64,000 bases of DNA from Bacteroidia bacterium. Lineage in GTDB: Bacteria; Bacteroidota; Bacteroidia; Flavobacteriales; Flavobacteriaceae. Of the stretch, positions 1-64,000 are shown in pieces; position 1 is the stretch's first letter, and each line of letters begins with the position of its first letter. Position numbers and translations under genes: made by a program. Location of the stretch: NCBI GenBank assembly GCA_030427865.1, contig JAUICK010000001.1:525507-589506 (forward strand). The letters run 5' to 3'. Below the pieces are notes generated by a model, which saw nothing but the letters and a program-made list of their open reading frames with translations, had not been told where the DNA came from and ran no database searches.

Positions 1-2
1 TT

Positions 3-77
3 TTAACAAAACAAGACATACTATATTTTATAGATACTGTTTTTTACATTAAACCAGAAGTCTTTTGGAATGACTAA
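3..77 (+). CDS. C-terminal fragment of an upstream CDS (...LTKQDILYFIDTVFYIKPEVFWND*), cut by window edge
   Basis: Open frame from base 3 to TAA at 75-77, overlapping the MFS start (ATG at 70) by 8 nt. Confidence 0.5.
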   Translation, partial: LTKQDILYFIDTVFYIKPEVFWND

Positions 78-1335
78 AAAAATTAAAAACGACCCTTATG
101 CAGCACTAAGAATAAAAGAATTTAATATTTTTTTATTTGTAAGATTCTTATTGGTTTTTGGTTGGTCTATGCAATTTATTGTGATTGAATGGCAAGTTTA
201 CTCAATTACTAAAGATCCGCTTTCTTTAGGAATTATTGGGTTAATGGAAATTATTCCTGCTTTTTCTATGGCTTTATTTGCGGGTCATATTGTAGATCAA
301 AGAGAAAAAAGAAATTTATTAGCATTGTGTACAGCTGCTTTTTCCTTAATTAGTTTGGGGTTATTTTTTTTAACATCAGAACGTATTGTTGGAAGTTGGT
401 CTACAAATTCAATTTTATACGGAATTTATGCTTTAGTGTTTTTTGGTGGATTTTTACGGTCGTTTTTTGGGCCAACAATTTTTTCTTTAGTAGCATTATT
501 AGTTCCTAAAAAAATATATCATAATGCTGCAACTTGGAGCACCAGTACTTGGAAAACAGCATCTGTATCTGGAGCATTATTTGGTGGTTTTTTTATTAGC
601 TGGATAGGTGTAGATAAGACACTTTGTTTGGTTTTTGTTTTAGTGATTCTTTCTTTATTTTTTATGTTTTTCATCAAGAAAAAACCCATTTTAAATAAAA
701 AAATAGGAGAACCCATAAAGGATAGTTTAAAAACTGGAGTGAGATTTGTGTTTCAAACCAAAGAAATTTTAGGCGTTTTAACTTTAGATATGATTGCGGT
801 TTTATTTGGAGGCACAGTGGCTATTTTATCTGTTTTTGCTCAAGATGTTTTAAAAGTGGGTCCAGAAGGTTTTGGAGTTTTAAATGCTTCTATTTCTATT
901 GGTAGTATTGTAACAATGTTTTTAACAACCTATATTCCTATCAATAAAAATACAGGTAAGAAAATGTTGATTTCTGTATTTATTTTTGGATTAAGTATTA
1001 TTGCTTTTGGGCTATCATCATTATTTTGGTTAAGTGTTTTAGCATTGTTTATAAGTGGTGCTGCAGATGGAATATCAATGGTTATTCGTCAAACCATTTT
1101 ACAATTAAAAACACCAGATGAAATGCGAGGCAGAGTATCTTCTGTAAACTCTATGTTTGTGGGTTCTTCTAACGAGTTAGGCGCTTTTGAAAGTGGTTTA
1201 GCAGCCAAACTTTTAGGTCCTGTAACAGCAGTTGTTTTTGGAGGAACCATGACTTTACTTACCGTAATTACAATAGGAGCAGTAAATCCAACTTTAAGAA
1301 ATTTAGATTTAACTAAAGATATTGAAGAAAATTAG
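70..1335 (+). CDS. MFS transporter
   Basis: 421 aa, multiple TM segments, MFS-like motif (GHIVDQREKRN), RGRVSSVNSMF motif. Confidence 0.85.
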   Translation: MTKKIKNDPYAALRIKEFNIFLFVRFLLVFGWSMQFIVIEWQVYSITKDPLSLGIIGLMEIIPAFSMALFAGHIVDQREKRNLLALCTAAFSLISLGLFFLTSERIVGSWSTNSILYGIYALVFFGGFLRSFFGPTIFSLVALLVPKKIYHNAATWSTSTWKTASVSGALFGGFFISWIGVDKTLCLVFVLVILSLFFMFFIKKKPILNKKIGEPIKDSLKTGVRFVFQTKEILGVLTLDMIAVLFGGTVAILSVFAQDVLKVGPEGFGVLNASISIGSIVTMFLTTYIPINKNTGKKMLISVFIFGLSIIAFGLSSLFWLSVLALFISGAADGISMVIRQTILQLKTPDEMRGRVSSVNSMFVGSSNELGAFESGLAAKLLGPVTAVVFGGTMTLLTVITIGAVNPTLRNLDLTKDIEEN

Positions 1336-2093
1336 TCTGGAATTGTTCTAAAATTTCCTAAAAGTAAAGTCCAATTATAAGAAGAAAATGCTAACTTTTT
1401 AGATTCTTTAGGAATAATTTTATATTTTTTTAGAATCTTACAAGCCCCAGATTTTCCACTAAAATCACCTCTAAACCAAGACATTAAAGCTACAGATGTT
1501 GCAGTTTTTGTTGCTGCATCATAAGTGGTTTGCTCTTTTAAATATTCTGATGTCATAAAATCGAATTCTTTATTTAAGTTTTCTGAAGTATATATTGCCA
1601 CTGGCGGACAACTTTTTGCTCCACAGTTTAAAGCAAAGTGAATTCTCCAATCAATATTTTTAACTCTTAATTTACGTTCCCATTTAGGTCTAAACCATTT
1701 TCTTAAATAACCCAAACTAATCTTCATTCGAGATTTTCTAATGATTCCGTGTTCAATATCATCAAAAGACAAAATTTCTCCTGCTATTTTTACACGTTTT
1801 TTACCAAAAAAGGTTCCTCTGTTCTCGTATTCTTTTGGATTTTCTGTTAAAGAAATTTGAATAAAAGCATTGTAGATATTTACCCAAAATGCTATTTTTT
1901 GTTGATCGGTTTTTAGTTGATTTACCAATTCATTTAAAGTGCTTTTTTCTAAAATAGAAACATGTTTGTTAATTGGTTTTTTATCAATAATATTTTGCAA
2001 AAGTTGTTGAGAAACACTTTCATAATTGATGTTTTTTTGAGAATAAACAAAAAAGTTAGCAAAAAAAAGAAAAGCAAATAAAAACTTCTTCAT
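1332..2093 (-). CDS. DUF547 domain-containing secreted protein
   Basis: FWVNIYNAFIQ and HFALNCGAKSCPP motifs of DUF547; start placed at the signal-peptide Met (MKKFLFAFLFF) instead of the longer ORF that overlaps the next gene. Confidence 0.75.
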   Translation of the reverse strand: MKKFLFAFLFFANFFVYSQKNINYESVSQQLLQNIIDKKPINKHVSILEKSTLNELVNQLKTDQQKIAFWVNIYNAFIQISLTENPKEYENRGTFFGKKRVKIAGEILSFDDIEHGIIRKSRMKISLGYLRKWFRPKWERKLRVKNIDWRIHFALNCGAKSCPPVAIYTSENLNKEFDFMTSEYLKEQTTYDAATKTATSVALMSWFRGDFSGKSGACKILKKYKIIPKESKKLAFSSYNWTLLLGNFRTIPD

Positions 2094-2115
2094 ATAATAA
2101 TTCGTATGTTTAGGT

Positions 2116-2820
2116 GTGCAAATTAGTGTTATCATTCCAATATATAATGAACAAGAAAACCTTGTAAAAAGGTTGTCGTTTTTATGCGAACAAGCTAACA
2201 AATTTCCAATAGAAATAATTGTTTCTAATTCTCCAGAAACTACAGATAATAGTCGTAAAGTTTGTCAGAGTTTTGATAAAGTTACCTATTTAAAATCAGA
2301 AAAAAAAGGAAGAGCAGCCCAAATGAATTTTGGAGCAAAGAATGCAACAGGTGATATTTTCTTGTTTTTACATGCAGATGTTCATTTACCCAAAGATTTT
2401 TACAGTCAAATTAAACGAGCGATTTTACACAGTTATAAATTTGGTTTTTTTGCCTATCAATTCGACAAAAAATCTTTTTTATTAGACTTTAATAGTAAAT
2501 TCACAAAAAGAGATGGTTTCTTTGCTGGTGGAGGAGATCAATGTCATTTTTTTACTAAAGAATTTTTTGAAAGCCTTAGGGGTTACAATGAAAATTTTTG
2601 CATAATGGAAGACTTCGAAATGATAGATAGAGTTAGAAAGAATAAAATTCCGTTTGCTATAATTCAATCAAAAGCAACTGTTAGTTCAAGAAAATACCAA
2701 AAGAATTCTTGGTTAAAAGTAAACTTAATTAACGGATTTGTTTTTTTACAATATAAACTTGGAATTCACCCAACAAAACTCAGGAAAACGTATAAAAGTT
2801 TATTAAGAGAATCTGTATAA
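2116..2820 (+). CDS. Glycosyltransferase family 2 (TIGR04283-like)
   Basis: ISVIIPIYNEQENL N-terminus, FLHADVHLP, FFAGGGDQCHFF; GTG start. Confidence 0.8.
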   Translation: MQISVIIPIYNEQENLVKRLSFLCEQANKFPIEIIVSNSPETTDNSRKVCQSFDKVTYLKSEKKGRAAQMNFGAKNATGDIFLFLHADVHLPKDFYSQIKRAILHSYKFGFFAYQFDKKSFLLDFNSKFTKRDGFFAGGGDQCHFFTKEFFESLRGYNENFCIMEDFEMIDRVRKNKIPFAIIQSKATVSSRKYQKNSWLKVNLINGFVFLQYKLGIHPTKLRKTYKSLLRESV

Positions 2821-2825
2821 TTGAA

Positions 2826-3467
2826 ATGAAAGAAATTTTTACATCGAACCGAAATTTAAAATTTGTAGAAATAGTTCTTCTATTTATAGTAGCACCAATT
2901 ATTTTATTGTTATCAATACCTACAATGTATAAAGTAACTTATGTTTTGATAGGTGTTTTTTATATGATGTTGATTTCTATTTTTATTGAAAAGTTTCAAA
3001 AAAAGAATATAGGTAAGAAATTAAGAAAAACCGTTGGCAAACAAATCGGAATTCGCTTTTTAACCATCACTCTACTAACCACTATTGTTTTGTATTTTCA
3101 AGATAAAGAATTGTTGTTTAATGTGGTGTTAAACAAACCTGTTTTGTGGTTAAAATTTAGTGGAATTTACATCTTATTTTCTGTAATACCTCAAGAGTTG
3201 ATTTATAGAACTTTTTTTGTAAAACGATATCAAAAATTACTAAATAAAGAGTGGTTATTTATTTTGATAAACTCGTTACTTTTTTCTTTTGGACATATTT
3301 GGTTTCAAAGTTGGATTGTTCTTGGGTTTACTTTTATTGGAAGCATACTCTTTGTAACTACATATTTAAAAACAAAATCTATATGGATTGTTTTTTTAGA
3401 ACATTCTCTTTATGGAGTTTGGCTTTATACGGTTGGTTATGGAGAATTATTTATGTTTCCAATTTAG
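2826..3467 (+). CDS. CPBP family intramembrane metalloprotease (Abi)
   Basis: Multi-TM protein, PQELIYRTFF and FSFGHIWFQSW motifs, late HSLYG. Confidence 0.7.
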   Translation: MKEIFTSNRNLKFVEIVLLFIVAPIILLLSIPTMYKVTYVLIGVFYMMLISIFIEKFQKKNIGKKLRKTVGKQIGIRFLTITLLTTIVLYFQDKELLFNVVLNKPVLWLKFSGIYILFSVIPQELIYRTFFVKRYQKLLNKEWLFILINSLLFSFGHIWFQSWIVLGFTFIGSILFVTTYLKTKSIWIVFLEHSLYGVWLYTVGYGELFMFPI

Positions 3468-3472
3468 TTTTT

Positions 3473-5119
3473 CTATAAAAAAGTAGTTGCTTTTTGTAAA
3501 TGATACCCTAATTCTTTTTGATGCTTTTCAGTTGTTTTTTTATTCCAAGAAAAGTAATTCTGAAACTCCTCTAACACAAAATTTTTATACAAATTTACAC
3601 TGTTTGTGTCAAAAAACAATCTACCTGTTCTGCGCATAAAAAAGTCTGTAGGAGTGCAAGCCATTTCAAAATGTATAGCAAACCAAATTTCTGCTTTTAT
3701 AAGTTTTTCTTGCATATTCTCGTGCATTAAATCATCGAACTTTTGTAAAATGATATCTGTTTGTTTCCCATAATTATGCACCAAATACTCTGCATCTTTT
3801 CTATTAAAATCTACTTCAGCAATTCTATTTTGAATGGCGTCTGTATAGCTTTTAACTTCTTTATAATTTTTAAAAACCCCACCAGAAAGCACAATTTCTT
3901 TGGTTTTAATTTCATTAAAAGCGCCATTAAATCTACGTTTGTATTTTTTTACAACTAAATCTACAATTCGTTCTGCCATTTTACGATAACCTGTTAATTT
4001 TCCTCCAGCAATAGAAATGAGTTCTGTATCAGAGACAAAAATTTCATCTTTTCTAGACAATTCTGAAGCCGATTTTCCTTCTTCATGAATTAAAGGGCGC
4101 AAACCTGCCCAAGAAGAAGATACATCATCTAAGGTTAAATGAATGTCTGGAAACATGTTATTTACGGCAGCTATTAAGTAGGTAGCATCTACCAAGTTGG
4201 TTTCTACATTATTTTTATCGTTTTGATAATTAGTATCTGTTGTTCCAAAATAGGTTACTTTTCCTCTTGGTATTGCAAACATCATTCTACCATCTGGAAT
4301 ATCAAAATAAACCGATTGTTTTACAGGTAATTTTTCGTGTGCAACCACCAAATGAACCCCTTTTGTAAGGTGTAAACGTTTGCCAATTTTAGAATGATTT
4401 ATTTGACGCAATTCATCTACCCAAGGACCAGCTGCATTAACTACATATTTTGCTCTTATATTAACATTTTTGTTTAAGATATGGTCTTTAGCAATAACAC
4501 CAACTACTCTTTTTTTTTCATAAATAAATTCAGAAGCTTCAATATAATTTATAATTTTTGCATTATATTTTAATGCAGTTTTAAGAACTTCAATTGTTAA
4601 ACGAGCATCATCTGTTCTGTACTCTGCATAATAACCAGCTCCATTTAAAATGTTTTTTGGAAGCAAAGGTTCTTTTTCTAAAGCCTCTTCTTTATTTAAC
4701 ATTTTTCGTTTATCCTCACCTTCTACAGAAGCTAAAATATCGTACACTTTTAACCCAATAGAAGTCAACCAAGAACCATAGCTACCACCTTCTATTAATG
4801 GTAAAATCATTTTTTCTGGAACTACTAAATGAGGTGCCAATTTATGCACAATCGCACGTTCTGTACCTACTTCTTTTACCAACCAAAAATCAAATTGTTT
4901 TAAATAACGTAACCCTCCATGAATAAGTTTTGTAGATTTACTACTGGTGCCAGAAGCAAAATCATTTTTTTCTATTAAAGCAACTTTCATTCCTCTAGAA
5001 GCTGCGTCTAAAGCTATTCCAGCACCAGTAATTCCGCCTCCGATAATTAATATATCAAATTCTTTTTCTTGTAAATTTTGTGCAATGTTATCTCTGTTGA
5101 AATACGAAAAAGTGATCAT
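3473..5119 (-). CDS. glpD: Glycerol-3-phosphate dehydrogenase/oxidase
   Basis: DILIIGGGITGAGIALDAASRG FAD motif, KSTKLIHGGLRYLK, full-length 548 aa. Confidence 0.92.
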   Translation of the reverse strand: MITFSYFNRDNIAQNLQEKEFDILIIGGGITGAGIALDAASRGMKVALIEKNDFASGTSSKSTKLIHGGLRYLKQFDFWLVKEVGTERAIVHKLAPHLVVPEKMILPLIEGGSYGSWLTSIGLKVYDILASVEGEDKRKMLNKEEALEKEPLLPKNILNGAGYYAEYRTDDARLTIEVLKTALKYNAKIINYIEASEFIYEKKRVVGVIAKDHILNKNVNIRAKYVVNAAGPWVDELRQINHSKIGKRLHLTKGVHLVVAHEKLPVKQSVYFDIPDGRMMFAIPRGKVTYFGTTDTNYQNDKNNVETNLVDATYLIAAVNNMFPDIHLTLDDVSSSWAGLRPLIHEEGKSASELSRKDEIFVSDTELISIAGGKLTGYRKMAERIVDLVVKKYKRRFNGAFNEIKTKEIVLSGGVFKNYKEVKSYTDAIQNRIAEVDFNRKDAEYLVHNYGKQTDIILQKFDDLMHENMQEKLIKAEIWFAIHFEMACTPTDFFMRRTGRLFFDTNSVNLYKNFVLEEFQNYFSWNKKTTEKHQKELGYHLQKATTFL

Positions 5120-5133
5120 ACGAAAAGTTAAAA

Positions 5134-5166
5134 TTTGAAAATAAAATATTTAAAAGATTATATTTG
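5134..5166 (+). promoter_or_regulatory. Candidate Bacteroidota promoter (TTTG-N21-TATATTTG)
   Basis: TTTG at 5134-5137 and TAnnTTTG match at 5159-5166, 35 bp before the subtilase ATG. Confidence 0.45.
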
Positions 5167-5201
5167 CTAACAAACTACAAAAAAAGTTAAAAATTACCGA
5201 T

Positions 5202-8200
5202 ATGAAATACAAATACTTCAAACAATTTCTTTTTATTTTCCTTATTGTTTCTGTCTCAGATTTTGCTCAAACAACTCAAGAAAAGCAGAGAATTACTAAA
5301 AATTATGATTTAGGAAAACTAAATAAACTTAAAGAAGAATATTCTTCTAAATTTTTAAAAGAAAAAAATAGAGCCATACTTTTAGCCGCTCAAAGAGGCT
5401 GGAAAATTAAGTTTACAGATGCCAATGGCTCTTATTACGAGTTAATGAGAATTTCTGAAGAAGGCAAACCTTTATATTATAAAACAGACAATAGAGATGC
5501 TGCAATATCTACAAGAGCTAATTTTTTACATAAAGATGGCGGACTTGGGCTAAATGTTGAAGGTCAAGGTATGACAGCTTATGTTTGGGATGGAGGTATA
5601 GCAAGGTCAACGCATCAAGAGTATGATGGAGATGGCGGAGAAGATAGATTTTCTATTGGAGATGGTACATCAGAATTAAATTTTCATGCTGCACACGTAA
5701 TGGGTACTATTATTGCTTCTGGTTTTGAACCAGCAGCAAAAGGAATGGCACCCAAAGCAAAAGGTATTGGAAGCGATTGGAATAGTGATTTATCTGAAGC
5801 TACAGCAGCAGCAGCAAACGGCATGTTGCTATCTAACCATTCTTATGGTTTTAATGCAGATAATATTGCAGATTGGAGGTTTGGAGCATACACAGAAGAC
5901 GCAAGAGATTGGGATAATTTAATGTACAATGCACCTTACTACCTACAAGTTAACTCTGCTGGTAACGATGGAAACAACAATACTGCAAATGGAGAGCCTT
6001 TAGAAGGAAACAATGCTTTTGATAAAATTAACGGTAGAAAAACAGGAAAAAATTGTTTAACCATTGCAAACGGTCAAGATGCAACAATTAATGCTGATGG
6101 AACTTTAGCTTCGGTTGTTAGAAACTCAGGTAGTTCTGAAGGGCCAACAGACGACTTAAGAGTAAAGCCAGATTTGATGGGTAATGGAACAGGGTTATAC
6201 TCTACTTATCAACAAGCAGATGATGCTTACAACACAATCTCTGGAACTTCAATGGCGTCTCCAAATGTAACAGGCTCTTTACTTTTATTACAACAACATT
6301 ATAAAGAATCTTATGGTAATTTTATGAGAGCTGCTACATTAAAAGGTTTGGCTCTACATACAGCAGACGATGCAGATATTGTTGGACCAGATTCACACAC
6401 AGGTTGGGGGCAAATGAACACAAAGTTTGCCGCAGAAACTATTACAAAAAATGGTTTTGAATCTTGGATTTCTGAAGAGGTTTTAACCAACGGAAGTACC
6501 TATTCTATTACTGTAAAATCGGATGGTTTTACACCTTTAAAAGCATCTATTTCTTGGACGGACAAACCAGGAAAAATAAACGAAGGTGTAGCAAATGATG
6601 CAACACCAGTTTTAGTAAGCGATTTAGATATTAGAATTACACAAGGAACTAACGAATACAAACCTTGGAGATTAACAGGAGTTTATAGTAATGAAAAAGG
6701 AGACAACCTTGTAGATCCTTTCGAAAGAGTTGATGTAGATAATGCCTCTGGAGAATACACAATTACAGTAACACACAAAGGAACATTAACCGATGATCAA
6801 AAATTCTCTTTAATCGTTACAGGGATATCAGGAGAGTTTACTTTCTTGGCAGATAACTCCGAAAAAGAAGTATGTTCTGATAGTGATGCTGTCTTTAATT
6901 TCGAGTACAGACAAGCAGTTGCAGGAACAACTCAATTTACTGCTACAGGAGCTCATGAAGCAATGACAATGAGTTTTTCAGAACAATCGCTAAGCGCAAA
7001 CGGAAGTTTCTCTATTACTTTTGGAAATTTAGCGAATGTTCCTGCTGGGCCATATGATATAGAAGTTACAGGAGATAATGGTAATGAAACTCAGAAAAGA
7101 AAAATAAGATTAGTTGTTTACCATCAAAACTTTGATAACAACCCCTCTGAACTAGAAGCACCTTCTAATGGTCAAAAAGGAATTTCTTATACAAACGTTA
7201 TTTTAAAATGGAAGAAAAACTTAAATGCACAAGATTATACTGTACAAGTTTCAGACTCACCATCTTTTAACAACGTCTTATTTACAGATACTGTTAAAAG
7301 TACTGATTTTGAAATATCAGGCTTAACCAGCAATAAAGTTTATTATTGGAGAATTAAACCAAAAAACCAGTGCGGAGAAGGAAATTACTCATCAATTTTT
7401 AGCTTTCAAACAGGTTCTGAAGACTGTTCAAACGTATATACAGCAACAGATTTCTCGAATGCAACAGCAATGCCATTTACATCAAATCAAACGTTTTATG
7501 TACCTGTAGAAATTACAGACGATTTACTAATCAATAACATAAAAGTAACTATAGATATTACGCATAGCGATATTCAAGATTTAACTTTAGTTGTAAAAGA
7601 ACCAATTGCAAACGGAACAAAAGAAGTAACCTTATTATCTAAAGTATGTGATGATACTGACGATATTAGTAACACTACGTTTGATGATACTGCTAACGAA
7701 TTGTCTTGTAGCACAAGCAAACCAGCAATATCTGGAATGGTTAAACCAGAAGAAGCTTTAAGTGGTTTTGGAGGAAGAAGCTCTAAAGGAACTTGGCTTA
7801 TAGAAGTAAATGATTTTGATTTGTTTGACGGAGGTCAAATTAATTCAGCAGCTATTACCATTTGTTCATCAATAGAGAATACCAATATTCCAACATTTTC
7901 ATCATCAAGTTTAGTATTAGGGGGTAATTCTAATTATGTAATTACAACTGCTAACATGAGTGCAAGTACAGCTTCAGAAACAGATGAACAGCAAATCTAT
8001 ACCTTAGTAGAAGTTACAAAAAAGGGAGCGCTTCAAAAAGAAGGCACTACATTAAACGCTGGAGATACATTTACTCAAGCAGATATTGCTTCTGGTAAAA
8101 TAACATTTACAAATACAGAAACAACTTCTTTTACAGATCAATTTAAAGTTGATATTACAAACGGAGCAAGTGGTTGGTTACCAAACCAAATTATTATTAT

Positions 8201-8489
8201 AGAAGAAAATACTTTAAGTACAGAAGATTTTTCTGTCGGACAAGTTTCTTTATGGCCTAACCCAACTAAAGGACTTTTACATATTAAATTAAATAGCTCT
8301 GATAAAGGTGATGTTATTATTTCTGTATTCGATTTAAAAGGTAGAAAAATAATTACTACTGTTAATAAACTTTCAAATACAGTTTTTACTAAAGAAATTG
8401 ATACCAAAAATATTTCTTCTGGAGTATACCTATTAAGTATACAACAAGGAAAGAAAAAAGCAATTAGAAAGGTTATTATATCTAAATAA
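5202..8489 (+). CDS. S8 subtilisin-like serine peptidase with Fn3-like and proprotein-convertase P-like domains and T9SS sorting tail
   Basis: FHAAHVMGTI (His), GTSMASPNVTG (Ser), YYWRIKPKNQCGEG Fn3-like, C-terminal VSLWPNPTKGLLHIKL...GVYLLSIQQGKKKAIRKVIISK. Confidence 0.9.
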   Translation: MKYKYFKQFLFIFLIVSVSDFAQTTQEKQRITKNYDLGKLNKLKEEYSSKFLKEKNRAILLAAQRGWKIKFTDANGSYYELMRISEEGKPLYYKTDNRDAAISTRANFLHKDGGLGLNVEGQGMTAYVWDGGIARSTHQEYDGDGGEDRFSIGDGTSELNFHAAHVMGTIIASGFEPAAKGMAPKAKGIGSDWNSDLSEATAAAANGMLLSNHSYGFNADNIADWRFGAYTEDARDWDNLMYNAPYYLQVNSAGNDGNNNTANGEPLEGNNAFDKINGRKTGKNCLTIANGQDATINADGTLASVVRNSGSSEGPTDDLRVKPDLMGNGTGLYSTYQQADDAYNTISGTSMASPNVTGSLLLLQQHYKESYGNFMRAATLKGLALHTADDADIVGPDSHTGWGQMNTKFAAETITKNGFESWISEEVLTNGSTYSITVKSDGFTPLKASISWTDKPGKINEGVANDATPVLVSDLDIRITQGTNEYKPWRLTGVYSNEKGDNLVDPFERVDVDNASGEYTITVTHKGTLTDDQKFSLIVTGISGEFTFLADNSEKEVCSDSDAVFNFEYRQAVAGTTQFTATGAHEAMTMSFSEQSLSANGSFSITFGNLANVPAGPYDIEVTGDNGNETQKRKIRLVVYHQNFDNNPSELEAPSNGQKGISYTNVILKWKKNLNAQDYTVQVSDSPSFNNVLFTDTVKSTDFEISGLTSNKVYYWRIKPKNQCGEGNYSSIFSFQTGSEDCSNVYTATDFSNATAMPFTSNQTFYVPVEITDDLLINNIKVTIDITHSDIQDLTLVVKEPIANGTKEVTLLSKVCDDTDDISNTTFDDTANELSCSTSKPAISGMVKPEEALSGFGGRSSKGTWLIEVNDFDLFDGGQINSAAITICSSIENTNIPTFSSSSLVLGGNSNYVITTANMSASTASETDEQQIYTLVEVTKKGALQKEGTTLNAGDTFTQADIASGKITFTNTETTSFTDQFKVDITNGASGWLPNQIIIIEENTLSTEDFSVGQVSLWPNPTKGLLHIKLNSSDKGDVIISVFDLKGRKIITTVNKLSNTVFTKEIDTKNISSGVYLLSIQQGKKKAIRKVIISK

Positions 8490-8544
8490 TTTGAGTATGA
8501 ATCGGCCTAAAATTGGTTGACGATTATTAATAAATAAAATTAAG

Positions 8545-8574
8545 CCAGTGAATTCAATTTCACTGGTTTTTTTA
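8545..8574 (+). terminator. Rho-independent terminator after the subtilase gene
   Basis: CCAGTGAA-ttcaat-TTCACTGG followed by TTTTTTTATTTT. Confidence 0.75.
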
Positions 8575-9114
8575 TTTTAAAATACGGGTAGGTAAACCAT
8601 CAATACTTTTTTGGTTTTTGTCTTTCCAGTAAGCCTTAATTCCATCTTTACCTTTTTCTAATGCCCAATCATTGAGTTCGTTTCTTTCTCCTTTATAGTC
8701 AAAAAATGGAATAGACATTCCGCAAGAAGTTTGTACAGAATTTATAGTAATATCAAATATTTGACGTGTTCCAGGAGTTTCTATAAATAATTGTATCAAT
8801 TCACCCCAACTATCATCACCTTCTTTAAGCTCTTTTCCTTCTCCGTACAAACGTAAAATATTTGGTGCCCCTTCAAAAGAGCAAAACATGATGGTAATTC
8901 TGTTATTTTTTAACAAATGTGCAGCAGTTTCATTTCCGCTTCCGGTAACATTTAACCACAACACTCGGTTTTCATTTAAAACACGAAAAGAATCCATACC
9001 TTTTGGCGATAAATTAATTCGTCCAGAATTTGGAGCAGTTGCTACAAAAAATATTTTTTGAGCCTCAATAAAGTTTTGAACTCTTGGAGTGATTTTAGTA
9101 TAAAACTTTGCCAT
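8572..9114 (-). CDS. Pyridoxamine 5'-phosphate oxidase family (FMN-binding split barrel) protein
   Basis: IFFVATAPNSGRINLSPKGMDSFRVL, NNRITIMFCSFEGAPNILRLYGEG. Confidence 0.85.
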   Translation of the reverse strand: MAKFYTKITPRVQNFIEAQKIFFVATAPNSGRINLSPKGMDSFRVLNENRVLWLNVTGSGNETAAHLLKNNRITIMFCSFEGAPNILRLYGEGKELKEGDDSWGELIQLFIETPGTRQIFDITINSVQTSCGMSIPFFDYKGERNELNDWALEKGKDGIKAYWKDKNQKSIDGLPTRILK

Positions 9115-9195
9115 TTTTTATGGTATTTAAAGCTCTACAATTTACAACATCTCAAATTATTAATTTCTTACCTTTAGCCAAAACAATTTTCTTTT

Positions 9196-10671
9196 ATGGA
9201 TTACGGATTTCTTTCGGTCTTACCGCCAATAATTGCTATCATTTTAGCATTAAGAACCAAACAAGTATATATTGCTTTATTGTTTGGAATTTGGTTTTCT
9301 TGGTTGATTATTAAAGGATGGAATCCTTTAGAAGGAACTTTAGCCATGATAGAAGCAATGGTAAACGTTTTCCAAGACAAAGGAAGCACAAGAACCATAA
9401 TGTTTAGTGCCTTGGTTGGTGCGTTGTTAATTTTTATTCAATATTCAAGAGGAGTAGAAGGTTTTATTAATATTATTAATAAAAAATTGATAAAATATGA
9501 AAATAAGAAATCGGGTTACAGCAGAGTAATGGTGCAACTTTTGGCAACTTTTACTGGGCTTTTATTATTTGTAGAAACCAGTATTTCTTCTCTAACAGTA
9601 GGTACTTTATACAGACCAATTTTTGATAAACTTAAAATCCCCAGAGAAAAGTTAGCCTACATCGCAGATTCTAGCTCTGCACCTTCTTCGATTTTAATAC
9701 CTTTTAATGCTTGGGGCGCATTTATTATGGGGTTGTTAATCACCCAAGGAATAGAGAAACCTTTACCGCTCTTACTAAAATCTATTTTATATAATTTTTA
9801 TCCACTTTTGGCAATCATTTTGGTCTTTGTAATTATTTTATCAAAAAAAGATTTTGGTCTGATGAAAAAAGCTGAACAAAGAACTAAAGAAACAGGAGCG
9901 TTACTTAACGAAGGTTCAAAACCAATGATTTCTGATGAAGTTACTTCCTTTCCGCCAAAAGAAGGAATTCAAGCCAAAGCATATAATATGATTGTTCCAT
10001 TATTGGTAATGGTTTGTATGATGCCTATCAACCTTATTTATACAGGTTGGAATAACGTAAAAGAATCAACTTCTTTTTTTAATCACGTTTCACAAGCAAT
10101 TGGAGAAGGTTCTGGGTCATCATCGGTTTTATATGCAGTACTTACAGCAATTTTAGTAGCAATAATAATGTATTTAATTCAAGGAATTTTAAAACCTAAA
10201 GAAGCGGTTAACTTAACCTTAAAAGGAATCAGCGAGTTAATGCCTTTAGCTTTATTAATGTTGTTGGCTTTTGCTATTGGTGATGCTTGTAAAGAATTAG
10301 AAACAGGGGTTTATGTTGCCAATGCAACAAAAGATTGGTTGTCTCCAGAATTATTACCAGCAGTAGTTTTTATTATTAGTTCGTTTATTGCGTTTTCTAC
10401 AGGAACTTCCTGGGGAACTTTTGCAATTATGTTGGCAATTTCTGTGCCTATGGCAACTATTCATGGAGCAGATATTACCATTGTTGTAGCTGCAACCTTA
10501 GGAGGAGGAATTTTTGGAGACCATTGTTCGCCAATTTCAGATACATCTATTATATCTTCTATGGCTTCTGCAAGCGATCATATAGACCACGTAAAAACAC
10601 AATTGCCTTATGCTTTGGTTGGTGGTGTAATTACAGTTGTTTTGTATTTGATTATTGGGTTTTTAATGTGA
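9196..10671 (+). CDS. Na+/H+ antiporter NhaC family protein
   Basis: 491 aa membrane protein; FSTGTSWGTFAIMLAISVPMA and GGGIFGDHCSPISDTSI motifs. Confidence 0.85.
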   Translation: MDYGFLSVLPPIIAIILALRTKQVYIALLFGIWFSWLIIKGWNPLEGTLAMIEAMVNVFQDKGSTRTIMFSALVGALLIFIQYSRGVEGFINIINKKLIKYENKKSGYSRVMVQLLATFTGLLLFVETSISSLTVGTLYRPIFDKLKIPREKLAYIADSSSAPSSILIPFNAWGAFIMGLLITQGIEKPLPLLLKSILYNFYPLLAIILVFVIILSKKDFGLMKKAEQRTKETGALLNEGSKPMISDEVTSFPPKEGIQAKAYNMIVPLLVMVCMMPINLIYTGWNNVKESTSFFNHVSQAIGEGSGSSSVLYAVLTAILVAIIMYLIQGILKPKEAVNLTLKGISELMPLALLMLLAFAIGDACKELETGVYVANATKDWLSPELLPAVVFIISSFIAFSTGTSWGTFAIMLAISVPMATIHGADITIVVAATLGGGIFGDHCSPISDTSIISSMASASDHIDHVKTQLPYALVGGVITVVLYLIIGFLM

Positions 10672-10672
10672 T

Positions 10673-10698
10673 GTCATTCTGAACTTGTTTCAGAATCT
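10673..10698. repeat. Short REP-like hairpin TGTCATTC...GAATCT
   Basis: ATTCTGAA(10676-10683)-cttgt-TTCAGAAT(10689-10696); same flanks as the hairpin at 24282-24306. Confidence 0.55.
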
Positions 10699-10713
10699 TT
10701 TAAAATTAAATAT

Positions 10714-11202
10714 ATGAAAGAAAAAAATATACTTAAAAAAACCACAAAGACAATTACTGATAGTGCAGACCAAGTTTTAGAACAACTGAAAAACGGTTTT
10801 TCTAAAATTGCAGATTTAGGAACGAATACAAAAAACAAGTTTATTGATTATATAAAAGAAGTTTTTAATGTTTTGCCTTTGTTAGAAAAAGCAGGTTTTA
10901 GAACAAACAGGTTGATTGTAGGTGTATCAATTCCGCCTTCTGTAGAAATTCATTTTAGTAGGTTCAAAGAAATAGATTCATCAGAAATTGATGCCTTTTA
11001 TAAAGAATATAAAGATAAAAAAATGTTTAAGTTGATATTAAAATCGTTGTTAATGTCTAATGATTTTCAATCTAAACTATCTTCAGAAAGTTTGGTTTTT
11101 TCTGAAACCTGTATTGAGATTTCAATTCCGCCAAAAGTGAGTATTAAATACTTAAATAAAGATATTGCAAATTTGATTAAACTTGAGGCTGATTTTGATT
11201 AA
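10714..11202 (+). CDS. Hypothetical protein
   Basis: 162 aa intact ORF with no family recognised. Confidence 0.65.
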   Translation: MKEKNILKKTTKTITDSADQVLEQLKNGFSKIADLGTNTKNKFIDYIKEVFNVLPLLEKAGFRTNRLIVGVSIPPSVEIHFSRFKEIDSSEIDAFYKEYKDKKMFKLILKSLLMSNDFQSKLSSESLVFSETCIEISIPPKVSIKYLNKDIANLIKLEADFD

Positions 11203-11203
11203 T

Positions 11204-11623
11204 TTATTTTGCCAAAACCCCGCGCTTCTGCAATTCTGGAATCATACGTAAAGCACCTTCTTTTATTGAGTTTGCTTTAAATGTAAATGTTTTGTCATAC
11301 AAGGTGTTTCCTTCAAAAAAAGTAACCTGAAAACGATTGTTTAGTTTGAACAATTCTGGTTGAATCAATTCAACTTTTGCAAAAGAATTTGCAGGAAGTT
11401 TATCAATTTTTTTACGCAATAAAGAAGTAGTTTTAGTTTCAGAAAAACCTTGAGAAACAATCACAACCATCTCTAAATCAACACTTTTATTGTTGATGAT
11501 GTATACATTCCAATCATCAGTTTTATAAATATCATTGTATTCATAAACTATAGCAACCTCTACGTTAGTAACTTCTGGTATTTGGATGTCTTTTTTCATT
11601 AGTGTATTGTGAAAAAGTGGCAA
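11204..11623 (-). CDS. Hypothetical protein
   Basis: 139 aa intact ORF, convergent with the previous gene; PELQKRGVLAK C-terminus. Confidence 0.7.
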   Translation of the reverse strand: MPLFHNTLMKKDIQIPEVTNVEVAIVYEYNDIYKTDDWNVYIINNKSVDLEMVVIVSQGFSETKTTSLLRKKIDKLPANSFAKVELIQPELFKLNNRFQVTFFEGNTLYDKTFTFKANSIKEGALRMIPELQKRGVLAK

Positions 11624-11636
11624 AGAAACAAAATTT

Positions 11637-11687
11637 CAGAGTTGCAAAGTATTAAAATTTGGGTAAGCTACTAACTTTGTAACTCTG
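11637..11687. repeat. Imperfect inverted repeat downstream of pheS
   Basis: CAGAGTTGCAAAGT (11637-11650) pairs with ACTTTGTAACTCTG (11674-11687), one mismatch. Confidence 0.55.
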
Positions 11688-11705
11688 TGGCTTTGTAACT
11701 TATTT

Positions 11706-12725
11706 TTAAATCACAGATTTAAACTGCTCTAAAAAACGCTTATCATTCTCATAAAACATTCTAATATCAGGAATTTGATACAACAACATAGCAATACGTT
11801 CTATACCCATTCCAAATGCATAACCAGAGTATTTTGTTGGATCTATGTTAGCGTTTTTTAACACATTAGGGTCTACCATTCCACAACCCATAATTTCTAA
11901 CCAACCTGTACCTTTGGTAATTCTGTAATCGGTTTCTGTTTCTAATCCCCAGTAAATATCCACCTCTGCACTTGGCTCAGTAAACGGAAAATAAGAGGGA
12001 CGCAAACGTATTTTAGACTTTCCAAACATCTCTTTAGTAAAGTATAAAAGTGTTTGTTTTAAATCAGCAAAAGAAACATCAGTATCTATGTACAAACCCT
12101 CTACTTGATGAAAAATACAATGCGCACGCGCAGAAATATCTTCGTTTCTAAAAACTCTACCAGGAGAAATAGTTCTAATTGGAGGCTCGTTTTCTTCCAT
12201 ATAACGAACTTGCACAGAAGAAGTGTGTGTACGCAATAAAATATCAGGATTTTGCTCAATAAAGAAAGTGTCTTGCATATCTCTTGCAGGGTGATATTCT
12301 GGTAAATTCAATGCTGTAAAATTGTGCCAATCATCTTCAATTTCAGGGCCTTCAGAAACGGTAAAACCAATTCTATTAAAAACGTCAATAATTTGATTTT
12401 TCACTAAAGAGATTGGATGACGAGAACCTAAATTTATAGGTTCTGCAGAACGTGTTAAATCTCCATAAACGCCTTTTTCCTGAACGGCACTCTCTAAAGC
12501 TTCATTCAATTCAGCAACCTTTCCTTCAGCAGTTTTTTTTAAATTATTTAATGCTTGACCAAAATCTTTTCGCAATTCTGCATCCACATTTTTAAACTCA
12601 GCAAACAAGCCTTTTAACAAACCTTTGCTTCCTAAATATTTAATTCTAAAAGCTTCTATTTCTTCTTTAGAAGTAGCGTTAAATGCTTTTACATCACCAA
12701 TCAGTTCTTTTACTTTGTCTAACAT
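11706..12725 (-). CDS. pheS: Phenylalanine--tRNA ligase alpha subunit
   Basis: HPISLVKNQIIDVFNRIGFTVSEGPEIEDDWHNF, GCGMVDPNVL, GFGMGIERIAM-like motif. Confidence 0.97.
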   Translation of the reverse strand: MLDKVKELIGDVKAFNATSKEEIEAFRIKYLGSKGLLKGLFAEFKNVDAELRKDFGQALNNLKKTAEGKVAELNEALESAVQEKGVYGDLTRSAEPINLGSRHPISLVKNQIIDVFNRIGFTVSEGPEIEDDWHNFTALNLPEYHPARDMQDTFFIEQNPDILLRTHTSSVQVRYMEENEPPIRTISPGRVFRNEDISARAHCIFHQVEGLYIDTDVSFADLKQTLLYFTKEMFGKSKIRLRPSYFPFTEPSAEVDIYWGLETETDYRITKGTGWLEIMGCGMVDPNVLKNANIDPTKYSGYAFGMGIERIAMLLYQIPDIRMFYENDKRFLEQFKSVI

Positions 12726-12879
12726 TTTCTAAGATAATTAGACCGCAAATTTAATCTTTTTTAAACAGTTTTAGTTTGCAAAATGTAAGAAAAGAGAAAA
12801 GCCTTTCGAAATCGATTGAAATAAGGCTGTCACAAAAAAATTAAGAAAACTTTTTTATATTATCATATTGAAAATTAAG

Positions 12880-12887
12880 TATCTTTG
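12880..12887 (+). promoter_or_regulatory. Candidate -7 element (TATCTTTG) upstream of gdhA
   Basis: Match to TAnnTTTG 34 bp before the gdhA ATG; no clear -33 element. Confidence 0.35.
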
Positions 12888-12921
12888 CAGCGTTAAATTT
12901 TTATTAATCTCATAAAAAAGT

Positions 12922-14277
12922 ATGGAGGAAAATATTAAATCCAAAATTGATGGCTTCATGGAGTTGGTAAAACAACGTAATGGACATGAACCAGAATTTT
13001 TACAAGCTGTTCAAGAAGTAGCAGAAACTGTAATTCCTTATATCATTGATAATGATATTTATTTCGGCAAAAATGTGTTGTTAAGAATGGTGGAACCAGA
13101 AAGATTAATTTCTTTTAGAGTTTGTTGGGTTGATGATGATGGAGAAATTCAAGTAAACAGAGGCTATAGAGTACAAATGAATTCTGCAATTGGTCCTTAC
13201 AAAGGTGGTTTGCGTTTTCATCCAACTGTAAATGCAAGTATTTTAAAATTCTTGGCTTTTGAGCAGGTATTTAAAAACTCTTTAACAACTTTACCAATGG
13301 GTGGAGGAAAAGGAGGTTCGGATTTTGATCCAAAAGGAAAATCTGATAACGAAATTATGCGTTTTTGTCACGCTTTTATGACAGAATTGTTCAGACATAT
13401 TGGTCATAATACAGATGTTCCAGCTGGAGATATTGGTGTTGGAGCAAGAGAAATCGGGTTTATGTTTGGTATGTACAAAAAACTAAACAACACTTTTACA
13501 GGAGTTCTTACAGGTAAGGGCGCGTCTTGGGGAGGTTCTTTAATTAGACCAGAAGCAACAGGTTATGGAAACGTATATTTTGCTCAGAACATGTTAAAAA
13601 CTAAAAACGATTCTTTTCAAGGAAAAACAGTAGTTATTTCTGGGTCTGGAAACGTAGCTCAATATGCTGCCGAAAAAGCATTAGAGTTAGGTGCAAAAGT
13701 GGTAACACTCTCTGATTCTGGAGGATATATTTATGATGAAGCAGGAATTGATACTGAAAAATTAGCTTTTGTTATGGATTTAAAAAATAACAAAAGAGGT
13801 AGAATAAGTGAATATGTAGCTAAATATCCATCAGCTAAATACGTTGCAGGAGAAAGACCTTGGTCTGTAAAATGTGATATTGCGTTGCCATGTGCAACTC
13901 AAAACGAATTGAACGGAGAAGAAGCAAAAATGTTGATAGATAATGGATGCATCTGTGTTTCTGAAGGTGCAAATATGCCTTCTACACCAGAAGCAATGCA
14001 CACATTTCAAAAAGCAGGAATTTTATTTGCACCAGGAAAAGCATCTAATGCTGGTGGTGTTGCAACTTCTGGTTTAGAAATGAGTCAGAATTCACTTCGC
14101 TTAAGCTGGACACGTAAAGAAGTTGATGAAAAACTACAAGTAATTATGGAAGATATTCATGATTCTTGCGTACAATATGGTAAAAATGATGATGGTTCTA
14201 CAGACTATGTAAGAGGCGCAAATATTGCAGGTTTTGTAAAAGTTGCAGACGCAATGTTGGCACAAGGAATCATATAA
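12922..14277 (+). CDS. gdhA: NADP-specific glutamate dehydrogenase
   Basis: GPYKGGLRFHPTVNASILKFLAFEQ, LPMGGGKGGSDFDPKGKS. Confidence 0.96.
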   Translation: MEENIKSKIDGFMELVKQRNGHEPEFLQAVQEVAETVIPYIIDNDIYFGKNVLLRMVEPERLISFRVCWVDDDGEIQVNRGYRVQMNSAIGPYKGGLRFHPTVNASILKFLAFEQVFKNSLTTLPMGGGKGGSDFDPKGKSDNEIMRFCHAFMTELFRHIGHNTDVPAGDIGVGAREIGFMFGMYKKLNNTFTGVLTGKGASWGGSLIRPEATGYGNVYFAQNMLKTKNDSFQGKTVVISGSGNVAQYAAEKALELGAKVVTLSDSGGYIYDEAGIDTEKLAFVMDLKNNKRGRISEYVAKYPSAKYVAGERPWSVKCDIALPCATQNELNGEEAKMLIDNGCICVSEGANMPSTPEAMHTFQKAGILFAPGKASNAGGVATSGLEMSQNSLRLSWTRKEVDEKLQVIMEDIHDSCVQYGKNDDGSTDYVRGANIAGFVKVADAMLAQGII

Positions 14278-14301
14278 TAGTTCGTCTAAAGTTACTTTTA
14301 G

Positions 14302-14334
14302 AAAACGCATCAAAATTTTTGATGCGTTTTTTAT
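14302..14334 (+). terminator. Rho-independent terminator after gdhA
   Basis: AAAACGCATCAAAA/TTTTTGATGCGTTTTTTATTTT. Confidence 0.8.
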
Positions 14335-14386
14335 TTTAATAAATAGTAATTTTAATAAACTGAATTCGACATATTGAAAAACAATA

Positions 14387-15001
14387 ATGATGATTTCAGT
14401 TTTTTTCTTTGGGCTGTTCTTTTCTTTTTTAGGATACACTCTTCCAAGTGTATTAAATATGACTGCCTTAAAAATTAGACTTCAAGGAAATAAAAAAGAT
14501 TTTAATTATTTTACTTTTGGCGTTTTATTAATTACTTTTTTTCAAGCATACATTTCTGTTTTTTTAACAAAACACATTGCAAAAAATCCAGCATTAATTG
14601 ACACTTTAGAAAAATTAGGAATTGTAGTTTTACTTTTTTTATCGCTTTATTTTTTCCACCAAAATAAAAAAGAGAAAAAACAACTTAATGTAGCACCAAA
14701 AAAGATAAATTCTTTTTTTACAGGTGTTGTTTTATCAACTTTAAACATGTTTGCAATCCCTTTTTTCTGCGGAATTATAGCTTTTCTTACAAGGTATAAT
14801 TTAATGGATTATAATTTTAGCTCAACCCTTTTATTTATCAGTGGTTCTGTATTTGGTATTCTTTATATTCTGTTATTATATGGAAAATATGCATACACAA
14901 TTCAGAAAAAAACGGGAAGTATAACCCAAAACATCAATCTAATTTTAAGTTGTATCACTGCTATTTTTGCTTTATTTACTTTCATTAAATTTGTAGTATA
15001 A
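14387..15001 (+). CDS. Multi-TM membrane protein, LysE-like
   Basis: 204 aa, about six hydrophobic segments with LysE-like N-terminal arrangement. Confidence 0.5.
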   Translation: MMISVFFFGLFFSFLGYTLPSVLNMTALKIRLQGNKKDFNYFTFGVLLITFFQAYISVFLTKHIAKNPALIDTLEKLGIVVLLFLSLYFFHQNKKEKKQLNVAPKKINSFFTGVVLSTLNMFAIPFFCGIIAFLTRYNLMDYNFSSTLLFISGSVFGILYILLLYGKYAYTIQKKTGSITQNINLILSCITAIFALFTFIKFVV

Positions 15002-15011
15002 ATTACCAAAA

Positions 15012-15851
15012 ATGAAAATTCTTAAAAATAATATTGTTGATGGAAAACATCAAAAACCAATACTTACAGATGTTTTTTACAAAGAAACTAAACTACCTAA
15101 AAAAGTGGTGGTTTTTTGTCATGGTTATAAAGGATTTAAAGACTGGGGAGCGTGGAATTTAATGGCAGAAGCCTTTGCTAATAAGGGGTTTTTCTTTATT
15201 AAATTCAACTTTTCTCATAATGGAGGCACTGTTGAACAACCCATAGATTTTCCGGATTTAGAAGCTTTTGGAAATAATAATTACACCAAAGAGTTAGATG
15301 ATTTAGAAAGTGTCTTAAACTGGATTTCTACAAATTCTGATTTTAAAAACGAAGCCGATACACAAGATGTTTCTTTAATAGGGCATAGTAGAGGTGGTGG
15401 AATTGTCTTGCTAAAAGCGAATGAAGACAATCGCATTAAAAACGTAATTACCTTAGCTTCTGTTTGCGATTTTGCTAAAAGAACCGCTACTACTGGCAAT
15501 TTAGAACAATGGAAAAACGAAGGCGTAAAATATGTTATAAACGGAAGAACAAAACAACAAATGCCTCATTTTTATCAGTTTTATGAAGATTTTATACAAA
15601 ACAAAGAACGGTTAAACATAAAAAAAGCAATAGAAAAATTACAAATTCCACAGTTAATAATTCATGGAGATAAAGACACATCAGTTTTAATTGATGAAGC
15701 TGAGAGCCTAAAAAAATGGAATTCTAAAGCAGTATATCAAATCATTAAAAATGCAAATCATGTTTTTAATGTTTCTCATCCTTGGAAAGAAGAAACTTTA
15801 TCAGAAGAAATGGATGAAGTTGTTGCTTCTTGTATTGATTTTTTAAAGTAA
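15012..15851 (+). CDS. Alpha/beta hydrolase
   Basis: VVFCHGYKGFKDWGAWN, LIGHSRGGGIVLL nucleophile elbow, HGDKDTSV, ANHVFNVSHPW. Confidence 0.88.
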   Translation: MKILKNNIVDGKHQKPILTDVFYKETKLPKKVVVFCHGYKGFKDWGAWNLMAEAFANKGFFFIKFNFSHNGGTVEQPIDFPDLEAFGNNNYTKELDDLESVLNWISTNSDFKNEADTQDVSLIGHSRGGGIVLLKANEDNRIKNVITLASVCDFAKRTATTGNLEQWKNEGVKYVINGRTKQQMPHFYQFYEDFIQNKERLNIKKAIEKLQIPQLIIHGDKDTSVLIDEAESLKKWNSKAVYQIIKNANHVFNVSHPWKEETLSEEMDEVVASCIDFLK

Positions 15852-15856
15852 AGAAT

Positions 15857-15945
15857 GTTATTTCGAACGAAGAATGAGGAGAAATCTCTTTCTATTAAAA
15901 GCAGATTCTCAAGCACTTTAAAAAAGCTCATTTCGAAATGACAAA
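15857..15945. repeat. Dispersed intergenic repeat of TTATTTCGAA...GAGAAATCT type
   Basis: Shares TGTTATTTCGAA...GAGAAATCT with 24231-24280 and AAGCTCATTTCGAAA with 17109-17123. Confidence 0.45.
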
Positions 15946-15971
15946 TATTTCCTTTTTCGTAAATTCGAAAC

Positions 15972-17054
15972 ATGGAACTTAAACCTCCTTTTCGTAAAAT
16001 TATTCATGTAGATATGGATGCGTATTATGCATCTGTAGCGCAATTGGATAACCCCGAATTACGAGGTAAACCCATTGCAGTTGGTGGAGGTGGAGATAGA
16101 GGAGTGGTTTCTGCAGCAAGTTATGAAGCGCGTAAATTTGGTGTGAAATCTGCAATGAGTAATGTGTTAGCTAAACAAAAATGCCCGCATATTGTTTTTG
16201 TAAAATCTGATTTTTCGCGTTACAAAAAGTTATCAAACCAAATAAGAGAAATCTTTTACGAATACACAGACTTGGTAGAACCCCTTTCTTTAGACGAAGC
16301 CTATTTAGATGTTACCGAAAATAAAAAAGGAAACCCCTCTGCAAACGATATTGCAAGAGAAATAAGGCAACGAATTTACAATGAAACCGGTTTAACTGCT
16401 TCAGCAGGAATTTCTATTAACAAATTTATTGCAAAAGTAGCTTCAGATATTAACAAACCCAATGGGCAAAAAACGGTGCATCCAGATGAAGTAATTCAAT
16501 TTTTAGAAGAATTACCAGTAAATAAATTTTATGGAGTAGGTAAAGTTACCGCAGCAAAAATGTATAATTTAGGAATTTTTGTTGGAAACGATTTAAAACA
16601 AAAATCGTTAACAGAGTTAACAAAACTTTTTGGAAAATCTGGAGCACATTATTACAATATTGTTAGAGGAATTCATAATAGCAAAGTAAAACCAAACAGA
16701 ATTCGTAAATCTATTGCAGCAGAACGCACTTTTTTTGAAAACATTTCTTCAGAGATTTTTATGCTAGAAAAGTTAGATAAAATTGCAAAAGAATTAGAAA
16801 AAAGAATGATAAAATCTAAGACTAAAGGAAAAACCATTACTTTAAAAATAAAATATTCAGACTTTACTCAGCAAACCAGAAGCAAAACAGTATCTGTTTT
16901 TATGCAAAGCAAAAAAGAATTTTTTCCTTTGGTAAAAGAATTGTTATATCAAGAGAAATTAAAAAATTCGGTTCGTTTGTTGGGTATTTCTTTTAGCAAT
17001 TTAAATACTGTAAAAAAAGAACCTGTTTGGATACAATTACAGCTTGAGTTCTAA
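15972..17054 (+). CDS. dinB: DNA polymerase IV (Y-family)
   Basis: RKIIHVDMDAYYASVAQLDNPELRGKPIAVGG, EPLSLDEAYLDVT. Confidence 0.96.
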   Translation: MELKPPFRKIIHVDMDAYYASVAQLDNPELRGKPIAVGGGGDRGVVSAASYEARKFGVKSAMSNVLAKQKCPHIVFVKSDFSRYKKLSNQIREIFYEYTDLVEPLSLDEAYLDVTENKKGNPSANDIAREIRQRIYNETGLTASAGISINKFIAKVASDINKPNGQKTVHPDEVIQFLEELPVNKFYGVGKVTAAKMYNLGIFVGNDLKQKSLTELTKLFGKSGAHYYNIVRGIHNSKVKPNRIRKSIAAERTFFENISSEIFMLEKLDKIAKELEKRMIKSKTKGKTITLKIKYSDFTQQTRSKTVSVFMQSKKEFFPLVKELLYQEKLKNSVRLLGISFSNLNTVKKEPVWIQLQLEF

Positions 17055-17129
17055 TGCACCACGTTTTTTAGTATTTTTATCAGCAGAGTGTTATTTTTAA
17101 TAAAAAAAGCTCATTTCGAAAAAAAAATT

Positions 17130-17579
17130 ATGATAAATTGTATTAGAACCAATTCTAAAAATACAGATTTTGTCAATTTGGTAAAACAATTAGATGCGTA
17201 TTTAAAAATTACAGATGGCGATGAACACGATTATTACAATCAGTTTAATAATATCGATGTTTTGCAGCATGTAATTGTGCTTTATATTAATGATGTAGCT
17301 GTGGGTTGTGGTGCCATTAAAAAATTTGATGATGTTAGTATGGAAGTAAAAAGGATGTTTGTTTCTAAAGAGTTTAGAGGCAAAGAGTTGGCTCAAAAAA
17401 TTTTAAAAGAATTAGAAGTTTGGGCAATAGAATTAGGATATAAAAATTGCATTTTAGAAACAGGGAAAAGACAAGTAGAAGCGGTAAAATTTTATCATAA
17501 ATGTAATTATAAAATTATCCAAAATTACGGTCAATATAAAGAAATGAAAAACAGTGTTTGTTTTGAAAAACTATTGTAA
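17130..17579 (+). CDS. GNAT family N-acetyltransferase
   Basis: VAVGCGAIKKFDDVSMEVKRMFVSKEFRGKELAQKIL; start MINCIRTNS preferred over the 17088 ORF start, which lies in repeat-like DNA. Confidence 0.85.
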   Translation: MINCIRTNSKNTDFVNLVKQLDAYLKITDGDEHDYYNQFNNIDVLQHVIVLYINDVAVGCGAIKKFDDVSMEVKRMFVSKEFRGKELAQKILKELEVWAIELGYKNCILETGKRQVEAVKFYHKCNYKIIQNYGQYKEMKNSVCFEKLL

Positions 17580-18701
17580 ATGAATTATAGTTATTGGGAG
17601 TTAAAAGAATGGTTTACAAACATCGATTTTACAATTGTTGGTAGTGGAATTGTGGGTTTAAATTGCGCTTTAACACTTAAAAAAAAATACCCAAAAGCCA
17701 ATGTTTTAATCCTCGAAAAAGGAATGCTACCTCAAGGAGCATCTACTAAGAATGCTGGTTTTGCGTGTTTTGGTAGCCTATCTGAATTGATAGATGATTT
17801 ACAATCACACACAGAAGAAGAAGTTTTTAACTTGGTTACAAAACGCTGGAAAGGGTTGCAATTGTTGCGACAAAATTTAGGTGACAAAAACATCGATTTT
17901 CAACAAAATAAAGGGTTTGAATTATGCGAGACAGAAATTTTTTTTGAAGCATGCATTTCCAAAAAAGACGAAATAAATAAGCTGTTACAGCCTATTTTTA
18001 AGGAAAAGGTTTTTTCAGAATCAGAAAACACATTTGGTTTTCAAAAAATACACCATAGATACATTGTTAATAATTTCGAAGGTCAGATCGATACAGGAAA
18101 AATGGCTTTTCATTTGCTAACCAAAGCGCAGCAATTAGGTGTTAAAATTTTAAATGCTATAGCTGTAGAAAGTTTTGTAGAAAGCGGAAATCTGGTAGAA
18201 GTAAAAACCGATAAAATTAATTTTAAAACAAATAAAATACTGGTTGCTACAAATGGTTTTACAAAAAAACTTTTAGAAGAAGAAGTGCAACCTGCAAGGG
18301 CTCAGGTTATTATTACCAAACCTATTAAAAACCTAAAGATAAAAGGCACTTTTCATTTAGATAAAGGCTATTATTATTTTAGAAATATCGATGATAGAAT
18401 ATTGTTTGGTGGAGGAAGAAACTTGGATTTTAAAGCAGAAGAAACCACTAAATTCGAACAAACAACAATCATCCAACAATCTTTAGAAAAAAAGTTAAAA
18501 GAAATTATTTTACCAAACACCAATGTAGAGATTGAATACAGATGGAGTGGAATTATGGGAGTTGGTTTTAATAATCTTTCAGGGCAAAAAAAAGCCATTG
18601 TAAAGCAACTTTCTGAGAATGTATTTTGTGGAGTTCGTTTGGGAGGAATGGGAGTTGCAATAGGAAGCTTAGTAGGAAAAGAATTAGCAGAATTAATATG
18701 A
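17580..18701 (+). CDS. FAD-dependent oxidoreductase (DAO family)
   Basis: DFTIVGSGIVGLNCALTLKKKYP, GASTKNAGFACFGS, WSGIMGVG. Confidence 0.88.
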   Translation: MNYSYWELKEWFTNIDFTIVGSGIVGLNCALTLKKKYPKANVLILEKGMLPQGASTKNAGFACFGSLSELIDDLQSHTEEEVFNLVTKRWKGLQLLRQNLGDKNIDFQQNKGFELCETEIFFEACISKKDEINKLLQPIFKEKVFSESENTFGFQKIHHRYIVNNFEGQIDTGKMAFHLLTKAQQLGVKILNAIAVESFVESGNLVEVKTDKINFKTNKILVATNGFTKKLLEEEVQPARAQVIITKPIKNLKIKGTFHLDKGYYYFRNIDDRILFGGGRNLDFKAEETTKFEQTTIIQQSLEKKLKEIILPNTNVEIEYRWSGIMGVGFNNLSGQKKAIVKQLSENVFCGVRLGGMGVAIGSLVGKELAELI

Positions 18702-19147
18702 AAGAAAAAAAAGAACTCTTTAGATTATGTGAAAACTTTGTAAACAAACGTTTGCAAACAATAGAAGAAATAATTTCTTCTAACCAAAAGGCATTGCAAA
18801 CAGAAACCAAAAGTTCTGCTGGAGACAAACACGAAACAGGTAGAGCAATGATGCAGTTAGAAATGGAAAAAGCAGGGCAACAATTAGCTGCAATTCATGT
18901 AATGAAACAAAATTTAGCAAAAATAGATATTCATAAAACGTCAGAAAAAGCATGCTTAGGAAGCATTGTACTAACAAATCAAGCAAATTATTTTTTAGCT
19001 ATTTCAGTAGGAAAACTAACCGTTTTTAATAAATTGTATTTTGCAATTTCAACTTCATCTCCAATAGGAAAATTATTATTAGGAAAAGCACAAGGAGAAG
19101 AACTTCAATTTAACTCAAACACGATTCAAGTAAAAAAGATAATTTAA
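18698..19147 (+). CDS. Small protein of the family often labelled 3-oxoacyl-ACP synthase in flavobacteria; GreA/GreB-C-like
   Basis: MKEKKELFRLCENFVNKRLQTI..; ATGA overlap with the preceding stop; no thiolase-fold motifs. Confidence 0.65.
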   Translation: MKEKKELFRLCENFVNKRLQTIEEIISSNQKALQTETKSSAGDKHETGRAMMQLEMEKAGQQLAAIHVMKQNLAKIDIHKTSEKACLGSIVLTNQANYFLAISVGKLTVFNKLYFAISTSSPIGKLLLGKAQGEELQFNSNTIQVKKII

Positions 19148-19151
19148 AATT

Positions 19152-19769
19152 ATGAAAAAAACATTAATTTTTTTAGCAGTTATGTCTATTTCAAACCTAT
19201 TCTCTCAATCAAGTTTTAAAAGTTTTTTTAACCTTTCTGGACCAAAAAGAACTTGGGTTTTGTTTCATCCTTTTAAAGCAAAAAAATCATTAAGAATATC
19301 TAAAGAAGCAAATAGAGTAGCAGATTCTATTGCTAAAACTAATTTGTTAGATGGCGATGGAGCTGGAGGTCAAGTAGATGCGTTCAGACACGCCTATTGG
19401 ATGGCGCGTTTGCATCAAGAAATTGGTATAAGAGCTGCTCGTTCTTTAGGAAAAGCACATGAAAAAGAAAACTATTTAACATTTAAGAAGCGTCAATTAG
19501 AAAACGGGGTTGCGCCAGATGAAATATCTTCGACAATGGATTTACACAACAATGAAGAAGGCTTAAAATTAATAAAAAGAAGAAGTAAAGTTTCTCAAAA
19601 AGGATTAATTTTTAGAGTTATTAATGCTATAAAAGCAGGAAAAATGAAAATTATTAAAAAAGATAAAAAAGGAAATTTTTTAACCTGTGATGGAGAGGTT
19701 ATTACTAAAGAATCGTTAAAAGGAAAATGGAAAAACAAGAAATGCTTAATTGCCTCTAATAAAAATTAA
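19152..19769 (+). CDS. Secreted DUF6973-like protein
   Basis: Signal peptide; DGDGAGGQVDAFRHAYWMARLHQEIG, STMDLHNNEEGL. Confidence 0.65.
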   Translation: MKKTLIFLAVMSISNLFSQSSFKSFFNLSGPKRTWVLFHPFKAKKSLRISKEANRVADSIAKTNLLDGDGAGGQVDAFRHAYWMARLHQEIGIRAARSLGKAHEKENYLTFKKRQLENGVAPDEISSTMDLHNNEEGLKLIKRRSKVSQKGLIFRVINAIKAGKMKIIKKDKKGNFLTCDGEVITKESLKGKWKNKKCLIASNKN

Positions 19770-19817
19770 CCTCTATTTTTATAATTATTCTAAATAACTA
19801 TAAAACAATTTAAAATT

Positions 19818-19849
19818 TTTGTTTGTAGAGGCTTTTAGCCTTAAATTTG
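19818..19849 (+). promoter_or_regulatory. Candidate promoter for sdhCAB (TTTG-N20-TAAATTTG)
   Basis: Both Bacteroidota consensus elements with 20 bp spacing, upstream of the sdhC ATG at 19875. Confidence 0.5.
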
Positions 19850-19874
19850 TTAGAAATTTTAACTAACTTATACA

Positions 19875-20552
19875 ATGAGCGGATTTTTCAAATCTTCAAT
19901 TGGAAGAAAAATAGCAATGGCGCTTTCTGCGTTCTTTCTGATGTTCTTCCTACTTCAGCATTTTGCAATCAATATTTTATCGGTTTTTAGTCCAGATTTA
20001 TTTAATGAAGTTTCTCATTTTATGGGAACAAATCCTTTGGTACAATTTGCCTTGCAGCCAATATTAATTTTTGGAGTAGTTTTTCATTTCGTAATGGGAT
20101 TTATTTTAGAACTAAAAAACAAAAAAGCTAAAGGAGTAAGTTATGCCAAAGATAATGGAGCAGCCAATTCTACATGGATGAGTAGAAATATGATTTGGAG
20201 CGGAGTAGCAATTTTAGCATTTGTTATACTACACTTTATCGATTTTTGGTTTCCAGAGATTAACACAAAATTTATTCAAGGCGATTGGTCTGGTTTACAC
20301 AATGGTGAGTTTAGATATTACCACGAATTGCAAGAAAAATTTTTAAGCCCTGTTAGAGTTGTAGCTTACGTAATTGCATTTGTGTTTTTAGCATTACATT
20401 TATTACATGGCTTTACATCGGCATTTCAATCTATGGGATCTACTGCTGGAAGAAAAAAAACATTACAAACTATTGGTAAAATTTATTCGATTGTAGTTCC
20501 TTTAGGATTTATTTTTATTGCAATTTACCATCACTTAAATCATAACCATTAA
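19875..20552 (+). CDS. sdhC: Succinate dehydrogenase cytochrome b subunit
   Basis: [26 protein letters not shown], conserved His residues in TMs, upstream of sdhA/B. Confidence 0.93.
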
Positions 20553-20562
20553 TCTTAGAACT

Positions 20563-22575
20563 ATGGCTTTAAATTCAAAAGTACCAAATGGTCCATTAAA
20601 AGATAAATGGACAGATTATAAAAACAAAATAAACTTAGTAAACCCTGCCAACAAACGTCATATAGATGTTATTGTTGTAGGTACAGGTTTAGCTGGTGGT
20701 TCTGCATCAGCAACATTAGCAGAATTAGGTTATAATGTAAAAGCATTTGCTTATCAAGACTCTCCAAGAAGAGCACACTCTATTGCTGCGCAAGGAGGTA
20801 TTAACGCTGCAAAAAATTATCAAGGAGATGGAGATTCTACTTACAGATTGTTTTACGACACTGTAAAAGGAGGAGATTATCGTTCTCGAGAAGCAAACGT
20901 ATACAGATTAGCAGAAGTTTCTGCAAATATTATAGATCAATGTGTGGCTCAAGGAGTCCCTTTTGCTCGTGATTATGGAGGATTGTTAGATAACCGTTCT
21001 TTTGGTGGAGTTTTAGTTTCTAGAACTTTCTATGCAAAAGGGCAAACAGGTCAGCAATTATTATTGGGTGCATATTCTGCAATGAACAGACAAATTGCAC
21101 GAGGAAAAATAGAGATGTTTAACAGACATGAAATGTTAGATGTTGTTATTGTAGACGGAAAAGCAAGAGGAATTATTGCAAGAAACTTAGTTACAGGAGA
21201 AATTGAACGTCATTCAGCACACGCAGTAGTCATTGCTTCTGGAGGATATGGAAATGTTTATTTCTTATCAACTAACGCAATGGGCTCTAACGCTACTGCA
21301 GCTTGGAAAATACATAAAAAAGGAGCGTATTTCGCAAATCCTTGTTACACGCAAATTCATCCAACTTGTATTCCGCGTTCTGGAGATTATCAATCTAAAT
21401 TAACATTGATGTCAGAGTCGTTAAGAAATGATGGACGTATTTGGGTGCCAAAAAACATGGAAGACGTAATTGCGATTAGAGAGGGCAAGAAAAAACCAAC
21501 AGATTTATCTGAAGAAGAAAGAGATTACTATTTAGAAAGACGTTACCCAGCATTTGGTAACTTAGTTCCTCGTGATGTTGCTTCAAGAGCAGCAAAAGAG
21601 CGTTGTGATGCTGGTTATGGCGTAAATGCAACAGGTGAAGCTGTATATTTAGATTTTGCTGATGCCATTACAAGATATGGTACAGAACAAGCAAAAATTC
21701 AAAACATAGACAATCCTTCAGATGCTAAAATCTACGAGTTAGGGCAGAAAATTGTTGAGGCAAAATACGGAAACTTATTTCAAATGTATGAGAAAATTGT
21801 AGATGAAAATCCATACAAAACTCCAATGATGATTTATCCTGCTGTACACTACACAATGGGTGGTGTTTGGGTTGATTATAATTTGATGACAACCATTCCT
21901 GGATGTTATTGTATTGGAGAAGCAAATTTCTCTGATCACGGCGCCAATAGATTAGGAGCATCAGCATTAATGCAAGGTTTAGCAGACGGTTATTTTGTTC
22001 TACCTTACACTATTGGAGATTATTTATCTGATGATATTAGAACAGGTAAAATCCCAACAGATTCTCCAGAATTTGAAGAAGCTGAAAAAGCAGTAAAAGA
22101 CAACATCGATTTCTTTGTAAACAATAAAGGAACACACTCTGTAGACTACTACCACAAAAAATTAGGGAAAATTATGTGGGACAAATGTGGAATGAGTAGA
22201 AACGAAAAAGGGTTAAAAGAAGCCATGAAAGAAATCAAAGAATTAAGAGAAGATTTCTGGAAAAACGTTTCTGTTCCAGGAGGAGCAAACGAATTGAATC
22301 CTGAGTTAGAAAAAGCAGGTAGAGTAGCAGATTTCTTAGAATTAGGAGAGTTATTCGCTAAAGACGCTTTAGATAGAGAAGAATCTTGTGGAGGACACTT
22401 TAGAGAAGAATCTGCAGAAGAATCTGGCCCTCAAAAAGGAGAAGCAAAACGCGATGATGAAAACTTTGCGTATGTAGCTGCTTGGGAATACAAAGGAGAG
22501 CCGTCTAAAGCAAAATTACATAAAGAACAATTAGAATTTAAAGATATCGAACTAAAACAACGTTCATATAAATAA
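20563..22575 (+). CDS. sdhA: Succinate dehydrogenase/fumarate reductase flavoprotein subunit
   Basis: [79 protein letters not shown]. Confidence 0.97.
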
Positions 22576-22594
22576 AAATAGTTTATGGTTGATG

Positions 22595-22626
22595 GTTGTT
22601 AGTTTATGGAAACAGAAACTAACAAC
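22595..22626 (+). repeat. Intercistronic hairpin between sdhA and sdhB
   Basis: GTTGTTAGTTT (22595-22605) and AAACTAACAAC (22616-22626), perfect 11-bp stem, 10-nt loop. Confidence 0.6.
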
Positions 22627-22654
22627 AAACAACTAAAAACCAAAAACTAAAACA

Positions 22655-23395
22655 ATGAATTTAACACTTAAAATTTGGAGACAAAAAGACTCAAACACAA
22701 AGGGTCAAATGGTAGATTATAAAGTGACTGATATTTCAGAACACATGTCTTTTTTAGAAATGATGGATGTTTTGAACGAACAATTAATTGCAAAAGGAGA
22801 AGAACCAATCGCTTTCGACCACGACTGTAGAGAAGGTATTTGTGGTATGTGTTCTATGTATATTAACGGAGAAGCACATGGACCAGATAGAGGTATTACC
22901 ACTTGTCAGTTACACATGCGTATGTTTAAAGATGGAGATACTATTACAATAGAACCATTTAGAGCAGCAGCATTTCCAGTAATTAAAGATTTAGTGGTAG
23001 ACAGAACTGCCTTTGATAGAATTCAGCATGCAGGGGGATATATTTCTGTAAATACTTCTGGTAACACACAAGATGCAAATGCAATTCCTATTTCTAAAGA
23101 AGCAGCAGATACAGCAATGGATGCCGCTACTTGTATTGGTTGTGGTGCTTGTGTAGCAACCTGTAAAAACTCATCAGCAATGTTGTTTGTAGGCGCAAAA
23201 GTATCTCAATATGCTTTATTACCACAAGGGCAAGTAGAAGCAGCAGATCGTGTAAAAAACATGGTAGCACAAATGGATTTAGAGGGTTTTGGAAACTGTA
23301 CTAATACAGGAGCTTGTGAGGTAGAATGCCCTAAAGGAATTTCTTTAGACAACATTGCAAGAATGAATAGAGAACTAATGAAAGCTTCTATTTAA
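22655..23395 (+). CDS. sdhB: Succinate dehydrogenase/fumarate reductase iron-sulfur subunit
   Basis: [37 protein letters not shown]. Confidence 0.97.
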
Positions 23396-23412
23396 TAATT
23401 GATATCATTTCG

Positions 23413-23608
23413 AGTTCGAGGCAATACTTCGCTATCGCTACGTTTTGCCTCGAACGTGTGGCGGCTAACGCCAAAGTCCTTGACAACACTCCGCTTCGCT
23501 TCGTACTGCCAAGAACTTCGCCTATAGCTTATTTTGACTCAACCAAGATATTTTCATATCTTGATTCTCGCAAAACAAGCCATAGCCGCCACACGTTATT
23601 TTCGAGTT
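23413..23608. repeat. Structured dispersed repeat, copy 1 (full length?)
   Basis: 23413-23540 identical to 63873-64000; 15-bp perfect inverted ends AACGTGTGGCGGCTA (23453-23467)/TAGCCGCCACACGTT (23583-23597); 10-bp hairpin at 23415-23454; GC-richer than the surroundings. Confidence 0.9.
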
Positions 23609-23640
23609 TATGAAAAAAATAATATCGACAAATCTCAATA

Positions 23641-23682
23641 AAAAAAGAAAACCCAAAATTAAATTTTGGGTTTTCTTTTTTT
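23641..23682. terminator. Bidirectional Rho-independent terminator between sdhB and the HTH gene
   Basis: Perfect inverted repeat AAAAAAGAAAACCCAAAATT/AATTTTGGGTTTTCTTTTTT. Confidence 0.8.
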
Positions 23683-23697
23683 AGAGTAAAAACCTAC

Positions 23698-23973
23698 CTA
23701 TTCTATATCTTTAAAAAAATCTTTTGGCGAAATTTCTAACTTATTTAAAATAAGTAATAAACGTTCTAAATCTAATTTTGTTTGCCCTTTAATTACTTTA
23801 AAATAACCGTTTTCAGTTAAACCCAAATAAGCTGCAATTTCAAAACGACTAATATTAACTGCTTTTCTTTTTTCTTCTATAGCTGTTAAAATGGTTTTGT
23901 AAAATTCTAGTATTCTTTCTCTTTCTCTTTCTCTTTCTCTTTCTCTTTCTCTTTCTCTTTCTCTTTCTTTCAT
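23698..23973 (-). CDS. Small HTH (XRE-like) transcriptional regulator with N-terminal (ER)9 tract
   Basis: MK(ER)9ILEFYKTILTAIEEKRKAVNISRFEIAAYLGLTENGYFKVIKGQTKLDLERLLLILNKLEISPKDFF; start taken at the ATG before the repeat tract. Confidence 0.75.
   Translation of the reverse strand: MKERERERERERERERERERILEFYKTILTAIEEKRKAVNISRFEIAAYLGLTENGYFKVIKGQTKLDLERLLLILNKLEISPKDFFKDIE
23914..23967 (-). repeat. Hexanucleotide microsatellite, 9 perfect copies (GAAAGA on coding strand)
   Basis: TCTTTC x9 on + strand, in frame inside the HTH gene. Confidence 0.97.
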
Positions 23974-24025
23974 AATGTATTTTCTTTTTCTATGTAAAAA
24001 TAAGAAAAAAATACATTTAAAAATC

Positions 24026-24093
24026 TTCCATTTTGGCATACCCGAAAACAGTGAGTTTTTTATATCACTGAAAATGGGTATGCCATAATGGAA
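24026..24093. repeat. Long imperfect palindrome upstream of the HTH gene
   Basis: TTCCATTTTGGCATACCC (24026-24043) / GGGTATGCCATAATGGAA (24076-24093), 17/18 pairs, with inner CAGTGA (24049-24054)/TCACTG (24065-24070). Confidence 0.85.
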
Positions 24094-24230
24094 ATGATTT
24101 TATTTTGTGGCGTAAAAAATATTTCCCAATTTTGAGAAAAGAAATTGCTATGAAAACAAAATTTCTTCCCCAAAAGCGTTATTGCGAGAAGTTTACAACG
24201 AAGTAATCTTTTAATAAAATAAAACTAATT

Positions 24231-24280
24231 GTTATTTCGAAATGAGTCCTTTTTAGGCGATTGAGAAATCTTCTTTTATC
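24231..24280. repeat. Dispersed intergenic repeat TTATTTCGAAATGAG...GAGAAATCT
   Basis: Same family signature as 15857-15945. Confidence 0.4.
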
Positions 24281-24281
24281 T

Positions 24282-24306
24282 GTCATTCCTGCGAAGGCAG
24301 GAATCT
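24282..24306. repeat. REP-like hairpin GTCATTCCTGCGAAGGCAGGAATCT
   Basis: ATTCCTGC-gaag-GCAGGAAT perfect 8-bp stem; same flanks as 10673-10698. Confidence 0.6.
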
Positions 24307-24544
24307 AAAACTTAGAAAAACCTCCGCTTGCGGAATTAAGAAATATAAAAATCTTGCAGAATACATATATAACCTAAAACAAATGCCTATGTAAATAAAC
24401 AACAACAAGCAGAGGAAGTCTTGCAAAAGTAAGCCTTTTTCTACAAGTTTTTAAAGAATTTTAAACTTGTTGAGTCATTTAAAGTTCTAAATATATTTTA
24501 ATAAACAAATCCAAATATAAGTTTGGATTACAAAATTTTATACA

Positions 24545-24799
24545 ATGAAAAAATTAATTTTAGCAATGGTTTTTGTTTTTGCAACAGGAACTATGATGAA
24601 TGCGAATTCTTCAAATGAAGAGACAAAAAAAACAGCAACTAAATCTATGGAAGTTGAGGAGTATTTTGGTTGTGCTAGAGACTGTGTAGATAGTGCAATG
24701 GAAGAGACTTTCGAAGATGCAGTGGATAATGGAACTTTACCATTGGTATCTGATTATATGGATAACTACAGAGCATGTTTTGCCTCTAACTGCCAATAG
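24545..24799 (+). CDS. Small secreted Cys-containing protein (84 aa)
   Basis: Signal peptide MKKLILAMVFVFATGTMMNA; mature part with GCARDC, C, C (4 Cys); hairpin terminator follows. Confidence 0.7.
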   Translation: MKKLILAMVFVFATGTMMNANSSNEETKKTATKSMEVEEYFGCARDCVDSAMEETFEDAVDNGTLPLVSDYMDNYRACFASNCQ

Positions 24800-24814
24800 T
24801 TAACTTTAACCTTT

Positions 24815-24850
24815 AAGAATCACTAAAATTATTTTGGTGATTCTTATTCA
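24815..24850 (+). terminator. Hairpin terminator after the small secreted protein gene
   Basis: AAGAATCACTAAAAT/ATTTTGGTGATTCTT followed by ATTC. Confidence 0.6.
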
Positions 24851-24855
24851 AAATT

Positions 24856-25620
24856 ATGTATATGAAAAAAAATATTGAAATTATTATTCTTTTATCTTTT
24901 TTAACATTAACAAATATAAAAGCACAAGAACTAACAGGTAGAGTTACTTATAATGTTTCACTAAACCTAACTATTGAAGAGGCAACAAAAAGAAATAATG
25001 CAATAGGAAGAAAAATATCACAACGATCAATTGATCGAATTAACAATGCAAGAGATGTTTTAGCTTTTTTAGAATTTAATAATCAACATTCTATTCAAAA
25101 ATTAGAGACTAAATTAAATAATGAAGGAAAAAATATAAGAAATAAAACAAAATCGGGAGCTGGAAATAAAAAAATCTATTATACAAATAATTCTTTTTTA
25201 CAAAAGAATAGTGTTGTCGATTGCGAAACTCTAGGAGAGTGTTTTTTAATAGAACAACCTAAACCGGTCTGGAAAATTACTCAAATATCTAAAATTATAG
25301 GAGGCTATTTGTGTTTCAAAGCTGTATATCAAAACAAATTATATAAAGAAAAAAAACCTATAGCATGGTTTACACCTAAAGTACCCGCAAGATATGGGCC
25401 TAAATTTTTTTCTGGATTACCAGGTTTAATTTTAGAATTAGAAGATAATACAGTCACATTTACAGCAGTAAAAATAGAACTGAACCCAAAAGAGGAAGTT
25501 AAAATTAAAAAACCTAAAGGTATAGCTATCACTAAAGAAAATTATGAGAAGTTACTAAGAAAAAAGTTTCCGGACTTTTATAAAAAATGGGAAAAATATA
25601 AAAAATCAAAGAAATCTTAA
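24856..25620 (+). CDS. GLPGLI family protein
   Basis: WFTPKVPARYGPKFFSGLPGLILELED. Confidence 0.9.
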   Translation: MYMKKNIEIIILLSFLTLTNIKAQELTGRVTYNVSLNLTIEEATKRNNAIGRKISQRSIDRINNARDVLAFLEFNNQHSIQKLETKLNNEGKNIRNKTKSGAGNKKIYYTNNSFLQKNSVVDCETLGECFLIEQPKPVWKITQISKIIGGYLCFKAVYQNKLYKEKKPIAWFTPKVPARYGPKFFSGLPGLILELEDNTVTFTAVKIELNPKEEVKIKKPKGIAITKENYEKLLRKKFPDFYKKWEKYKKSKKS

Positions 25621-25628
25621 TAAATATT

Positions 25629-26359
25629 ATGAAAAAGAAAATTTTAATATTAGTCTATTTTACGAGTACCATTATTTTTTCGCAAAACATAAGCGGAAAA
25701 GTAACCTACGTAGTTTCTATGACGCCAATATCTGATAAAAAAATAGATTCTATTTTTTCAAATAAGAAAAACAAAAACCCTAAAATGAATGCTTGGATAA
25801 GAGGTATCTATAAAAATACACCTAATGTAAATGCGTATTTAGATTTTATAGATGGGAATCTATCTATTATGTAGAAGATGAAATGGAGGTAGAAGTAGAA
25901 GGTAAACCTATGTTTAATATGAATAGAATTTTTGCTGGAGGCGATAACAAAACATATAAAAACACAAAAACAAAAGAGTATGTAAAGGAATATGTTAGAG
26001 AAAACTTATTGATAGAGGTGAATGAAAAAAAATGGAAAATTACCCAAGAATCTAAACAAATAGGAAGTTATCTGTGTTTTAAAGCAATTGATATAGAATC
26101 CACCAACACAAAAATGAAACCTGTTGTGTGGTTTACACCCCAAATACCTGTAAGTTTCGGTCCAAAAGAATACAATGGATTGCCAGGGTTAGTCATTTTA
26201 GTAGAAATGTATAACAGAACAATTAGTGCCTCTAAAATAGTTTTAAACCCTAAAGAGAAAATTAAGCTAAAAAAACTAATAAAAGGAGAAAGAATAACAT
26301 CAGCTGCGTTTAAAGAAAAGACAAAAAACTTTTGGAGAAATATTAAAAAAAAGCAATAG
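25629..26359 (+). pseudogene. GLPGLI family protein split by a frameshift (25629-25874 / 25883-26359)
   Basis: First ORF has signal peptide and ends ...LDFIDGNLSIM*; shifted frame reads ...SIYYVEDEMEVEVEG...WFTPQIPVSFGPKEYNGLPGLVILVE; consistent with one lost base near 25857-25860. Confidence 0.8.
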
Positions 26360-26368
26360 CTGTAACCT

Positions 26369-29038
26369 ATGAAAAAGAAACTCCTAATATGTATATGTTC
26401 GCTTTTTAGTATTACACTTTTTTCTCAAAAAGTTAGTTTAACAGGTGTTGTAAAAGATAGTCTACAAAATCCTTTGCCTTATGCAAACGTTATTGCAAAA
26501 CCTAAAGATGTTTCTGAAAACCTACAATTTGCTATCACAGATAATGAAGGCTATTATAAGTTGTTAGTAGCAAAAGGAGATACCATCACCATTAGTATTT
26601 CTTATTTAGGGTATAAACCTATTAACTTTCAGTTTATAGCTTCAAAAAACACTAAAAAAGATTTTGTTTTGCTGCAATCTTCAGAACAATTAGACGAGGT
26701 GGTTATAGAAATGCCAGTAACCGTTAGAGGAGACACCACCACCTACAACACACAAAAATTTATAGACGGTTCAGAACGTAAACTAAAAAACGTTTTAAAA
26801 AAATTACCAGGTGTAGAAGTGAATAAAGATGGTAGCGTTACTGTACAAGGTAAAAAAGTAACCAAAATGTTGGTAGATGGTAAAAAGTTTTTTGGTGGTA
26901 ACTCTAAACTAGCAGTAGAAAATATACCTGCAGATGCTGTAGACAAGGTTAAAGTAATAGATAATTATAACGAAGTCGCTTTTTTAAAAGGATTAACAGA
27001 TTCTGATGATATGGCTATGGACATCAAATTAAAAGAAGATAAAAAGCGCTTTGTTTTTGGTGATGTAGAAGCAGGCAAAGGCAATAAAAAATTTTACAAA
27101 ACCAGTGCCAATTTATTTTATTATTCGCCAAAAACCAATGTAAACTTTATTGGAAACATCAATAATATAGGTGAAAAAACGTTTACATTTAGAGATTACA
27201 CGAGTTTTTCTGGAGGTGTAAATGCTGTTTTTAGAGGCAATTTTGATTATAAAGGAGGCAATTTCTCACAATTTTTACAAAGTAATGATGTATTAGCAAG
27301 CAAACAGAAATTTGGAGCGATTAACATTACAAAAACAGCTACCTCAAAATTAGATGTTGCTGGTTATGCTATTTTTTCGAGTTCAGATATCGAAAATCAC
27401 ATAGAAACTCAAAATGAATATGCAAACTTTACAGAAAACAGAACCAATACAACCCAAGCAGAAAATTTGTTAGGTATTGGAAATTTAAACTTAGAGTACA
27501 CGCCAAATGATAAAGAAAAATGGTATGCCAGAACGCAAGTAAAAAGAACTAGTAATAGCAATGATAATAATTTATCTTCTATAGTCGCATCAAACACCAA
27601 CACCATTTTAACTAACAGAGATTTAACAGCAACTTACATCAATCAAAATTTAGAATTGCATAAAAGACAATCAGACAAACACACGTTTTCAACAGTCTTT
27701 AATTATGTGTTTGATAAAAACAATCAAAATGCTTTTTGGCAAACACAAGATGATGCTTTTAATGGTTTAATTCCTATTACCAATCAGAATTTATATCTCA
27801 TCAATCAATTAAAAAACACCAAAGAACAAAATATTGATGCTGTTTTTAAGCATTTTTGGGAAGTAAATAACAACAATCATATATACACAACAGTAGGGAA
27901 TAAATTTTTGATAGAAGATTTTTCTACGGATGATAGCCAAACTTTAGATAATGGAAAGATCAATAATTTTAATACAAACGGATTTGGTAACAATCTAGAC
28001 TTTAAACTAAACGATTTATTTTTTGGTGTGCACTATAAATTTAGAACTGGCATTTTTACCATTAAACAAGGTGTTTTTGCGCACAATTACAATTGGAGTT
28101 TAGATCAGCAAACTCAAACAAATAAAAATAAGTGGGTTGTTTTACCTGAATTTTTGGCAAAAATTGAGTTTAATAAATCAAAAAAAATCACCATAAATTA
28201 TAATTTAAAAACCAACTTCTCTAACGCTAGTAGGTTTGCAAATCGATTTTATTTACAGTCGTATAATTCAGTTTTTAAAGGAAATGAAAACTTAGAAAAC
28301 GATTTATACCATTCTGCACGAATTTTTTATAGTAGATTTAGTTTGTATAGAGGGTTAATGTTACATGCCATTGTAAATTATACTAAACAGATTAAAGGGG
28401 TTAGAAATACAGTTAATTTCGATACCAGCAATTCTAATCCTGCGTTAAGAATTAATCAATTTTTAACAGCTCAAACGTTTGACAATCCTTCAGAAACCTT
28501 AAGAGGAAATATTCATTTACAAAAAACGATAAAAAAACTCAAATATAAATTTGATGTTGGTTTTAACAACAATCAATACATACAACAAGTAGATAATGTT
28601 TTACAAACCAATAAAAACAAAAGTTACGATTATGAAATAGCTATAGAAACGTTGTTTGATGATTTTCCAACGTTAGAAATTGGATTTAAACAAGATATTG
28701 GGCGATTCATTTCTAGTAATAACACTTCAAAATTTGTATCAACAGAACCATTTTTAAATTTAGATTATAATTTTTTAAAAGGCTTCATTTTTAATTTTGA
28801 CTATATCTGGAGCAACTATCAAAATAAGACTTTAAATCAGAAAAATGTTTACGAAATAGCTAATGCAACCTTGTCTTACAGAAAAGAAAACAGTGCTTGG
28901 TCTTATAAAATTAAAACACAAAATTTATTCAATGCACGGTTTAAACAAAGCAACCGTTTTTCAGATTATGTAATTTCAGACACAAAAACCTTTATTTTAC
29001 CAAGAATTATAATGCTTAGTATTGGATATAATTTGTAG
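26369..29038 (+). CDS. Outer membrane beta-barrel / TonB-receptor-like protein with carboxypeptidase-regulatory-like N-domain
   Basis: VSLTGVVKDSLQNPLPYANVIAKPK, plug-like KKLPGVEVNKDGSVTVQGKKVTKMLVDGKKFFGG, C-terminal barrel strands. Confidence 0.88.
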   Translation: MKKKLLICICSLFSITLFSQKVSLTGVVKDSLQNPLPYANVIAKPKDVSENLQFAITDNEGYYKLLVAKGDTITISISYLGYKPINFQFIASKNTKKDFVLLQSSEQLDEVVIEMPVTVRGDTTTYNTQKFIDGSERKLKNVLKKLPGVEVNKDGSVTVQGKKVTKMLVDGKKFFGGNSKLAVENIPADAVDKVKVIDNYNEVAFLKGLTDSDDMAMDIKLKEDKKRFVFGDVEAGKGNKKFYKTSANLFYYSPKTNVNFIGNINNIGEKTFTFRDYTSFSGGVNAVFRGNFDYKGGNFSQFLQSNDVLASKQKFGAINITKTATSKLDVAGYAIFSSSDIENHIETQNEYANFTENRTNTTQAENLLGIGNLNLEYTPNDKEKWYARTQVKRTSNSNDNNLSSIVASNTNTILTNRDLTATYINQNLELHKRQSDKHTFSTVFNYVFDKNNQNAFWQTQDDAFNGLIPITNQNLYLINQLKNTKEQNIDAVFKHFWEVNNNNHIYTTVGNKFLIEDFSTDDSQTLDNGKINNFNTNGFGNNLDFKLNDLFFGVHYKFRTGIFTIKQGVFAHNYNWSLDQQTQTNKNKWVVLPEFLAKIEFNKSKKITINYNLKTNFSNASRFANRFYLQSYNSVFKGNENLENDLYHSARIFYSRFSLYRGLMLHAIVNYTKQIKGVRNTVNFDTSNSNPALRINQFLTAQTFDNPSETLRGNIHLQKTIKKLKYKFDVGFNNNQYIQQVDNVLQTNKNKSYDYEIAIETLFDDFPTLEIGFKQDIGRFISSNNTSKFVSTEPFLNLDYNFLKGFIFNFDYIWSNYQNKTLNQKNVYEIANATLSYRKENSAWSYKIKTQNLFNARFKQSNRFSDYVISDTKTFILPRIIMLSIGYNL

Positions 29039-29082
29039 TCTAAAGTCTAACTAAAAACAGAGATTGAATACAAACAAATAAC

Positions 29083-29718
29083 TTACTTTCTCCCAAAATC
29101 TGCAGGAATTTCTCCCCAAGCTTTGGTTTCCCATTTTAAAATGGGGTTTTTAAAAGTATTTTCTTTCAGCCATTTTTCAGCTCTTCTTATGAGTTCTAAT
29201 AAGTCTTTGTTAGAAGCATCAAAATAAATGTTGGTTTTGCATTTTTTTTGACGAATCCAACTCATGGCAATTTTAGAATCAGAATAAATAGGAATATCTT
29301 CTTTGTTTTTACTCTTTAAAAGCGCTATTCCGTGTACTAAAGCCAAAAATTCGCCAACATTATTGGTTCCTTTTTTAAAAGGTCCTTTTCTAAAAATTTC
29401 TTTTTTATTATGAGTTAAAACACCTCTGTATTCCATTTTCCCGGGGTTTCCAGAGCAAGCAGCATCTACGGCAATACTTTCTATAATAGGACTACCATAT
29501 TTTGCTTTCTGTGCATCAGTTAATGTAGGTTTTTTAGTGTTTTTTCCTTTATAATCTTCATATTTTTTAGAAGATGCTATTTCTGCTTCATCTAAATTTG
29601 CAAAAGATTTGTATTGCGCACCTTCAAAACCATCAATTTGTCGTTTACAAGCATTCCAAGAAGTAAAAACACCCGTTTTTCTTCCTTTCCAAACTACGTA
29701 AAACTTTTTTTTAGGCAT
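29083..29718 (-). CDS. Viroplasmin/RNase H domain protein (RNase H1-like)
   Basis: KKFYVVWKGRKTGVFTSWNACKRQIDGFEGAQYKSF viroplasmin domain, AVDAACSGNPG, IYSDSKIAMSWI. Confidence 0.88.
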   Translation of the reverse strand: MPKKKFYVVWKGRKTGVFTSWNACKRQIDGFEGAQYKSFANLDEAEIASSKKYEDYKGKNTKKPTLTDAQKAKYGSPIIESIAVDAACSGNPGKMEYRGVLTHNKKEIFRKGPFKKGTNNVGEFLALVHGIALLKSKNKEDIPIYSDSKIAMSWIRQKKCKTNIYFDASNKDLLELIRRAEKWLKENTFKNPILKWETKAWGEIPADFGRK

Positions 29719-30283
29719 TTTCAGATAAAATTACTTCTTCTATTACTTTAGGAAAATATTGTTGTTCTAAAATATGAATCTTTTCAGCGATTTTTTCTGG
29801 AGAATCTTCTTCATTAAGGGTAGTTTTTGCTTGAAAAATGATAGCACCTTCATCATAATTAGCATTTACGTAATGAATTGTAATACCAGTTTCGGTTTCA
29901 TTATTTTCTTTTACAGCTCTATGAACGTTCATGCCATACATCCCTTTTCCACCATATTTTGGAAGTAAAGCAGGGTGAATGTTAATAATTTTATCTGGAA
30001 ACGCATCAATAATGTGTTGAGGAATTTTCCATAAAAAACCTGCTAAAACAACAAAATCTGCATCCTTTTTTAAAATATTTAAAACCGTATCTGATGATAA
30101 AAACTCACTTCTTTTAAAGTGTAAACACTTTATATTTAAGAGCTTACATCTTTCAAAAACTTTGGCATGCTCATTGTTACACAACACTTTAGTAACCTTA
30201 GCGGTTTTAGTATGATTAAAAAACTTAATAATGTTTTCTGCGTTCGTTCCAGAACCAGAAGCAAAAACAACAATACGCTTCAT
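29711..30283 (-). CDS. purN: Phosphoribosylglycinamide formyltransferase
   Basis: IVVFASGSGTNAENII, INIHPALLPKYGGKGMYG, ETGITIHYVNANYDEG. Confidence 0.95.
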   Translation of the reverse strand: MKRIVVFASGSGTNAENIIKFFNHTKTAKVTKVLCNNEHAKVFERCKLLNIKCLHFKRSEFLSSDTVLNILKKDADFVVLAGFLWKIPQHIIDAFPDKIINIHPALLPKYGGKGMYGMNVHRAVKENNETETGITIHYVNANYDEGAIIFQAKTTLNEEDSPEKIAEKIHILEQQYFPKVIEEVILSENA

Positions 30284-30416
30284 AACTACATTTCTAAGCT
30301 ACAAAAAAAAGAATAATTATTAACAAAATGATTGATTTTAAAGGAAGATTAAATTTTTTTCTTTACTTTTAGTAATCATTTTTCGGACAAAAATTAGTTA
30401 TAATTATAAAGATTTG

Positions 30417-30424
30417 TATTTTTG
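30417..30424 (+). promoter_or_regulatory. Candidate -7 element TATTTTTG upstream of acpP
   Basis: TAnnTTTG match 32 bp upstream of the acpP ATG. Confidence 0.3.
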
Positions 30425-30456
30425 CCCCGATTTAAATTTTAAAAAAACAAAAAATT

Positions 30457-30693
30457 ATGTCAGACATTGCATCAAGAGTAAAAGCGATTATCGTAGACAA
30501 ATTAGGAGTAGACGATAACGAAGTAACAACAGAAGCTAGCTTCACAAACGATTTAGGAGCAGATTCTTTAGATACTGTTGAGTTAATTATGGAATTCGAA
30601 AAAGAATTTGATATTCAAATTCCAGACGATCAAGCTGAAAATATCGGAACAGTTGGTCAAGCAGTTAGCTATATAGAAGAAGCAAAAAAGTAA
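30457..30693 (+). CDS. acpP: Acyl carrier protein
   Basis: [30 protein letters not shown]. Confidence 0.97.
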
Positions 30694-30700
30694 TATTTAT

Positions 30701-31954
30701 ATGCAATTAAAACGAGTTGTAGTCACTGGACTTGGCGCATTAACGCCAATAGGTAATACTATTGAAGAATATTGGAACGCTTTAGTTAACGGAGTTAGCG
30801 GAGCAGCACCTATAACACACTTTGATGCTGCCAAGTTCAAAACTCGTTTTGCATGTGAATTAAAAAATTTTAACGCTACCGATTTTATTAATAGAAAAGA
30901 GGCGCGTAAAATGGATAAATTTACGCAGTATGCTATGGTAGCTTCAGATGAAGCTATTGCAGATGCAGGTTTAAATTTAGAAACACTGAATAAATTACGT
31001 GTTGGCGTAATTTGGGGAGCAGGTATTGGAGGGTTAGAAACTTTTCAAGACGAAGCTATAAATTTTGGAGCTGGAGATGGCACACCAAGATTTAATCCTT
31101 TCTTTATTCCAAAAATGATTGCTGATATTGCTCCAGGAAATATTTCTATAAAAAATGGATTTATGGGGCCTAACTACACAACTGTATCAGCATGTGCATC
31201 ATCTGCAAACGCGATGATTGATGCGTTAAATTATATTAGATTAGGACACTGTGATGTTATTGTAACAGGTGGTTCAGAAGCTGCTGTTACTCATGCAGGT
31301 GTTGGAGGGTTTAATGCAATGAAAGCATTATCAGAAAGAAATGAAAGCCCCGAAACAGCATCAAGACCATTTGATGCAGAGCGAGATGGCTTTGTCTTAG
31401 GCGAAGGCGCAGGAGCAATTGTTTTAGAAAGTTACGAACACGCAAAAGATAGAGGAGCAAAAATTTATGCTGAGGTTATTGGAGGAGGTATGTCTTCTGA
31501 TGCGTATCATATGACAGCTCCACATCCAGAAGGAATTGGTGTAATTGCAGTGATGAAAAACTGTTTAGAAAACGCTGGGATTACCCCAGAAGATGTAGAT
31601 CACATTAACACTCATGGTACTTCTACACCTTTAGGAGATGTTGCCGAACTTAAAGCAATCTCTGAAGTTTTTGGAGAACACGCTAAAAACATCAACATTA
31701 ATTCTACAAAATCTATGACAGGACACTTATTAGGTGCTGCTGGAGCTATAGAATCTATTGCTTCTATTTTAGCGATGAAACACGGTATTGTGCCACCAAC
31801 AATTAATCATTCTAATATAGATGAAAATATTAATCCAGAATTAAACTTAACGTTAAATACACCTCAAGAACGAGAAATTAAAGTAGCTATGAGTAATACG
31901 TTTGGTTTTGGAGGTCATAATGCTTGTGTTGCATTTAGAAAGTTAGAAGATTAA
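30701..31954 (+). CDS. fabF: Beta-ketoacyl-ACP synthase II
   Basis: RVVVTGLGALTPIGN, TVSACASSANAMIDA, NTHGTSTPLGD, STKSMTGHLLGAAG. Confidence 0.97.
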   Translation: MQLKRVVVTGLGALTPIGNTIEEYWNALVNGVSGAAPITHFDAAKFKTRFACELKNFNATDFINRKEARKMDKFTQYAMVASDEAIADAGLNLETLNKLRVGVIWGAGIGGLETFQDEAINFGAGDGTPRFNPFFIPKMIADIAPGNISIKNGFMGPNYTTVSACASSANAMIDALNYIRLGHCDVIVTGGSEAAVTHAGVGGFNAMKALSERNESPETASRPFDAERDGFVLGEGAGAIVLESYEHAKDRGAKIYAEVIGGGMSSDAYHMTAPHPEGIGVIAVMKNCLENAGITPEDVDHINTHGTSTPLGDVAELKAISEVFGEHAKNININSTKSMTGHLLGAAGAIESIASILAMKHGIVPPTINHSNIDENINPELNLTLNTPQEREIKVAMSNTFGFGGHNACVAFRKLED

Positions 31955-31960
31955 TACTCT

Positions 31961-32698
31961 ATGAATTTTATTCGTAAAATAGTAAAACCTCATACAGAAG
32001 AGGATACTGAATTATACAACGAATTAAAAAAACTTCTCAAATTTTCGCCCAGAAAAATTAACAAGTATAAAAAAGCATTTACACATAGATCTGTGCAGAT
32101 GTTAGACAAAAAAGGAATTCCTATTAATTACGAACGTTTAGAATTTTTAGGAGACTCTATTTTAGGATCTGTTATTGCAGCTTATTTGTACAAAAAAGTT
32201 CCTTCTGGAACAGAAGGATATCTAACACAAATGCGCTCTAAAATTGTAAGCAGAGAACATTTAAATGAATTAGGTAAAGATTTAAACTTAATCCGGTTTG
32301 TAAAAAGTAATATAGATCAATCCAATGTTGGCGATAATATCCACGGAAATATTTTCGAAGCACTAATTGGCGCAATTTATTTAGACCGAGGGTATAATAC
32401 TTGTCAAAAATTTATTTACGAAAATGTAATTGTACCTTATGTTGATATTGAAAAATTAGAAGGAAAAATTACAAGTTATAAAGGATTGATTATAGAATGG
32501 TGCCAAAAACAAAAGAAAAAATATTCTTTTGATATTTATGAAGACTCTGGAAATGAGTCAATAAAGCACTTTAGCGTAAAAATTAGCATAGATGGAGAGC
32601 AAATTGCTAAAGGAAGAGCAACCTCAAAGAAAAAAGCAGAAGAACAAGCCTCTAAAAGAGTGTATTACGCTTTTCAAAACCAGATTACTTTAGGTTAA
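31961..32698 (+). CDS. rnc: Ribonuclease III
   Basis: NYERLEFLGDSILGSV, C-terminal dsRBD SKKKAEEQASKRVYYAF. Confidence 0.95.
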   Translation: MNFIRKIVKPHTEEDTELYNELKKLLKFSPRKINKYKKAFTHRSVQMLDKKGIPINYERLEFLGDSILGSVIAAYLYKKVPSGTEGYLTQMRSKIVSREHLNELGKDLNLIRFVKSNIDQSNVGDNIHGNIFEALIGAIYLDRGYNTCQKFIYENVIVPYVDIEKLEGKITSYKGLIIEWCQKQKKKYSFDIYEDSGNESIKHFSVKISIDGEQIAKGRATSKKKAEEQASKRVYYAFQNQITLG

Positions 32699-32790
32699 GT
32701 AACGATAACGTTTTCGTTAAATTAACATAGAAACTCTTAAACTAATTCGTAATTTAGCTTTCTCATAAAAACTATAAGTAATTATAATTT

Positions 32791-33261
32791 ATGCAGGTGT
32801 ACTCTTTAGAATTGGATGATTTTTGTGAAGAAGAATATTCTTTAATAGGAATCCATTCTACTTTAGAAGACTATAAACTTGCCTATCTTCTTAATAAAAC
32901 TTTAAACACAAAGTTTTACAAAGCAAAAAAAGATTTAGAATTTGTAAGAGAAAAAAAGAAAGCCTCTTTTTCTATTTATAATTATGAGAATATAAAATAT
33001 GATTACGATTGGTTTTTAATTGCAAATAGTTACAGAAGAGAAAACCAAACTGTGTCTAACGAATTATTATTAACATCAGAAACAAAAACATATTTAATAC
33101 CAGAAAAGAAAAAGGTAGATTTTTTTATAAAAATCTGTGGAGAATCTGAGTATGAGTTTGTTATGAAAACAATACAAAAAATTAAAACTATTGATAATGT
33201 AATTACTGCTTACTCAATAGATAAAAACACTTTAAAGTCTAAAGACTTTTTAATATTTTAA
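32791..33261 (+). CDS. IPExxxVDY family protein
   Basis: TYLIPEKKKVDFFIKI, between rnc and pyk. Confidence 0.85.
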   Translation: MQVYSLELDDFCEEEYSLIGIHSTLEDYKLAYLLNKTLNTKFYKAKKDLEFVREKKKASFSIYNYENIKYDYDWFLIANSYRRENQTVSNELLLTSETKTYLIPEKKKVDFFIKICGESEYEFVMKTIQKIKTIDNVITAYSIDKNTLKSKDFLIF

Positions 33262-33264
33262 TAT

Positions 33265-34692
33265 ATGATCGACTACAAAAAAACGAAAATAGTTGCAACC
33301 TTAGGCCCCGCAACAAATAGTAAAGAAACATTAACAGAATTAGCAAAAGAAGGTGTAAATGTTTTTCGTATTAATTTTTCTCATGCAAATTATGAGAATG
33401 TTAAAAAAACTATAAAAACCATTAGAGAAATTAATGAAGAAAATGGATATAATGTTGCCATTTTAGCAGATTTACAAGGGCCAAAATTAAGAGTTGGGGT
33501 TATGGAAGAAGGTGTAGAATTAGCAGATGGAGACACTTTTACATTTACCACAGATAAATGCACGGGTACTAAAGAAAAAGCATTTATGACCTACCAACGT
33601 TTTCCAAAAGACGTAAAAGTTGGAGAACAAATTTTAGTAGACGATGGTAAGCTTTTATTCGAAGTAATTGCTACAAATAAAGAAAATGAAGTTGTTGTAA
33701 AAACAATTGTTGGAGGATCATTAAAATCTAAAAAAGGAGTAAACTTACCAAATACAGCAATATCATTACCAGCCTTAACCGAAAAAGATAAAGAAGATGC
33801 CGTTTTTGCTTTAGAGCAAGAAGTAGACTGGATTGCTTTATCTTTTGTTAGAACCCCAGAAGATTTAAGAATGCTTCGCGATTTAATAGAAGAACACTCA
33901 GAATATAGAGTTCCTGTAATAGCTAAAATAGAAAAGCCAGAGGCTGTTGCAAATATGGACGCTTTAATTCCGTATTGTGATGGATTAATGGTGGCACGTG
34001 GAGATTTAGGTGTAGAAATACCAATGCAAGATGTACCTTTAATTCAGAAAAAATTAGTGAGACGCGCAAAAAGAGCCAGAATTCCTGTAATTATAGCTAC
34101 CCAAATGATGGAGACTATGATTGATAATTCTGTACCCACAAGAGCAGAAGTAAATGACGTTGCCAATTCTATTATGGATGGAGCAGACGCAGTAATGCTT
34201 TCTGGAGAAACTTCTGTTGGAAAACATCCTGTAAGAGTTATTCAAAAAATGGCAGAAATTATTAAAGCTGTTGAAAACTCAAGAATGATTAAAGTTCCTC
34301 ACGAAGCTCCACACATAAGAACAAACAGATTTATTACAAAATCAGTATGTCATCATGCAGCATTAATGGCAAACGATATAGATGCAGCTGCAATTTCTAC
34401 TTTAACGAATAGTGGGTATACCGCATTTCAAATTTCAGCTTGGAGACCACAATCTAAAATATTAGCATTTTCATCAGAAAAAAGAATTTTAGGAAAACTA
34501 AACTTACTCTGGGGTGTAAAAGCATTTTATTACAACAAACAACTTAGTACAGATGATACAGTTGTAGATATTAACAATATATCTAAAGAAAAAGGATTTG
34601 TACAAGAAGGCGATTTAATGATTAACCTTACCTCTATGCCTGTAGAGGCAAAAGGGATGGTAAATACATTACGTGTATCTGAAATAGAATAG
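33265..34692 (+). CDS. pyk: Pyruvate kinase
   Basis: KIVATLGPATNS, DGLMVARGDLGVEIP, IPVIIATQMMETMI. Confidence 0.97.
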   Translation: MIDYKKTKIVATLGPATNSKETLTELAKEGVNVFRINFSHANYENVKKTIKTIREINEENGYNVAILADLQGPKLRVGVMEEGVELADGDTFTFTTDKCTGTKEKAFMTYQRFPKDVKVGEQILVDDGKLLFEVIATNKENEVVVKTIVGGSLKSKKGVNLPNTAISLPALTEKDKEDAVFALEQEVDWIALSFVRTPEDLRMLRDLIEEHSEYRVPVIAKIEKPEAVANMDALIPYCDGLMVARGDLGVEIPMQDVPLIQKKLVRRAKRARIPVIIATQMMETMIDNSVPTRAEVNDVANSIMDGADAVMLSGETSVGKHPVRVIQKMAEIIKAVENSRMIKVPHEAPHIRTNRFITKSVCHHAALMANDIDAAAISTLTNSGYTAFQISAWRPQSKILAFSSEKRILGKLNLLWGVKAFYYNKQLSTDDTVVDINNISKEKGFVQEGDLMINLTSMPVEAKGMVNTLRVSEIE

Positions 34693-34751
34693 AAAATTAA
34701 GTATAACACACAATTAGTAAGCAGACTCAAATACTAAGACAATTTATTGAT

Positions 34752-36902
34752 TTATATTTTCAATACTTTTAATATTTCTTTGTGTTTTTTGTTAGAAAAA
34801 ATATGTGCAAAATAAATGCCTTTAGGCAGGTTGCTCATCTCTATGTTTTTTGTGTTTTTAAAAGTTGTTATTTTTTTTCCTAACGCATCATAAATGATTA
34901 CTTTAAATATGTTTTCTTTTGTTTGAATTGAAAAATTGTTTTTTGTTGGGTTAGGTGAAATGAACACTATTTTTTTTTCGGATTCTATTAAAAATAAAGC
35001 AGTATCGCTTTTATTTTGCCAAATAGTAAATGGAAATTTTGTGCTAGAAGTTAATACATCCATATCTCCGTCATTATCATAATCATCATTAAGTAAATGA
35101 TTTGTAATTTTGTAATCATTATTTACAGTAGATTTGGTAAATACTTGGTTTCCATTATTTTCCCAAAAAGATATCCCTTGTGAAGCATATTCATTCCTTG
35201 GCACAGAAACAAAGTCAATATCACCATCACCATCAAAATCTTGAATGGTTATTTCGTCTCCACTATTGGTGTTATGAGTAAAGATTACGTGTTCTGTAAA
35301 ATTTCCACTCCCATCATTTTCATACCAAGAAAAAAAGTTTTTACTTTCAGTATAATCAAATCTACTGGAGATAAAATCTAAATCATTATCTCCGTCAATA
35401 TCAAAAAAGTTCGCCCTTGCAGGTAGAGAAGTTTTTGTAAAATTTAAATTTCCATCATTTTTAAAATAAATAGGATTGTCTATATTAGGTTTATCTGTAA
35501 TTAGGTCTTTATAACCATCATTGTTTACATCAGCATAGGATACTACCACTAACCAATCTTCAATAGTTGCTAAAAATTGTGATGTAAAATTACTATTACC
35601 ATCATTAACATAAGCATAAATTTGACCATTATTACTTGCTGGTCTTGTATAGAGTAAATCAAAATACCCATCGTTATTTACGTCTTCTACAATTACCTTT
35701 TGCACACCAGTTACATCTAATAAGATAGATTTTGTAAAATTAAAATTGCCTTCATTTGTGTAGAGGTAAACTTTACCTTCGCCAAATTGATATGTTGAGA
35801 CGATAATATCATTTAAACCATCATTATTAAAATCTACCACATCAGAAGATCTAATAAGAGATGCAGTATTATCAATTATATTTTTTGTAAAATTTAACCC
35901 TCCTTGATTATGCCACAGCACTAATTCATTTTCTGCTGATGAAGTACTTATTACATCTTTGAAACCATCTTTATCAATATCAAAAGAAGTAAAGCTATTG
36001 GGAGAGATAAAAGTATCCTCAATAGATGTCATGTCAAAATTACTATTCCATAAATCCGCAACCTTAGGATCGTTTGCATCTACAGTATTTTCTGTAAAAT
36101 TCAAATTGCCATCGTTGGAAAATAAAATAATACCACCTGAAGGAGTATTTCTTTTTACCACAAAATCTTTATTTCCATCATCATTATAATCGAGAATTCT
36201 AATAGCTCTATTGGTAAGTGTGTAATTTATAAGATGTTCTGTGAAATTTCCAAAACCATCATTGAGGTAGCAAAGAATATGGTTTTCAGTCCAAGAACTT
36301 GAAGATACTGACATAATTAAGTCTAAATCCCCATCATTATCTATATCATCTACTACAATGTCCTCAGTAGATATAGGTACTTGTCTGATATTGCTTGATG
36401 AGAAATTTGCTGTTGGATTTCTATACCAAACTTTAAGATGTGCATTTGAAGCCCTACTTGTAGTGATAAAATCGTTATATCCATTTCCATCAAAATCTCC
36501 TTTGGCTATAATATTAGATGAGTAACCATTATTTTGTGTGTATGTAGTATTAAAGTTTTGATTACCATCATTGTAATATACTTCTATGGTATGAAGTCTT
36601 GAAAGTAGTATATCTAAATCATTATCACCATCAATATCAATGACATCGAAATCGTTTACTATTTTTGGAGTCTCGTCAATAATTATTTTAGTATAATTAG
36701 AATTAGCGTCTTTTTTCCACCAAGCAATGCTTCCATCTCCACTTATTGAAACTAAATCTTCAATACCATCATTATCTATATCAATAATAATTGGTTCATA
36801 CCAGTTACCAGAACGAGCAATAATTTGTTCTTCAAAATTTTGAGAAAACAAAAAGGGAATTTGAAATAAAGCAGTTAAAAGAATAAAATTTGTAATTTTC
36901 AT
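34752..36902 (-). CDS. FG-GAP/VCBS-repeat secreted protein with T9SS sorting tail
   Basis: Repeated D(I/V)DNDGxxDL(I/V) modules; tail VFISPNPTKNNFSIQTKENIFKVIIYDALGKKITTF... Confidence 0.9.
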   Translation of the reverse strand: MKITNFILLTALFQIPFLFSQNFEEQIIARSGNWYEPIIIDIDNDGIEDLVSISGDGSIAWWKKDANSNYTKIIIDETPKIVNDFDVIDIDGDNDLDILLSRLHTIEVYYNDGNQNFNTTYTQNNGYSSNIIAKGDFDGNGYNDFITTSRASNAHLKVWYRNPTANFSSSNIRQVPISTEDIVVDDIDNDGDLDLIMSVSSSSWTENHILCYLNDGFGNFTEHLINYTLTNRAIRILDYNDDGNKDFVVKRNTPSGGIILFSNDGNLNFTENTVDANDPKVADLWNSNFDMTSIEDTFISPNSFTSFDIDKDGFKDVISTSSAENELVLWHNQGGLNFTKNIIDNTASLIRSSDVVDFNNDGLNDIIVSTYQFGEGKVYLYTNEGNFNFTKSILLDVTGVQKVIVEDVNNDGYFDLLYTRPASNNGQIYAYVNDGNSNFTSQFLATIEDWLVVVSYADVNNDGYKDLITDKPNIDNPIYFKNDGNLNFTKTSLPARANFFDIDGDNDLDFISSRFDYTESKNFFSWYENDGSGNFTEHVIFTHNTNSGDEITIQDFDGDGDIDFVSVPRNEYASQGISFWENNGNQVFTKSTVNNDYKITNHLLNDDYDNDGDMDVLTSSTKFPFTIWQNKSDTALFLIESEKKIVFISPNPTKNNFSIQTKENIFKVIIYDALGKKITTFKNTKNIEMSNLPKGIYFAHIFSNKKHKEILKVLKI

Positions 36903-36912
36903 AACTTAAATT

Positions 36913-37236
36913 TTATTCTTTTTTATACAAATCTCCTTTATGTTTTAATGAAAGAATATTGTTGCTAATTTCAAAATCATAGCTTATACCATCTTCTAAA
37001 AAAACGCCTGTTTTACCATTAAAAGTGTAAGTTCCTTTAGTAGAGCCTAACCTTTCTTCTGTGTAAACATATTCTGTTTCAGAGGTAAACGTGAAATAAT
37101 CTTTTTCTTTTGTTATATCTGTATTTACCCATTTGGTTCCTATTAAATTTGTGACTGTTTCGATACTATCTTCGGTATTACTACATGAGTAACATATTAG
37201 AATAGTTAGGAACAAGTTTATAATTTTTAGTTTCAT
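36913..37236 (-). CDS. Small lipoprotein, lipocalin-like
   Basis: ILICYSCSN lipobox; GTKWVNTDITKEKDYFTFTSETEYVYTEE. Confidence 0.7.
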   Translation of the reverse strand: MKLKIINLFLTILICYSCSNTEDSIETVTNLIGTKWVNTDITKEKDYFTFTSETEYVYTEERLGSTKGTYTFNGKTGVFLEDGISYDFEISNNILSLKHKGDLYKKE

Positions 37237-37247
37237 AATATTTGTAT

Positions 37248-37643
37248 TTAGTTTCTCAAAAATATTTCTTCATAAGTATCACCATTTTCTATACCTATAA
37301 TTGTTAATGTGTTTCCTTCAAAAACAAGTTGACGATCATTTACTTCATTATCAAAAGTAAATCTGTAAGTAAGTTGCCTTATATTTTCCCATAAACCATT
37401 AGCATCATCTCTTTTTTCGCAATTTCCCCCATTTGTAGTTGCATATGTTTCTGAGATATAAGTTCCATTAACATTTACTATGATTTTATTTTTCTTATCA
37501 CAATCATCTAACACCTTTTCTATATTATTTACTATCAATTTTTCATAAGACCAAGTGCCTACAAAAGGGTCTAAAATTTCTTCTTCATTATTTGAACATG
37601 ATGCCATTAAAATTAATGAGAATATTAGTATTATTTTTTTCAT
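37248..37643 (-). CDS. Lipocalin-like lipoprotein
   Basis: LILMASCSN lipobox; FVGTWSYEKLIVN...LTYRFTFDNEVNDRQLVFEGNTLTI. Confidence 0.7.
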   Translation of the reverse strand: MKKIILIFSLILMASCSNNEEEILDPFVGTWSYEKLIVNNIEKVLDDCDKKNKIIVNVNGTYISETYATTNGGNCEKRDDANGLWENIRQLTYRFTFDNEVNDRQLVFEGNTLTIIGIENGDTYEEIFLRN

Positions 37644-37646
37644 ATT

Positions 37647-38072
37647 TTATTGTTTCGTGAGGATTACATTTCTTGTTGATGATAAAGCGTAAATTATGGT
37701 TTGATTATTAGTTCCTTTGCTAAACTCATAATTACTAGTTAAGGGACCGTTTGATAAAATCTTTAATTCATATTTATTTGATGTTATAACTTCATCTACT
37801 GATATTACTCCTGCATTCACACCATCTTGCAACCCCTCTTTTAAGTTTGTGACAACAGTTGTGTTGTCAGAAGAAATGTCTAACAAGTTATCGTTTGTGA
37901 ATTGAAAGCCACCAATTTGTGCCCAATCTGGGTCAGTTTCATCTAACCAAGTTCCAATAATCCAATTTGGTGGATTTATAAAATTATTAGATTCAATATT
38001 GTCATCATTACCACTACAAGAAACTATGCTTAGCGTTAAAGAAAAAAGAAGAATTAATTGTATTTGTTTCAT
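37647..38072 (-). CDS. Lipoprotein, hypothetical
   Basis: LTLSIVSCSG lipobox; PPNWIIGTWLDETDPDW. Confidence 0.7.
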   Translation of the reverse strand: MKQIQLILLFSLTLSIVSCSGNDDNIESNNFINPPNWIIGTWLDETDPDWAQIGGFQFTNDNLLDISSDNTTVVTNLKEGLQDGVNAGVISVDEVITSNKYELKILSNGPLTSNYEFSKGTNNQTIIYALSSTRNVILTKQ

Positions 38073-38129
38073 ATCTTAAAAGTTAAAAGCCTCAGAAATT
38101 AATTAATTTCTGAAGCTTAAAATAGTTTT

Positions 38130-38534
38130 TTAATTGTTATTAATTTTTTGATTGGGATTAAAAACAACTTGTTGCGATAACCATTTTTTGTAGCCTTCCA
38201 TACCAAGTTGAGCTATCAATTTTCTTGAGTTTACAGCAGTTCCTTCTACCTCAAAACCACCATAAAAAGGATAACTTTTAGAGCGCACAACTCCATTTAC
38301 TAAAACATCATATTGAGGTCCTGCATTTTCTAAAGCTTCATCCATAGCGTCTTTAATATTTGCTCCAAGTGCTAGAAATCCCATACTTTTTCCTTTTGTT
38401 GCTTTTCCTTCATCAAGATTAAACTTAATTGAATGGTTTTTTGAGCTGATAACTGTAAAATCTACAAGTCTTGCAGAACAACTACTTAAAAGTAGAATTG
38501 TTAACGATAAAATAAATAAATTTTTAATTTTCAT
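38130..38534 (-). CDS. Small lipoprotein (DUF6567-like)
   Basis: LLLSSCSARLVDFTVISSKN; GKSMGFLALGANIKDAMDEALENAG. Confidence 0.65.
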   Translation of the reverse strand: MKIKNLFILSLTILLLSSCSARLVDFTVISSKNHSIKFNLDEGKATKGKSMGFLALGANIKDAMDEALENAGPQYDVLVNGVVRSKSYPFYGGFEVEGTAVNSRKLIAQLGMEGYKKWLSQQVVFNPNQKINNN

Positions 38535-38697
38535 AATTATTACTATTTGGTTTTATTGCCTTTGGCTTAACAAGGCGTTAATTAAAGCCGATTTTAAAAT
38601 TAAGGTTTTAGCTTTCTAACATCAGAAAGATATTTAAATCTAAAACGCTTAAAAAATTAAAATGATAAGCAATAAAAAATTAGTGAAAACTAAGTGT

Positions 38698-39501
38698 TTA
38701 ATCGTGATAAATTAATTTAAGCCTCTTTTCAAACTCTTGTTTGTAGGTGTTTTTTACTTTTAATGTTCTACCCATAATTGAAATTTGTGAACCATTTATA
38801 CGACCTTGTAACATTTCTGGAGAAAGATTTACAATATAACTTTCGTTTATTCTTATAAAGTTAATAGGCAAATGTTTTATCATTTCTTTGAGAGAGGATT
38901 TTAAAAAATAGTATTCATTATCAATGGTTTGAAACCATAAATAATTTGCTCTTAAAATTTCTTCTTCATTATTTTGATTTACAAATGGTTTTATGGTAAA
39001 AAAAGCAATATTTTTAAAAAGAACAGGAACTCTTGTTACACCACCTTTTCCATATTCTTTTACAGCATCTAAATAACCAACTAAACCCATAACAGCATCT
39101 TTTTGAGCGCTTAATTGGTTTTCTTGTTTTTTATGCAATACTGTATGAATAGCACGAGTTACATCTTCTATATTTAACCTGGGTTTTGTTTTTACAATAT
39201 AGTTTTCGTGGTTAGTATGTAACCCTTTTTGAAACGTGATATCATCATCAAATTCGGTAACATAAATAAAAGGGATTTTGTATTCTTTTTGAAGTATTCT
39301 ACCTAAATCTATCCCATCTTTTTTTCCTTGTAAATCTATATCAAGAAGTACCACATCTGGTGTGTTTGTTTTTATTCTTTCTATAGCTTCGTCATAACTT
39401 TTGGTGTATTCATCTACAGTAAAACGTTGTCTTACTAATGCTCTGCGTAAACGTTCATATAAGGCTGGTTGGTCTTCTACAATTAAGATATGCGCTTTCA
39501 T
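38698..39501 (-). CDS. LytTR-family response regulator
   Basis: HILIVEDQPALYERL, DVVLLDIDLQGKKDGIDLG receiver; C-terminal LytTR HLPINFIRINESYIVN. Confidence 0.88.
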   Translation of the reverse strand: MKAHILIVEDQPALYERLRRALVRQRFTVDEYTKSYDEAIERIKTNTPDVVLLDIDLQGKKDGIDLGRILQKEYKIPFIYVTEFDDDITFQKGLHTNHENYIVKTKPRLNIEDVTRAIHTVLHKKQENQLSAQKDAVMGLVGYLDAVKEYGKGGVTRVPVLFKNIAFFTIKPFVNQNNEEEILRANYLWFQTIDNEYYFLKSSLKEMIKHLPINFIRINESYIVNLSPEMLQGRINGSQISIMGRTLKVKNTYKQEFEKRLKLIYHD

Positions 39502-41504
39502 ATTTTAGGAATTTGTATGGTTAATTGAACTCCGTTTTTGCTTTCTAAATTAAATACTCCATCTATTTGTTTGGTTAAAAGTTTTATTATTCGAAGCCCA
39601 AAAGTTTCTGTTTGTTCAATATCAAAATTATCTGGTAACCCTTTTCCATTATCAGAAAGAGCAAGTATATAATTTTTCCCTTGGTCTGTCATTTTTATAG
39701 TAACTTCTCCTTTATTTTTTTCAAAAGCATATTTGTATGAATTGGTTAAAAATTCATTAATGATAAGCCCAACAGGAAACGAAGTATCTGCATTTAGATT
39801 TATGTTTTCAATATTTTTATGAATACTAATATCTTTGTTTTCAAATGATTGTACTACATTTTTAGAAAGGACATCTATATAGTTTTTTATATTTAAATTA
39901 GTAACATCGCTACTTTGGTAGAGTTGTTTGTGTATTTCATTAATGCTTACAATTCTATTCTGTATTTCTGTAAGTTTTTTATCGAACTTCTCATCATTAA
40001 ATTCTTCTTTGGCTATTTCTATAAATGTATCTATAATGGCAAGGTTATTTTTAACTCTATGATGCAATTCTTTTTGTAAGTTTTCGATAGTATCTTTTTG
40101 TATACTAATAATTTGCTTTGCTTTGGTTTCAGATTTGTAACGCTTATAAATAGCAAAAGAAACGATTGCAACAGCTACTAAACTTAATAAGAGCAACCAA
40201 TTTCGAGTGTTAGCTTTTTGAGTTAGGAGTTCTTGTTCTTGAGTAGCAATTTTTTGTTGAGCGAGTTCTTTTTCTTTTTGTTCGGTTTCAAATTTGGTAT
40301 TAGCTTCTGCTAATTGATTAGTAAATTTCTCATTAATAAGTAAGCTATCCTTTAATTTTGTTACAGTTTCATAATATTTTAATGCTTTACTATGCTGATT
40401 TAATTCTTTATAAGTTAAATAAGCTTGATTAATAAGGTTTACGTTATTTTCATTTGGATTATTTGTTACATGTCTAAAACCTTTATTTATGTAATACTCT
40501 CCTTTTAAAGAATTACCTACTTTATGGAATACCCTTCCTAATTTTATATAGAACCCAGATAAATAATCATCTTGAACACTATTCTTCAAGTAGTCTACAA
40601 CGTATTCTTCTCCAATTTTAATTGCTTCGGCTAATTTATTTTCATTTTCATATATAGAAAAAATCTTCTTTTTTGAAATTAATTTACCTTTTAAATAATC
40701 ATTCTTATTAAATATCGTATTGGCTTTTAAGTAATAATTCTTTGCGCTTTTTATATCCCTTTTTGCAAAAAAAACATTTCCGAGATGCATTAATGCAAAC
40801 CCTTCCATATCTTTTCTTTTTTGTTTTACAGAGTAATCATATTCTTTTTTATAATATTTTTCCGCTTCATCGTAATTTCCTAGTTCGAGATTAATAAGTC
40901 CTAAGTAAAAATAGTTCCAAGCATGAAAAGTTTTAATTCCATACTTATTAGATGTTTTAAGATTTAAATATGTAAGCTGCAAAGCTTTTTCAAAAGATTT
41001 ATCTCTAAAATGGTTTTTTACAATAGCCGTTTCAATAAAAAGAATTAATTTTATTTTTTGCAATGAATCTTTTCTGTTTTTTGATAATAGATTATTATTA
41101 CCCAATTTCTGTGCCTTTTTGAGAACATACATAGCAGAATCTTTTTTGGATACATAATTGTAATAAGCAGCAATGTTCTGGTAAGAAGAAACTATTTTAA
41201 AACTATCTATTTTTTTAGCGGACTCAAGCATTAAGGAATTGTACTTTTTAACAGAATCAAATTTTCCTTTTCTTAGATAAAAATAAGATAACCTTCTAAC
41301 AGCTTCATATTCGATAGTGTCATTATTGTATTTTTTAGAAATACTTAATAATTGTAAACCCCATTGAGCAATACTATCGTTGCTTGTCCTTTTGTTTTTA
41401 TCAATTTTTCTTATAATTGAATCAATTATAACTTTATTTTTTGTCTGCCCAAATGCAAAAAAAGAAATAAATGTAAAAAGTATAAAAAAGTATAAATATC
41501 TCAT
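39498..41504 (-). CDS. TPR-containing sensor histidine kinase (HisKA_2 type)
   Basis: Signal/TM start MRYLYFFILF; TPR repeats; LQKELHHRVKNNLAIIDTFI, LSDNGKGLPDNFDIEQTETFGLRII; overlaps regulator by 4 nt. Confidence 0.88.
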   Translation of the reverse strand: MRYLYFFILFTFISFFAFGQTKNKVIIDSIIRKIDKNKRTSNDSIAQWGLQLLSISKKYNNDTIEYEAVRRLSYFYLRKGKFDSVKKYNSLMLESAKKIDSFKIVSSYQNIAAYYNYVSKKDSAMYVLKKAQKLGNNNLLSKNRKDSLQKIKLILFIETAIVKNHFRDKSFEKALQLTYLNLKTSNKYGIKTFHAWNYFYLGLINLELGNYDEAEKYYKKEYDYSVKQKRKDMEGFALMHLGNVFFAKRDIKSAKNYYLKANTIFNKNDYLKGKLISKKKIFSIYENENKLAEAIKIGEEYVVDYLKNSVQDDYLSGFYIKLGRVFHKVGNSLKGEYYINKGFRHVTNNPNENNVNLINQAYLTYKELNQHSKALKYYETVTKLKDSLLINEKFTNQLAEANTKFETEQKEKELAQQKIATQEQELLTQKANTRNWLLLLSLVAVAIVSFAIYKRYKSETKAKQIISIQKDTIENLQKELHHRVKNNLAIIDTFIEIAKEEFNDEKFDKKLTEIQNRIVSINEIHKQLYQSSDVTNLNIKNYIDVLSKNVVQSFENKDISIHKNIENINLNADTSFPVGLIINEFLTNSYKYAFEKNKGEVTIKMTDQGKNYILALSDNGKGLPDNFDIEQTETFGLRIIKLLTKQIDGVFNLESKNGVQLTIQIPKI

Positions 41505-41723
41505 AGCTAAATTTTTAATCACTAATATAAATGTTAAAATTTTAACATTCAAGAGTTTTAATATAATTTTTTGAATAGATATTTTCATCAATATCTATAC
41601 AATTGTTACGAGAAAAGCATTAGTTTTCACTAAAAATCTTCTAAAATTTTAAGTTAGAGTCTTTAAAACGGTTTATTCTAATTCTTTAAAAAGATAAATT
41701 GTAGCATTTTTTTGGTAGTATCC

Positions 41724-44021
41724 TTACAATTTCAACTTTTTAGAAATTATAATCGCATCATTGGTAACAAATGGCATAGGCATCTTTTCTTGGGTTCTTG
41801 GAGTGATGTTAAAGTTTGGGTTTTCTAACAAGTCGTAAGAGATTTCATTTAAAATGATATCAAAATTATAATCCTTTGCAACACTAAAAGAAAGCGTTAC
41901 TTCTTTATCTTGATTAGCCAAATGATACACTAAAAACGTTCCTTTTTTTACGTTGTAAGTTTTACCATTATTTGCTAAAACGTCATTGACTTTAAATTGA
42001 TGTAATTTGAGCGCTGTTTTAGTAACAAACTCTAATTTATTTACTTTTCTTTCTGATGAAATGGTAAACTCAATAAAACGTTTGTTGCCAATTATAGTGT
42101 CTAAGTCTGTTGCAATTTTTGATGATTTAATATTTCTATAATTTGTTTTTTTATGATAGGTAAAACGTGTATTGTATTTGCTTTTGGTTTCTGCATTGGC
42201 AATACTTCCTTTGGTAGCATTCTCATCAAAAATTTGTTTGGTATAATTATCTAAAGTGTGGTTGTAGGTGCCAAAATAGGCAGTTTCATCATCAGAATTT
42301 TGAATGTAAACCATGCTATTTGGTTTTTTGTTATCGATAGAAAAACCACTATTGTAGGTTGCCAACCCAAAGAAAATAATGGCAAATAAACCTGCTGTTT
42401 TTTGCATCCAAAAAGTTTTCTTTTGATGAAAGGTAAGAATCATTAAACCAAAAACCAATGCAATTAAAATTCCACTAACAAACAATATTTTTAAACCCAA
42501 ACCAACAGGAAACATTTTTACCAAAGGTGCAAAAATATAAATAGTTGGTATAGAGAGAATTGTAAATAAAATACGTTTCGATTTTTCTTCTAAATTCATA
42601 AAAATAGCAATAGCCAAAATTGCCAAAGCTGCAAAAATAGGAATGATAAAAAAGCCTGCACCTTTTAAAGAGCTGCTAATTAAAAAATTAATGATTAGCC
42701 AAATAAAAATGGGACCAATTAATAAATCTGTGGTTTTTTCGTGTTTAGAAATGTATTTGTAGGTTTTGAATAATATCCAAAGATTTAAAAAGACAAAAGC
42801 TAAAATATATTGGTAACCATTATAGGTAAAACCATGTAACATGTCTTGATACTGAGGATGAATTATCAATATTAATTTCCATAGCCCAAAAGAAATTCCG
42901 CCACATAACATAATCGATAAAAGAAAAACACCTAACCCTTTTCCAATTCCTATTATAGAGAGTTTTCTTTTTGTAATTCCGAAGAAAATTAACCCTAAAA
43001 AAAGAACAACAGCAACAATTAACATAGGTACTACCCAAGAAAACGGATAGGTTAATAGTTTTGCAAACGGAAAGTTAACATACACAAAATCTTCATCAGA
43101 ATTTAAGTTTGACAAATCTGTATTAGCAAAATAATTTACGGTAGATGTAAAATAATCTGCCTGATGCATTAGCGTTTCTCTATCTAATCGCTCATAAGAA
43201 TCTTGTGCGGTATGATAATCGAAATGATCGCCAATAAAGGCAAAATTAAATCCGTTTATATCTGCATCTTCTCTAAAAACAGTTAAATCGGTATCATTAG
43301 GCAGTTTTTTATAAATGCTATACATTAGAGAATTTGCTGCTGGATAATTGGGTTTTGCAGCTAAAAATGCTGATAACAATTTACTGTTTTTTCCATTGGT
43401 TTCCATTAACATATAACTTGGACCACCACTTCCTCTGGCTTCAAAATTTAACACCAAACCAACGTCTTTTGTCCAAGAATGCTCATTAACAAAAGCTTGC
43501 GCACCTAATAAGCCCAATTCTTCTGCATCAGAAATAAGAATAATAATATCGTTTTTTGGTTGTTTTTTGTTGGCTAAAAAAGCTCTAACACCTTCTAAAA
43601 TTGTAACGACCCCAGAGCCAGCATCACTGGCTCCTAAAGAAGAATGAGGGTTAGAATCGTAATGTGTTAAAAGTAATAACGCTTTTTGGTTTTCTGTACC
43701 TTTAATTCTTGCTATAATATTTTCTGAAGTTGTAGCAGCAAACCATTTTTTATTAACAGCTGTTTGGGTTTGAATCTCTGTTTCTAAGCCCATTTTCTGT
43801 AACTCTTTTACAATATAATTTTGAACTTCTTTGTGATTTTTAGAACCAACATGATGAACCTCTTTACTTATTCTTTTTAAATGATAAAGAGCATTATCTA
43901 TAGAAAACTCAGTTTTAGAAACGTTTTTTTTTGAAGAAAAAGAAGGTTTCATATCAGAAAAACTCCAATACACAACACCAAGAATTATAAGACCAGAAAC
44001 AAGAGAAGAAAAAGATTTCAT
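41724..44021 (-). CDS. M28 family metallopeptidase with C-terminal membrane domain
   Basis: LLLTHYDSNPHSSLGASDAGSGVVTILEGVRAF, LISDAEELGLLGAQAF, multiple TMs. Confidence 0.9.
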   Translation of the reverse strand: MKSFSSLVSGLIILGVVYWSFSDMKPSFSSKKNVSKTEFSIDNALYHLKRISKEVHHVGSKNHKEVQNYIVKELQKMGLETEIQTQTAVNKKWFAATTSENIIARIKGTENQKALLLLTHYDSNPHSSLGASDAGSGVVTILEGVRAFLANKKQPKNDIIILISDAEELGLLGAQAFVNEHSWTKDVGLVLNFEARGSGGPSYMLMETNGKNSKLLSAFLAAKPNYPAANSLMYSIYKKLPNDTDLTVFREDADINGFNFAFIGDHFDYHTAQDSYERLDRETLMHQADYFTSTVNYFANTDLSNLNSDEDFVYVNFPFAKLLTYPFSWVVPMLIVAVVLFLGLIFFGITKRKLSIIGIGKGLGVFLLSIMLCGGISFGLWKLILIIHPQYQDMLHGFTYNGYQYILAFVFLNLWILFKTYKYISKHEKTTDLLIGPIFIWLIINFLISSSLKGAGFFIIPIFAALAILAIAIFMNLEEKSKRILFTILSIPTIYIFAPLVKMFPVGLGLKILFVSGILIALVFGLMILTFHQKKTFWMQKTAGLFAIIFFGLATYNSGFSIDNKKPNSMVYIQNSDDETAYFGTYNHTLDNYTKQIFDENATKGSIANAETKSKYNTRFTYHKKTNYRNIKSSKIATDLDTIIGNKRFIEFTISSERKVNKLEFVTKTALKLHQFKVNDVLANNGKTYNVKKGTFLVYHLANQDKEVTLSFSVAKDYNFDIILNEISYDLLENPNFNITPRTQEKMPMPFVTNDAIIISKKLKL

Positions 44022-44129
44022 TTAGTTATTTTAATTTCTATAAATGTATGAAATAAAAAAAACTTACTATAAGTGTTGGATAAAACAGAAATTTTGGTAA
44101 ATTTAGAAACAAACTAAAAACGAATTTTT

Positions 44130-44597
44130 ATGGGAATTAAGAGCTTTCAAGGGAAAAGAGATACAAGTCAGGGCAAAGAAGAAGCACAGATTTTAGTATC
44201 AGATTATATGACAACTAAATTAATAACTTTTAAAGCAGAAGATTCTTTAGACCATGTTATTCATCAATTAATTACGTATAAAATTTCTGGTGGCCCCGTA
44301 GTGAATGATAAAAATGAATTGATTGGTATTATTTCTGAGACAGATTGTATAAAGCATATTTCTGAGAGTAAATATTATAATATGCCTTCTGACACAAATA
44401 ATACAGTAGGTAAATATATGGTTACAGATGTAGATACCATAGACAAGAATATGAATATTTTTGATGCTGCATTTAAATTTATTAGCTCTCGTAGAAGAAG
44501 ATTTCCTGTGGTAGAAAACGGAAAGCTAATAGGACAATTGAGCCAAAAAGATGTATTAAAAGCAGCAGATAACGTTAAAGGAAATACCTGGAAATAA
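44130..44597 (+). CDS. CBS domain-containing protein
   Basis: Two CBS motifs: VSDYMTTKLITFKAEDSLDHVI and VGKYMVTDVDTIDKNMNIFDAA. Confidence 0.88.
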   Translation: MGIKSFQGKRDTSQGKEEAQILVSDYMTTKLITFKAEDSLDHVIHQLITYKISGGPVVNDKNELIGIISETDCIKHISESKYYNMPSDTNNTVGKYMVTDVDTIDKNMNIFDAAFKFISSRRRRFPVVENGKLIGQLSQKDVLKAADNVKGNTWK

Positions 44598-44641
44598 AAA
44601 CGTTATAATTTGTAAAAAATGGAGAGTTGTTGCTATCTTTT

Positions 44642-44995
44642 TTATGAATCTCTTTTAATTAACAAAAACATTTCATTATCCAAAGCTAAATAACCTTGGT
44701 CGTATATATAAAAATAGGTGTTTCCTGTTTTGGTTTTATAGATAGATGTAAAAAACTGGAAGTCGAAACCTCTATCGTATAATTTTGTTCTGGTCACTTT
44801 TGTTTTTCCTGAGGTATTTAATTCTGATAAGATTTTATAATTTTTTCGAAGCCTATTATTAATATTTCTGATAAGGTTTTTACTATCTTTATTTACTCGA
44901 TTGTTATAAGCATTTCTACAATAATCTGAACAGAACTTTTTGTCTATTCTACCTTTTACAGGTTCATTACATTCTAAGCATTTTCTGTTTTCCAT
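44642..44995 (-). CDS. Small zinc-ribbon protein, hypothetical
   Basis: CLECNEPVKGRIDKKFCSDYCRNAYNNR. Confidence 0.75.
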   Translation of the reverse strand: MENRKCLECNEPVKGRIDKKFCSDYCRNAYNNRVNKDSKNLIRNINNRLRKNYKILSELNTSGKTKVTRTKLYDRGFDFQFFTSIYKTKTGNTYFYIYDQGYLALDNEMFLLIKRDS

Positions 44996-45527
44996 AGTTT
45001 TCTTTTTTTAATTCGTACCAATTAACTTTTACATTTTCATAATCAAATTCATTAACAAATCGCAACCCTATTTTTTGTAATATTTTATTCGATCCTATAT
45101 TTTCTACATCTGCGGCTCCGTATATTGTTTTAAAATTCATTATAGTAAATCCATATTCTAAACAAGCAATTGCCGACTCTAAACCATAACCTTTTTTCCA
45201 GTATTTAGGAATAAACCTGTAACCAATATCAATAAAATTTTGAAATCCATTTAACGTTTCTTTTTCGCCAGAATTTAATTTTAATCCAGACCAACCCATA
45301 AAATCTCCAGATTTTTTTTCAATTGTTGCAAAACGCCCAATACCTCTTTCTTTGTATTGTCTTCTAATGAGTTTAATATTTTTATGAGCTTCTTTTTTAG
45401 TGGTTATAGGTTTTTTACCCAAATACTTATGGACTTCTTTATTTGAATCTAACTCGAACATTCCATTAATATCGTTCTCTTGAAGCTCTCTAAGAATAAG
45501 TCTTTCAGTTTCTAAATAAAATTTCAT
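44967..45527 (-). CDS. GNAT family N-acetyltransferase (RimJ-like)
   Basis: LETERLILRELQENDINGMFELDSN, GYRFIPKYWKKGYGLESAIACLEYGF. Confidence 0.88.
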   Translation of the reverse strand: MKFYLETERLILRELQENDINGMFELDSNKEVHKYLGKKPITTKKEAHKNIKLIRRQYKERGIGRFATIEKKSGDFMGWSGLKLNSGEKETLNGFQNFIDIGYRFIPKYWKKGYGLESAIACLEYGFTIMNFKTIYGAADVENIGSNKILQKIGLRFVNEFDYENVKVNWYELKKENYGKQKMLRM

Positions 45528-45685
45528 AGATGCTAAATATATTAAAAATTATTCGATTACAAACGCTTACAAATAATTACAACCGAAAGTAATTGTTTTG
45601 CAACCGAATAAAAGTTGAATGAGGTTGTTTCTTTGCAGTGTCAAAACGAACTGACAAAAACAATAATAATTTAAAAACTTATCTT

Positions 45686-46021
45686 ATGAATACGTTAAGA
45701 AACAAAGTACAGTTAATTGGAAATTTAGGGAACAATCCAGAAATTATCACTTTAGATGGGGGTAAAAAATTAGCAAAATTTTCTTTAGCAACCAATGAAA
45801 ATTATAGAAACGCTAAAGGCGAAAAAGTAACAGACACTCAGTGGCATAATCTAATTGCATGGAATAAAACCGCAGAAATTATAGAACAATATGTAGCGAA
45901 AGGAAGTGAAATTGCAATTGAGGGAAAATTAACGTCACGTTCTTACGAAACCAAAGAAGGAGAAAAGCGATATGTTACAGAGGTAGTGGTAAATGAATTA
46001 TTGATGTTGGGAGGAAAATAG
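45686..46021 (+). CDS. ssb: Single-stranded DNA-binding protein
   Basis: MNTLRNKVQLIGNLGNNPEI, TQWHNLIAWNKTAEIIEQYVAKGSEIAIEGKL. Confidence 0.93.
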   Translation: MNTLRNKVQLIGNLGNNPEIITLDGGKKLAKFSLATNENYRNAKGEKVTDTQWHNLIAWNKTAEIIEQYVAKGSEIAIEGKLTSRSYETKEGEKRYVTEVVVNELLMLGGK

Positions 46022-46038
46022 ATGTATGCCTAATAAAA

Positions 46039-46070
46039 GACCGATAACAGCTATTTTGTTATCGGTCTTT
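46039..46070 (+). terminator. Terminator after ssb
   Basis: GACCGATAAC-agctatttt-GTTATCGGTC-TTT. Confidence 0.7.
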
Positions 46071-46085
46071 GGGGGGGTAGGTTTA

Positions 46086-46265
46086 TTAAAAACCAGTTCC
46101 TGGATCTTCGGGGCTTTGTGCTTGTGCTTTCTGTGGGTTTAAAATCATATAAGTTCCTAATGCAGTTAAGGCTGCATATTTTCCATAATTTCCTATTTTC
46201 TTAATCGCTTCTTTACGAGAAATTTCTGAATTTTTATTTGTTGTATTATTTGTATGTTTTTTCAT
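46086..46265 (-). CDS. Unlisted 59-aa small protein MKKHTNNTTNKNSEISRKEAIKKIGNYGKYAALTALGTYMILNPQKAQAQSPEDPGTGF
   Basis: Intact ATG-to-TAA frame 15 bp downstream of a T9SS gene on the same strand; hydrophobic core; absent from the ORF track because <60 aa. Confidence 0.7.
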   Translation of the reverse strand: MKKHTNNTTNKNSEISRKEAIKKIGNYGKYAALTALGTYMILNPQKAQAQSPEDPGTGF

Positions 46266-46280
46266 GATCTCTTATTCTGT

Positions 46281-48764
46281 TTATTCTAAAATGATTTTCT
46301 TACTTACTTTGCCTTTTGCTGTTTGCAATTTTACAAAATATACTCCTTTAGCTAATTTAGGTAAAGAAATTTCTTTTATACCATTAGCTTCAAAAGAAGA
46401 ACTCATTACTTTTTTTCCAAGTAGATTAAATAAAGAAATAGACACATTTTCTTTCGGTAAACCATTTATTCTCAATGTAGAAGCATTTGTTTTAAAAATG
46501 CTTACGCTGTTTAAGATTTCAGTGTCTAAACTTAAAACAGAAGAGGTTTTGGTGTGCAAAAAGAAACGCCCCTCTGTACTACCTGCAGTTACATTAGCTT
46601 TGTAACTTGTATTTGCATCATCTAAACGTGTAAGCGTGTTATTACTTCTATCTTCTAAGAAGACTTTGTAATCTATAGGGAGGTTTAAAGCTTCTGCTGT
46701 AAACGTAATTTCTTTAGCAGTTTCAGAAAATACAACAACAGGTATTACTATAGATTCTAAATCTGATTTAGGTAAAGTTTGTACTTGGTATTTTTTACCT
46801 TGATTATTTTCTAATAGTGTTGTATATATAGAAAGTGAGTTAGAAGCTCCACCAAATGTTTCTCCTTCCCAACCGTAATCAAAACCTTTAGTTGCATTAT
46901 CTCTATAATCTATTTTTGCATAGCGATTATTCTCTCCATCGTTAATCCATAATTTTAACCCTGTATTAGTAGTTTTTTGAAAAACATTACCAGAAGCTGC
47001 TTGATTTGTTTCATTAAAAGTAACAGTACCAGCAGAAGTAGCGTTAACAAAGAACCCTTGTGTTGGAGCTAAAACCCAATTTGTTCCAGAAGTTTTTACT
47101 TCATACATACCTAAGGCTTGGTTCCACAACCAGATTTGTGTTTGATCTATATTAGAACTGGTTCCAGCTCCTAAAAAGGTTCCGCTACTTACATAAGAAG
47201 TATATGGGTTACCAATTAAATTAAATCCTGTAGAAAGGGAAGAAGTTTCAACATTTTCAGTATTAATAGTTCCAGTAAATGAGAGATCTCCAGAGGATAA
47301 TTTTGCAGAATATCCAGTTCCATCAGATAAAGCGTCTGTAGATGTAGTTGTAAAATATGTCCAAGCTGCTGCACCAGTTAGTCCAGGATTGTAACTAGCA
47401 AAACCAATATTAGTTCCAGTACCAGAATCAAATGTATTGTTTGCTCTCATATCTGTCATTGTTTCTCCACTTACAGGAGAAGAAACCAAATACCAATTTG
47501 TTGTACCTAAATTTCTGTTATATGTTACATTTCCTGAAGAAGTTCCGTTTACAATTAGAGTACCTCCACTTGCAATTGTTAAGCTAGCTCCAGAATTCAC
47601 CTCTAAGTTATTAACAAGAGCCCCAGTTGTAGCTCCTATAATTGGGTTGTTTGCACTAACTTGGATATCTGTATTTTCTGTGCTTGTAGGTATAGATCCG
47701 TTAGTCCAGTTTGATGTATTTGCCCAATCAGTATCAGTACTACCCGTCCAAGAGTTATTAGTTGTAAACGGTACATAGTTTGTTGTAATTTGGTCAAAGC
47801 TAATTACATCTCCGTTTTGAGCTGCAACACCATCGTTTTGAACTCTTAAGTTCATTTGAATTTGATTGAAATTGGCAGTTAATCCAGATTTATTTAAAAC
47901 AACCGTTTCCCAAGTATTGGCTGCAACTATTGTATATTTTCCAGTAAAAGAACTTGCTACTTGTGTTCCTCCAGCGTCATAAAAGCGAAGCCTAATTTGA
48001 ATATTTACACCTGCTCTTGTAGATTTTACATAAAATGTAGTATTAATTTCTGAAGTTGTAACTGTTTTACCAAAATCATAAATATCATTACTTAAATAAT
48101 TATTTGCTGTAGTTGCATTTTGAGTAAAGGTAAGAGTAGCTGCTTGAGATCCTACTTGTGGGCTAGTGGTTGTGTATCCTCCAGTAACATCTGCTCCGCT
48201 TGCAGTCCAATTAGTTGAAGTTTCAAAATCAGCATTAGATAACCAATCATCTGTATCTATAATTATCAACTGTGCAACTTTTAGTTCACCAGCATTCCAA
48301 CTAAAGCCACTGCCTTGTTTTGCTCTTATACCAATTCTGTCAATTTTTCCATCTGGTGTAGTTGTTTTTACAGTAATTGGTATGTCATAAGTTGTATATC
48401 CAGAGTTAGCAGCTACTGAGGCTATTGTAAAATCTGTACGACCAGCTGTACCTCCTGAGGTACTTCCTGATTGGTAGTTCATAAGTTGCCATTCTGTATT
48501 GTTAGTTGAGTTTTCTACAACTATTCTTACAACTCTATATTTTGTCTCAGATAAGTTTAAACCAGTTGGAGTTCTTAAGGATTGAAACCCTCCAGTAAAC
48601 GAGGTAGCAGCGCCAGAAGTTAAATACCCGTTTGCATTATGAGTGTAGTTAGGCATTCCTCCTTGAGTAAAAGATTCATTGTTTGTATTAAAATTGTAAA
48701 TAATATCTTGTCCATACAAGTTTATGGAAACAACCGTGAACAAAAGAAGTAAGACTTTCTTCAT
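46281..48764 (-). CDS. Large secreted protein with carbohydrate-binding-like domains and T9SS sorting tail
   Basis: Signal peptide; two CBM-like beta domains; SWTGSTDTDWANTSNWTNGSIPT; tail INGLPKENVSISLFNLLGKKVMSS...KGVYFVKLQTAKGKVSKKIILE. Confidence 0.85.
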   Translation of the reverse strand: MKKVLLLLFTVVSINLYGQDIIYNFNTNNESFTQGGMPNYTHNANGYLTSGAATSFTGGFQSLRTPTGLNLSETKYRVVRIVVENSTNNTEWQLMNYQSGSTSGGTAGRTDFTIASVAANSGYTTYDIPITVKTTTPDGKIDRIGIRAKQGSGFSWNAGELKVAQLIIIDTDDWLSNADFETSTNWTASGADVTGGYTTTSPQVGSQAATLTFTQNATTANNYLSNDIYDFGKTVTTSEINTTFYVKSTRAGVNIQIRLRFYDAGGTQVASSFTGKYTIVAANTWETVVLNKSGLTANFNQIQMNLRVQNDGVAAQNGDVISFDQITTNYVPFTTNNSWTGSTDTDWANTSNWTNGSIPTSTENTDIQVSANNPIIGATTGALVNNLEVNSGASLTIASGGTLIVNGTSSGNVTYNRNLGTTNWYLVSSPVSGETMTDMRANNTFDSGTGTNIGFASYNPGLTGAAAWTYFTTTSTDALSDGTGYSAKLSSGDLSFTGTINTENVETSSLSTGFNLIGNPYTSYVSSGTFLGAGTSSNIDQTQIWLWNQALGMYEVKTSGTNWVLAPTQGFFVNATSAGTVTFNETNQAASGNVFQKTTNTGLKLWINDGENNRYAKIDYRDNATKGFDYGWEGETFGGASNSLSIYTTLLENNQGKKYQVQTLPKSDLESIVIPVVVFSETAKEITFTAEALNLPIDYKVFLEDRSNNTLTRLDDANTSYKANVTAGSTEGRFFLHTKTSSVLSLDTEILNSVSIFKTNASTLRINGLPKENVSISLFNLLGKKVMSSSFEANGIKEISLPKLAKGVYFVKLQTAKGKVSKKIILE

Positions 48765-48776
48765 AAGATTTGATTT

Positions 48777-50213
48777 TTAGTTAATAATTAATTTTTGGGT
48801 TTTTGTGCTGTTATTTTGATCTACCAACCTTAACAAATAAATTCCACTATTTAAGTTAGAAACATTAATAGAATTATTTTGTAAGGTTTTTGTTTCAAAG
48901 ACTTTTTTACCTACAATGTTAAATATTTGAACTTTAGAAATAGTTTGTTTTGTAGAAATATTGACGATATTTTTTGCTGGATTTGGATAAACAGAAAATT
49001 TTAATATAGATTCTGATTTAGCATCTAAAGTAGCATCATAAGAGAATGTAACACTGTCTATAACAACGTCGTGAGAAACTGAAGGTCTTCGGGGTTTAGT
49101 TGGGTTATCTGCATCCGCAAATCTTATTCTAAAACTAGTAACGTCTCCTGTCCAATCTGTAAACTTTGTTAAATCTACTTCAAAAGTTTGAAAACTAGAT
49201 TGACTTAACAGGGTAAAAACTTGTGTTTCATTGTTTGACCCTATAGCTACACCAAATTGGTCTGTACTTGGTTCTTCATTTTTTACAACTACAGTTACCT
49301 TATTGTATTTTGTAGGGTCTGATGTAGTTGCTGGTATTGGAAAGTCAAATAAATTAAACCTAGACCATTGTTCTTTTTCTAAAGATAAGGTTATTAAACC
49401 TCCAGTATGAGATTTTACAGTGACTTTTGGATCCATAGACCAACCTTCTAATTCATTATCAGTGCTAAATTGAAAATCATAATTAAAATTAGCATCTACT
49501 TTAAAATTTGCTGTAACAGTTTTGTTAGCATCCATTGTTAACGTCTCTGGATTGTTGCTGCCTGTTAAATCTCCGCTCCAACTATCAAAATTCCAATGTG
49601 TAGATGGGGTTGCAGTAAGTGTTTCTACATCAGTATCTTGGTAAGATATTTTATCTAAAGTTTTAGCAACTGTACCAGAACCTACAACGTTAACGGTTAA
49701 AGTGTTTCCTGTAGGAGGAATGTATGTTAGAGAGAAATCATCTACTTCTATGCTAGTGTCTGCTGTATTATTGTTAACGGTAGCTCTAAGGTTTATTGTA
49801 CCAGTAGCTGAGATTTGAAAGGTATGTTCTACTTTTTCCCAAGTGTTGTTGGCTTTTATTTCGTATGCATCTCCATTAAGGTTTTTACTCTCGCCATTAT
49901 CTCTTATAACTGGTTTAGTTTTTACCCCTGCATTTCCTCTAACATAGTAACTAAATAAGTAATTACCAGCTGTTAGGTCTGCTTTAGCAATATTAGAACT
50001 TTTTATTCCGCTGTTAAACGTTCCGTTAGAAACAATTTTCCACAAACCAGAACCATCTGCTGTTCTTGTATCTGTTGTTACATGACCTTGACCAGTACCT
50101 GCATTTAGATTAGACCATTTATCACTAGTATTAAGTGTTGGGTTAGGAGCTAAATTTTGCCCAAAACCAACAAAAGGCAATACGATTAATAATAAAAGAG
50201 TAATTTTTTTCAT
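48777..50213 (-). CDS. Secreted carbohydrate-binding-like protein with InlB-B-type repeat and T9SS tail
   Basis: NLAPNPTLNTSDKWSN CBM-like; WNFDSWSGDLTGSNNPETLTMDANKTVTANF; tail FSVYPNPAKNIVNIST...GIYLLRLVDQNNSTKTQKLIIN. Confidence 0.85.
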   Translation of the reverse strand: MKKITLLLLIVLPFVGFGQNLAPNPTLNTSDKWSNLNAGTGQGHVTTDTRTADGSGLWKIVSNGTFNSGIKSSNIAKADLTAGNYLFSYYVRGNAGVKTKPVIRDNGESKNLNGDAYEIKANNTWEKVEHTFQISATGTINLRATVNNNTADTSIEVDDFSLTYIPPTGNTLTVNVVGSGTVAKTLDKISYQDTDVETLTATPSTHWNFDSWSGDLTGSNNPETLTMDANKTVTANFKVDANFNYDFQFSTDNELEGWSMDPKVTVKSHTGGLITLSLEKEQWSRFNLFDFPIPATTSDPTKYNKVTVVVKNEEPSTDQFGVAIGSNNETQVFTLLSQSSFQTFEVDLTKFTDWTGDVTSFRIRFADADNPTKPRRPSVSHDVVIDSVTFSYDATLDAKSESILKFSVYPNPAKNIVNISTKQTISKVQIFNIVGKKVFETKTLQNNSINVSNLNSGIYLLRLVDQNNSTKTQKLIIN

Positions 50214-50223
50214 AAGAAAGATT

Positions 50224-50358
50224 TTAATTAATAATAATTTTTGAATTTATAAATGTGTTATCGTTAAAGATTGTTTTTAGAAAATAAACTCCTTGTTTAA
50301 AGATACTTAAATCTAAGATTTATCAAATTTTATGCTTACCCTTTAGTATTATGTAGAG
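50224..50358 (-). pseudogene. Relic of a T9SS C-terminal sorting tail
   Basis: Minus frame reads LYIILKGKHKI**ILDLSIFKQGVYFLKTIFNDNTFINSKIIIN*, matching T9SS tail style, with no upstream ORF and two stops. Confidence 0.6.
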
Positions 50359-50418
50359 TTATTTTAAGTATTTATTTAGAAGATATTTTTTTAACATTAC
50401 ATTACCTGCTAACTATAC

Positions 50419-50754
50419 CTATTTTCTTGATTTTGATTTTTTTCTTGCTAACCTTTGTTCTTTTGTTAAAACCTTACTGTAGATTTTTTTGTAATAAGTT
50501 TTATTAAAATTCTTTTTTTCTTCTTTAGATGCTGATTTACTAAGTTTTCTTAAACCTGTTAATCTTTCTATCTGAATTTTAATAATCTCTTTTTTTTGTT
50601 CTTCAGAGAGAGCTAAAGTTTTATTTCCAGCAATTATTTCTTTATTTATTTTTTCAGTTAAGGCTTTTGCTTTTTGCTCTATTTTTTTTGATTGTGCATT
50701 TGTTGATGTAGATATTCCTAAAAAAAGAATAGCTAAAAAGAATATATTTTTCAT
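50419..50754 (-). CDS. Small secreted Lys-rich protein (Spy/DUF4890-like)
   Basis: Signal peptide; LALSEEQKKEIIKIQIERLTGLRKL ... SKVLTKEQRLARKK. Confidence 0.7.
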   Translation of the reverse strand: MKNIFFLAILFLGISTSTNAQSKKIEQKAKALTEKINKEIIAGNKTLALSEEQKKEIIKIQIERLTGLRKLSKSASKEEKKNFNKTYYKKIYSKVLTKEQRLARKKSKSRK

Positions 50755-50983
50755 TGTATTTAAATTTAGTTGTTATTAACTAAGAGGATAATATTTATTA
50801 ACTCTGTAAAATTGAAAAAATAAGACAAGAGATAGGGTATACTAATAGTCATTAGAAGTATAATTTGCGTAAACCTTTTGTTTTATTGACTTTTTTCTTG
50901 TTTTCACTGTATTAGAATGTAAGTTTATTAAAAAAGACAAAGTTTAATTGTGGTATTATATACACTAAAAGATAAATTTTAAA

Positions 50984-52630
50984 CTATTCTAAGAGGTTTT
51001 TTAAGCCTAAATAATTCTTTTGAAGTATTACTTCTGGGTCACCACCTTTTACATGACCCAAAATATTAAAAGGCCCTTTATAGCCTAAATCTATTAAATG
51101 TTTTATCATTTGTTTTTCTAAATTTCCTTCTCCAATAGTAATTATTTTTGGTCCTTCAGCTTTCATTCCGTTTAAACTTACAGACCATAAGTGAGGGAGT
51201 AATTTTTTTATGTTTTCTGAATATTTATCTAAAGTATCGTGTGCGTGATGAAAGTTAAAAACAATACCCAAATTTTCTTTAGGTAAAGCTTTTATAATTC
51301 GCAATTGATTTTCTGGCTTACCAAACCAACCACCATGATTATACAACCCAATTTTACAACCTAATTTTTTTGCTCTTTTAGATAAATAAGAAACCATTTC
51401 TACAGCTTGTTGAAAAGATTCTTTGTCTGAGAGTTTATCAAAATATTCTGGATAAAATCCTACCCATATTTGTGTTTTTAGTTCAGCTTTTTCTAAATTT
51501 TTAAAAACAATCTCAGCATCTGGTCTTAATTTGCCAACTGTATCTTTAAAAAGATTTACATACAACCAAACCGCTTTAATTTTAACCTTTTCTCTTTTAG
51601 CCATTTGCCATTCTTGTAACATTGTAGGTACATGTTTTGGTCTATAACCATAAGCATATTGGTTGTAACCTAATTTTTTTAGCATTTCTAAACGTTGCTT
51701 TGGCGTGCGTTCTTTTACATCAAAACCTACTATAGACCAAGGAATAAGATTACTTTTTAAAATTAAATTTTCTTTTTTAGTAAATTCTTTCTCGTAAAAA
51801 TCGAAAAAGAATTCTCCAATTTTTTTCATTGAAGAAGTTACATAATGCCCAATAGGAGGTGGGTTTTTCTCAAAGTAAAATTTAGAATTTTTATTTTTTT
51901 CTTGTGAAATTAAAACAACATTCTCATCAACTTTAGCAACGTTTTGCATTGCTTTAACCACTTTACCAAAACCTACCTGAAACATCAAAAACGGTAGTTT
52001 TGGATGGTTAAAATCGTTTCGAACACTTTGTATTAAGTTCGTTAGATTTTTTTGATAAGTTTCTCTGGGTTGTAAACCTCCTTTATTGCCACTATCACTT
52101 TCTCCTTGTACCCAAAGCACTCCACACAATTCGTAACTGTTTTTCGGTAAAGTAGCTAATACTTTTTTAGAATAAGAAACAAACTCGCTATATAATTTGG
52201 GTTGATTTTGTTCTTTTATTAATGTAGCTTTCTCTTTACTCCAATCTGGGTTCCAAGCTCCATATAAAGACATACCTCCTCTTGACCTTTTTATCAATAC
52301 AATTTTATGATTTGGGTATTTCTCAGACATTTTAATCCCAAAAAACAATTCTGGTCCAAACAAGTAATCTGCCCCAAATTTTTGGGCAATATGTTTAGCA
52401 ACTTTAGTGGTGTTTAAAGGCTTTCCTTCATTAAAATTATAATACAGAGTAACGTTTTTTTGAGCTTTATTAAGCCTTTCTTTATCAATTTCTGATAACT
52501 TAGAAGCTTTTGCACGACCATCCATATTAGATTGTCCTGCTAATAGAAATACTTTTGTTTTTAGGTTTTTTTGTGCGTAAGTAGATGTAAAACAAAAACT
52601 TAAAATCAGTAAAAAGTGTTTATATTTCAT
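50984..52630 (-). CDS. SASA/CE6-like carbohydrate esterase fused to a sugar-phosphate isomerase/epimerase TIM barrel
   Basis: N-terminal VFLLAGQSNMDGRA and GVLWVQGESD; C-terminal FNFHHAHDTLDKYSENIKKLLPHLWSVSLNG. Confidence 0.85.
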   Translation of the reverse strand: MKYKHFLLILSFCFTSTYAQKNLKTKVFLLAGQSNMDGRAKASKLSEIDKERLNKAQKNVTLYYNFNEGKPLNTTKVAKHIAQKFGADYLFGPELFFGIKMSEKYPNHKIVLIKRSRGGMSLYGAWNPDWSKEKATLIKEQNQPKLYSEFVSYSKKVLATLPKNSYELCGVLWVQGESDSGNKGGLQPRETYQKNLTNLIQSVRNDFNHPKLPFLMFQVGFGKVVKAMQNVAKVDENVVLISQEKNKNSKFYFEKNPPPIGHYVTSSMKKIGEFFFDFYEKEFTKKENLILKSNLIPWSIVGFDVKERTPKQRLEMLKKLGYNQYAYGYRPKHVPTMLQEWQMAKREKVKIKAVWLYVNLFKDTVGKLRPDAEIVFKNLEKAELKTQIWVGFYPEYFDKLSDKESFQQAVEMVSYLSKRAKKLGCKIGLYNHGGWFGKPENQLRIIKALPKENLGIVFNFHHAHDTLDKYSENIKKLLPHLWSVSLNGMKAEGPKIITIGEGNLEKQMIKHLIDLGYKGPFNILGHVKGGDPEVILQKNYLGLKNLLE

Positions 52631-52633
52631 ATA

Positions 52634-53878
52634 TTATTTTTTAATTGTAAACCTATCAAAAGTTTTACCTGTGTAAGAATTTATTCCTTGAAACGAAAGT
52701 GTTTTTCCATCAATAGAAAATAGCCCAAAACTTGGAACATGTTCAAAATGAGCTACAATAGAGCCATCTGTACAATTCTCTGAATTATTTGGATCTGCTT
52801 TCCATTTTTTATTGATTTTCCCTCCAGCTCCAATTGTAATAGAAATAAATCTATTTTTCAAATCAGAATAATTTGTTTGGTTGGTAATAGAATTATCTAT
52901 ATTTCCTTCTCCATCATAAGGTTTTAATCTTTCATAGGTATGAGCGTGTCCGTTTAAAACAATATCTACTTTATGATTTTCAAAAATTTTGTAAAGTGAT
53001 TTTACATGTTCGTAATCATTTTTGTATGTACAACTTTTTCCATTATGATGTAAATACACCACAAACCAAACGTATTTATTTTTGTTCTCTATTAAGGTTT
53101 TCTTTAACCAAGCTTCTTGCGCTTCTTTATTAAAAAAGCCACCATTACTTGAGTCTAAACCAATAAATAAAGCATTAGAATAGGCAAAAGAATAATAATG
53201 TTCATTATTTGGTAAAGCCCATTCTTTTTCAAAGTTTTTTTCTGGATCAGACAGCCAATCGTGGTTTCCTACAACAGGATAGAAAGGCGTATTTTTAAAT
53301 ACTTCTTGAAAAGGTTTAAACAAATGCTTATCATAGTTTTTACTTTCTCCTTTAGGATATACAATATCTCCCAAACCTAATCCAAAATCTGGTTTTTTAG
53401 CCAATTCTATTATTCTTGTTGCTGGTTCTTTTGCAAAACTCCATTTTTCTTTGGCACCAATATCACCCAAAGCATAAAAAGTAAAGGCAGTATTTTTGTT
53501 ATCTGGCGCAGTCGTAAATGTATATTTTTCTCCACTTGCTAATTCGTATCCATTAGAATAAATAGCATAGTTGTAAGTTGTTGCTGGTTTTAAATTTTCT
53601 ATAACAACTTCATTAAATTTATTTCCTTCATGTTCCGTTAAAAAACCTTTTACTACTTTTTTTGTTGATGCATTTACTTCACGAAACAAAACTGTAGCTG
53701 TATTAGAAACACGATTTGTTTTCCAAGTAACAGTTACTGTGGTTGGTCTTACCATCTGCAAATAGGGCTTACGCATTAAAGTGGGTTTTTCTCCAGAAGA
53801 TACTATTGTAATTTCTTTTTTTGTAGAGCAACTAAAAAAAAGTAGGACAGTTAAAAATGGAAAGTAAAAAGATTTCAT
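52634..53878 (-). CDS. Purple acid phosphatase-like metallophosphoesterase, lipoprotein
   Basis: LLFFSCSTKK lipobox; Fn3-like N-domain; LGLGDIVYP, VVGNHDW, VLNGHAHTYERL. Confidence 0.9.
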   Translation of the reverse strand: MKSFYFPFLTVLLFFSCSTKKEITIVSSGEKPTLMRKPYLQMVRPTTVTVTWKTNRVSNTATVLFREVNASTKKVVKGFLTEHEGNKFNEVVIENLKPATTYNYAIYSNGYELASGEKYTFTTAPDNKNTAFTFYALGDIGAKEKWSFAKEPATRIIELAKKPDFGLGLGDIVYPKGESKNYDKHLFKPFQEVFKNTPFYPVVGNHDWLSDPEKNFEKEWALPNNEHYYSFAYSNALFIGLDSSNGGFFNKEAQEAWLKKTLIENKNKYVWFVVYLHHNGKSCTYKNDYEHVKSLYKIFENHKVDIVLNGHAHTYERLKPYDGEGNIDNSITNQTNYSDLKNRFISITIGAGGKINKKWKADPNNSENCTDGSIVAHFEHVPSFGLFSIDGKTLSFQGINSYTGKTFDRFTIKK

Positions 53879-53915
53879 TTAAATTTCGTTAAACTATTGC
53901 ATACTCAAAATTAAA

Positions 53916-53989
53916 GAAACCTATTAAATTAAAGGTTTCATATTTAATAGTTATAGCCCAATAATCGTCATTAAAATATTTGATGATTA
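53916..53989. promoter_or_regulatory. Two hairpins in the divergent intergenic region
   Basis: GAAACCT/AGGTTTC (53916-53922/53933-53939) and TAATCGTCA/TGATGATTA (53962-53970/53981-53989). Confidence 0.35.
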
Positions 53990-54068
53990 ACGAACTCAAT
54001 TAGATATATACACTACCTTATCTTTTAAAGTAGAAATTAATTTTGTTTTAGAATAAAAAACAACTTTA

Positions 54069-57000
54069 ATGAAAACAACTTTACGATTAAAAGTATTATT
54101 GATAACTTTTGTTTTATCATTTGTAAATATCCATGCTCAAATGGATATGATGAATGCAATACCTGTTGATAAAATTACGCATAAAGCTGTAAAAAATGGT
54201 TCTTGGTTTGCCTCAGATACTTGGAACACAAATTCAATACCAACCACAGGTGCAATTGTTTACATTCCAGAAAACATTACTGTAAATTATGAAGGGGCTT
54301 CTGATGCTCACATTTTTGCAATTAGAGTAGATGGTAATTTTAATTGTGTACAAACTAATGCTAATGAAACTACTAAATTAGTTTTTGATACTTTCTTTGC
54401 AATGAGCAATTCATATGTAAAATTTATAGCAAATAACTCATCAGATGGAAAAATAGAAATAGAAATAAAACCATTTGATATAGAAACTTATAGAACTGGA
54501 ACAAACATTTGGAATGATGATTTAGAGAGTTATTATAAAGATAATAATATAGTTACTTTTAAAACAAGAACTGGTACAGGAAAAGACAGGTACAATACTA
54601 TAGAAGAAGCAAATAATGGAAACTTTACAATTACAGAAAGTGCTGGAACTACTATTAATGATGGAGTAGGAGTTTTAGGGCGCTACAATTGGGATCCTAA
54701 ACAATTAAGTTTAGGATTGGTTACTATGGGACAATTAGAGATTATTGGAAAAGAAAAATTAAACATGGTTCAGTTGTCTCAAGATGCTAATTCTGGTCAA
54801 AATATAATTACTTTAAAAGAGATTCCAAATGGTTGGAATGTAAATGATGATATTATTATTTCGAGTGGTGGAAACGCTAAAGCCTCAAATAATGGAGAAG
54901 ATTTAAAGCAAATTAAAAGTATATCTGGCAAAGAAATTACCTTAAAATCATCTTTAAACAAAAACCACAAAGGAAAACCTTCTGAAGAGCTTCATTGTTA
55001 TGTAGGTAATTTAACAAGAAATATTGTCTTTAAATCTCCAGAAACAACTATTGTTACACAAAGAGGCCATGTTATGGCAATGCATAATGATACCAATGTT
55101 CAAATTAAAAATGCACAGTTTAAAAGTTTAGGAAGAACAGATAAATCAAAAATTTTAGATGATTTTATTTGGAATAAATGGTTAGCGCCAAAAGTTTTTA
55201 CATCAAAAATATCTGCTTTAGGTCAAGAAATTGCAGAAATGAGAGTTATCCCTAAAAATGAAATGACAAATTCAAGAGGTAGATATTCTATTCATTTGCA
55301 TAAATTAGGAACAGCTTTTGGTGCAAAAATGGCACAAGTAACAGGTAATGTAGTTTGGAACAACCCTGGTTGGGGAATTACACATCATGACTCTCATGCA
55401 AATATCTCAGAAAATGTAGTTTATAATGTAATTGGAGCTGGTATAGTTTCTGAAACCGGTAGTGAAACAGGTACATGGAATAATAATTTAGTTATAGATA
55501 TTAAAGAAGGTCATAAAACAGACCCCTACACTGCATCTTTGCATCATGATGATTATTTGTTTTCGGGTCAAGGATTAGCAATGAAAGGACGTGCGGTTTT
55601 ATGTAAAAACAACGTAATTGTAAATGCTAAAAGAGGTGTTGGGGTTATAAATATGAATAACTCAATAAATAATTTAGATCGTTTAGATGCTAAAGCTTTA
55701 GCAACCAAAAGAATAGGATACGAAGTTGATAACTTTCCACTAAGCATAAATGGTTATAGTAAAGAAGGAGATGGGGTAATGCCTGTAGAAGCTTCTTTAA
55801 TTATGGAAAACACCATTGTTATTAATTCTAATATTGGTTTGCGATCTGTAGAAAGAGATATGGGGGTTAATCATGAATCTCGCTCAATATTCGATGGTTT
55901 TAAGGTTTGGGGAGCCAATACTGGTTTTTTAATTAACTACCAGGCAGACTATAGTTTTAAAGATGTATACATCTCTGGGAAAAATCCAGATAATTCTTTA
56001 GGTATAGATATGTGGAAACACTCTCATAATCAAACATTCGAAAATATTAAATTAGAAGATTTAAAGAATGCTGTACAGGTTTCTAAGGTGGTTTTGGGTA
56101 ACCCACAACCAAAAACAAGAAACAATGGTTTTACACCTTGGATTTTTGTAAACTTAACCACTACTAATGTTTCAAGTTTTTATGAATTAACCATAGATGA
56201 ATCAAGTACAAGTTACGCTTTTAACTACACAGAACATTCAGATAATACAATTCATTTAAGCACCAATGATATTTCATCAAGACCCACAACTTTTACAATT
56301 TTAGACGATACAACCTTACAAGTTGATTATAACGAAACAGGAAAAAATGCATTGCGTTTTGAGGTTGATGGTATTATAACCGATGATTTTGGAAGCTATA
56401 ACATGGGTATACAACAAGCTTGGGCTCAAGGAAATTTAAGATATGGTTATCCAAAAAGAATTTATCAGTTTGCCTCTAAAGCCAAGTTTGAAGAGTACTT
56501 GACAGCAAATGGAGTTTTTAAAGATGAAAATAACAACGACCAACTATATTTTATTATAGAAGAAAGTTTACCAAATCGTAGAACATTTAAATACACAAAA
56601 TTCCCTGTTCGTGTAAAAATTTTAAACGCTCCAAACTCTGGTGTTTTTGCAAATGCTCAAGTAGAAAGCCAATCAAGTCTTGCTCCACAGTATCAATTAA
56701 TTAGTCGTCTTGCTACTGTTTCTCAGAGCTCCACAAAAACTGATATTACTTATGATGATGGAACTCATGGTGCTAAAACAATTACTTTAGGCCCAGAAAA
56801 AGCAGTAGATGGCAATAATAACGGAAGAATAAATGCACAATATTACCAAAGAGGTTTAGTGCCTGTTGGTAGTTTTTGTCACACTAAATTTGAAGAAGAA
56901 CCTTATTACGATTTAGATTTTGGCGAGTTAAAAATGATTGATTATTTTGATATCTGGAATACTGTAGAATTAAATGGAACTGGAATTGAAACGCCTTCCA

Positions 57001-57503
57001 ATCATTTTAAAAACTTTTCGGTTTTTATTTCTAAAACTCCTTTTACAGGAACTACTTTTCAAGAATCTAAAAACCATGCAGAGTATGAATATGTTAAAGA
57101 CGATAATCTTACTAGAAAATTCTCTAAAAACAACTTAGGTGCTATTGGGCGTTATATGAGAATACATTCTTCTTATTCATCAAAACAAAAATTAAAATTT
57201 GCAGAAATAGAGGTTATTGGAAAAAAGTACGACAACACTTTGTCTTCTGAAGAACTAAAAAAAGAACTTGGTATAAAGCTTTTCCCTAATCCTACAAAGA
57301 ACTTACTCAATTTGAGTTTTAATAGAAACAAAACCAATGTAACTGTTTATGTTTTTAATGCGTTGGGACAAAAAGTTTGTGCTAATTTTTACGAGAATAT
57401 AGAAAGCACAGAGATAAATTTAAAAGGTAAAAGAGGTATTTATATTGTTCATATTTTTGATAATAAAAACCTTAATTTTAAACAAAAAATAATTAAGTAT
57501 TAG
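54069..57503 (+). CDS. G8 domain / right-handed beta-helix protein with F5/8-type-C-like domain and T9SS tail
   Basis: KAVKNGSWFASDTWNTNSIPTTGAIVYIPENITVNYEG (G8); GNVVWNNPGWGITHHDSHANISENVVYNVIGAGIVSE (beta-helix); YYDLDFGELKMIDYFDIWN...FAEIEVIG; tail KLFPNPTKNLLNLSFN. Confidence 0.85.
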   Translation: MKTTLRLKVLLITFVLSFVNIHAQMDMMNAIPVDKITHKAVKNGSWFASDTWNTNSIPTTGAIVYIPENITVNYEGASDAHIFAIRVDGNFNCVQTNANETTKLVFDTFFAMSNSYVKFIANNSSDGKIEIEIKPFDIETYRTGTNIWNDDLESYYKDNNIVTFKTRTGTGKDRYNTIEEANNGNFTITESAGTTINDGVGVLGRYNWDPKQLSLGLVTMGQLEIIGKEKLNMVQLSQDANSGQNIITLKEIPNGWNVNDDIIISSGGNAKASNNGEDLKQIKSISGKEITLKSSLNKNHKGKPSEELHCYVGNLTRNIVFKSPETTIVTQRGHVMAMHNDTNVQIKNAQFKSLGRTDKSKILDDFIWNKWLAPKVFTSKISALGQEIAEMRVIPKNEMTNSRGRYSIHLHKLGTAFGAKMAQVTGNVVWNNPGWGITHHDSHANISENVVYNVIGAGIVSETGSETGTWNNNLVIDIKEGHKTDPYTASLHHDDYLFSGQGLAMKGRAVLCKNNVIVNAKRGVGVINMNNSINNLDRLDAKALATKRIGYEVDNFPLSINGYSKEGDGVMPVEASLIMENTIVINSNIGLRSVERDMGVNHESRSIFDGFKVWGANTGFLINYQADYSFKDVYISGKNPDNSLGIDMWKHSHNQTFENIKLEDLKNAVQVSKVVLGNPQPKTRNNGFTPWIFVNLTTTNVSSFYELTIDESSTSYAFNYTEHSDNTIHLSTNDISSRPTTFTILDDTTLQVDYNETGKNALRFEVDGIITDDFGSYNMGIQQAWAQGNLRYGYPKRIYQFASKAKFEEYLTANGVFKDENNNDQLYFIIEESLPNRRTFKYTKFPVRVKILNAPNSGVFANAQVESQSSLAPQYQLISRLATVSQSSTKTDITYDDGTHGAKTITLGPEKAVDGNNNGRINAQYYQRGLVPVGSFCHTKFEEEPYYDLDFGELKMIDYFDIWNTVELNGTGIETPSNHFKNFSVFISKTPFTGTTFQESKNHAEYEYVKDDNLTRKFSKNNLGAIGRYMRIHSSYSSKQKLKFAEIEVIGKKYDNTLSSEELKKELGIKLFPNPTKNLLNLSFNRNKTNVTVYVFNALGQKVCANFYENIESTEINLKGKRGIYIVHIFDNKNLNFKQKIIKY

Positions 57504-57565
57504 CCCCAAAAATAAAGCCTTAAACAATATGTCTAAGGCTCTTATACATTAAAAAAGCGATGGTA

Positions 57566-59236
57566 TTAGTTTTTTATTTTTTTAATAGTAATAGTACTGG
57601 CTTTGTAACCTATTCTGTGAGCAATAGTGTACAAAAACTTTCCTTTTTCTACAGAAATAGGTGTGCTGTACAATTTCCATGCGCTATTAAAATTTAATTT
57701 TTCTTTAGCTTTATCTGAAATTAAATAAGCAATTGAAGCGCCTTTTGTTTTAGACGATAAAGAAATCTTATTATCTTTAAAAGAAATTTCTACTTCTTGT
57801 GTTTTAGGTTGCGTATTGTTTGGCCACATAGATGCTATCATTTCCGATTCTGGAGTAAAAGCTAAATCAGGTCTGTTCGCATAATGGTCTTTTAGGGTAT
57901 TTCTCATTTGGGTTAGTATTGATTTATAGTTTGGATTTTCGGATAAATTATTTATCTGATAAGGGTCTTTTTCTACATCATACAATTCTTCGTTTGTTTT
58001 TGTTTTAAACCAAATTTGTTGCGTATTATTTAATTTCTTATTGTCTCTTAACTCCAGAAAATTAGACATCATGGGTATGTTTTTTCTGTAGCCTAAATCT
58101 TTATATTTTGTTAACTTAGGAAAATCATTTCTTAAATACAGGTATTTTTTACTTCTAACCGCTCGTATTCTATCTGTAAATTCATCAAATCTATCTGAAG
58201 AGGCATACACAAACTTTCTAGGTTTAGCTTTATATTTTCCTAAAAAAGCAACTCCTTCCATATATTCTGGGGGTTTTACACCTGCTAAACTTAGCATTGT
58301 GGGTGCTAAATCTACAAAAGAAATTAATCGATCTGTTTTACCTATTTTTCCATCAATTCCTTTAATTAGAAAAGGAACTTTTAAACCAGAATCGTAAATT
58401 TCTCTTTTTTGCCTAGGTAAAGGCCCACCATGATCGCTATAAAAGAAAATTATAGTATTATTATATAGCCCATCTTCTTTTAATTGATTTATGATTTTGG
58501 CAACTTTTTTATCCATTAACTCAACATTACTGTAATGTCTGGCAACTGTGTTTCTTGTAGCATTATTGTCTGGTAAATAAGGTGGTACAGGAACAGTTTC
58601 TGGATCTACAGTTAAAGGTAAATCTTTATTTCTCCATAAAAAACTTTCGTGAGAAACATCAATATTAAAAACAGAAAAGAAAGGTTTGTTTTTTGGTTTG
58701 TTGCGCCAATGTGCGTTTTTATTATTTTGATCCCAAGCAGTTACAGGAGCAGAAAACTGGTAATCTGTTTTGTAATTATTTGTGGTAAAGTAACCAGCAG
58801 CTCTTAAGTATTCTGTATAGCACTTTACGTTTTCTGGAATAACAGCAGAATATTGTCTAATGTATTTTCCAGAGATGTCTTTAATATTTACACTGTCTTT
58901 ATATACTTGTCTGCCTTTAGAAAACACATCGTGTGCAGCTCTCATGTGCATGGTTCCAATAGATGTTGGGTACATTCCTGTAATGATAGTAGATCTACTT
59001 GGTGCACAAACCCCTACAGTTGTAAATGCGTTATTATAAACTAAACTTTCTTTAGCTAATTTATCTAATGCAGGGGTTTTTGCTGTATTGTCTCCATAAA
59101 AAGATAGGGTAGGACTTATATCTTCTGTGGTTATCCAGAGAATATTTGGCTTTTTATATTCTTGTAATGTTATTTTAGTTTTATTGCATGCTGTTAATAT
59201 GCAAATTGTTAGTATGAGTAAAGTTAGTTTTTTCAT
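57566..59236 (-). CDS. Sulfatase (type I arylsulfatase family)
   Basis: PNILWITTEDISPTLSFYGD, VCAPSRSTIITGMYP (C-x-P-S-R), YSDHGGPLPRQKR. Confidence 0.92.
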   Translation of the reverse strand: MKKLTLLILTICILTACNKTKITLQEYKKPNILWITTEDISPTLSFYGDNTAKTPALDKLAKESLVYNNAFTTVGVCAPSRSTIITGMYPTSIGTMHMRAAHDVFSKGRQVYKDSVNIKDISGKYIRQYSAVIPENVKCYTEYLRAAGYFTTNNYKTDYQFSAPVTAWDQNNKNAHWRNKPKNKPFFSVFNIDVSHESFLWRNKDLPLTVDPETVPVPPYLPDNNATRNTVARHYSNVELMDKKVAKIINQLKEDGLYNNTIIFFYSDHGGPLPRQKREIYDSGLKVPFLIKGIDGKIGKTDRLISFVDLAPTMLSLAGVKPPEYMEGVAFLGKYKAKPRKFVYASSDRFDEFTDRIRAVRSKKYLYLRNDFPKLTKYKDLGYRKNIPMMSNFLELRDNKKLNNTQQIWFKTKTNEELYDVEKDPYQINNLSENPNYKSILTQMRNTLKDHYANRPDLAFTPESEMIASMWPNNTQPKTQEVEISFKDNKISLSSKTKGASIAYLISDKAKEKLNFNSAWKLYSTPISVEKGKFLYTIAHRIGYKASTITIKKIKN

Positions 59237-60987
59237 TTAATATTAATTTTTAGAGTACCTCTGTGTTTGGGCAATACTTTAAAAGTTCCTTTTTTTATTT
59301 TTCCATTTTCTACAAATTCATATTGGTAGGTTCCAAAAAATCCACGTCCTTTAACCAAACCATTTTTATCTGTTGTACCCAGAAGATTAGTTTTCCATTT
59401 ATCATGTACTAAAGAAAAATAAGCTTTTCCCATTGCTCCTTTACTCCAATCTTTTTTAAAAATATCTACTTTTTTTCTATCATCTTCTACGAAACCCCAG
59501 AATAGAAATTCTGTAACACTTGGGTGGCTAAAAGCTGCTATCATAAAATCTTTGGTATATTGCTCTCTTATTTTTGGTTCTTGAATATCCATTGTAAATT
59601 CAGAAATGCTAATTTGTTTGCCTAAAGTAGCATAATACCCTAATAATTCTAAAACTTTTTCAGGTGGTGTTAGGTCTGAACCAATATGACTTTGAATACC
59701 AATACCACTTACTAAACCATTTGTATTTTCATCAATTCTTTTTATAAAATTATAATACCATTCTTGCTTTTTAGTATCTAACCCCCCTTTGCTAATAATA
59801 CCATATTCGTTGGTAAAACGTTTTGCATTTGGTTGCAATTCTTTTGCTGTTTTAAAACCATTGTAGAGTATTTGTTCAGAGCCTGTTATTTTTTGTAAAT
59901 CTTTGTTTGTATAGGCTTCGTTAACAACATCCCAATGAGAAATTTTATTTTTGGTAAGTTTTAAAAGGCCGGCAACATGGTTTTCTATTAATTCTGTAAC
60001 TTTTTTAGGATTGTCTTTGTTTTTTTTAATTTCTGGAGTTAAATAGTTAAAACCAGGCCATATTAAAACATGTCCCTTAATTTGTATTTTGTCTTTTTTT
60101 AGAATATCAATGGCTTTTATGACTTGGTCTTTCTTTTTTTTCCAGCGTAAACTCTTGATTTTTAGGTCGTTTTCAAAAACAGCTAAGTCAAATGTTTTTT
60201 TAAAATTCTTGTATTTTTCGTTATTTGCTATAACATCTTTTGCATTTATAGCTGCTCCAAAAGGAAAAAGATGTTTTTTTAGACGTATTCTTAAGGTTTT
60301 GTTTGCAATTGGTAAGTTGTTTTTTGTAAACTGAAGCTGAAAATTACCTTTTCGAATTATTTCTATTCTTTGCAACGCTTCTTTTCGCCACTTGGCATCT
60401 ACTTGTATACCTTTATAGACAATTTGTGTTTTTGGTAGCGACTCTAATTTTGTTCCTTCAGGGAAAATTTCAAATTTTACGTTTTTTAAAAGAAAAGCTT
60501 GAGGTTTAAATCCATAGTGAAATACTATACTTAAATCTTGTTTTGCAATATTTATATTTGATTGAAAGGGTATATAATATGTTTTCCAATTTGAGGATAA
60601 ACTCTGTGTAGAAACTAAATTGTTTTTGTAAGATTTAGATTGTTTAAATAGTAAATTTAATTTTGCTTCTCCAGTTTCTAAACTGGATGCCACTGTTTTT
60701 GCTGAAAAAGAAAGTAAAAAAGCAGTGCCTTTAGATACAAACTGTTTATAAATTGGTATAGCAGTAGCACTTTTATAAATAAATTTTGGCTGAGTATGTG
60801 TTTCTATTTTAAACACAAGGTTTTCTTTAACATTATTATTTACAAGCGTTATTTTGCTAAATTCTGAATTAGTTTTTATAAATTTCAGTCGTTCATAATT
60901 CACAATATTTTTACCTTTTATATCACTTTTTTGAGAAAATAGTAACAAAGGAAAAGATAAAATAATGACAAATACAAGTTTTTTCAT
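59233..60987 (-). CDS. GH10 endo-1,4-beta-xylanase with N-terminal CBM-like region
   Basis: IKGHVLIWPGFNYL, HWDVVNEAYTN (acid/base), ISISEFTMD (nucleophile); start taken at MKKLVFVIILSFP. Confidence 0.9.
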   Translation of the reverse strand: MKKLVFVIILSFPLLLFSQKSDIKGKNIVNYERLKFIKTNSEFSKITLVNNNVKENLVFKIETHTQPKFIYKSATAIPIYKQFVSKGTAFLLSFSAKTVASSLETGEAKLNLLFKQSKSYKNNLVSTQSLSSNWKTYYIPFQSNINIAKQDLSIVFHYGFKPQAFLLKNVKFEIFPEGTKLESLPKTQIVYKGIQVDAKWRKEALQRIEIIRKGNFQLQFTKNNLPIANKTLRIRLKKHLFPFGAAINAKDVIANNEKYKNFKKTFDLAVFENDLKIKSLRWKKKKDQVIKAIDILKKDKIQIKGHVLIWPGFNYLTPEIKKNKDNPKKVTELIENHVAGLLKLTKNKISHWDVVNEAYTNKDLQKITGSEQILYNGFKTAKELQPNAKRFTNEYGIISKGGLDTKKQEWYYNFIKRIDENTNGLVSGIGIQSHIGSDLTPPEKVLELLGYYATLGKQISISEFTMDIQEPKIREQYTKDFMIAAFSHPSVTEFLFWGFVEDDRKKVDIFKKDWSKGAMGKAYFSLVHDKWKTNLLGTTDKNGLVKGRGFFGTYQYEFVENGKIKKGTFKVLPKHRGTLKINIK

Positions 60988-60991
60988 TAGG

Positions 60992-62398
60992 TTAAAATTT
61001 AGATTTCCAATCATTTAACTCGCGTAATAAATTTTTGGTTAATATGGGTTTTTCTTCAGATAAATCATTAGATTCTGATAGATCTTTAGAAATGTCGTAC
61101 AATTCTGTTCTGCCTTCTTTATACCAATTTATTAATTTATAATTTCCCTTTCTAATTGCTGATGATTTTGTGTCTCCAGTATTAACAGGTCTTGCTTTAG
61201 ACGAATGCCAAAAAACGGTTCTATCTGTCCATTTTTCATCATTTTTAAGAACGGGTAAAAAACTTTTACCATCTGTATTTAAAGATTTTTTTGCAGTGAT
61301 GTCTAACACCGTAGGAAAAATATCCATTAGCATAATTAAAGATTCATTGTCTTTTTTTGGTGTAAAATGATTTGGCCATTTTACAAAAAGAGGTACTTTA
61401 ATCCCGCCTTCATACAACCAACCTTTTCCAGCCCTTAAAGGAAAGTTTGAGGTTGCTAAATCTCGTTTTTTAGTACCATCATTAGACAAACCTCCATGGT
61501 CTGAAGAAAATATAACTATAGTGTTATCATCTATCTTTAAATCTTTTAATAATTGCATTAGTTTACCAACATTTTCATCCATAGTTTCTACCATAGCAGC
61601 ATATTTTGGATGATTTTGACGCATTTTAGTTCTTCCTGTGCCTTCTTTTATAAATTGGGGTAGATTGCCAAAATCGAAATTTTTAATTTCTTCTTTATTT
61701 CTTGCAATATCTTTCTCTTTTGCTTCTAATGGTTGATGCACTGCATAAAAAGAAAACATTGCCATAAAAGGTTTGTTTTTATCTGCATTTTTAATGTATT
61801 TGGCAACATTATTGGTCATCACATCCATTAAATAATCGCCTTTTTTACTAACGTTATCTACATCTGGAATTGGAGATTTTTTAGATTTTCCTTTTTTCCA
61901 TTTAGATTTATTAAAAGGATACAAAAAACTTATGGGAGAACCTGCATGACCTGCTGCAAAGCTATAATCATATCCAAACTCTTTTAAACTTTCTTTTTTG
62001 CCTAAATGCCATTTGCCAAAATAAGCTGTTTGATAACCAGCAGATTTAATGTTTTTAACAAAATTTTTGTTATCTGCAACATTAATCATTTTAAAACCAT
62101 CATCTGGAACATCTCCATCTTTAATAGGGTAATTTCCTGTCATCATTGCATATCTTGAAGGGACACATCTTGGATAATTAGCGTATGCATTTAAGAAAGA
62201 AATCGATTCTTTTGCCAATTTATCAATATTTGGAGTTTGGTATATTTTTGACCCATGAATACTTAAATCATGATACCCCAAATCATCCACATGAATAATT
62301 AAAATATTGGGTTTTTTAAGAGAATTGGAGCTGGGTATTTTATTTGTTTTACAAGAACTAAAAACGATAATAAAAAAGAGGATAAAAAATCTGTTCAT
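60992..62398 (-). CDS. Sulfatase (type I arylsulfatase family), lipoprotein
   Basis: NILIIHVDDLGYHDLSIHGS, PRCVPSRYAMMTGNYP (C-x-P-S-R), IFSSDHGGLSNDGT; FSSCKTN lipobox. Confidence 0.93.
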   Translation of the reverse strand: MNRFFILFFIIVFSSCKTNKIPSSNSLKKPNILIIHVDDLGYHDLSIHGSKIYQTPNIDKLAKESISFLNAYANYPRCVPSRYAMMTGNYPIKDGDVPDDGFKMINVADNKNFVKNIKSAGYQTAYFGKWHLGKKESLKEFGYDYSFAAGHAGSPISFLYPFNKSKWKKGKSKKSPIPDVDNVSKKGDYLMDVMTNNVAKYIKNADKNKPFMAMFSFYAVHQPLEAKEKDIARNKEEIKNFDFGNLPQFIKEGTGRTKMRQNHPKYAAMVETMDENVGKLMQLLKDLKIDDNTIVIFSSDHGGLSNDGTKKRDLATSNFPLRAGKGWLYEGGIKVPLFVKWPNHFTPKKDNESLIMLMDIFPTVLDITAKKSLNTDGKSFLPVLKNDEKWTDRTVFWHSSKARPVNTGDTKSSAIRKGNYKLINWYKEGRTELYDISKDLSESNDLSEEKPILTKNLLRELNDWKSKF

Positions 62399-62410
62399 AA
62401 TTATAAAATG

Positions 62411-63553
62411 CTAATTATTTATAAGTTTTTTAATGCTGTTGTATGCTGGTGTTGGTTTTAAATCTTTACCGTAAATAGATTGAAAATAACCTTTATCTTT
62501 TCCATATCTTATACCTAAATCCCAAAGATTTAAAGAAACAAATCCGTTTTTGCTTTTTTCTTTTAAAACAGCTATAATTTTTTGATATACTTCTGCTTGT
62601 ATTTTTCTTTCTGCTGTTAAGTTTTTAAGATTATTTTCTTTAACTAAATAGTCTAATTCAGTTAGATGGAATTCTAAATTATTTTGATGAGCCCAATCTA
62701 TAAGATTACCAAGTTTTTTTAAAGTTGTATCTATATTATCTACAAAATCTTTTCTTTTTGCTCCTAAAAGTAAGTGACCTTGCCAACCAAGCCCATCTAC
62801 TCTGTGTCCTTTAGAACGCAAGTATAAAACGGTTTTTTTTATTTTGTTCCACATTTTATCTTCCATTCCTGCATTTTGATTAAACACTAATTTTACATTT
62901 GGTGCATGTTTGGTTGCAATTTCAAAAGCTTTTAAAATGTATAGAGGAAATCCATTTTCATCTAAACCTATTTTTAACCATGGATTTTCCCATTTATCTA
63001 TTCCTGGTTTAGGACCATGCCATTTACCATTAGATAATACAGTTTCGTTAACAACATCCATCCAAATTACGTTTGGATGATTATTGTATTTTTTGGTAAA
63101 GGCAGTCATAAAATCAATAAGAATTGAATTGAGTTCTTCTGCTGTTCTATCATCTTTTTTTACCCACCAAGAAGCTTGCGGACTTATAGGACCATGAAGT
63201 CTTACAGCAGTATTATTTTTTTTGGCAAATGCTAAAAAATCGTCAGTATGTTTCCAATTCCATTGATTTGGCAATGGATGAATAATTCTTTGTTTGGATG
63301 CATTTGCTGGTGTTAAATACTTAAAATCTTTTAAAAAAAGTGTTTCTTTTTTTGTGTTTAATTCTTTATGGTTTAAAGTTGCACCAATTAATAAAGAATT
63401 TGTTTTTAGGTTGTTTACATTTATTTTTTTAATACTATTTTTAGATGTTGCACAACTTACAAGTAGTGCCCCCAAAGCCCATAAAAAGAAAAATGCTTCA
63501 TACGTAAGTTTCTTATATATGAAATCATATAAATTGCATTTTCTTTTTGTCAT
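62411..63553 (-). CDS. GH10 endo-1,4-beta-xylanase, lipoprotein
   Basis: VRLHGPISPQASWWV, VIWMDVVNETVLSNGKWHGP, EFHLTELDYLV; GALLVSCATS lipobox. Confidence 0.9.
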   Translation of the reverse strand: MTKRKCNLYDFIYKKLTYEAFFFLWALGALLVSCATSKNSIKKINVNNLKTNSLLIGATLNHKELNTKKETLFLKDFKYLTPANASKQRIIHPLPNQWNWKHTDDFLAFAKKNNTAVRLHGPISPQASWWVKKDDRTAEELNSILIDFMTAFTKKYNNHPNVIWMDVVNETVLSNGKWHGPKPGIDKWENPWLKIGLDENGFPLYILKAFEIATKHAPNVKLVFNQNAGMEDKMWNKIKKTVLYLRSKGHRVDGLGWQGHLLLGAKRKDFVDNIDTTLKKLGNLIDWAHQNNLEFHLTELDYLVKENNLKNLTAERKIQAEVYQKIIAVLKEKSKNGFVSLNLWDLGIRYGKDKGYFQSIYGKDLKPTPAYNSIKKLINN

Positions 63554-63560
63554 TAAATAT

Positions 63561-63884
63561 TTATTTTTTGATCACTTTTTTAAATACTATGCCATTGCTG
63601 GTTTTTATTTTTAATAAATATACCCCAGCTTTTAAATTCTTAATATTTATTTTAGAGTTTTTTATATTAGAAAAAGAGCGTATTTTTTTTCCAGAGATAC
63701 TGTAAACAATAATAGATTTAAGTGCGTTTTCTGTTTTTATATAAAGTAAACCATTAGTAGGAATAGGATAAAATTTTACAGATACCTTATTGCCTTTTAC
63801 AGATAATGCCTTGTTTTCTGATTCTATAACTGTAACAGAAAACCTTTTTGCGTTAAAGGTATTGATAACATTAGTTCGAGGCAA
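63561..63884 (-). pseudogene. Truncated T9SS C-terminal sorting domain; 5' portion replaced by the structured repeat
   Basis: VSVKFYPIPTNGLLYIKTENALKSIIVYSISGKKIRSF...GVYLLKIKTSNGIVFKKVIKK; only start codon (TTG) and residues MPRT lie inside the repeat; frame stays open into the repeat to the window edge. Confidence 0.65.
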
Positions 63885-64000
63885 TACTTCGCTATCGCTA
63901 CGTTTTGCCTCGAACGTGTGGCGGCTAACGCCAAAGTCCTTGACAACACTCCGCTTCGCTTCGTACTGCCAAGAACTTCGCCTATAGCTTATTTTGACTC
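63873..64000. repeat. Structured dispersed repeat, copy 2 (truncated by window end)
   Basis: 128 nt identical to 23413-23540 in the same orientation. Confidence 0.97.

Follow-up and report, generated by a model that had tools for sequence, protein, structure and literature searches.

A gene-less palindromic repeat in a Tenacibaculum genome and its probable spread by an integron-like system

A palindromic repeat present at two loci of a 64,000-nt stretch of a Tenacibaculum genome (referred to here as the window) is probably a minimal cassette without a gene, spread, apparently by recombination, through an integron-like system into cassette arrays as well as into ordinary chromosomal sites.

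The preliminary description of the window had reported a 128-nt identity, and positions 23413-23540 and 63873-64000 were indeed the same at every base and on the same strand (100% in BLAST). As to how far this identity extends, 128 nt is no biological length: the window and contig C18 end at one and the same base (589506 of the contig), so the number merely marks where the assembly stopped within the repeat. The intact repeat continues to 23598 and spans ~185 bp (GTTCGAGGC...CCGCCACACGTTA). This complete copy (copy 1; 23414..23598, + strand) is supported by BLAST, by its sequence, and by empty sites in relatives, and copy 2 (63874..64000, +), identified from BLAST and contig ends, represents the first 127 nt of the element, truncated by the end of C18. 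The repeat consists of a 42-nt hairpin, H1 (23414..23455, +), followed by a 145-nt attC-like palindrome (23453..23597, +). H1 is an inverted repeat with a start (GTTCGAGGCAA...) complementary to an R''-like end (...TTGCCTCGAAC), as in gene-bearing cassettes, with ~20 nt and no gene between them. The palindrome runs from AACGTGTGGCGGCTA to TAGCCGCCACACG followed by TT, its outer arms are complementary at 15/15 positions, and the putative crossover lies between G and TT (G/TT); its predicted fold was -39.1 kcal/mol for the bottom strand vs -28.7 for the top. Single-strand folding of the repeat compared with shuffles gave z = -5.6, which together with 13 strong BLAST matches (95-100% identical) in the host genome argues that the repeat is not a chance sequence.

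Copy 1 is located 3' of the sdhB stop codon (sdhB, 22655-23395) and 5' of a hairpin (CCCAAAA...TTTTGGG) with the appearance of an sdhB terminator. It is flanked by a 7-nt direct repeat, TTTCGAG (23408..23414 and 23600..23606, both +, read from the sequence), which could be a target-site duplication or could have pre-existed. The direct repeat was seen at copy 1 only, and no target duplication of the kind expected of a transposable element was constant across the copies. Near copy 1, an open reading frame (ORF) resembling an HTH regulator (23698-24039, -) carries an N-terminal Glu-Arg run encoded by ~11 CTTTCT/GAAAGA hexamers, an in-frame, length-variable repeat and possibly a slippage hot spot. 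Genes resembling xylanases and sulfatases form a cluster ahead of copy 2. By their translations, the minus-strand genes that adjoin it (57566-63553) are two arylsulfatase-like and two GH10-xylanase-like genes, a content suggestive of a sulfated-xylan utilisation locus.

BLASTN against the host genome revealed copies beyond the two loci in the window, about a dozen near-identical copies or fragments in total; the count is based on the 13 strong places in this sequence search, further BLAST matches being self-complementary or weak. Flanks of the copies were unrelated and shared no homology. The preliminary description had named copies found only at these loci, or a larger segmental duplication, as grounds against its reading, and neither applies. 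The repeat was found at the starts or ends of contigs C35 (both ends), C25, C24, C38, and C5, as expected if contigs break within a repeat that the assembler is unable to traverse; overlaps of 30-56 nt between C5 and the left-type contig ends did not single out which contigs belong together. Among the remaining copies, that on C12 was truncated (65 nt), and those at C25:4358-4603 and on C20 were inverted in orientation or nested. At C25:4358-4603 and C20:84571-84880 the H1 hairpin is shared with a typical attC-like site that points the other way, and C25:4358-4603 contains a nested partial duplication.

Outside this genome the repeat was absent from 59 relatives, 35 of them from the same genus, and a search of 400 family genomes returned one 26-nt, chance-like match only. 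Neither pattern nor similarity scans located copies in GTDB contigs, viral contigs, plasmids, or phages, and the sdhB intergenic region corresponding to copy 1 was empty in 11 relatives. The earlier suggestion of recent mobility is supported by this empty region and by near-identical copies at unrelated sites, and that of a recombination site by array copies that lie in phase as cassettes, whereas a conserved RNA function, also suggested, found no support: an Rfam scan gave chance matches only, with no relevant family, and relatives lack the sequence.

The three contigs that carry several repeat copies (C35, C25, and C38) are arrays. On C35 and C25 (1-4.6 kb), genes are mostly single, on one strand, and separated by palindromes of 131-198 nt with the form NNNNAAC-AACG-TGTATAATTAATTGC ... 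GCAACTAATCATACA-CAANNACG-TTNNNN. Products of the C35 cassettes include a DRT4-type defence reverse transcriptase, type II methyltransferases, and HNH and SwaI-like restriction enzymes. Circularisation of cassettes would predict that the start of each is complementary to its own end and not to the end of its neighbour. In 328 cassettes, the complementary run between start and end after GTT had a mean of 5.7, vs 1.0 with ends shuffled among all cassettes and 1.9 with ends shuffled within loci, and the rule held for most of them. Cassettes without an ORF were common (103 of 326 lacked an ATG ORF of at least 60 aa), and the longest ORF was on the array strand in 214 of these 326 and on the opposite strand in 9.

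Within the arrays on C35, C25, and C38, the repeat occupies one unit of the tandem one-gene cassettes, in phase. Copies C35a, C35b, and C25a start exactly at the GTT that closes the preceding attC-like palindrome, and the TTNNNN start of the following cassette directly abuts the final G of C35b, C35c, and C38c. Since the repeat obeys the start/end complementarity rule with so short a body, it is best described as a cassette without a gene. Another copy (C38:88873-89057) is inserted base-precisely within a different attC-like site, and excising it restores AACAATGGCTATAAGTAATTG, which is intact in a nearby unsplit site (C38:84669-84800). The latter is recognised by the attC-like model and ends in the same CATAGCCGCCACACGTTG as the right end of the repeat. 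In the copy at C38:88873-89057, palindrome correction has made the right arm an exact duplicate of the left. The attC model R1 finds no match in the repeat's own palindrome, even at E = 10, so its assignment as attC-like rests on position and architecture, not on sequence homology; its outer arms are perfect, without the unpaired spacer present in other attC-like sites.

A covariance model built from 15 attC-like sites of this genome identified 47 sites in it. At related loci, every match lay on the recombinase strand (257/257 in 20 regions 3' of the recombinase in other species and 187/187 in 80 GTDB loci, or 444/444 over all 100 loci), and nhmmer found no match in 607 kb upstream of the recombinase vs 157 in 275 kb downstream. 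The stem covaries strongly: across 150 aligned sites, 98.3% of its cells were paired, with 245 double changes, and 0/500 shuffles reached as high; the alignment is itself fitted to structure, but shuffled controls and those with a slid stem (21-47% paired) were far off. Two A.C mismatches (G.T on the complementary strand) are conserved in 142/150 and 149/150 sites, and the bottom strand was predicted to be the more stable in 146/150. In the R boxes, compared with RYYYAAC/GTTRRRY, AAC is essentially invariant, GTT is present in 148/148, and the next base is R in 148/148, with later positions not limited to RRY.

In the host genome, a 389-aa tyrosine recombinase gene adjoins pnp (identified by its sequence) on contig C29. 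A search of this complete-grade genome for integron integrases found no IntI over the cut-off, and the best match was the C29 recombinase, which scores 229 against a cut-off of 220 with the NCBIfam model 'tyrosine recombinase/integron integrase' and falls below the cut-off of the integron integrase model TIGR02249 (197 bits vs 265). Its 3' side carries an attI-like sequence and then two cassettes; the second is present in duplicate at the contig end. The attI-like ATATAACNNG occurred just past the recombinase stop codon in 18 of the 19 loci examined, followed by TT in 17, an arrangement that corresponds to the attI next to an integron integrase gene.

The recombinase family lacks the additional domain (patch III/I2) specific to IntI. 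The KGxKxR and HxLRH motifs are 58 residues apart in 21/21 members of the family and 100 apart in 7/7 IntI of the same phylum, the latter measured only in the seven proteins with unambiguous motif location. About 42 residues with the integron-integrase-specific domain are thus missing from all 21 measured members, and residues 183-242 of the IntI4 structure 2A3V have no counterpart. In a tree with IntI and two Xer-like proteins of the same genome, the family formed its own group outside IntI, on long branches and with few outgroups toward Xer. XerA/XerC-type tyrosine recombinases (NF040815; PDB 4A8E, 5HXY) gave the best sequence and fold matches, sharing the catalytic and core-binding domains, and IntI4 was next best; unlike them, the flavobacterial recombinase is linked to cassette arrays and has an N-terminal extension. 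This extension of ~80 residues (L060:1186-1440) had a sub-threshold HARP match (best Pfam value 6e-5, below cut-off) and weak XPB/HARP fold matches (E 0.05-0.7), a resemblance that offers a lead toward branched-DNA recognition and no more. Because the additional domain has served to select or define IntI in surveys (PMC2426708, PMC9668308), this family would escape them. With the recombinases of Winogradskyella, Algibacter, Lacinutrix, and Patiriisocius, that of the host shares 68-77% identity, against only ~50% with most of its own genus (L162-L167), making horizontal transfer of the platform likely.

Of 80 genomes from the genus, 50 contained relatives of this recombinase, and among 300 Flavobacteriaceae genomes (≥95% completeness) the recombinase was present in 199 and attC-like sites in 270. 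Where at least 3 kb of downstream sequence was available, the recombinase preceded an array in 27/34 GTDB loci, as it did in the Tenacibaculum regions fetched. The attC-like model is not promiscuous, since it found sites in only 45 of 248 genomes of a phylum sample. In a sample of 393 GTDB Bacteroidota genomes, canonical IntI passed the curated cut-off in 107, far above older surveys, with no Flavobacteriaceae among the matches listed. With the flavobacterial model, eight attC-like sites were also detected in Polaribacter phage P12002L (E < 1e-3), some around DNA methyltransferase genes. In this lytic phage, two sites of 62-64 nt (38032-38093 and 38876-38939) flank a DNA methylase gene. P12002L has a published CALIN, of which one attC was recombined by IntI1 on its bottom strand and not its top (PMC9892861); the overlap between our sites and the published ones is by phage only. 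Unlike the flavobacterial arrays, this CALIN is phage-borne, and no recombinase was reported with it.

These arrays resemble sedentary chromosomal integrons such as the Vibrio superintegron in having a recombinase gene with an adjacent attI-like site and long arrays in which the cassettes share one orientation and mostly hold a single gene, with many defence genes and with gene-less cassettes. Their end sites, like integron attC, are palindromic with AAC...GTT boxes and a conserved stem that folds better on the bottom strand, the strand on which integron attC sites recombine, marked by extrahelical bases (PMC2727003). They differ in that the two conserved A.C mismatches stand where attC has extrahelical bases, in a start/end complementarity of about 10 bp, in GTTR instead of GTTRRRY, and in a recombinase that carries the extra N-terminal domain and lacks the IntI-specific one. 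Gene-less cassettes of Vibrionaceae (PMC11014356) likewise have an attC and no ORF; the window repeat has a far shorter body than these and occurs in many near-identical copies, also outside arrays. By analogy with the Vibrio cassettes it may supply a promoter or terminator to its neighbours, and a promoter scan gave two weak sigma-70-like matches touching the repeat, near chance level.

In the mechanism that we propose, the recombinase would excise cassettes as circles by working on the bottom strand of the attC-like site in its folded form, with a cut at G/TT deduced from the junctions only. The circles would then re-enter at attI or another attC-like site and, more rarely, at chromosomal G/TT-like sites, and a circle of the repeat would carry the junction ...CACACGTTCGAGG... 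Copies 1 and 2 both lie outside arrays and are therefore best read as off-array insertions at secondary sites. The TTTCGAG duplication at copy 1 is not predicted by simple site-specific insertion at G/TT, and, along with the copies outside arrays, the truncated C12 copy, and the failure of the attC model to detect the repeat, it favors an independent MITE- or REP-like palindrome moved by an unrelated transposase and landing in cassette borders by chance. We consider such an element unlikely, given that the array copies hold the cassette register at both ends, that H1 follows exactly the cassette rule, that the right end of the repeat is identical to that of a model-recognised site, and that the target duplication is not constant.

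Exchange of array cassettes with chromosomal repeats through homologous recombination or gene conversion, in place of a site-specific process, would fit the near-perfect identity of the copies and the palindrome-corrected arm of one of them (C38b). It is very improbable in view of the unrelated flanks, the corresponding intergenic regions that are empty in relatives, and an insertion within another attC-like site that is precise to the base. Equally little credence, if not slightly less, is due to the proposal that the arrays are ordinary integrons (CALINs) served by a canonical IntI elsewhere, with the linked recombinase incidental. The frequency of IntI across the phylum and the ability of IntI1 to recombine a P12002L attC speak for it; against it stand the host genome and the listed matches for Flavobacteriaceae, both devoid of IntI over the cut-off, the position of the linked recombinase ahead of the arrays, and the attI-like site directly 3' of it. 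Spread of a gene-less cassette by the integron-like system thus remains our preferred reading.

More tentatively, Flavobacteriaceae might hold a distinct type of integron: its Xer-like recombinase, lacking I2, a helix that has been discussed as an adaptation to single-stranded sites (PMC4792948), would act on folded single-stranded attC hairpins, perhaps through its N-terminal HARP/XPB-DRD-like domain on branched DNA, and gene-less cassettes would leave the arrays and become dispersed along the chromosome. Earlier work reported Bacteroidetes to be nearly free of integrons, with nothing beyond In0 elements and a single complete integron from Salinibacter ruber (PMC9024848), and none was reported by IntegronFinder in a Tenacibaculum genome (PMC10013915). 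With the cassette recombinase in two thirds of the sampled Flavobacteriaceae genomes and attC-like sites in 90%, the system, if active, would be a large overlooked platform for gene exchange in major marine bacteria, an earlier description in preprints or subscription journals being possible. Its cassettes include defence genes (DRT4 and restriction-modification), and it makes testable whether the additional domain of IntI is truly needed to recombine folded single-stranded sites.
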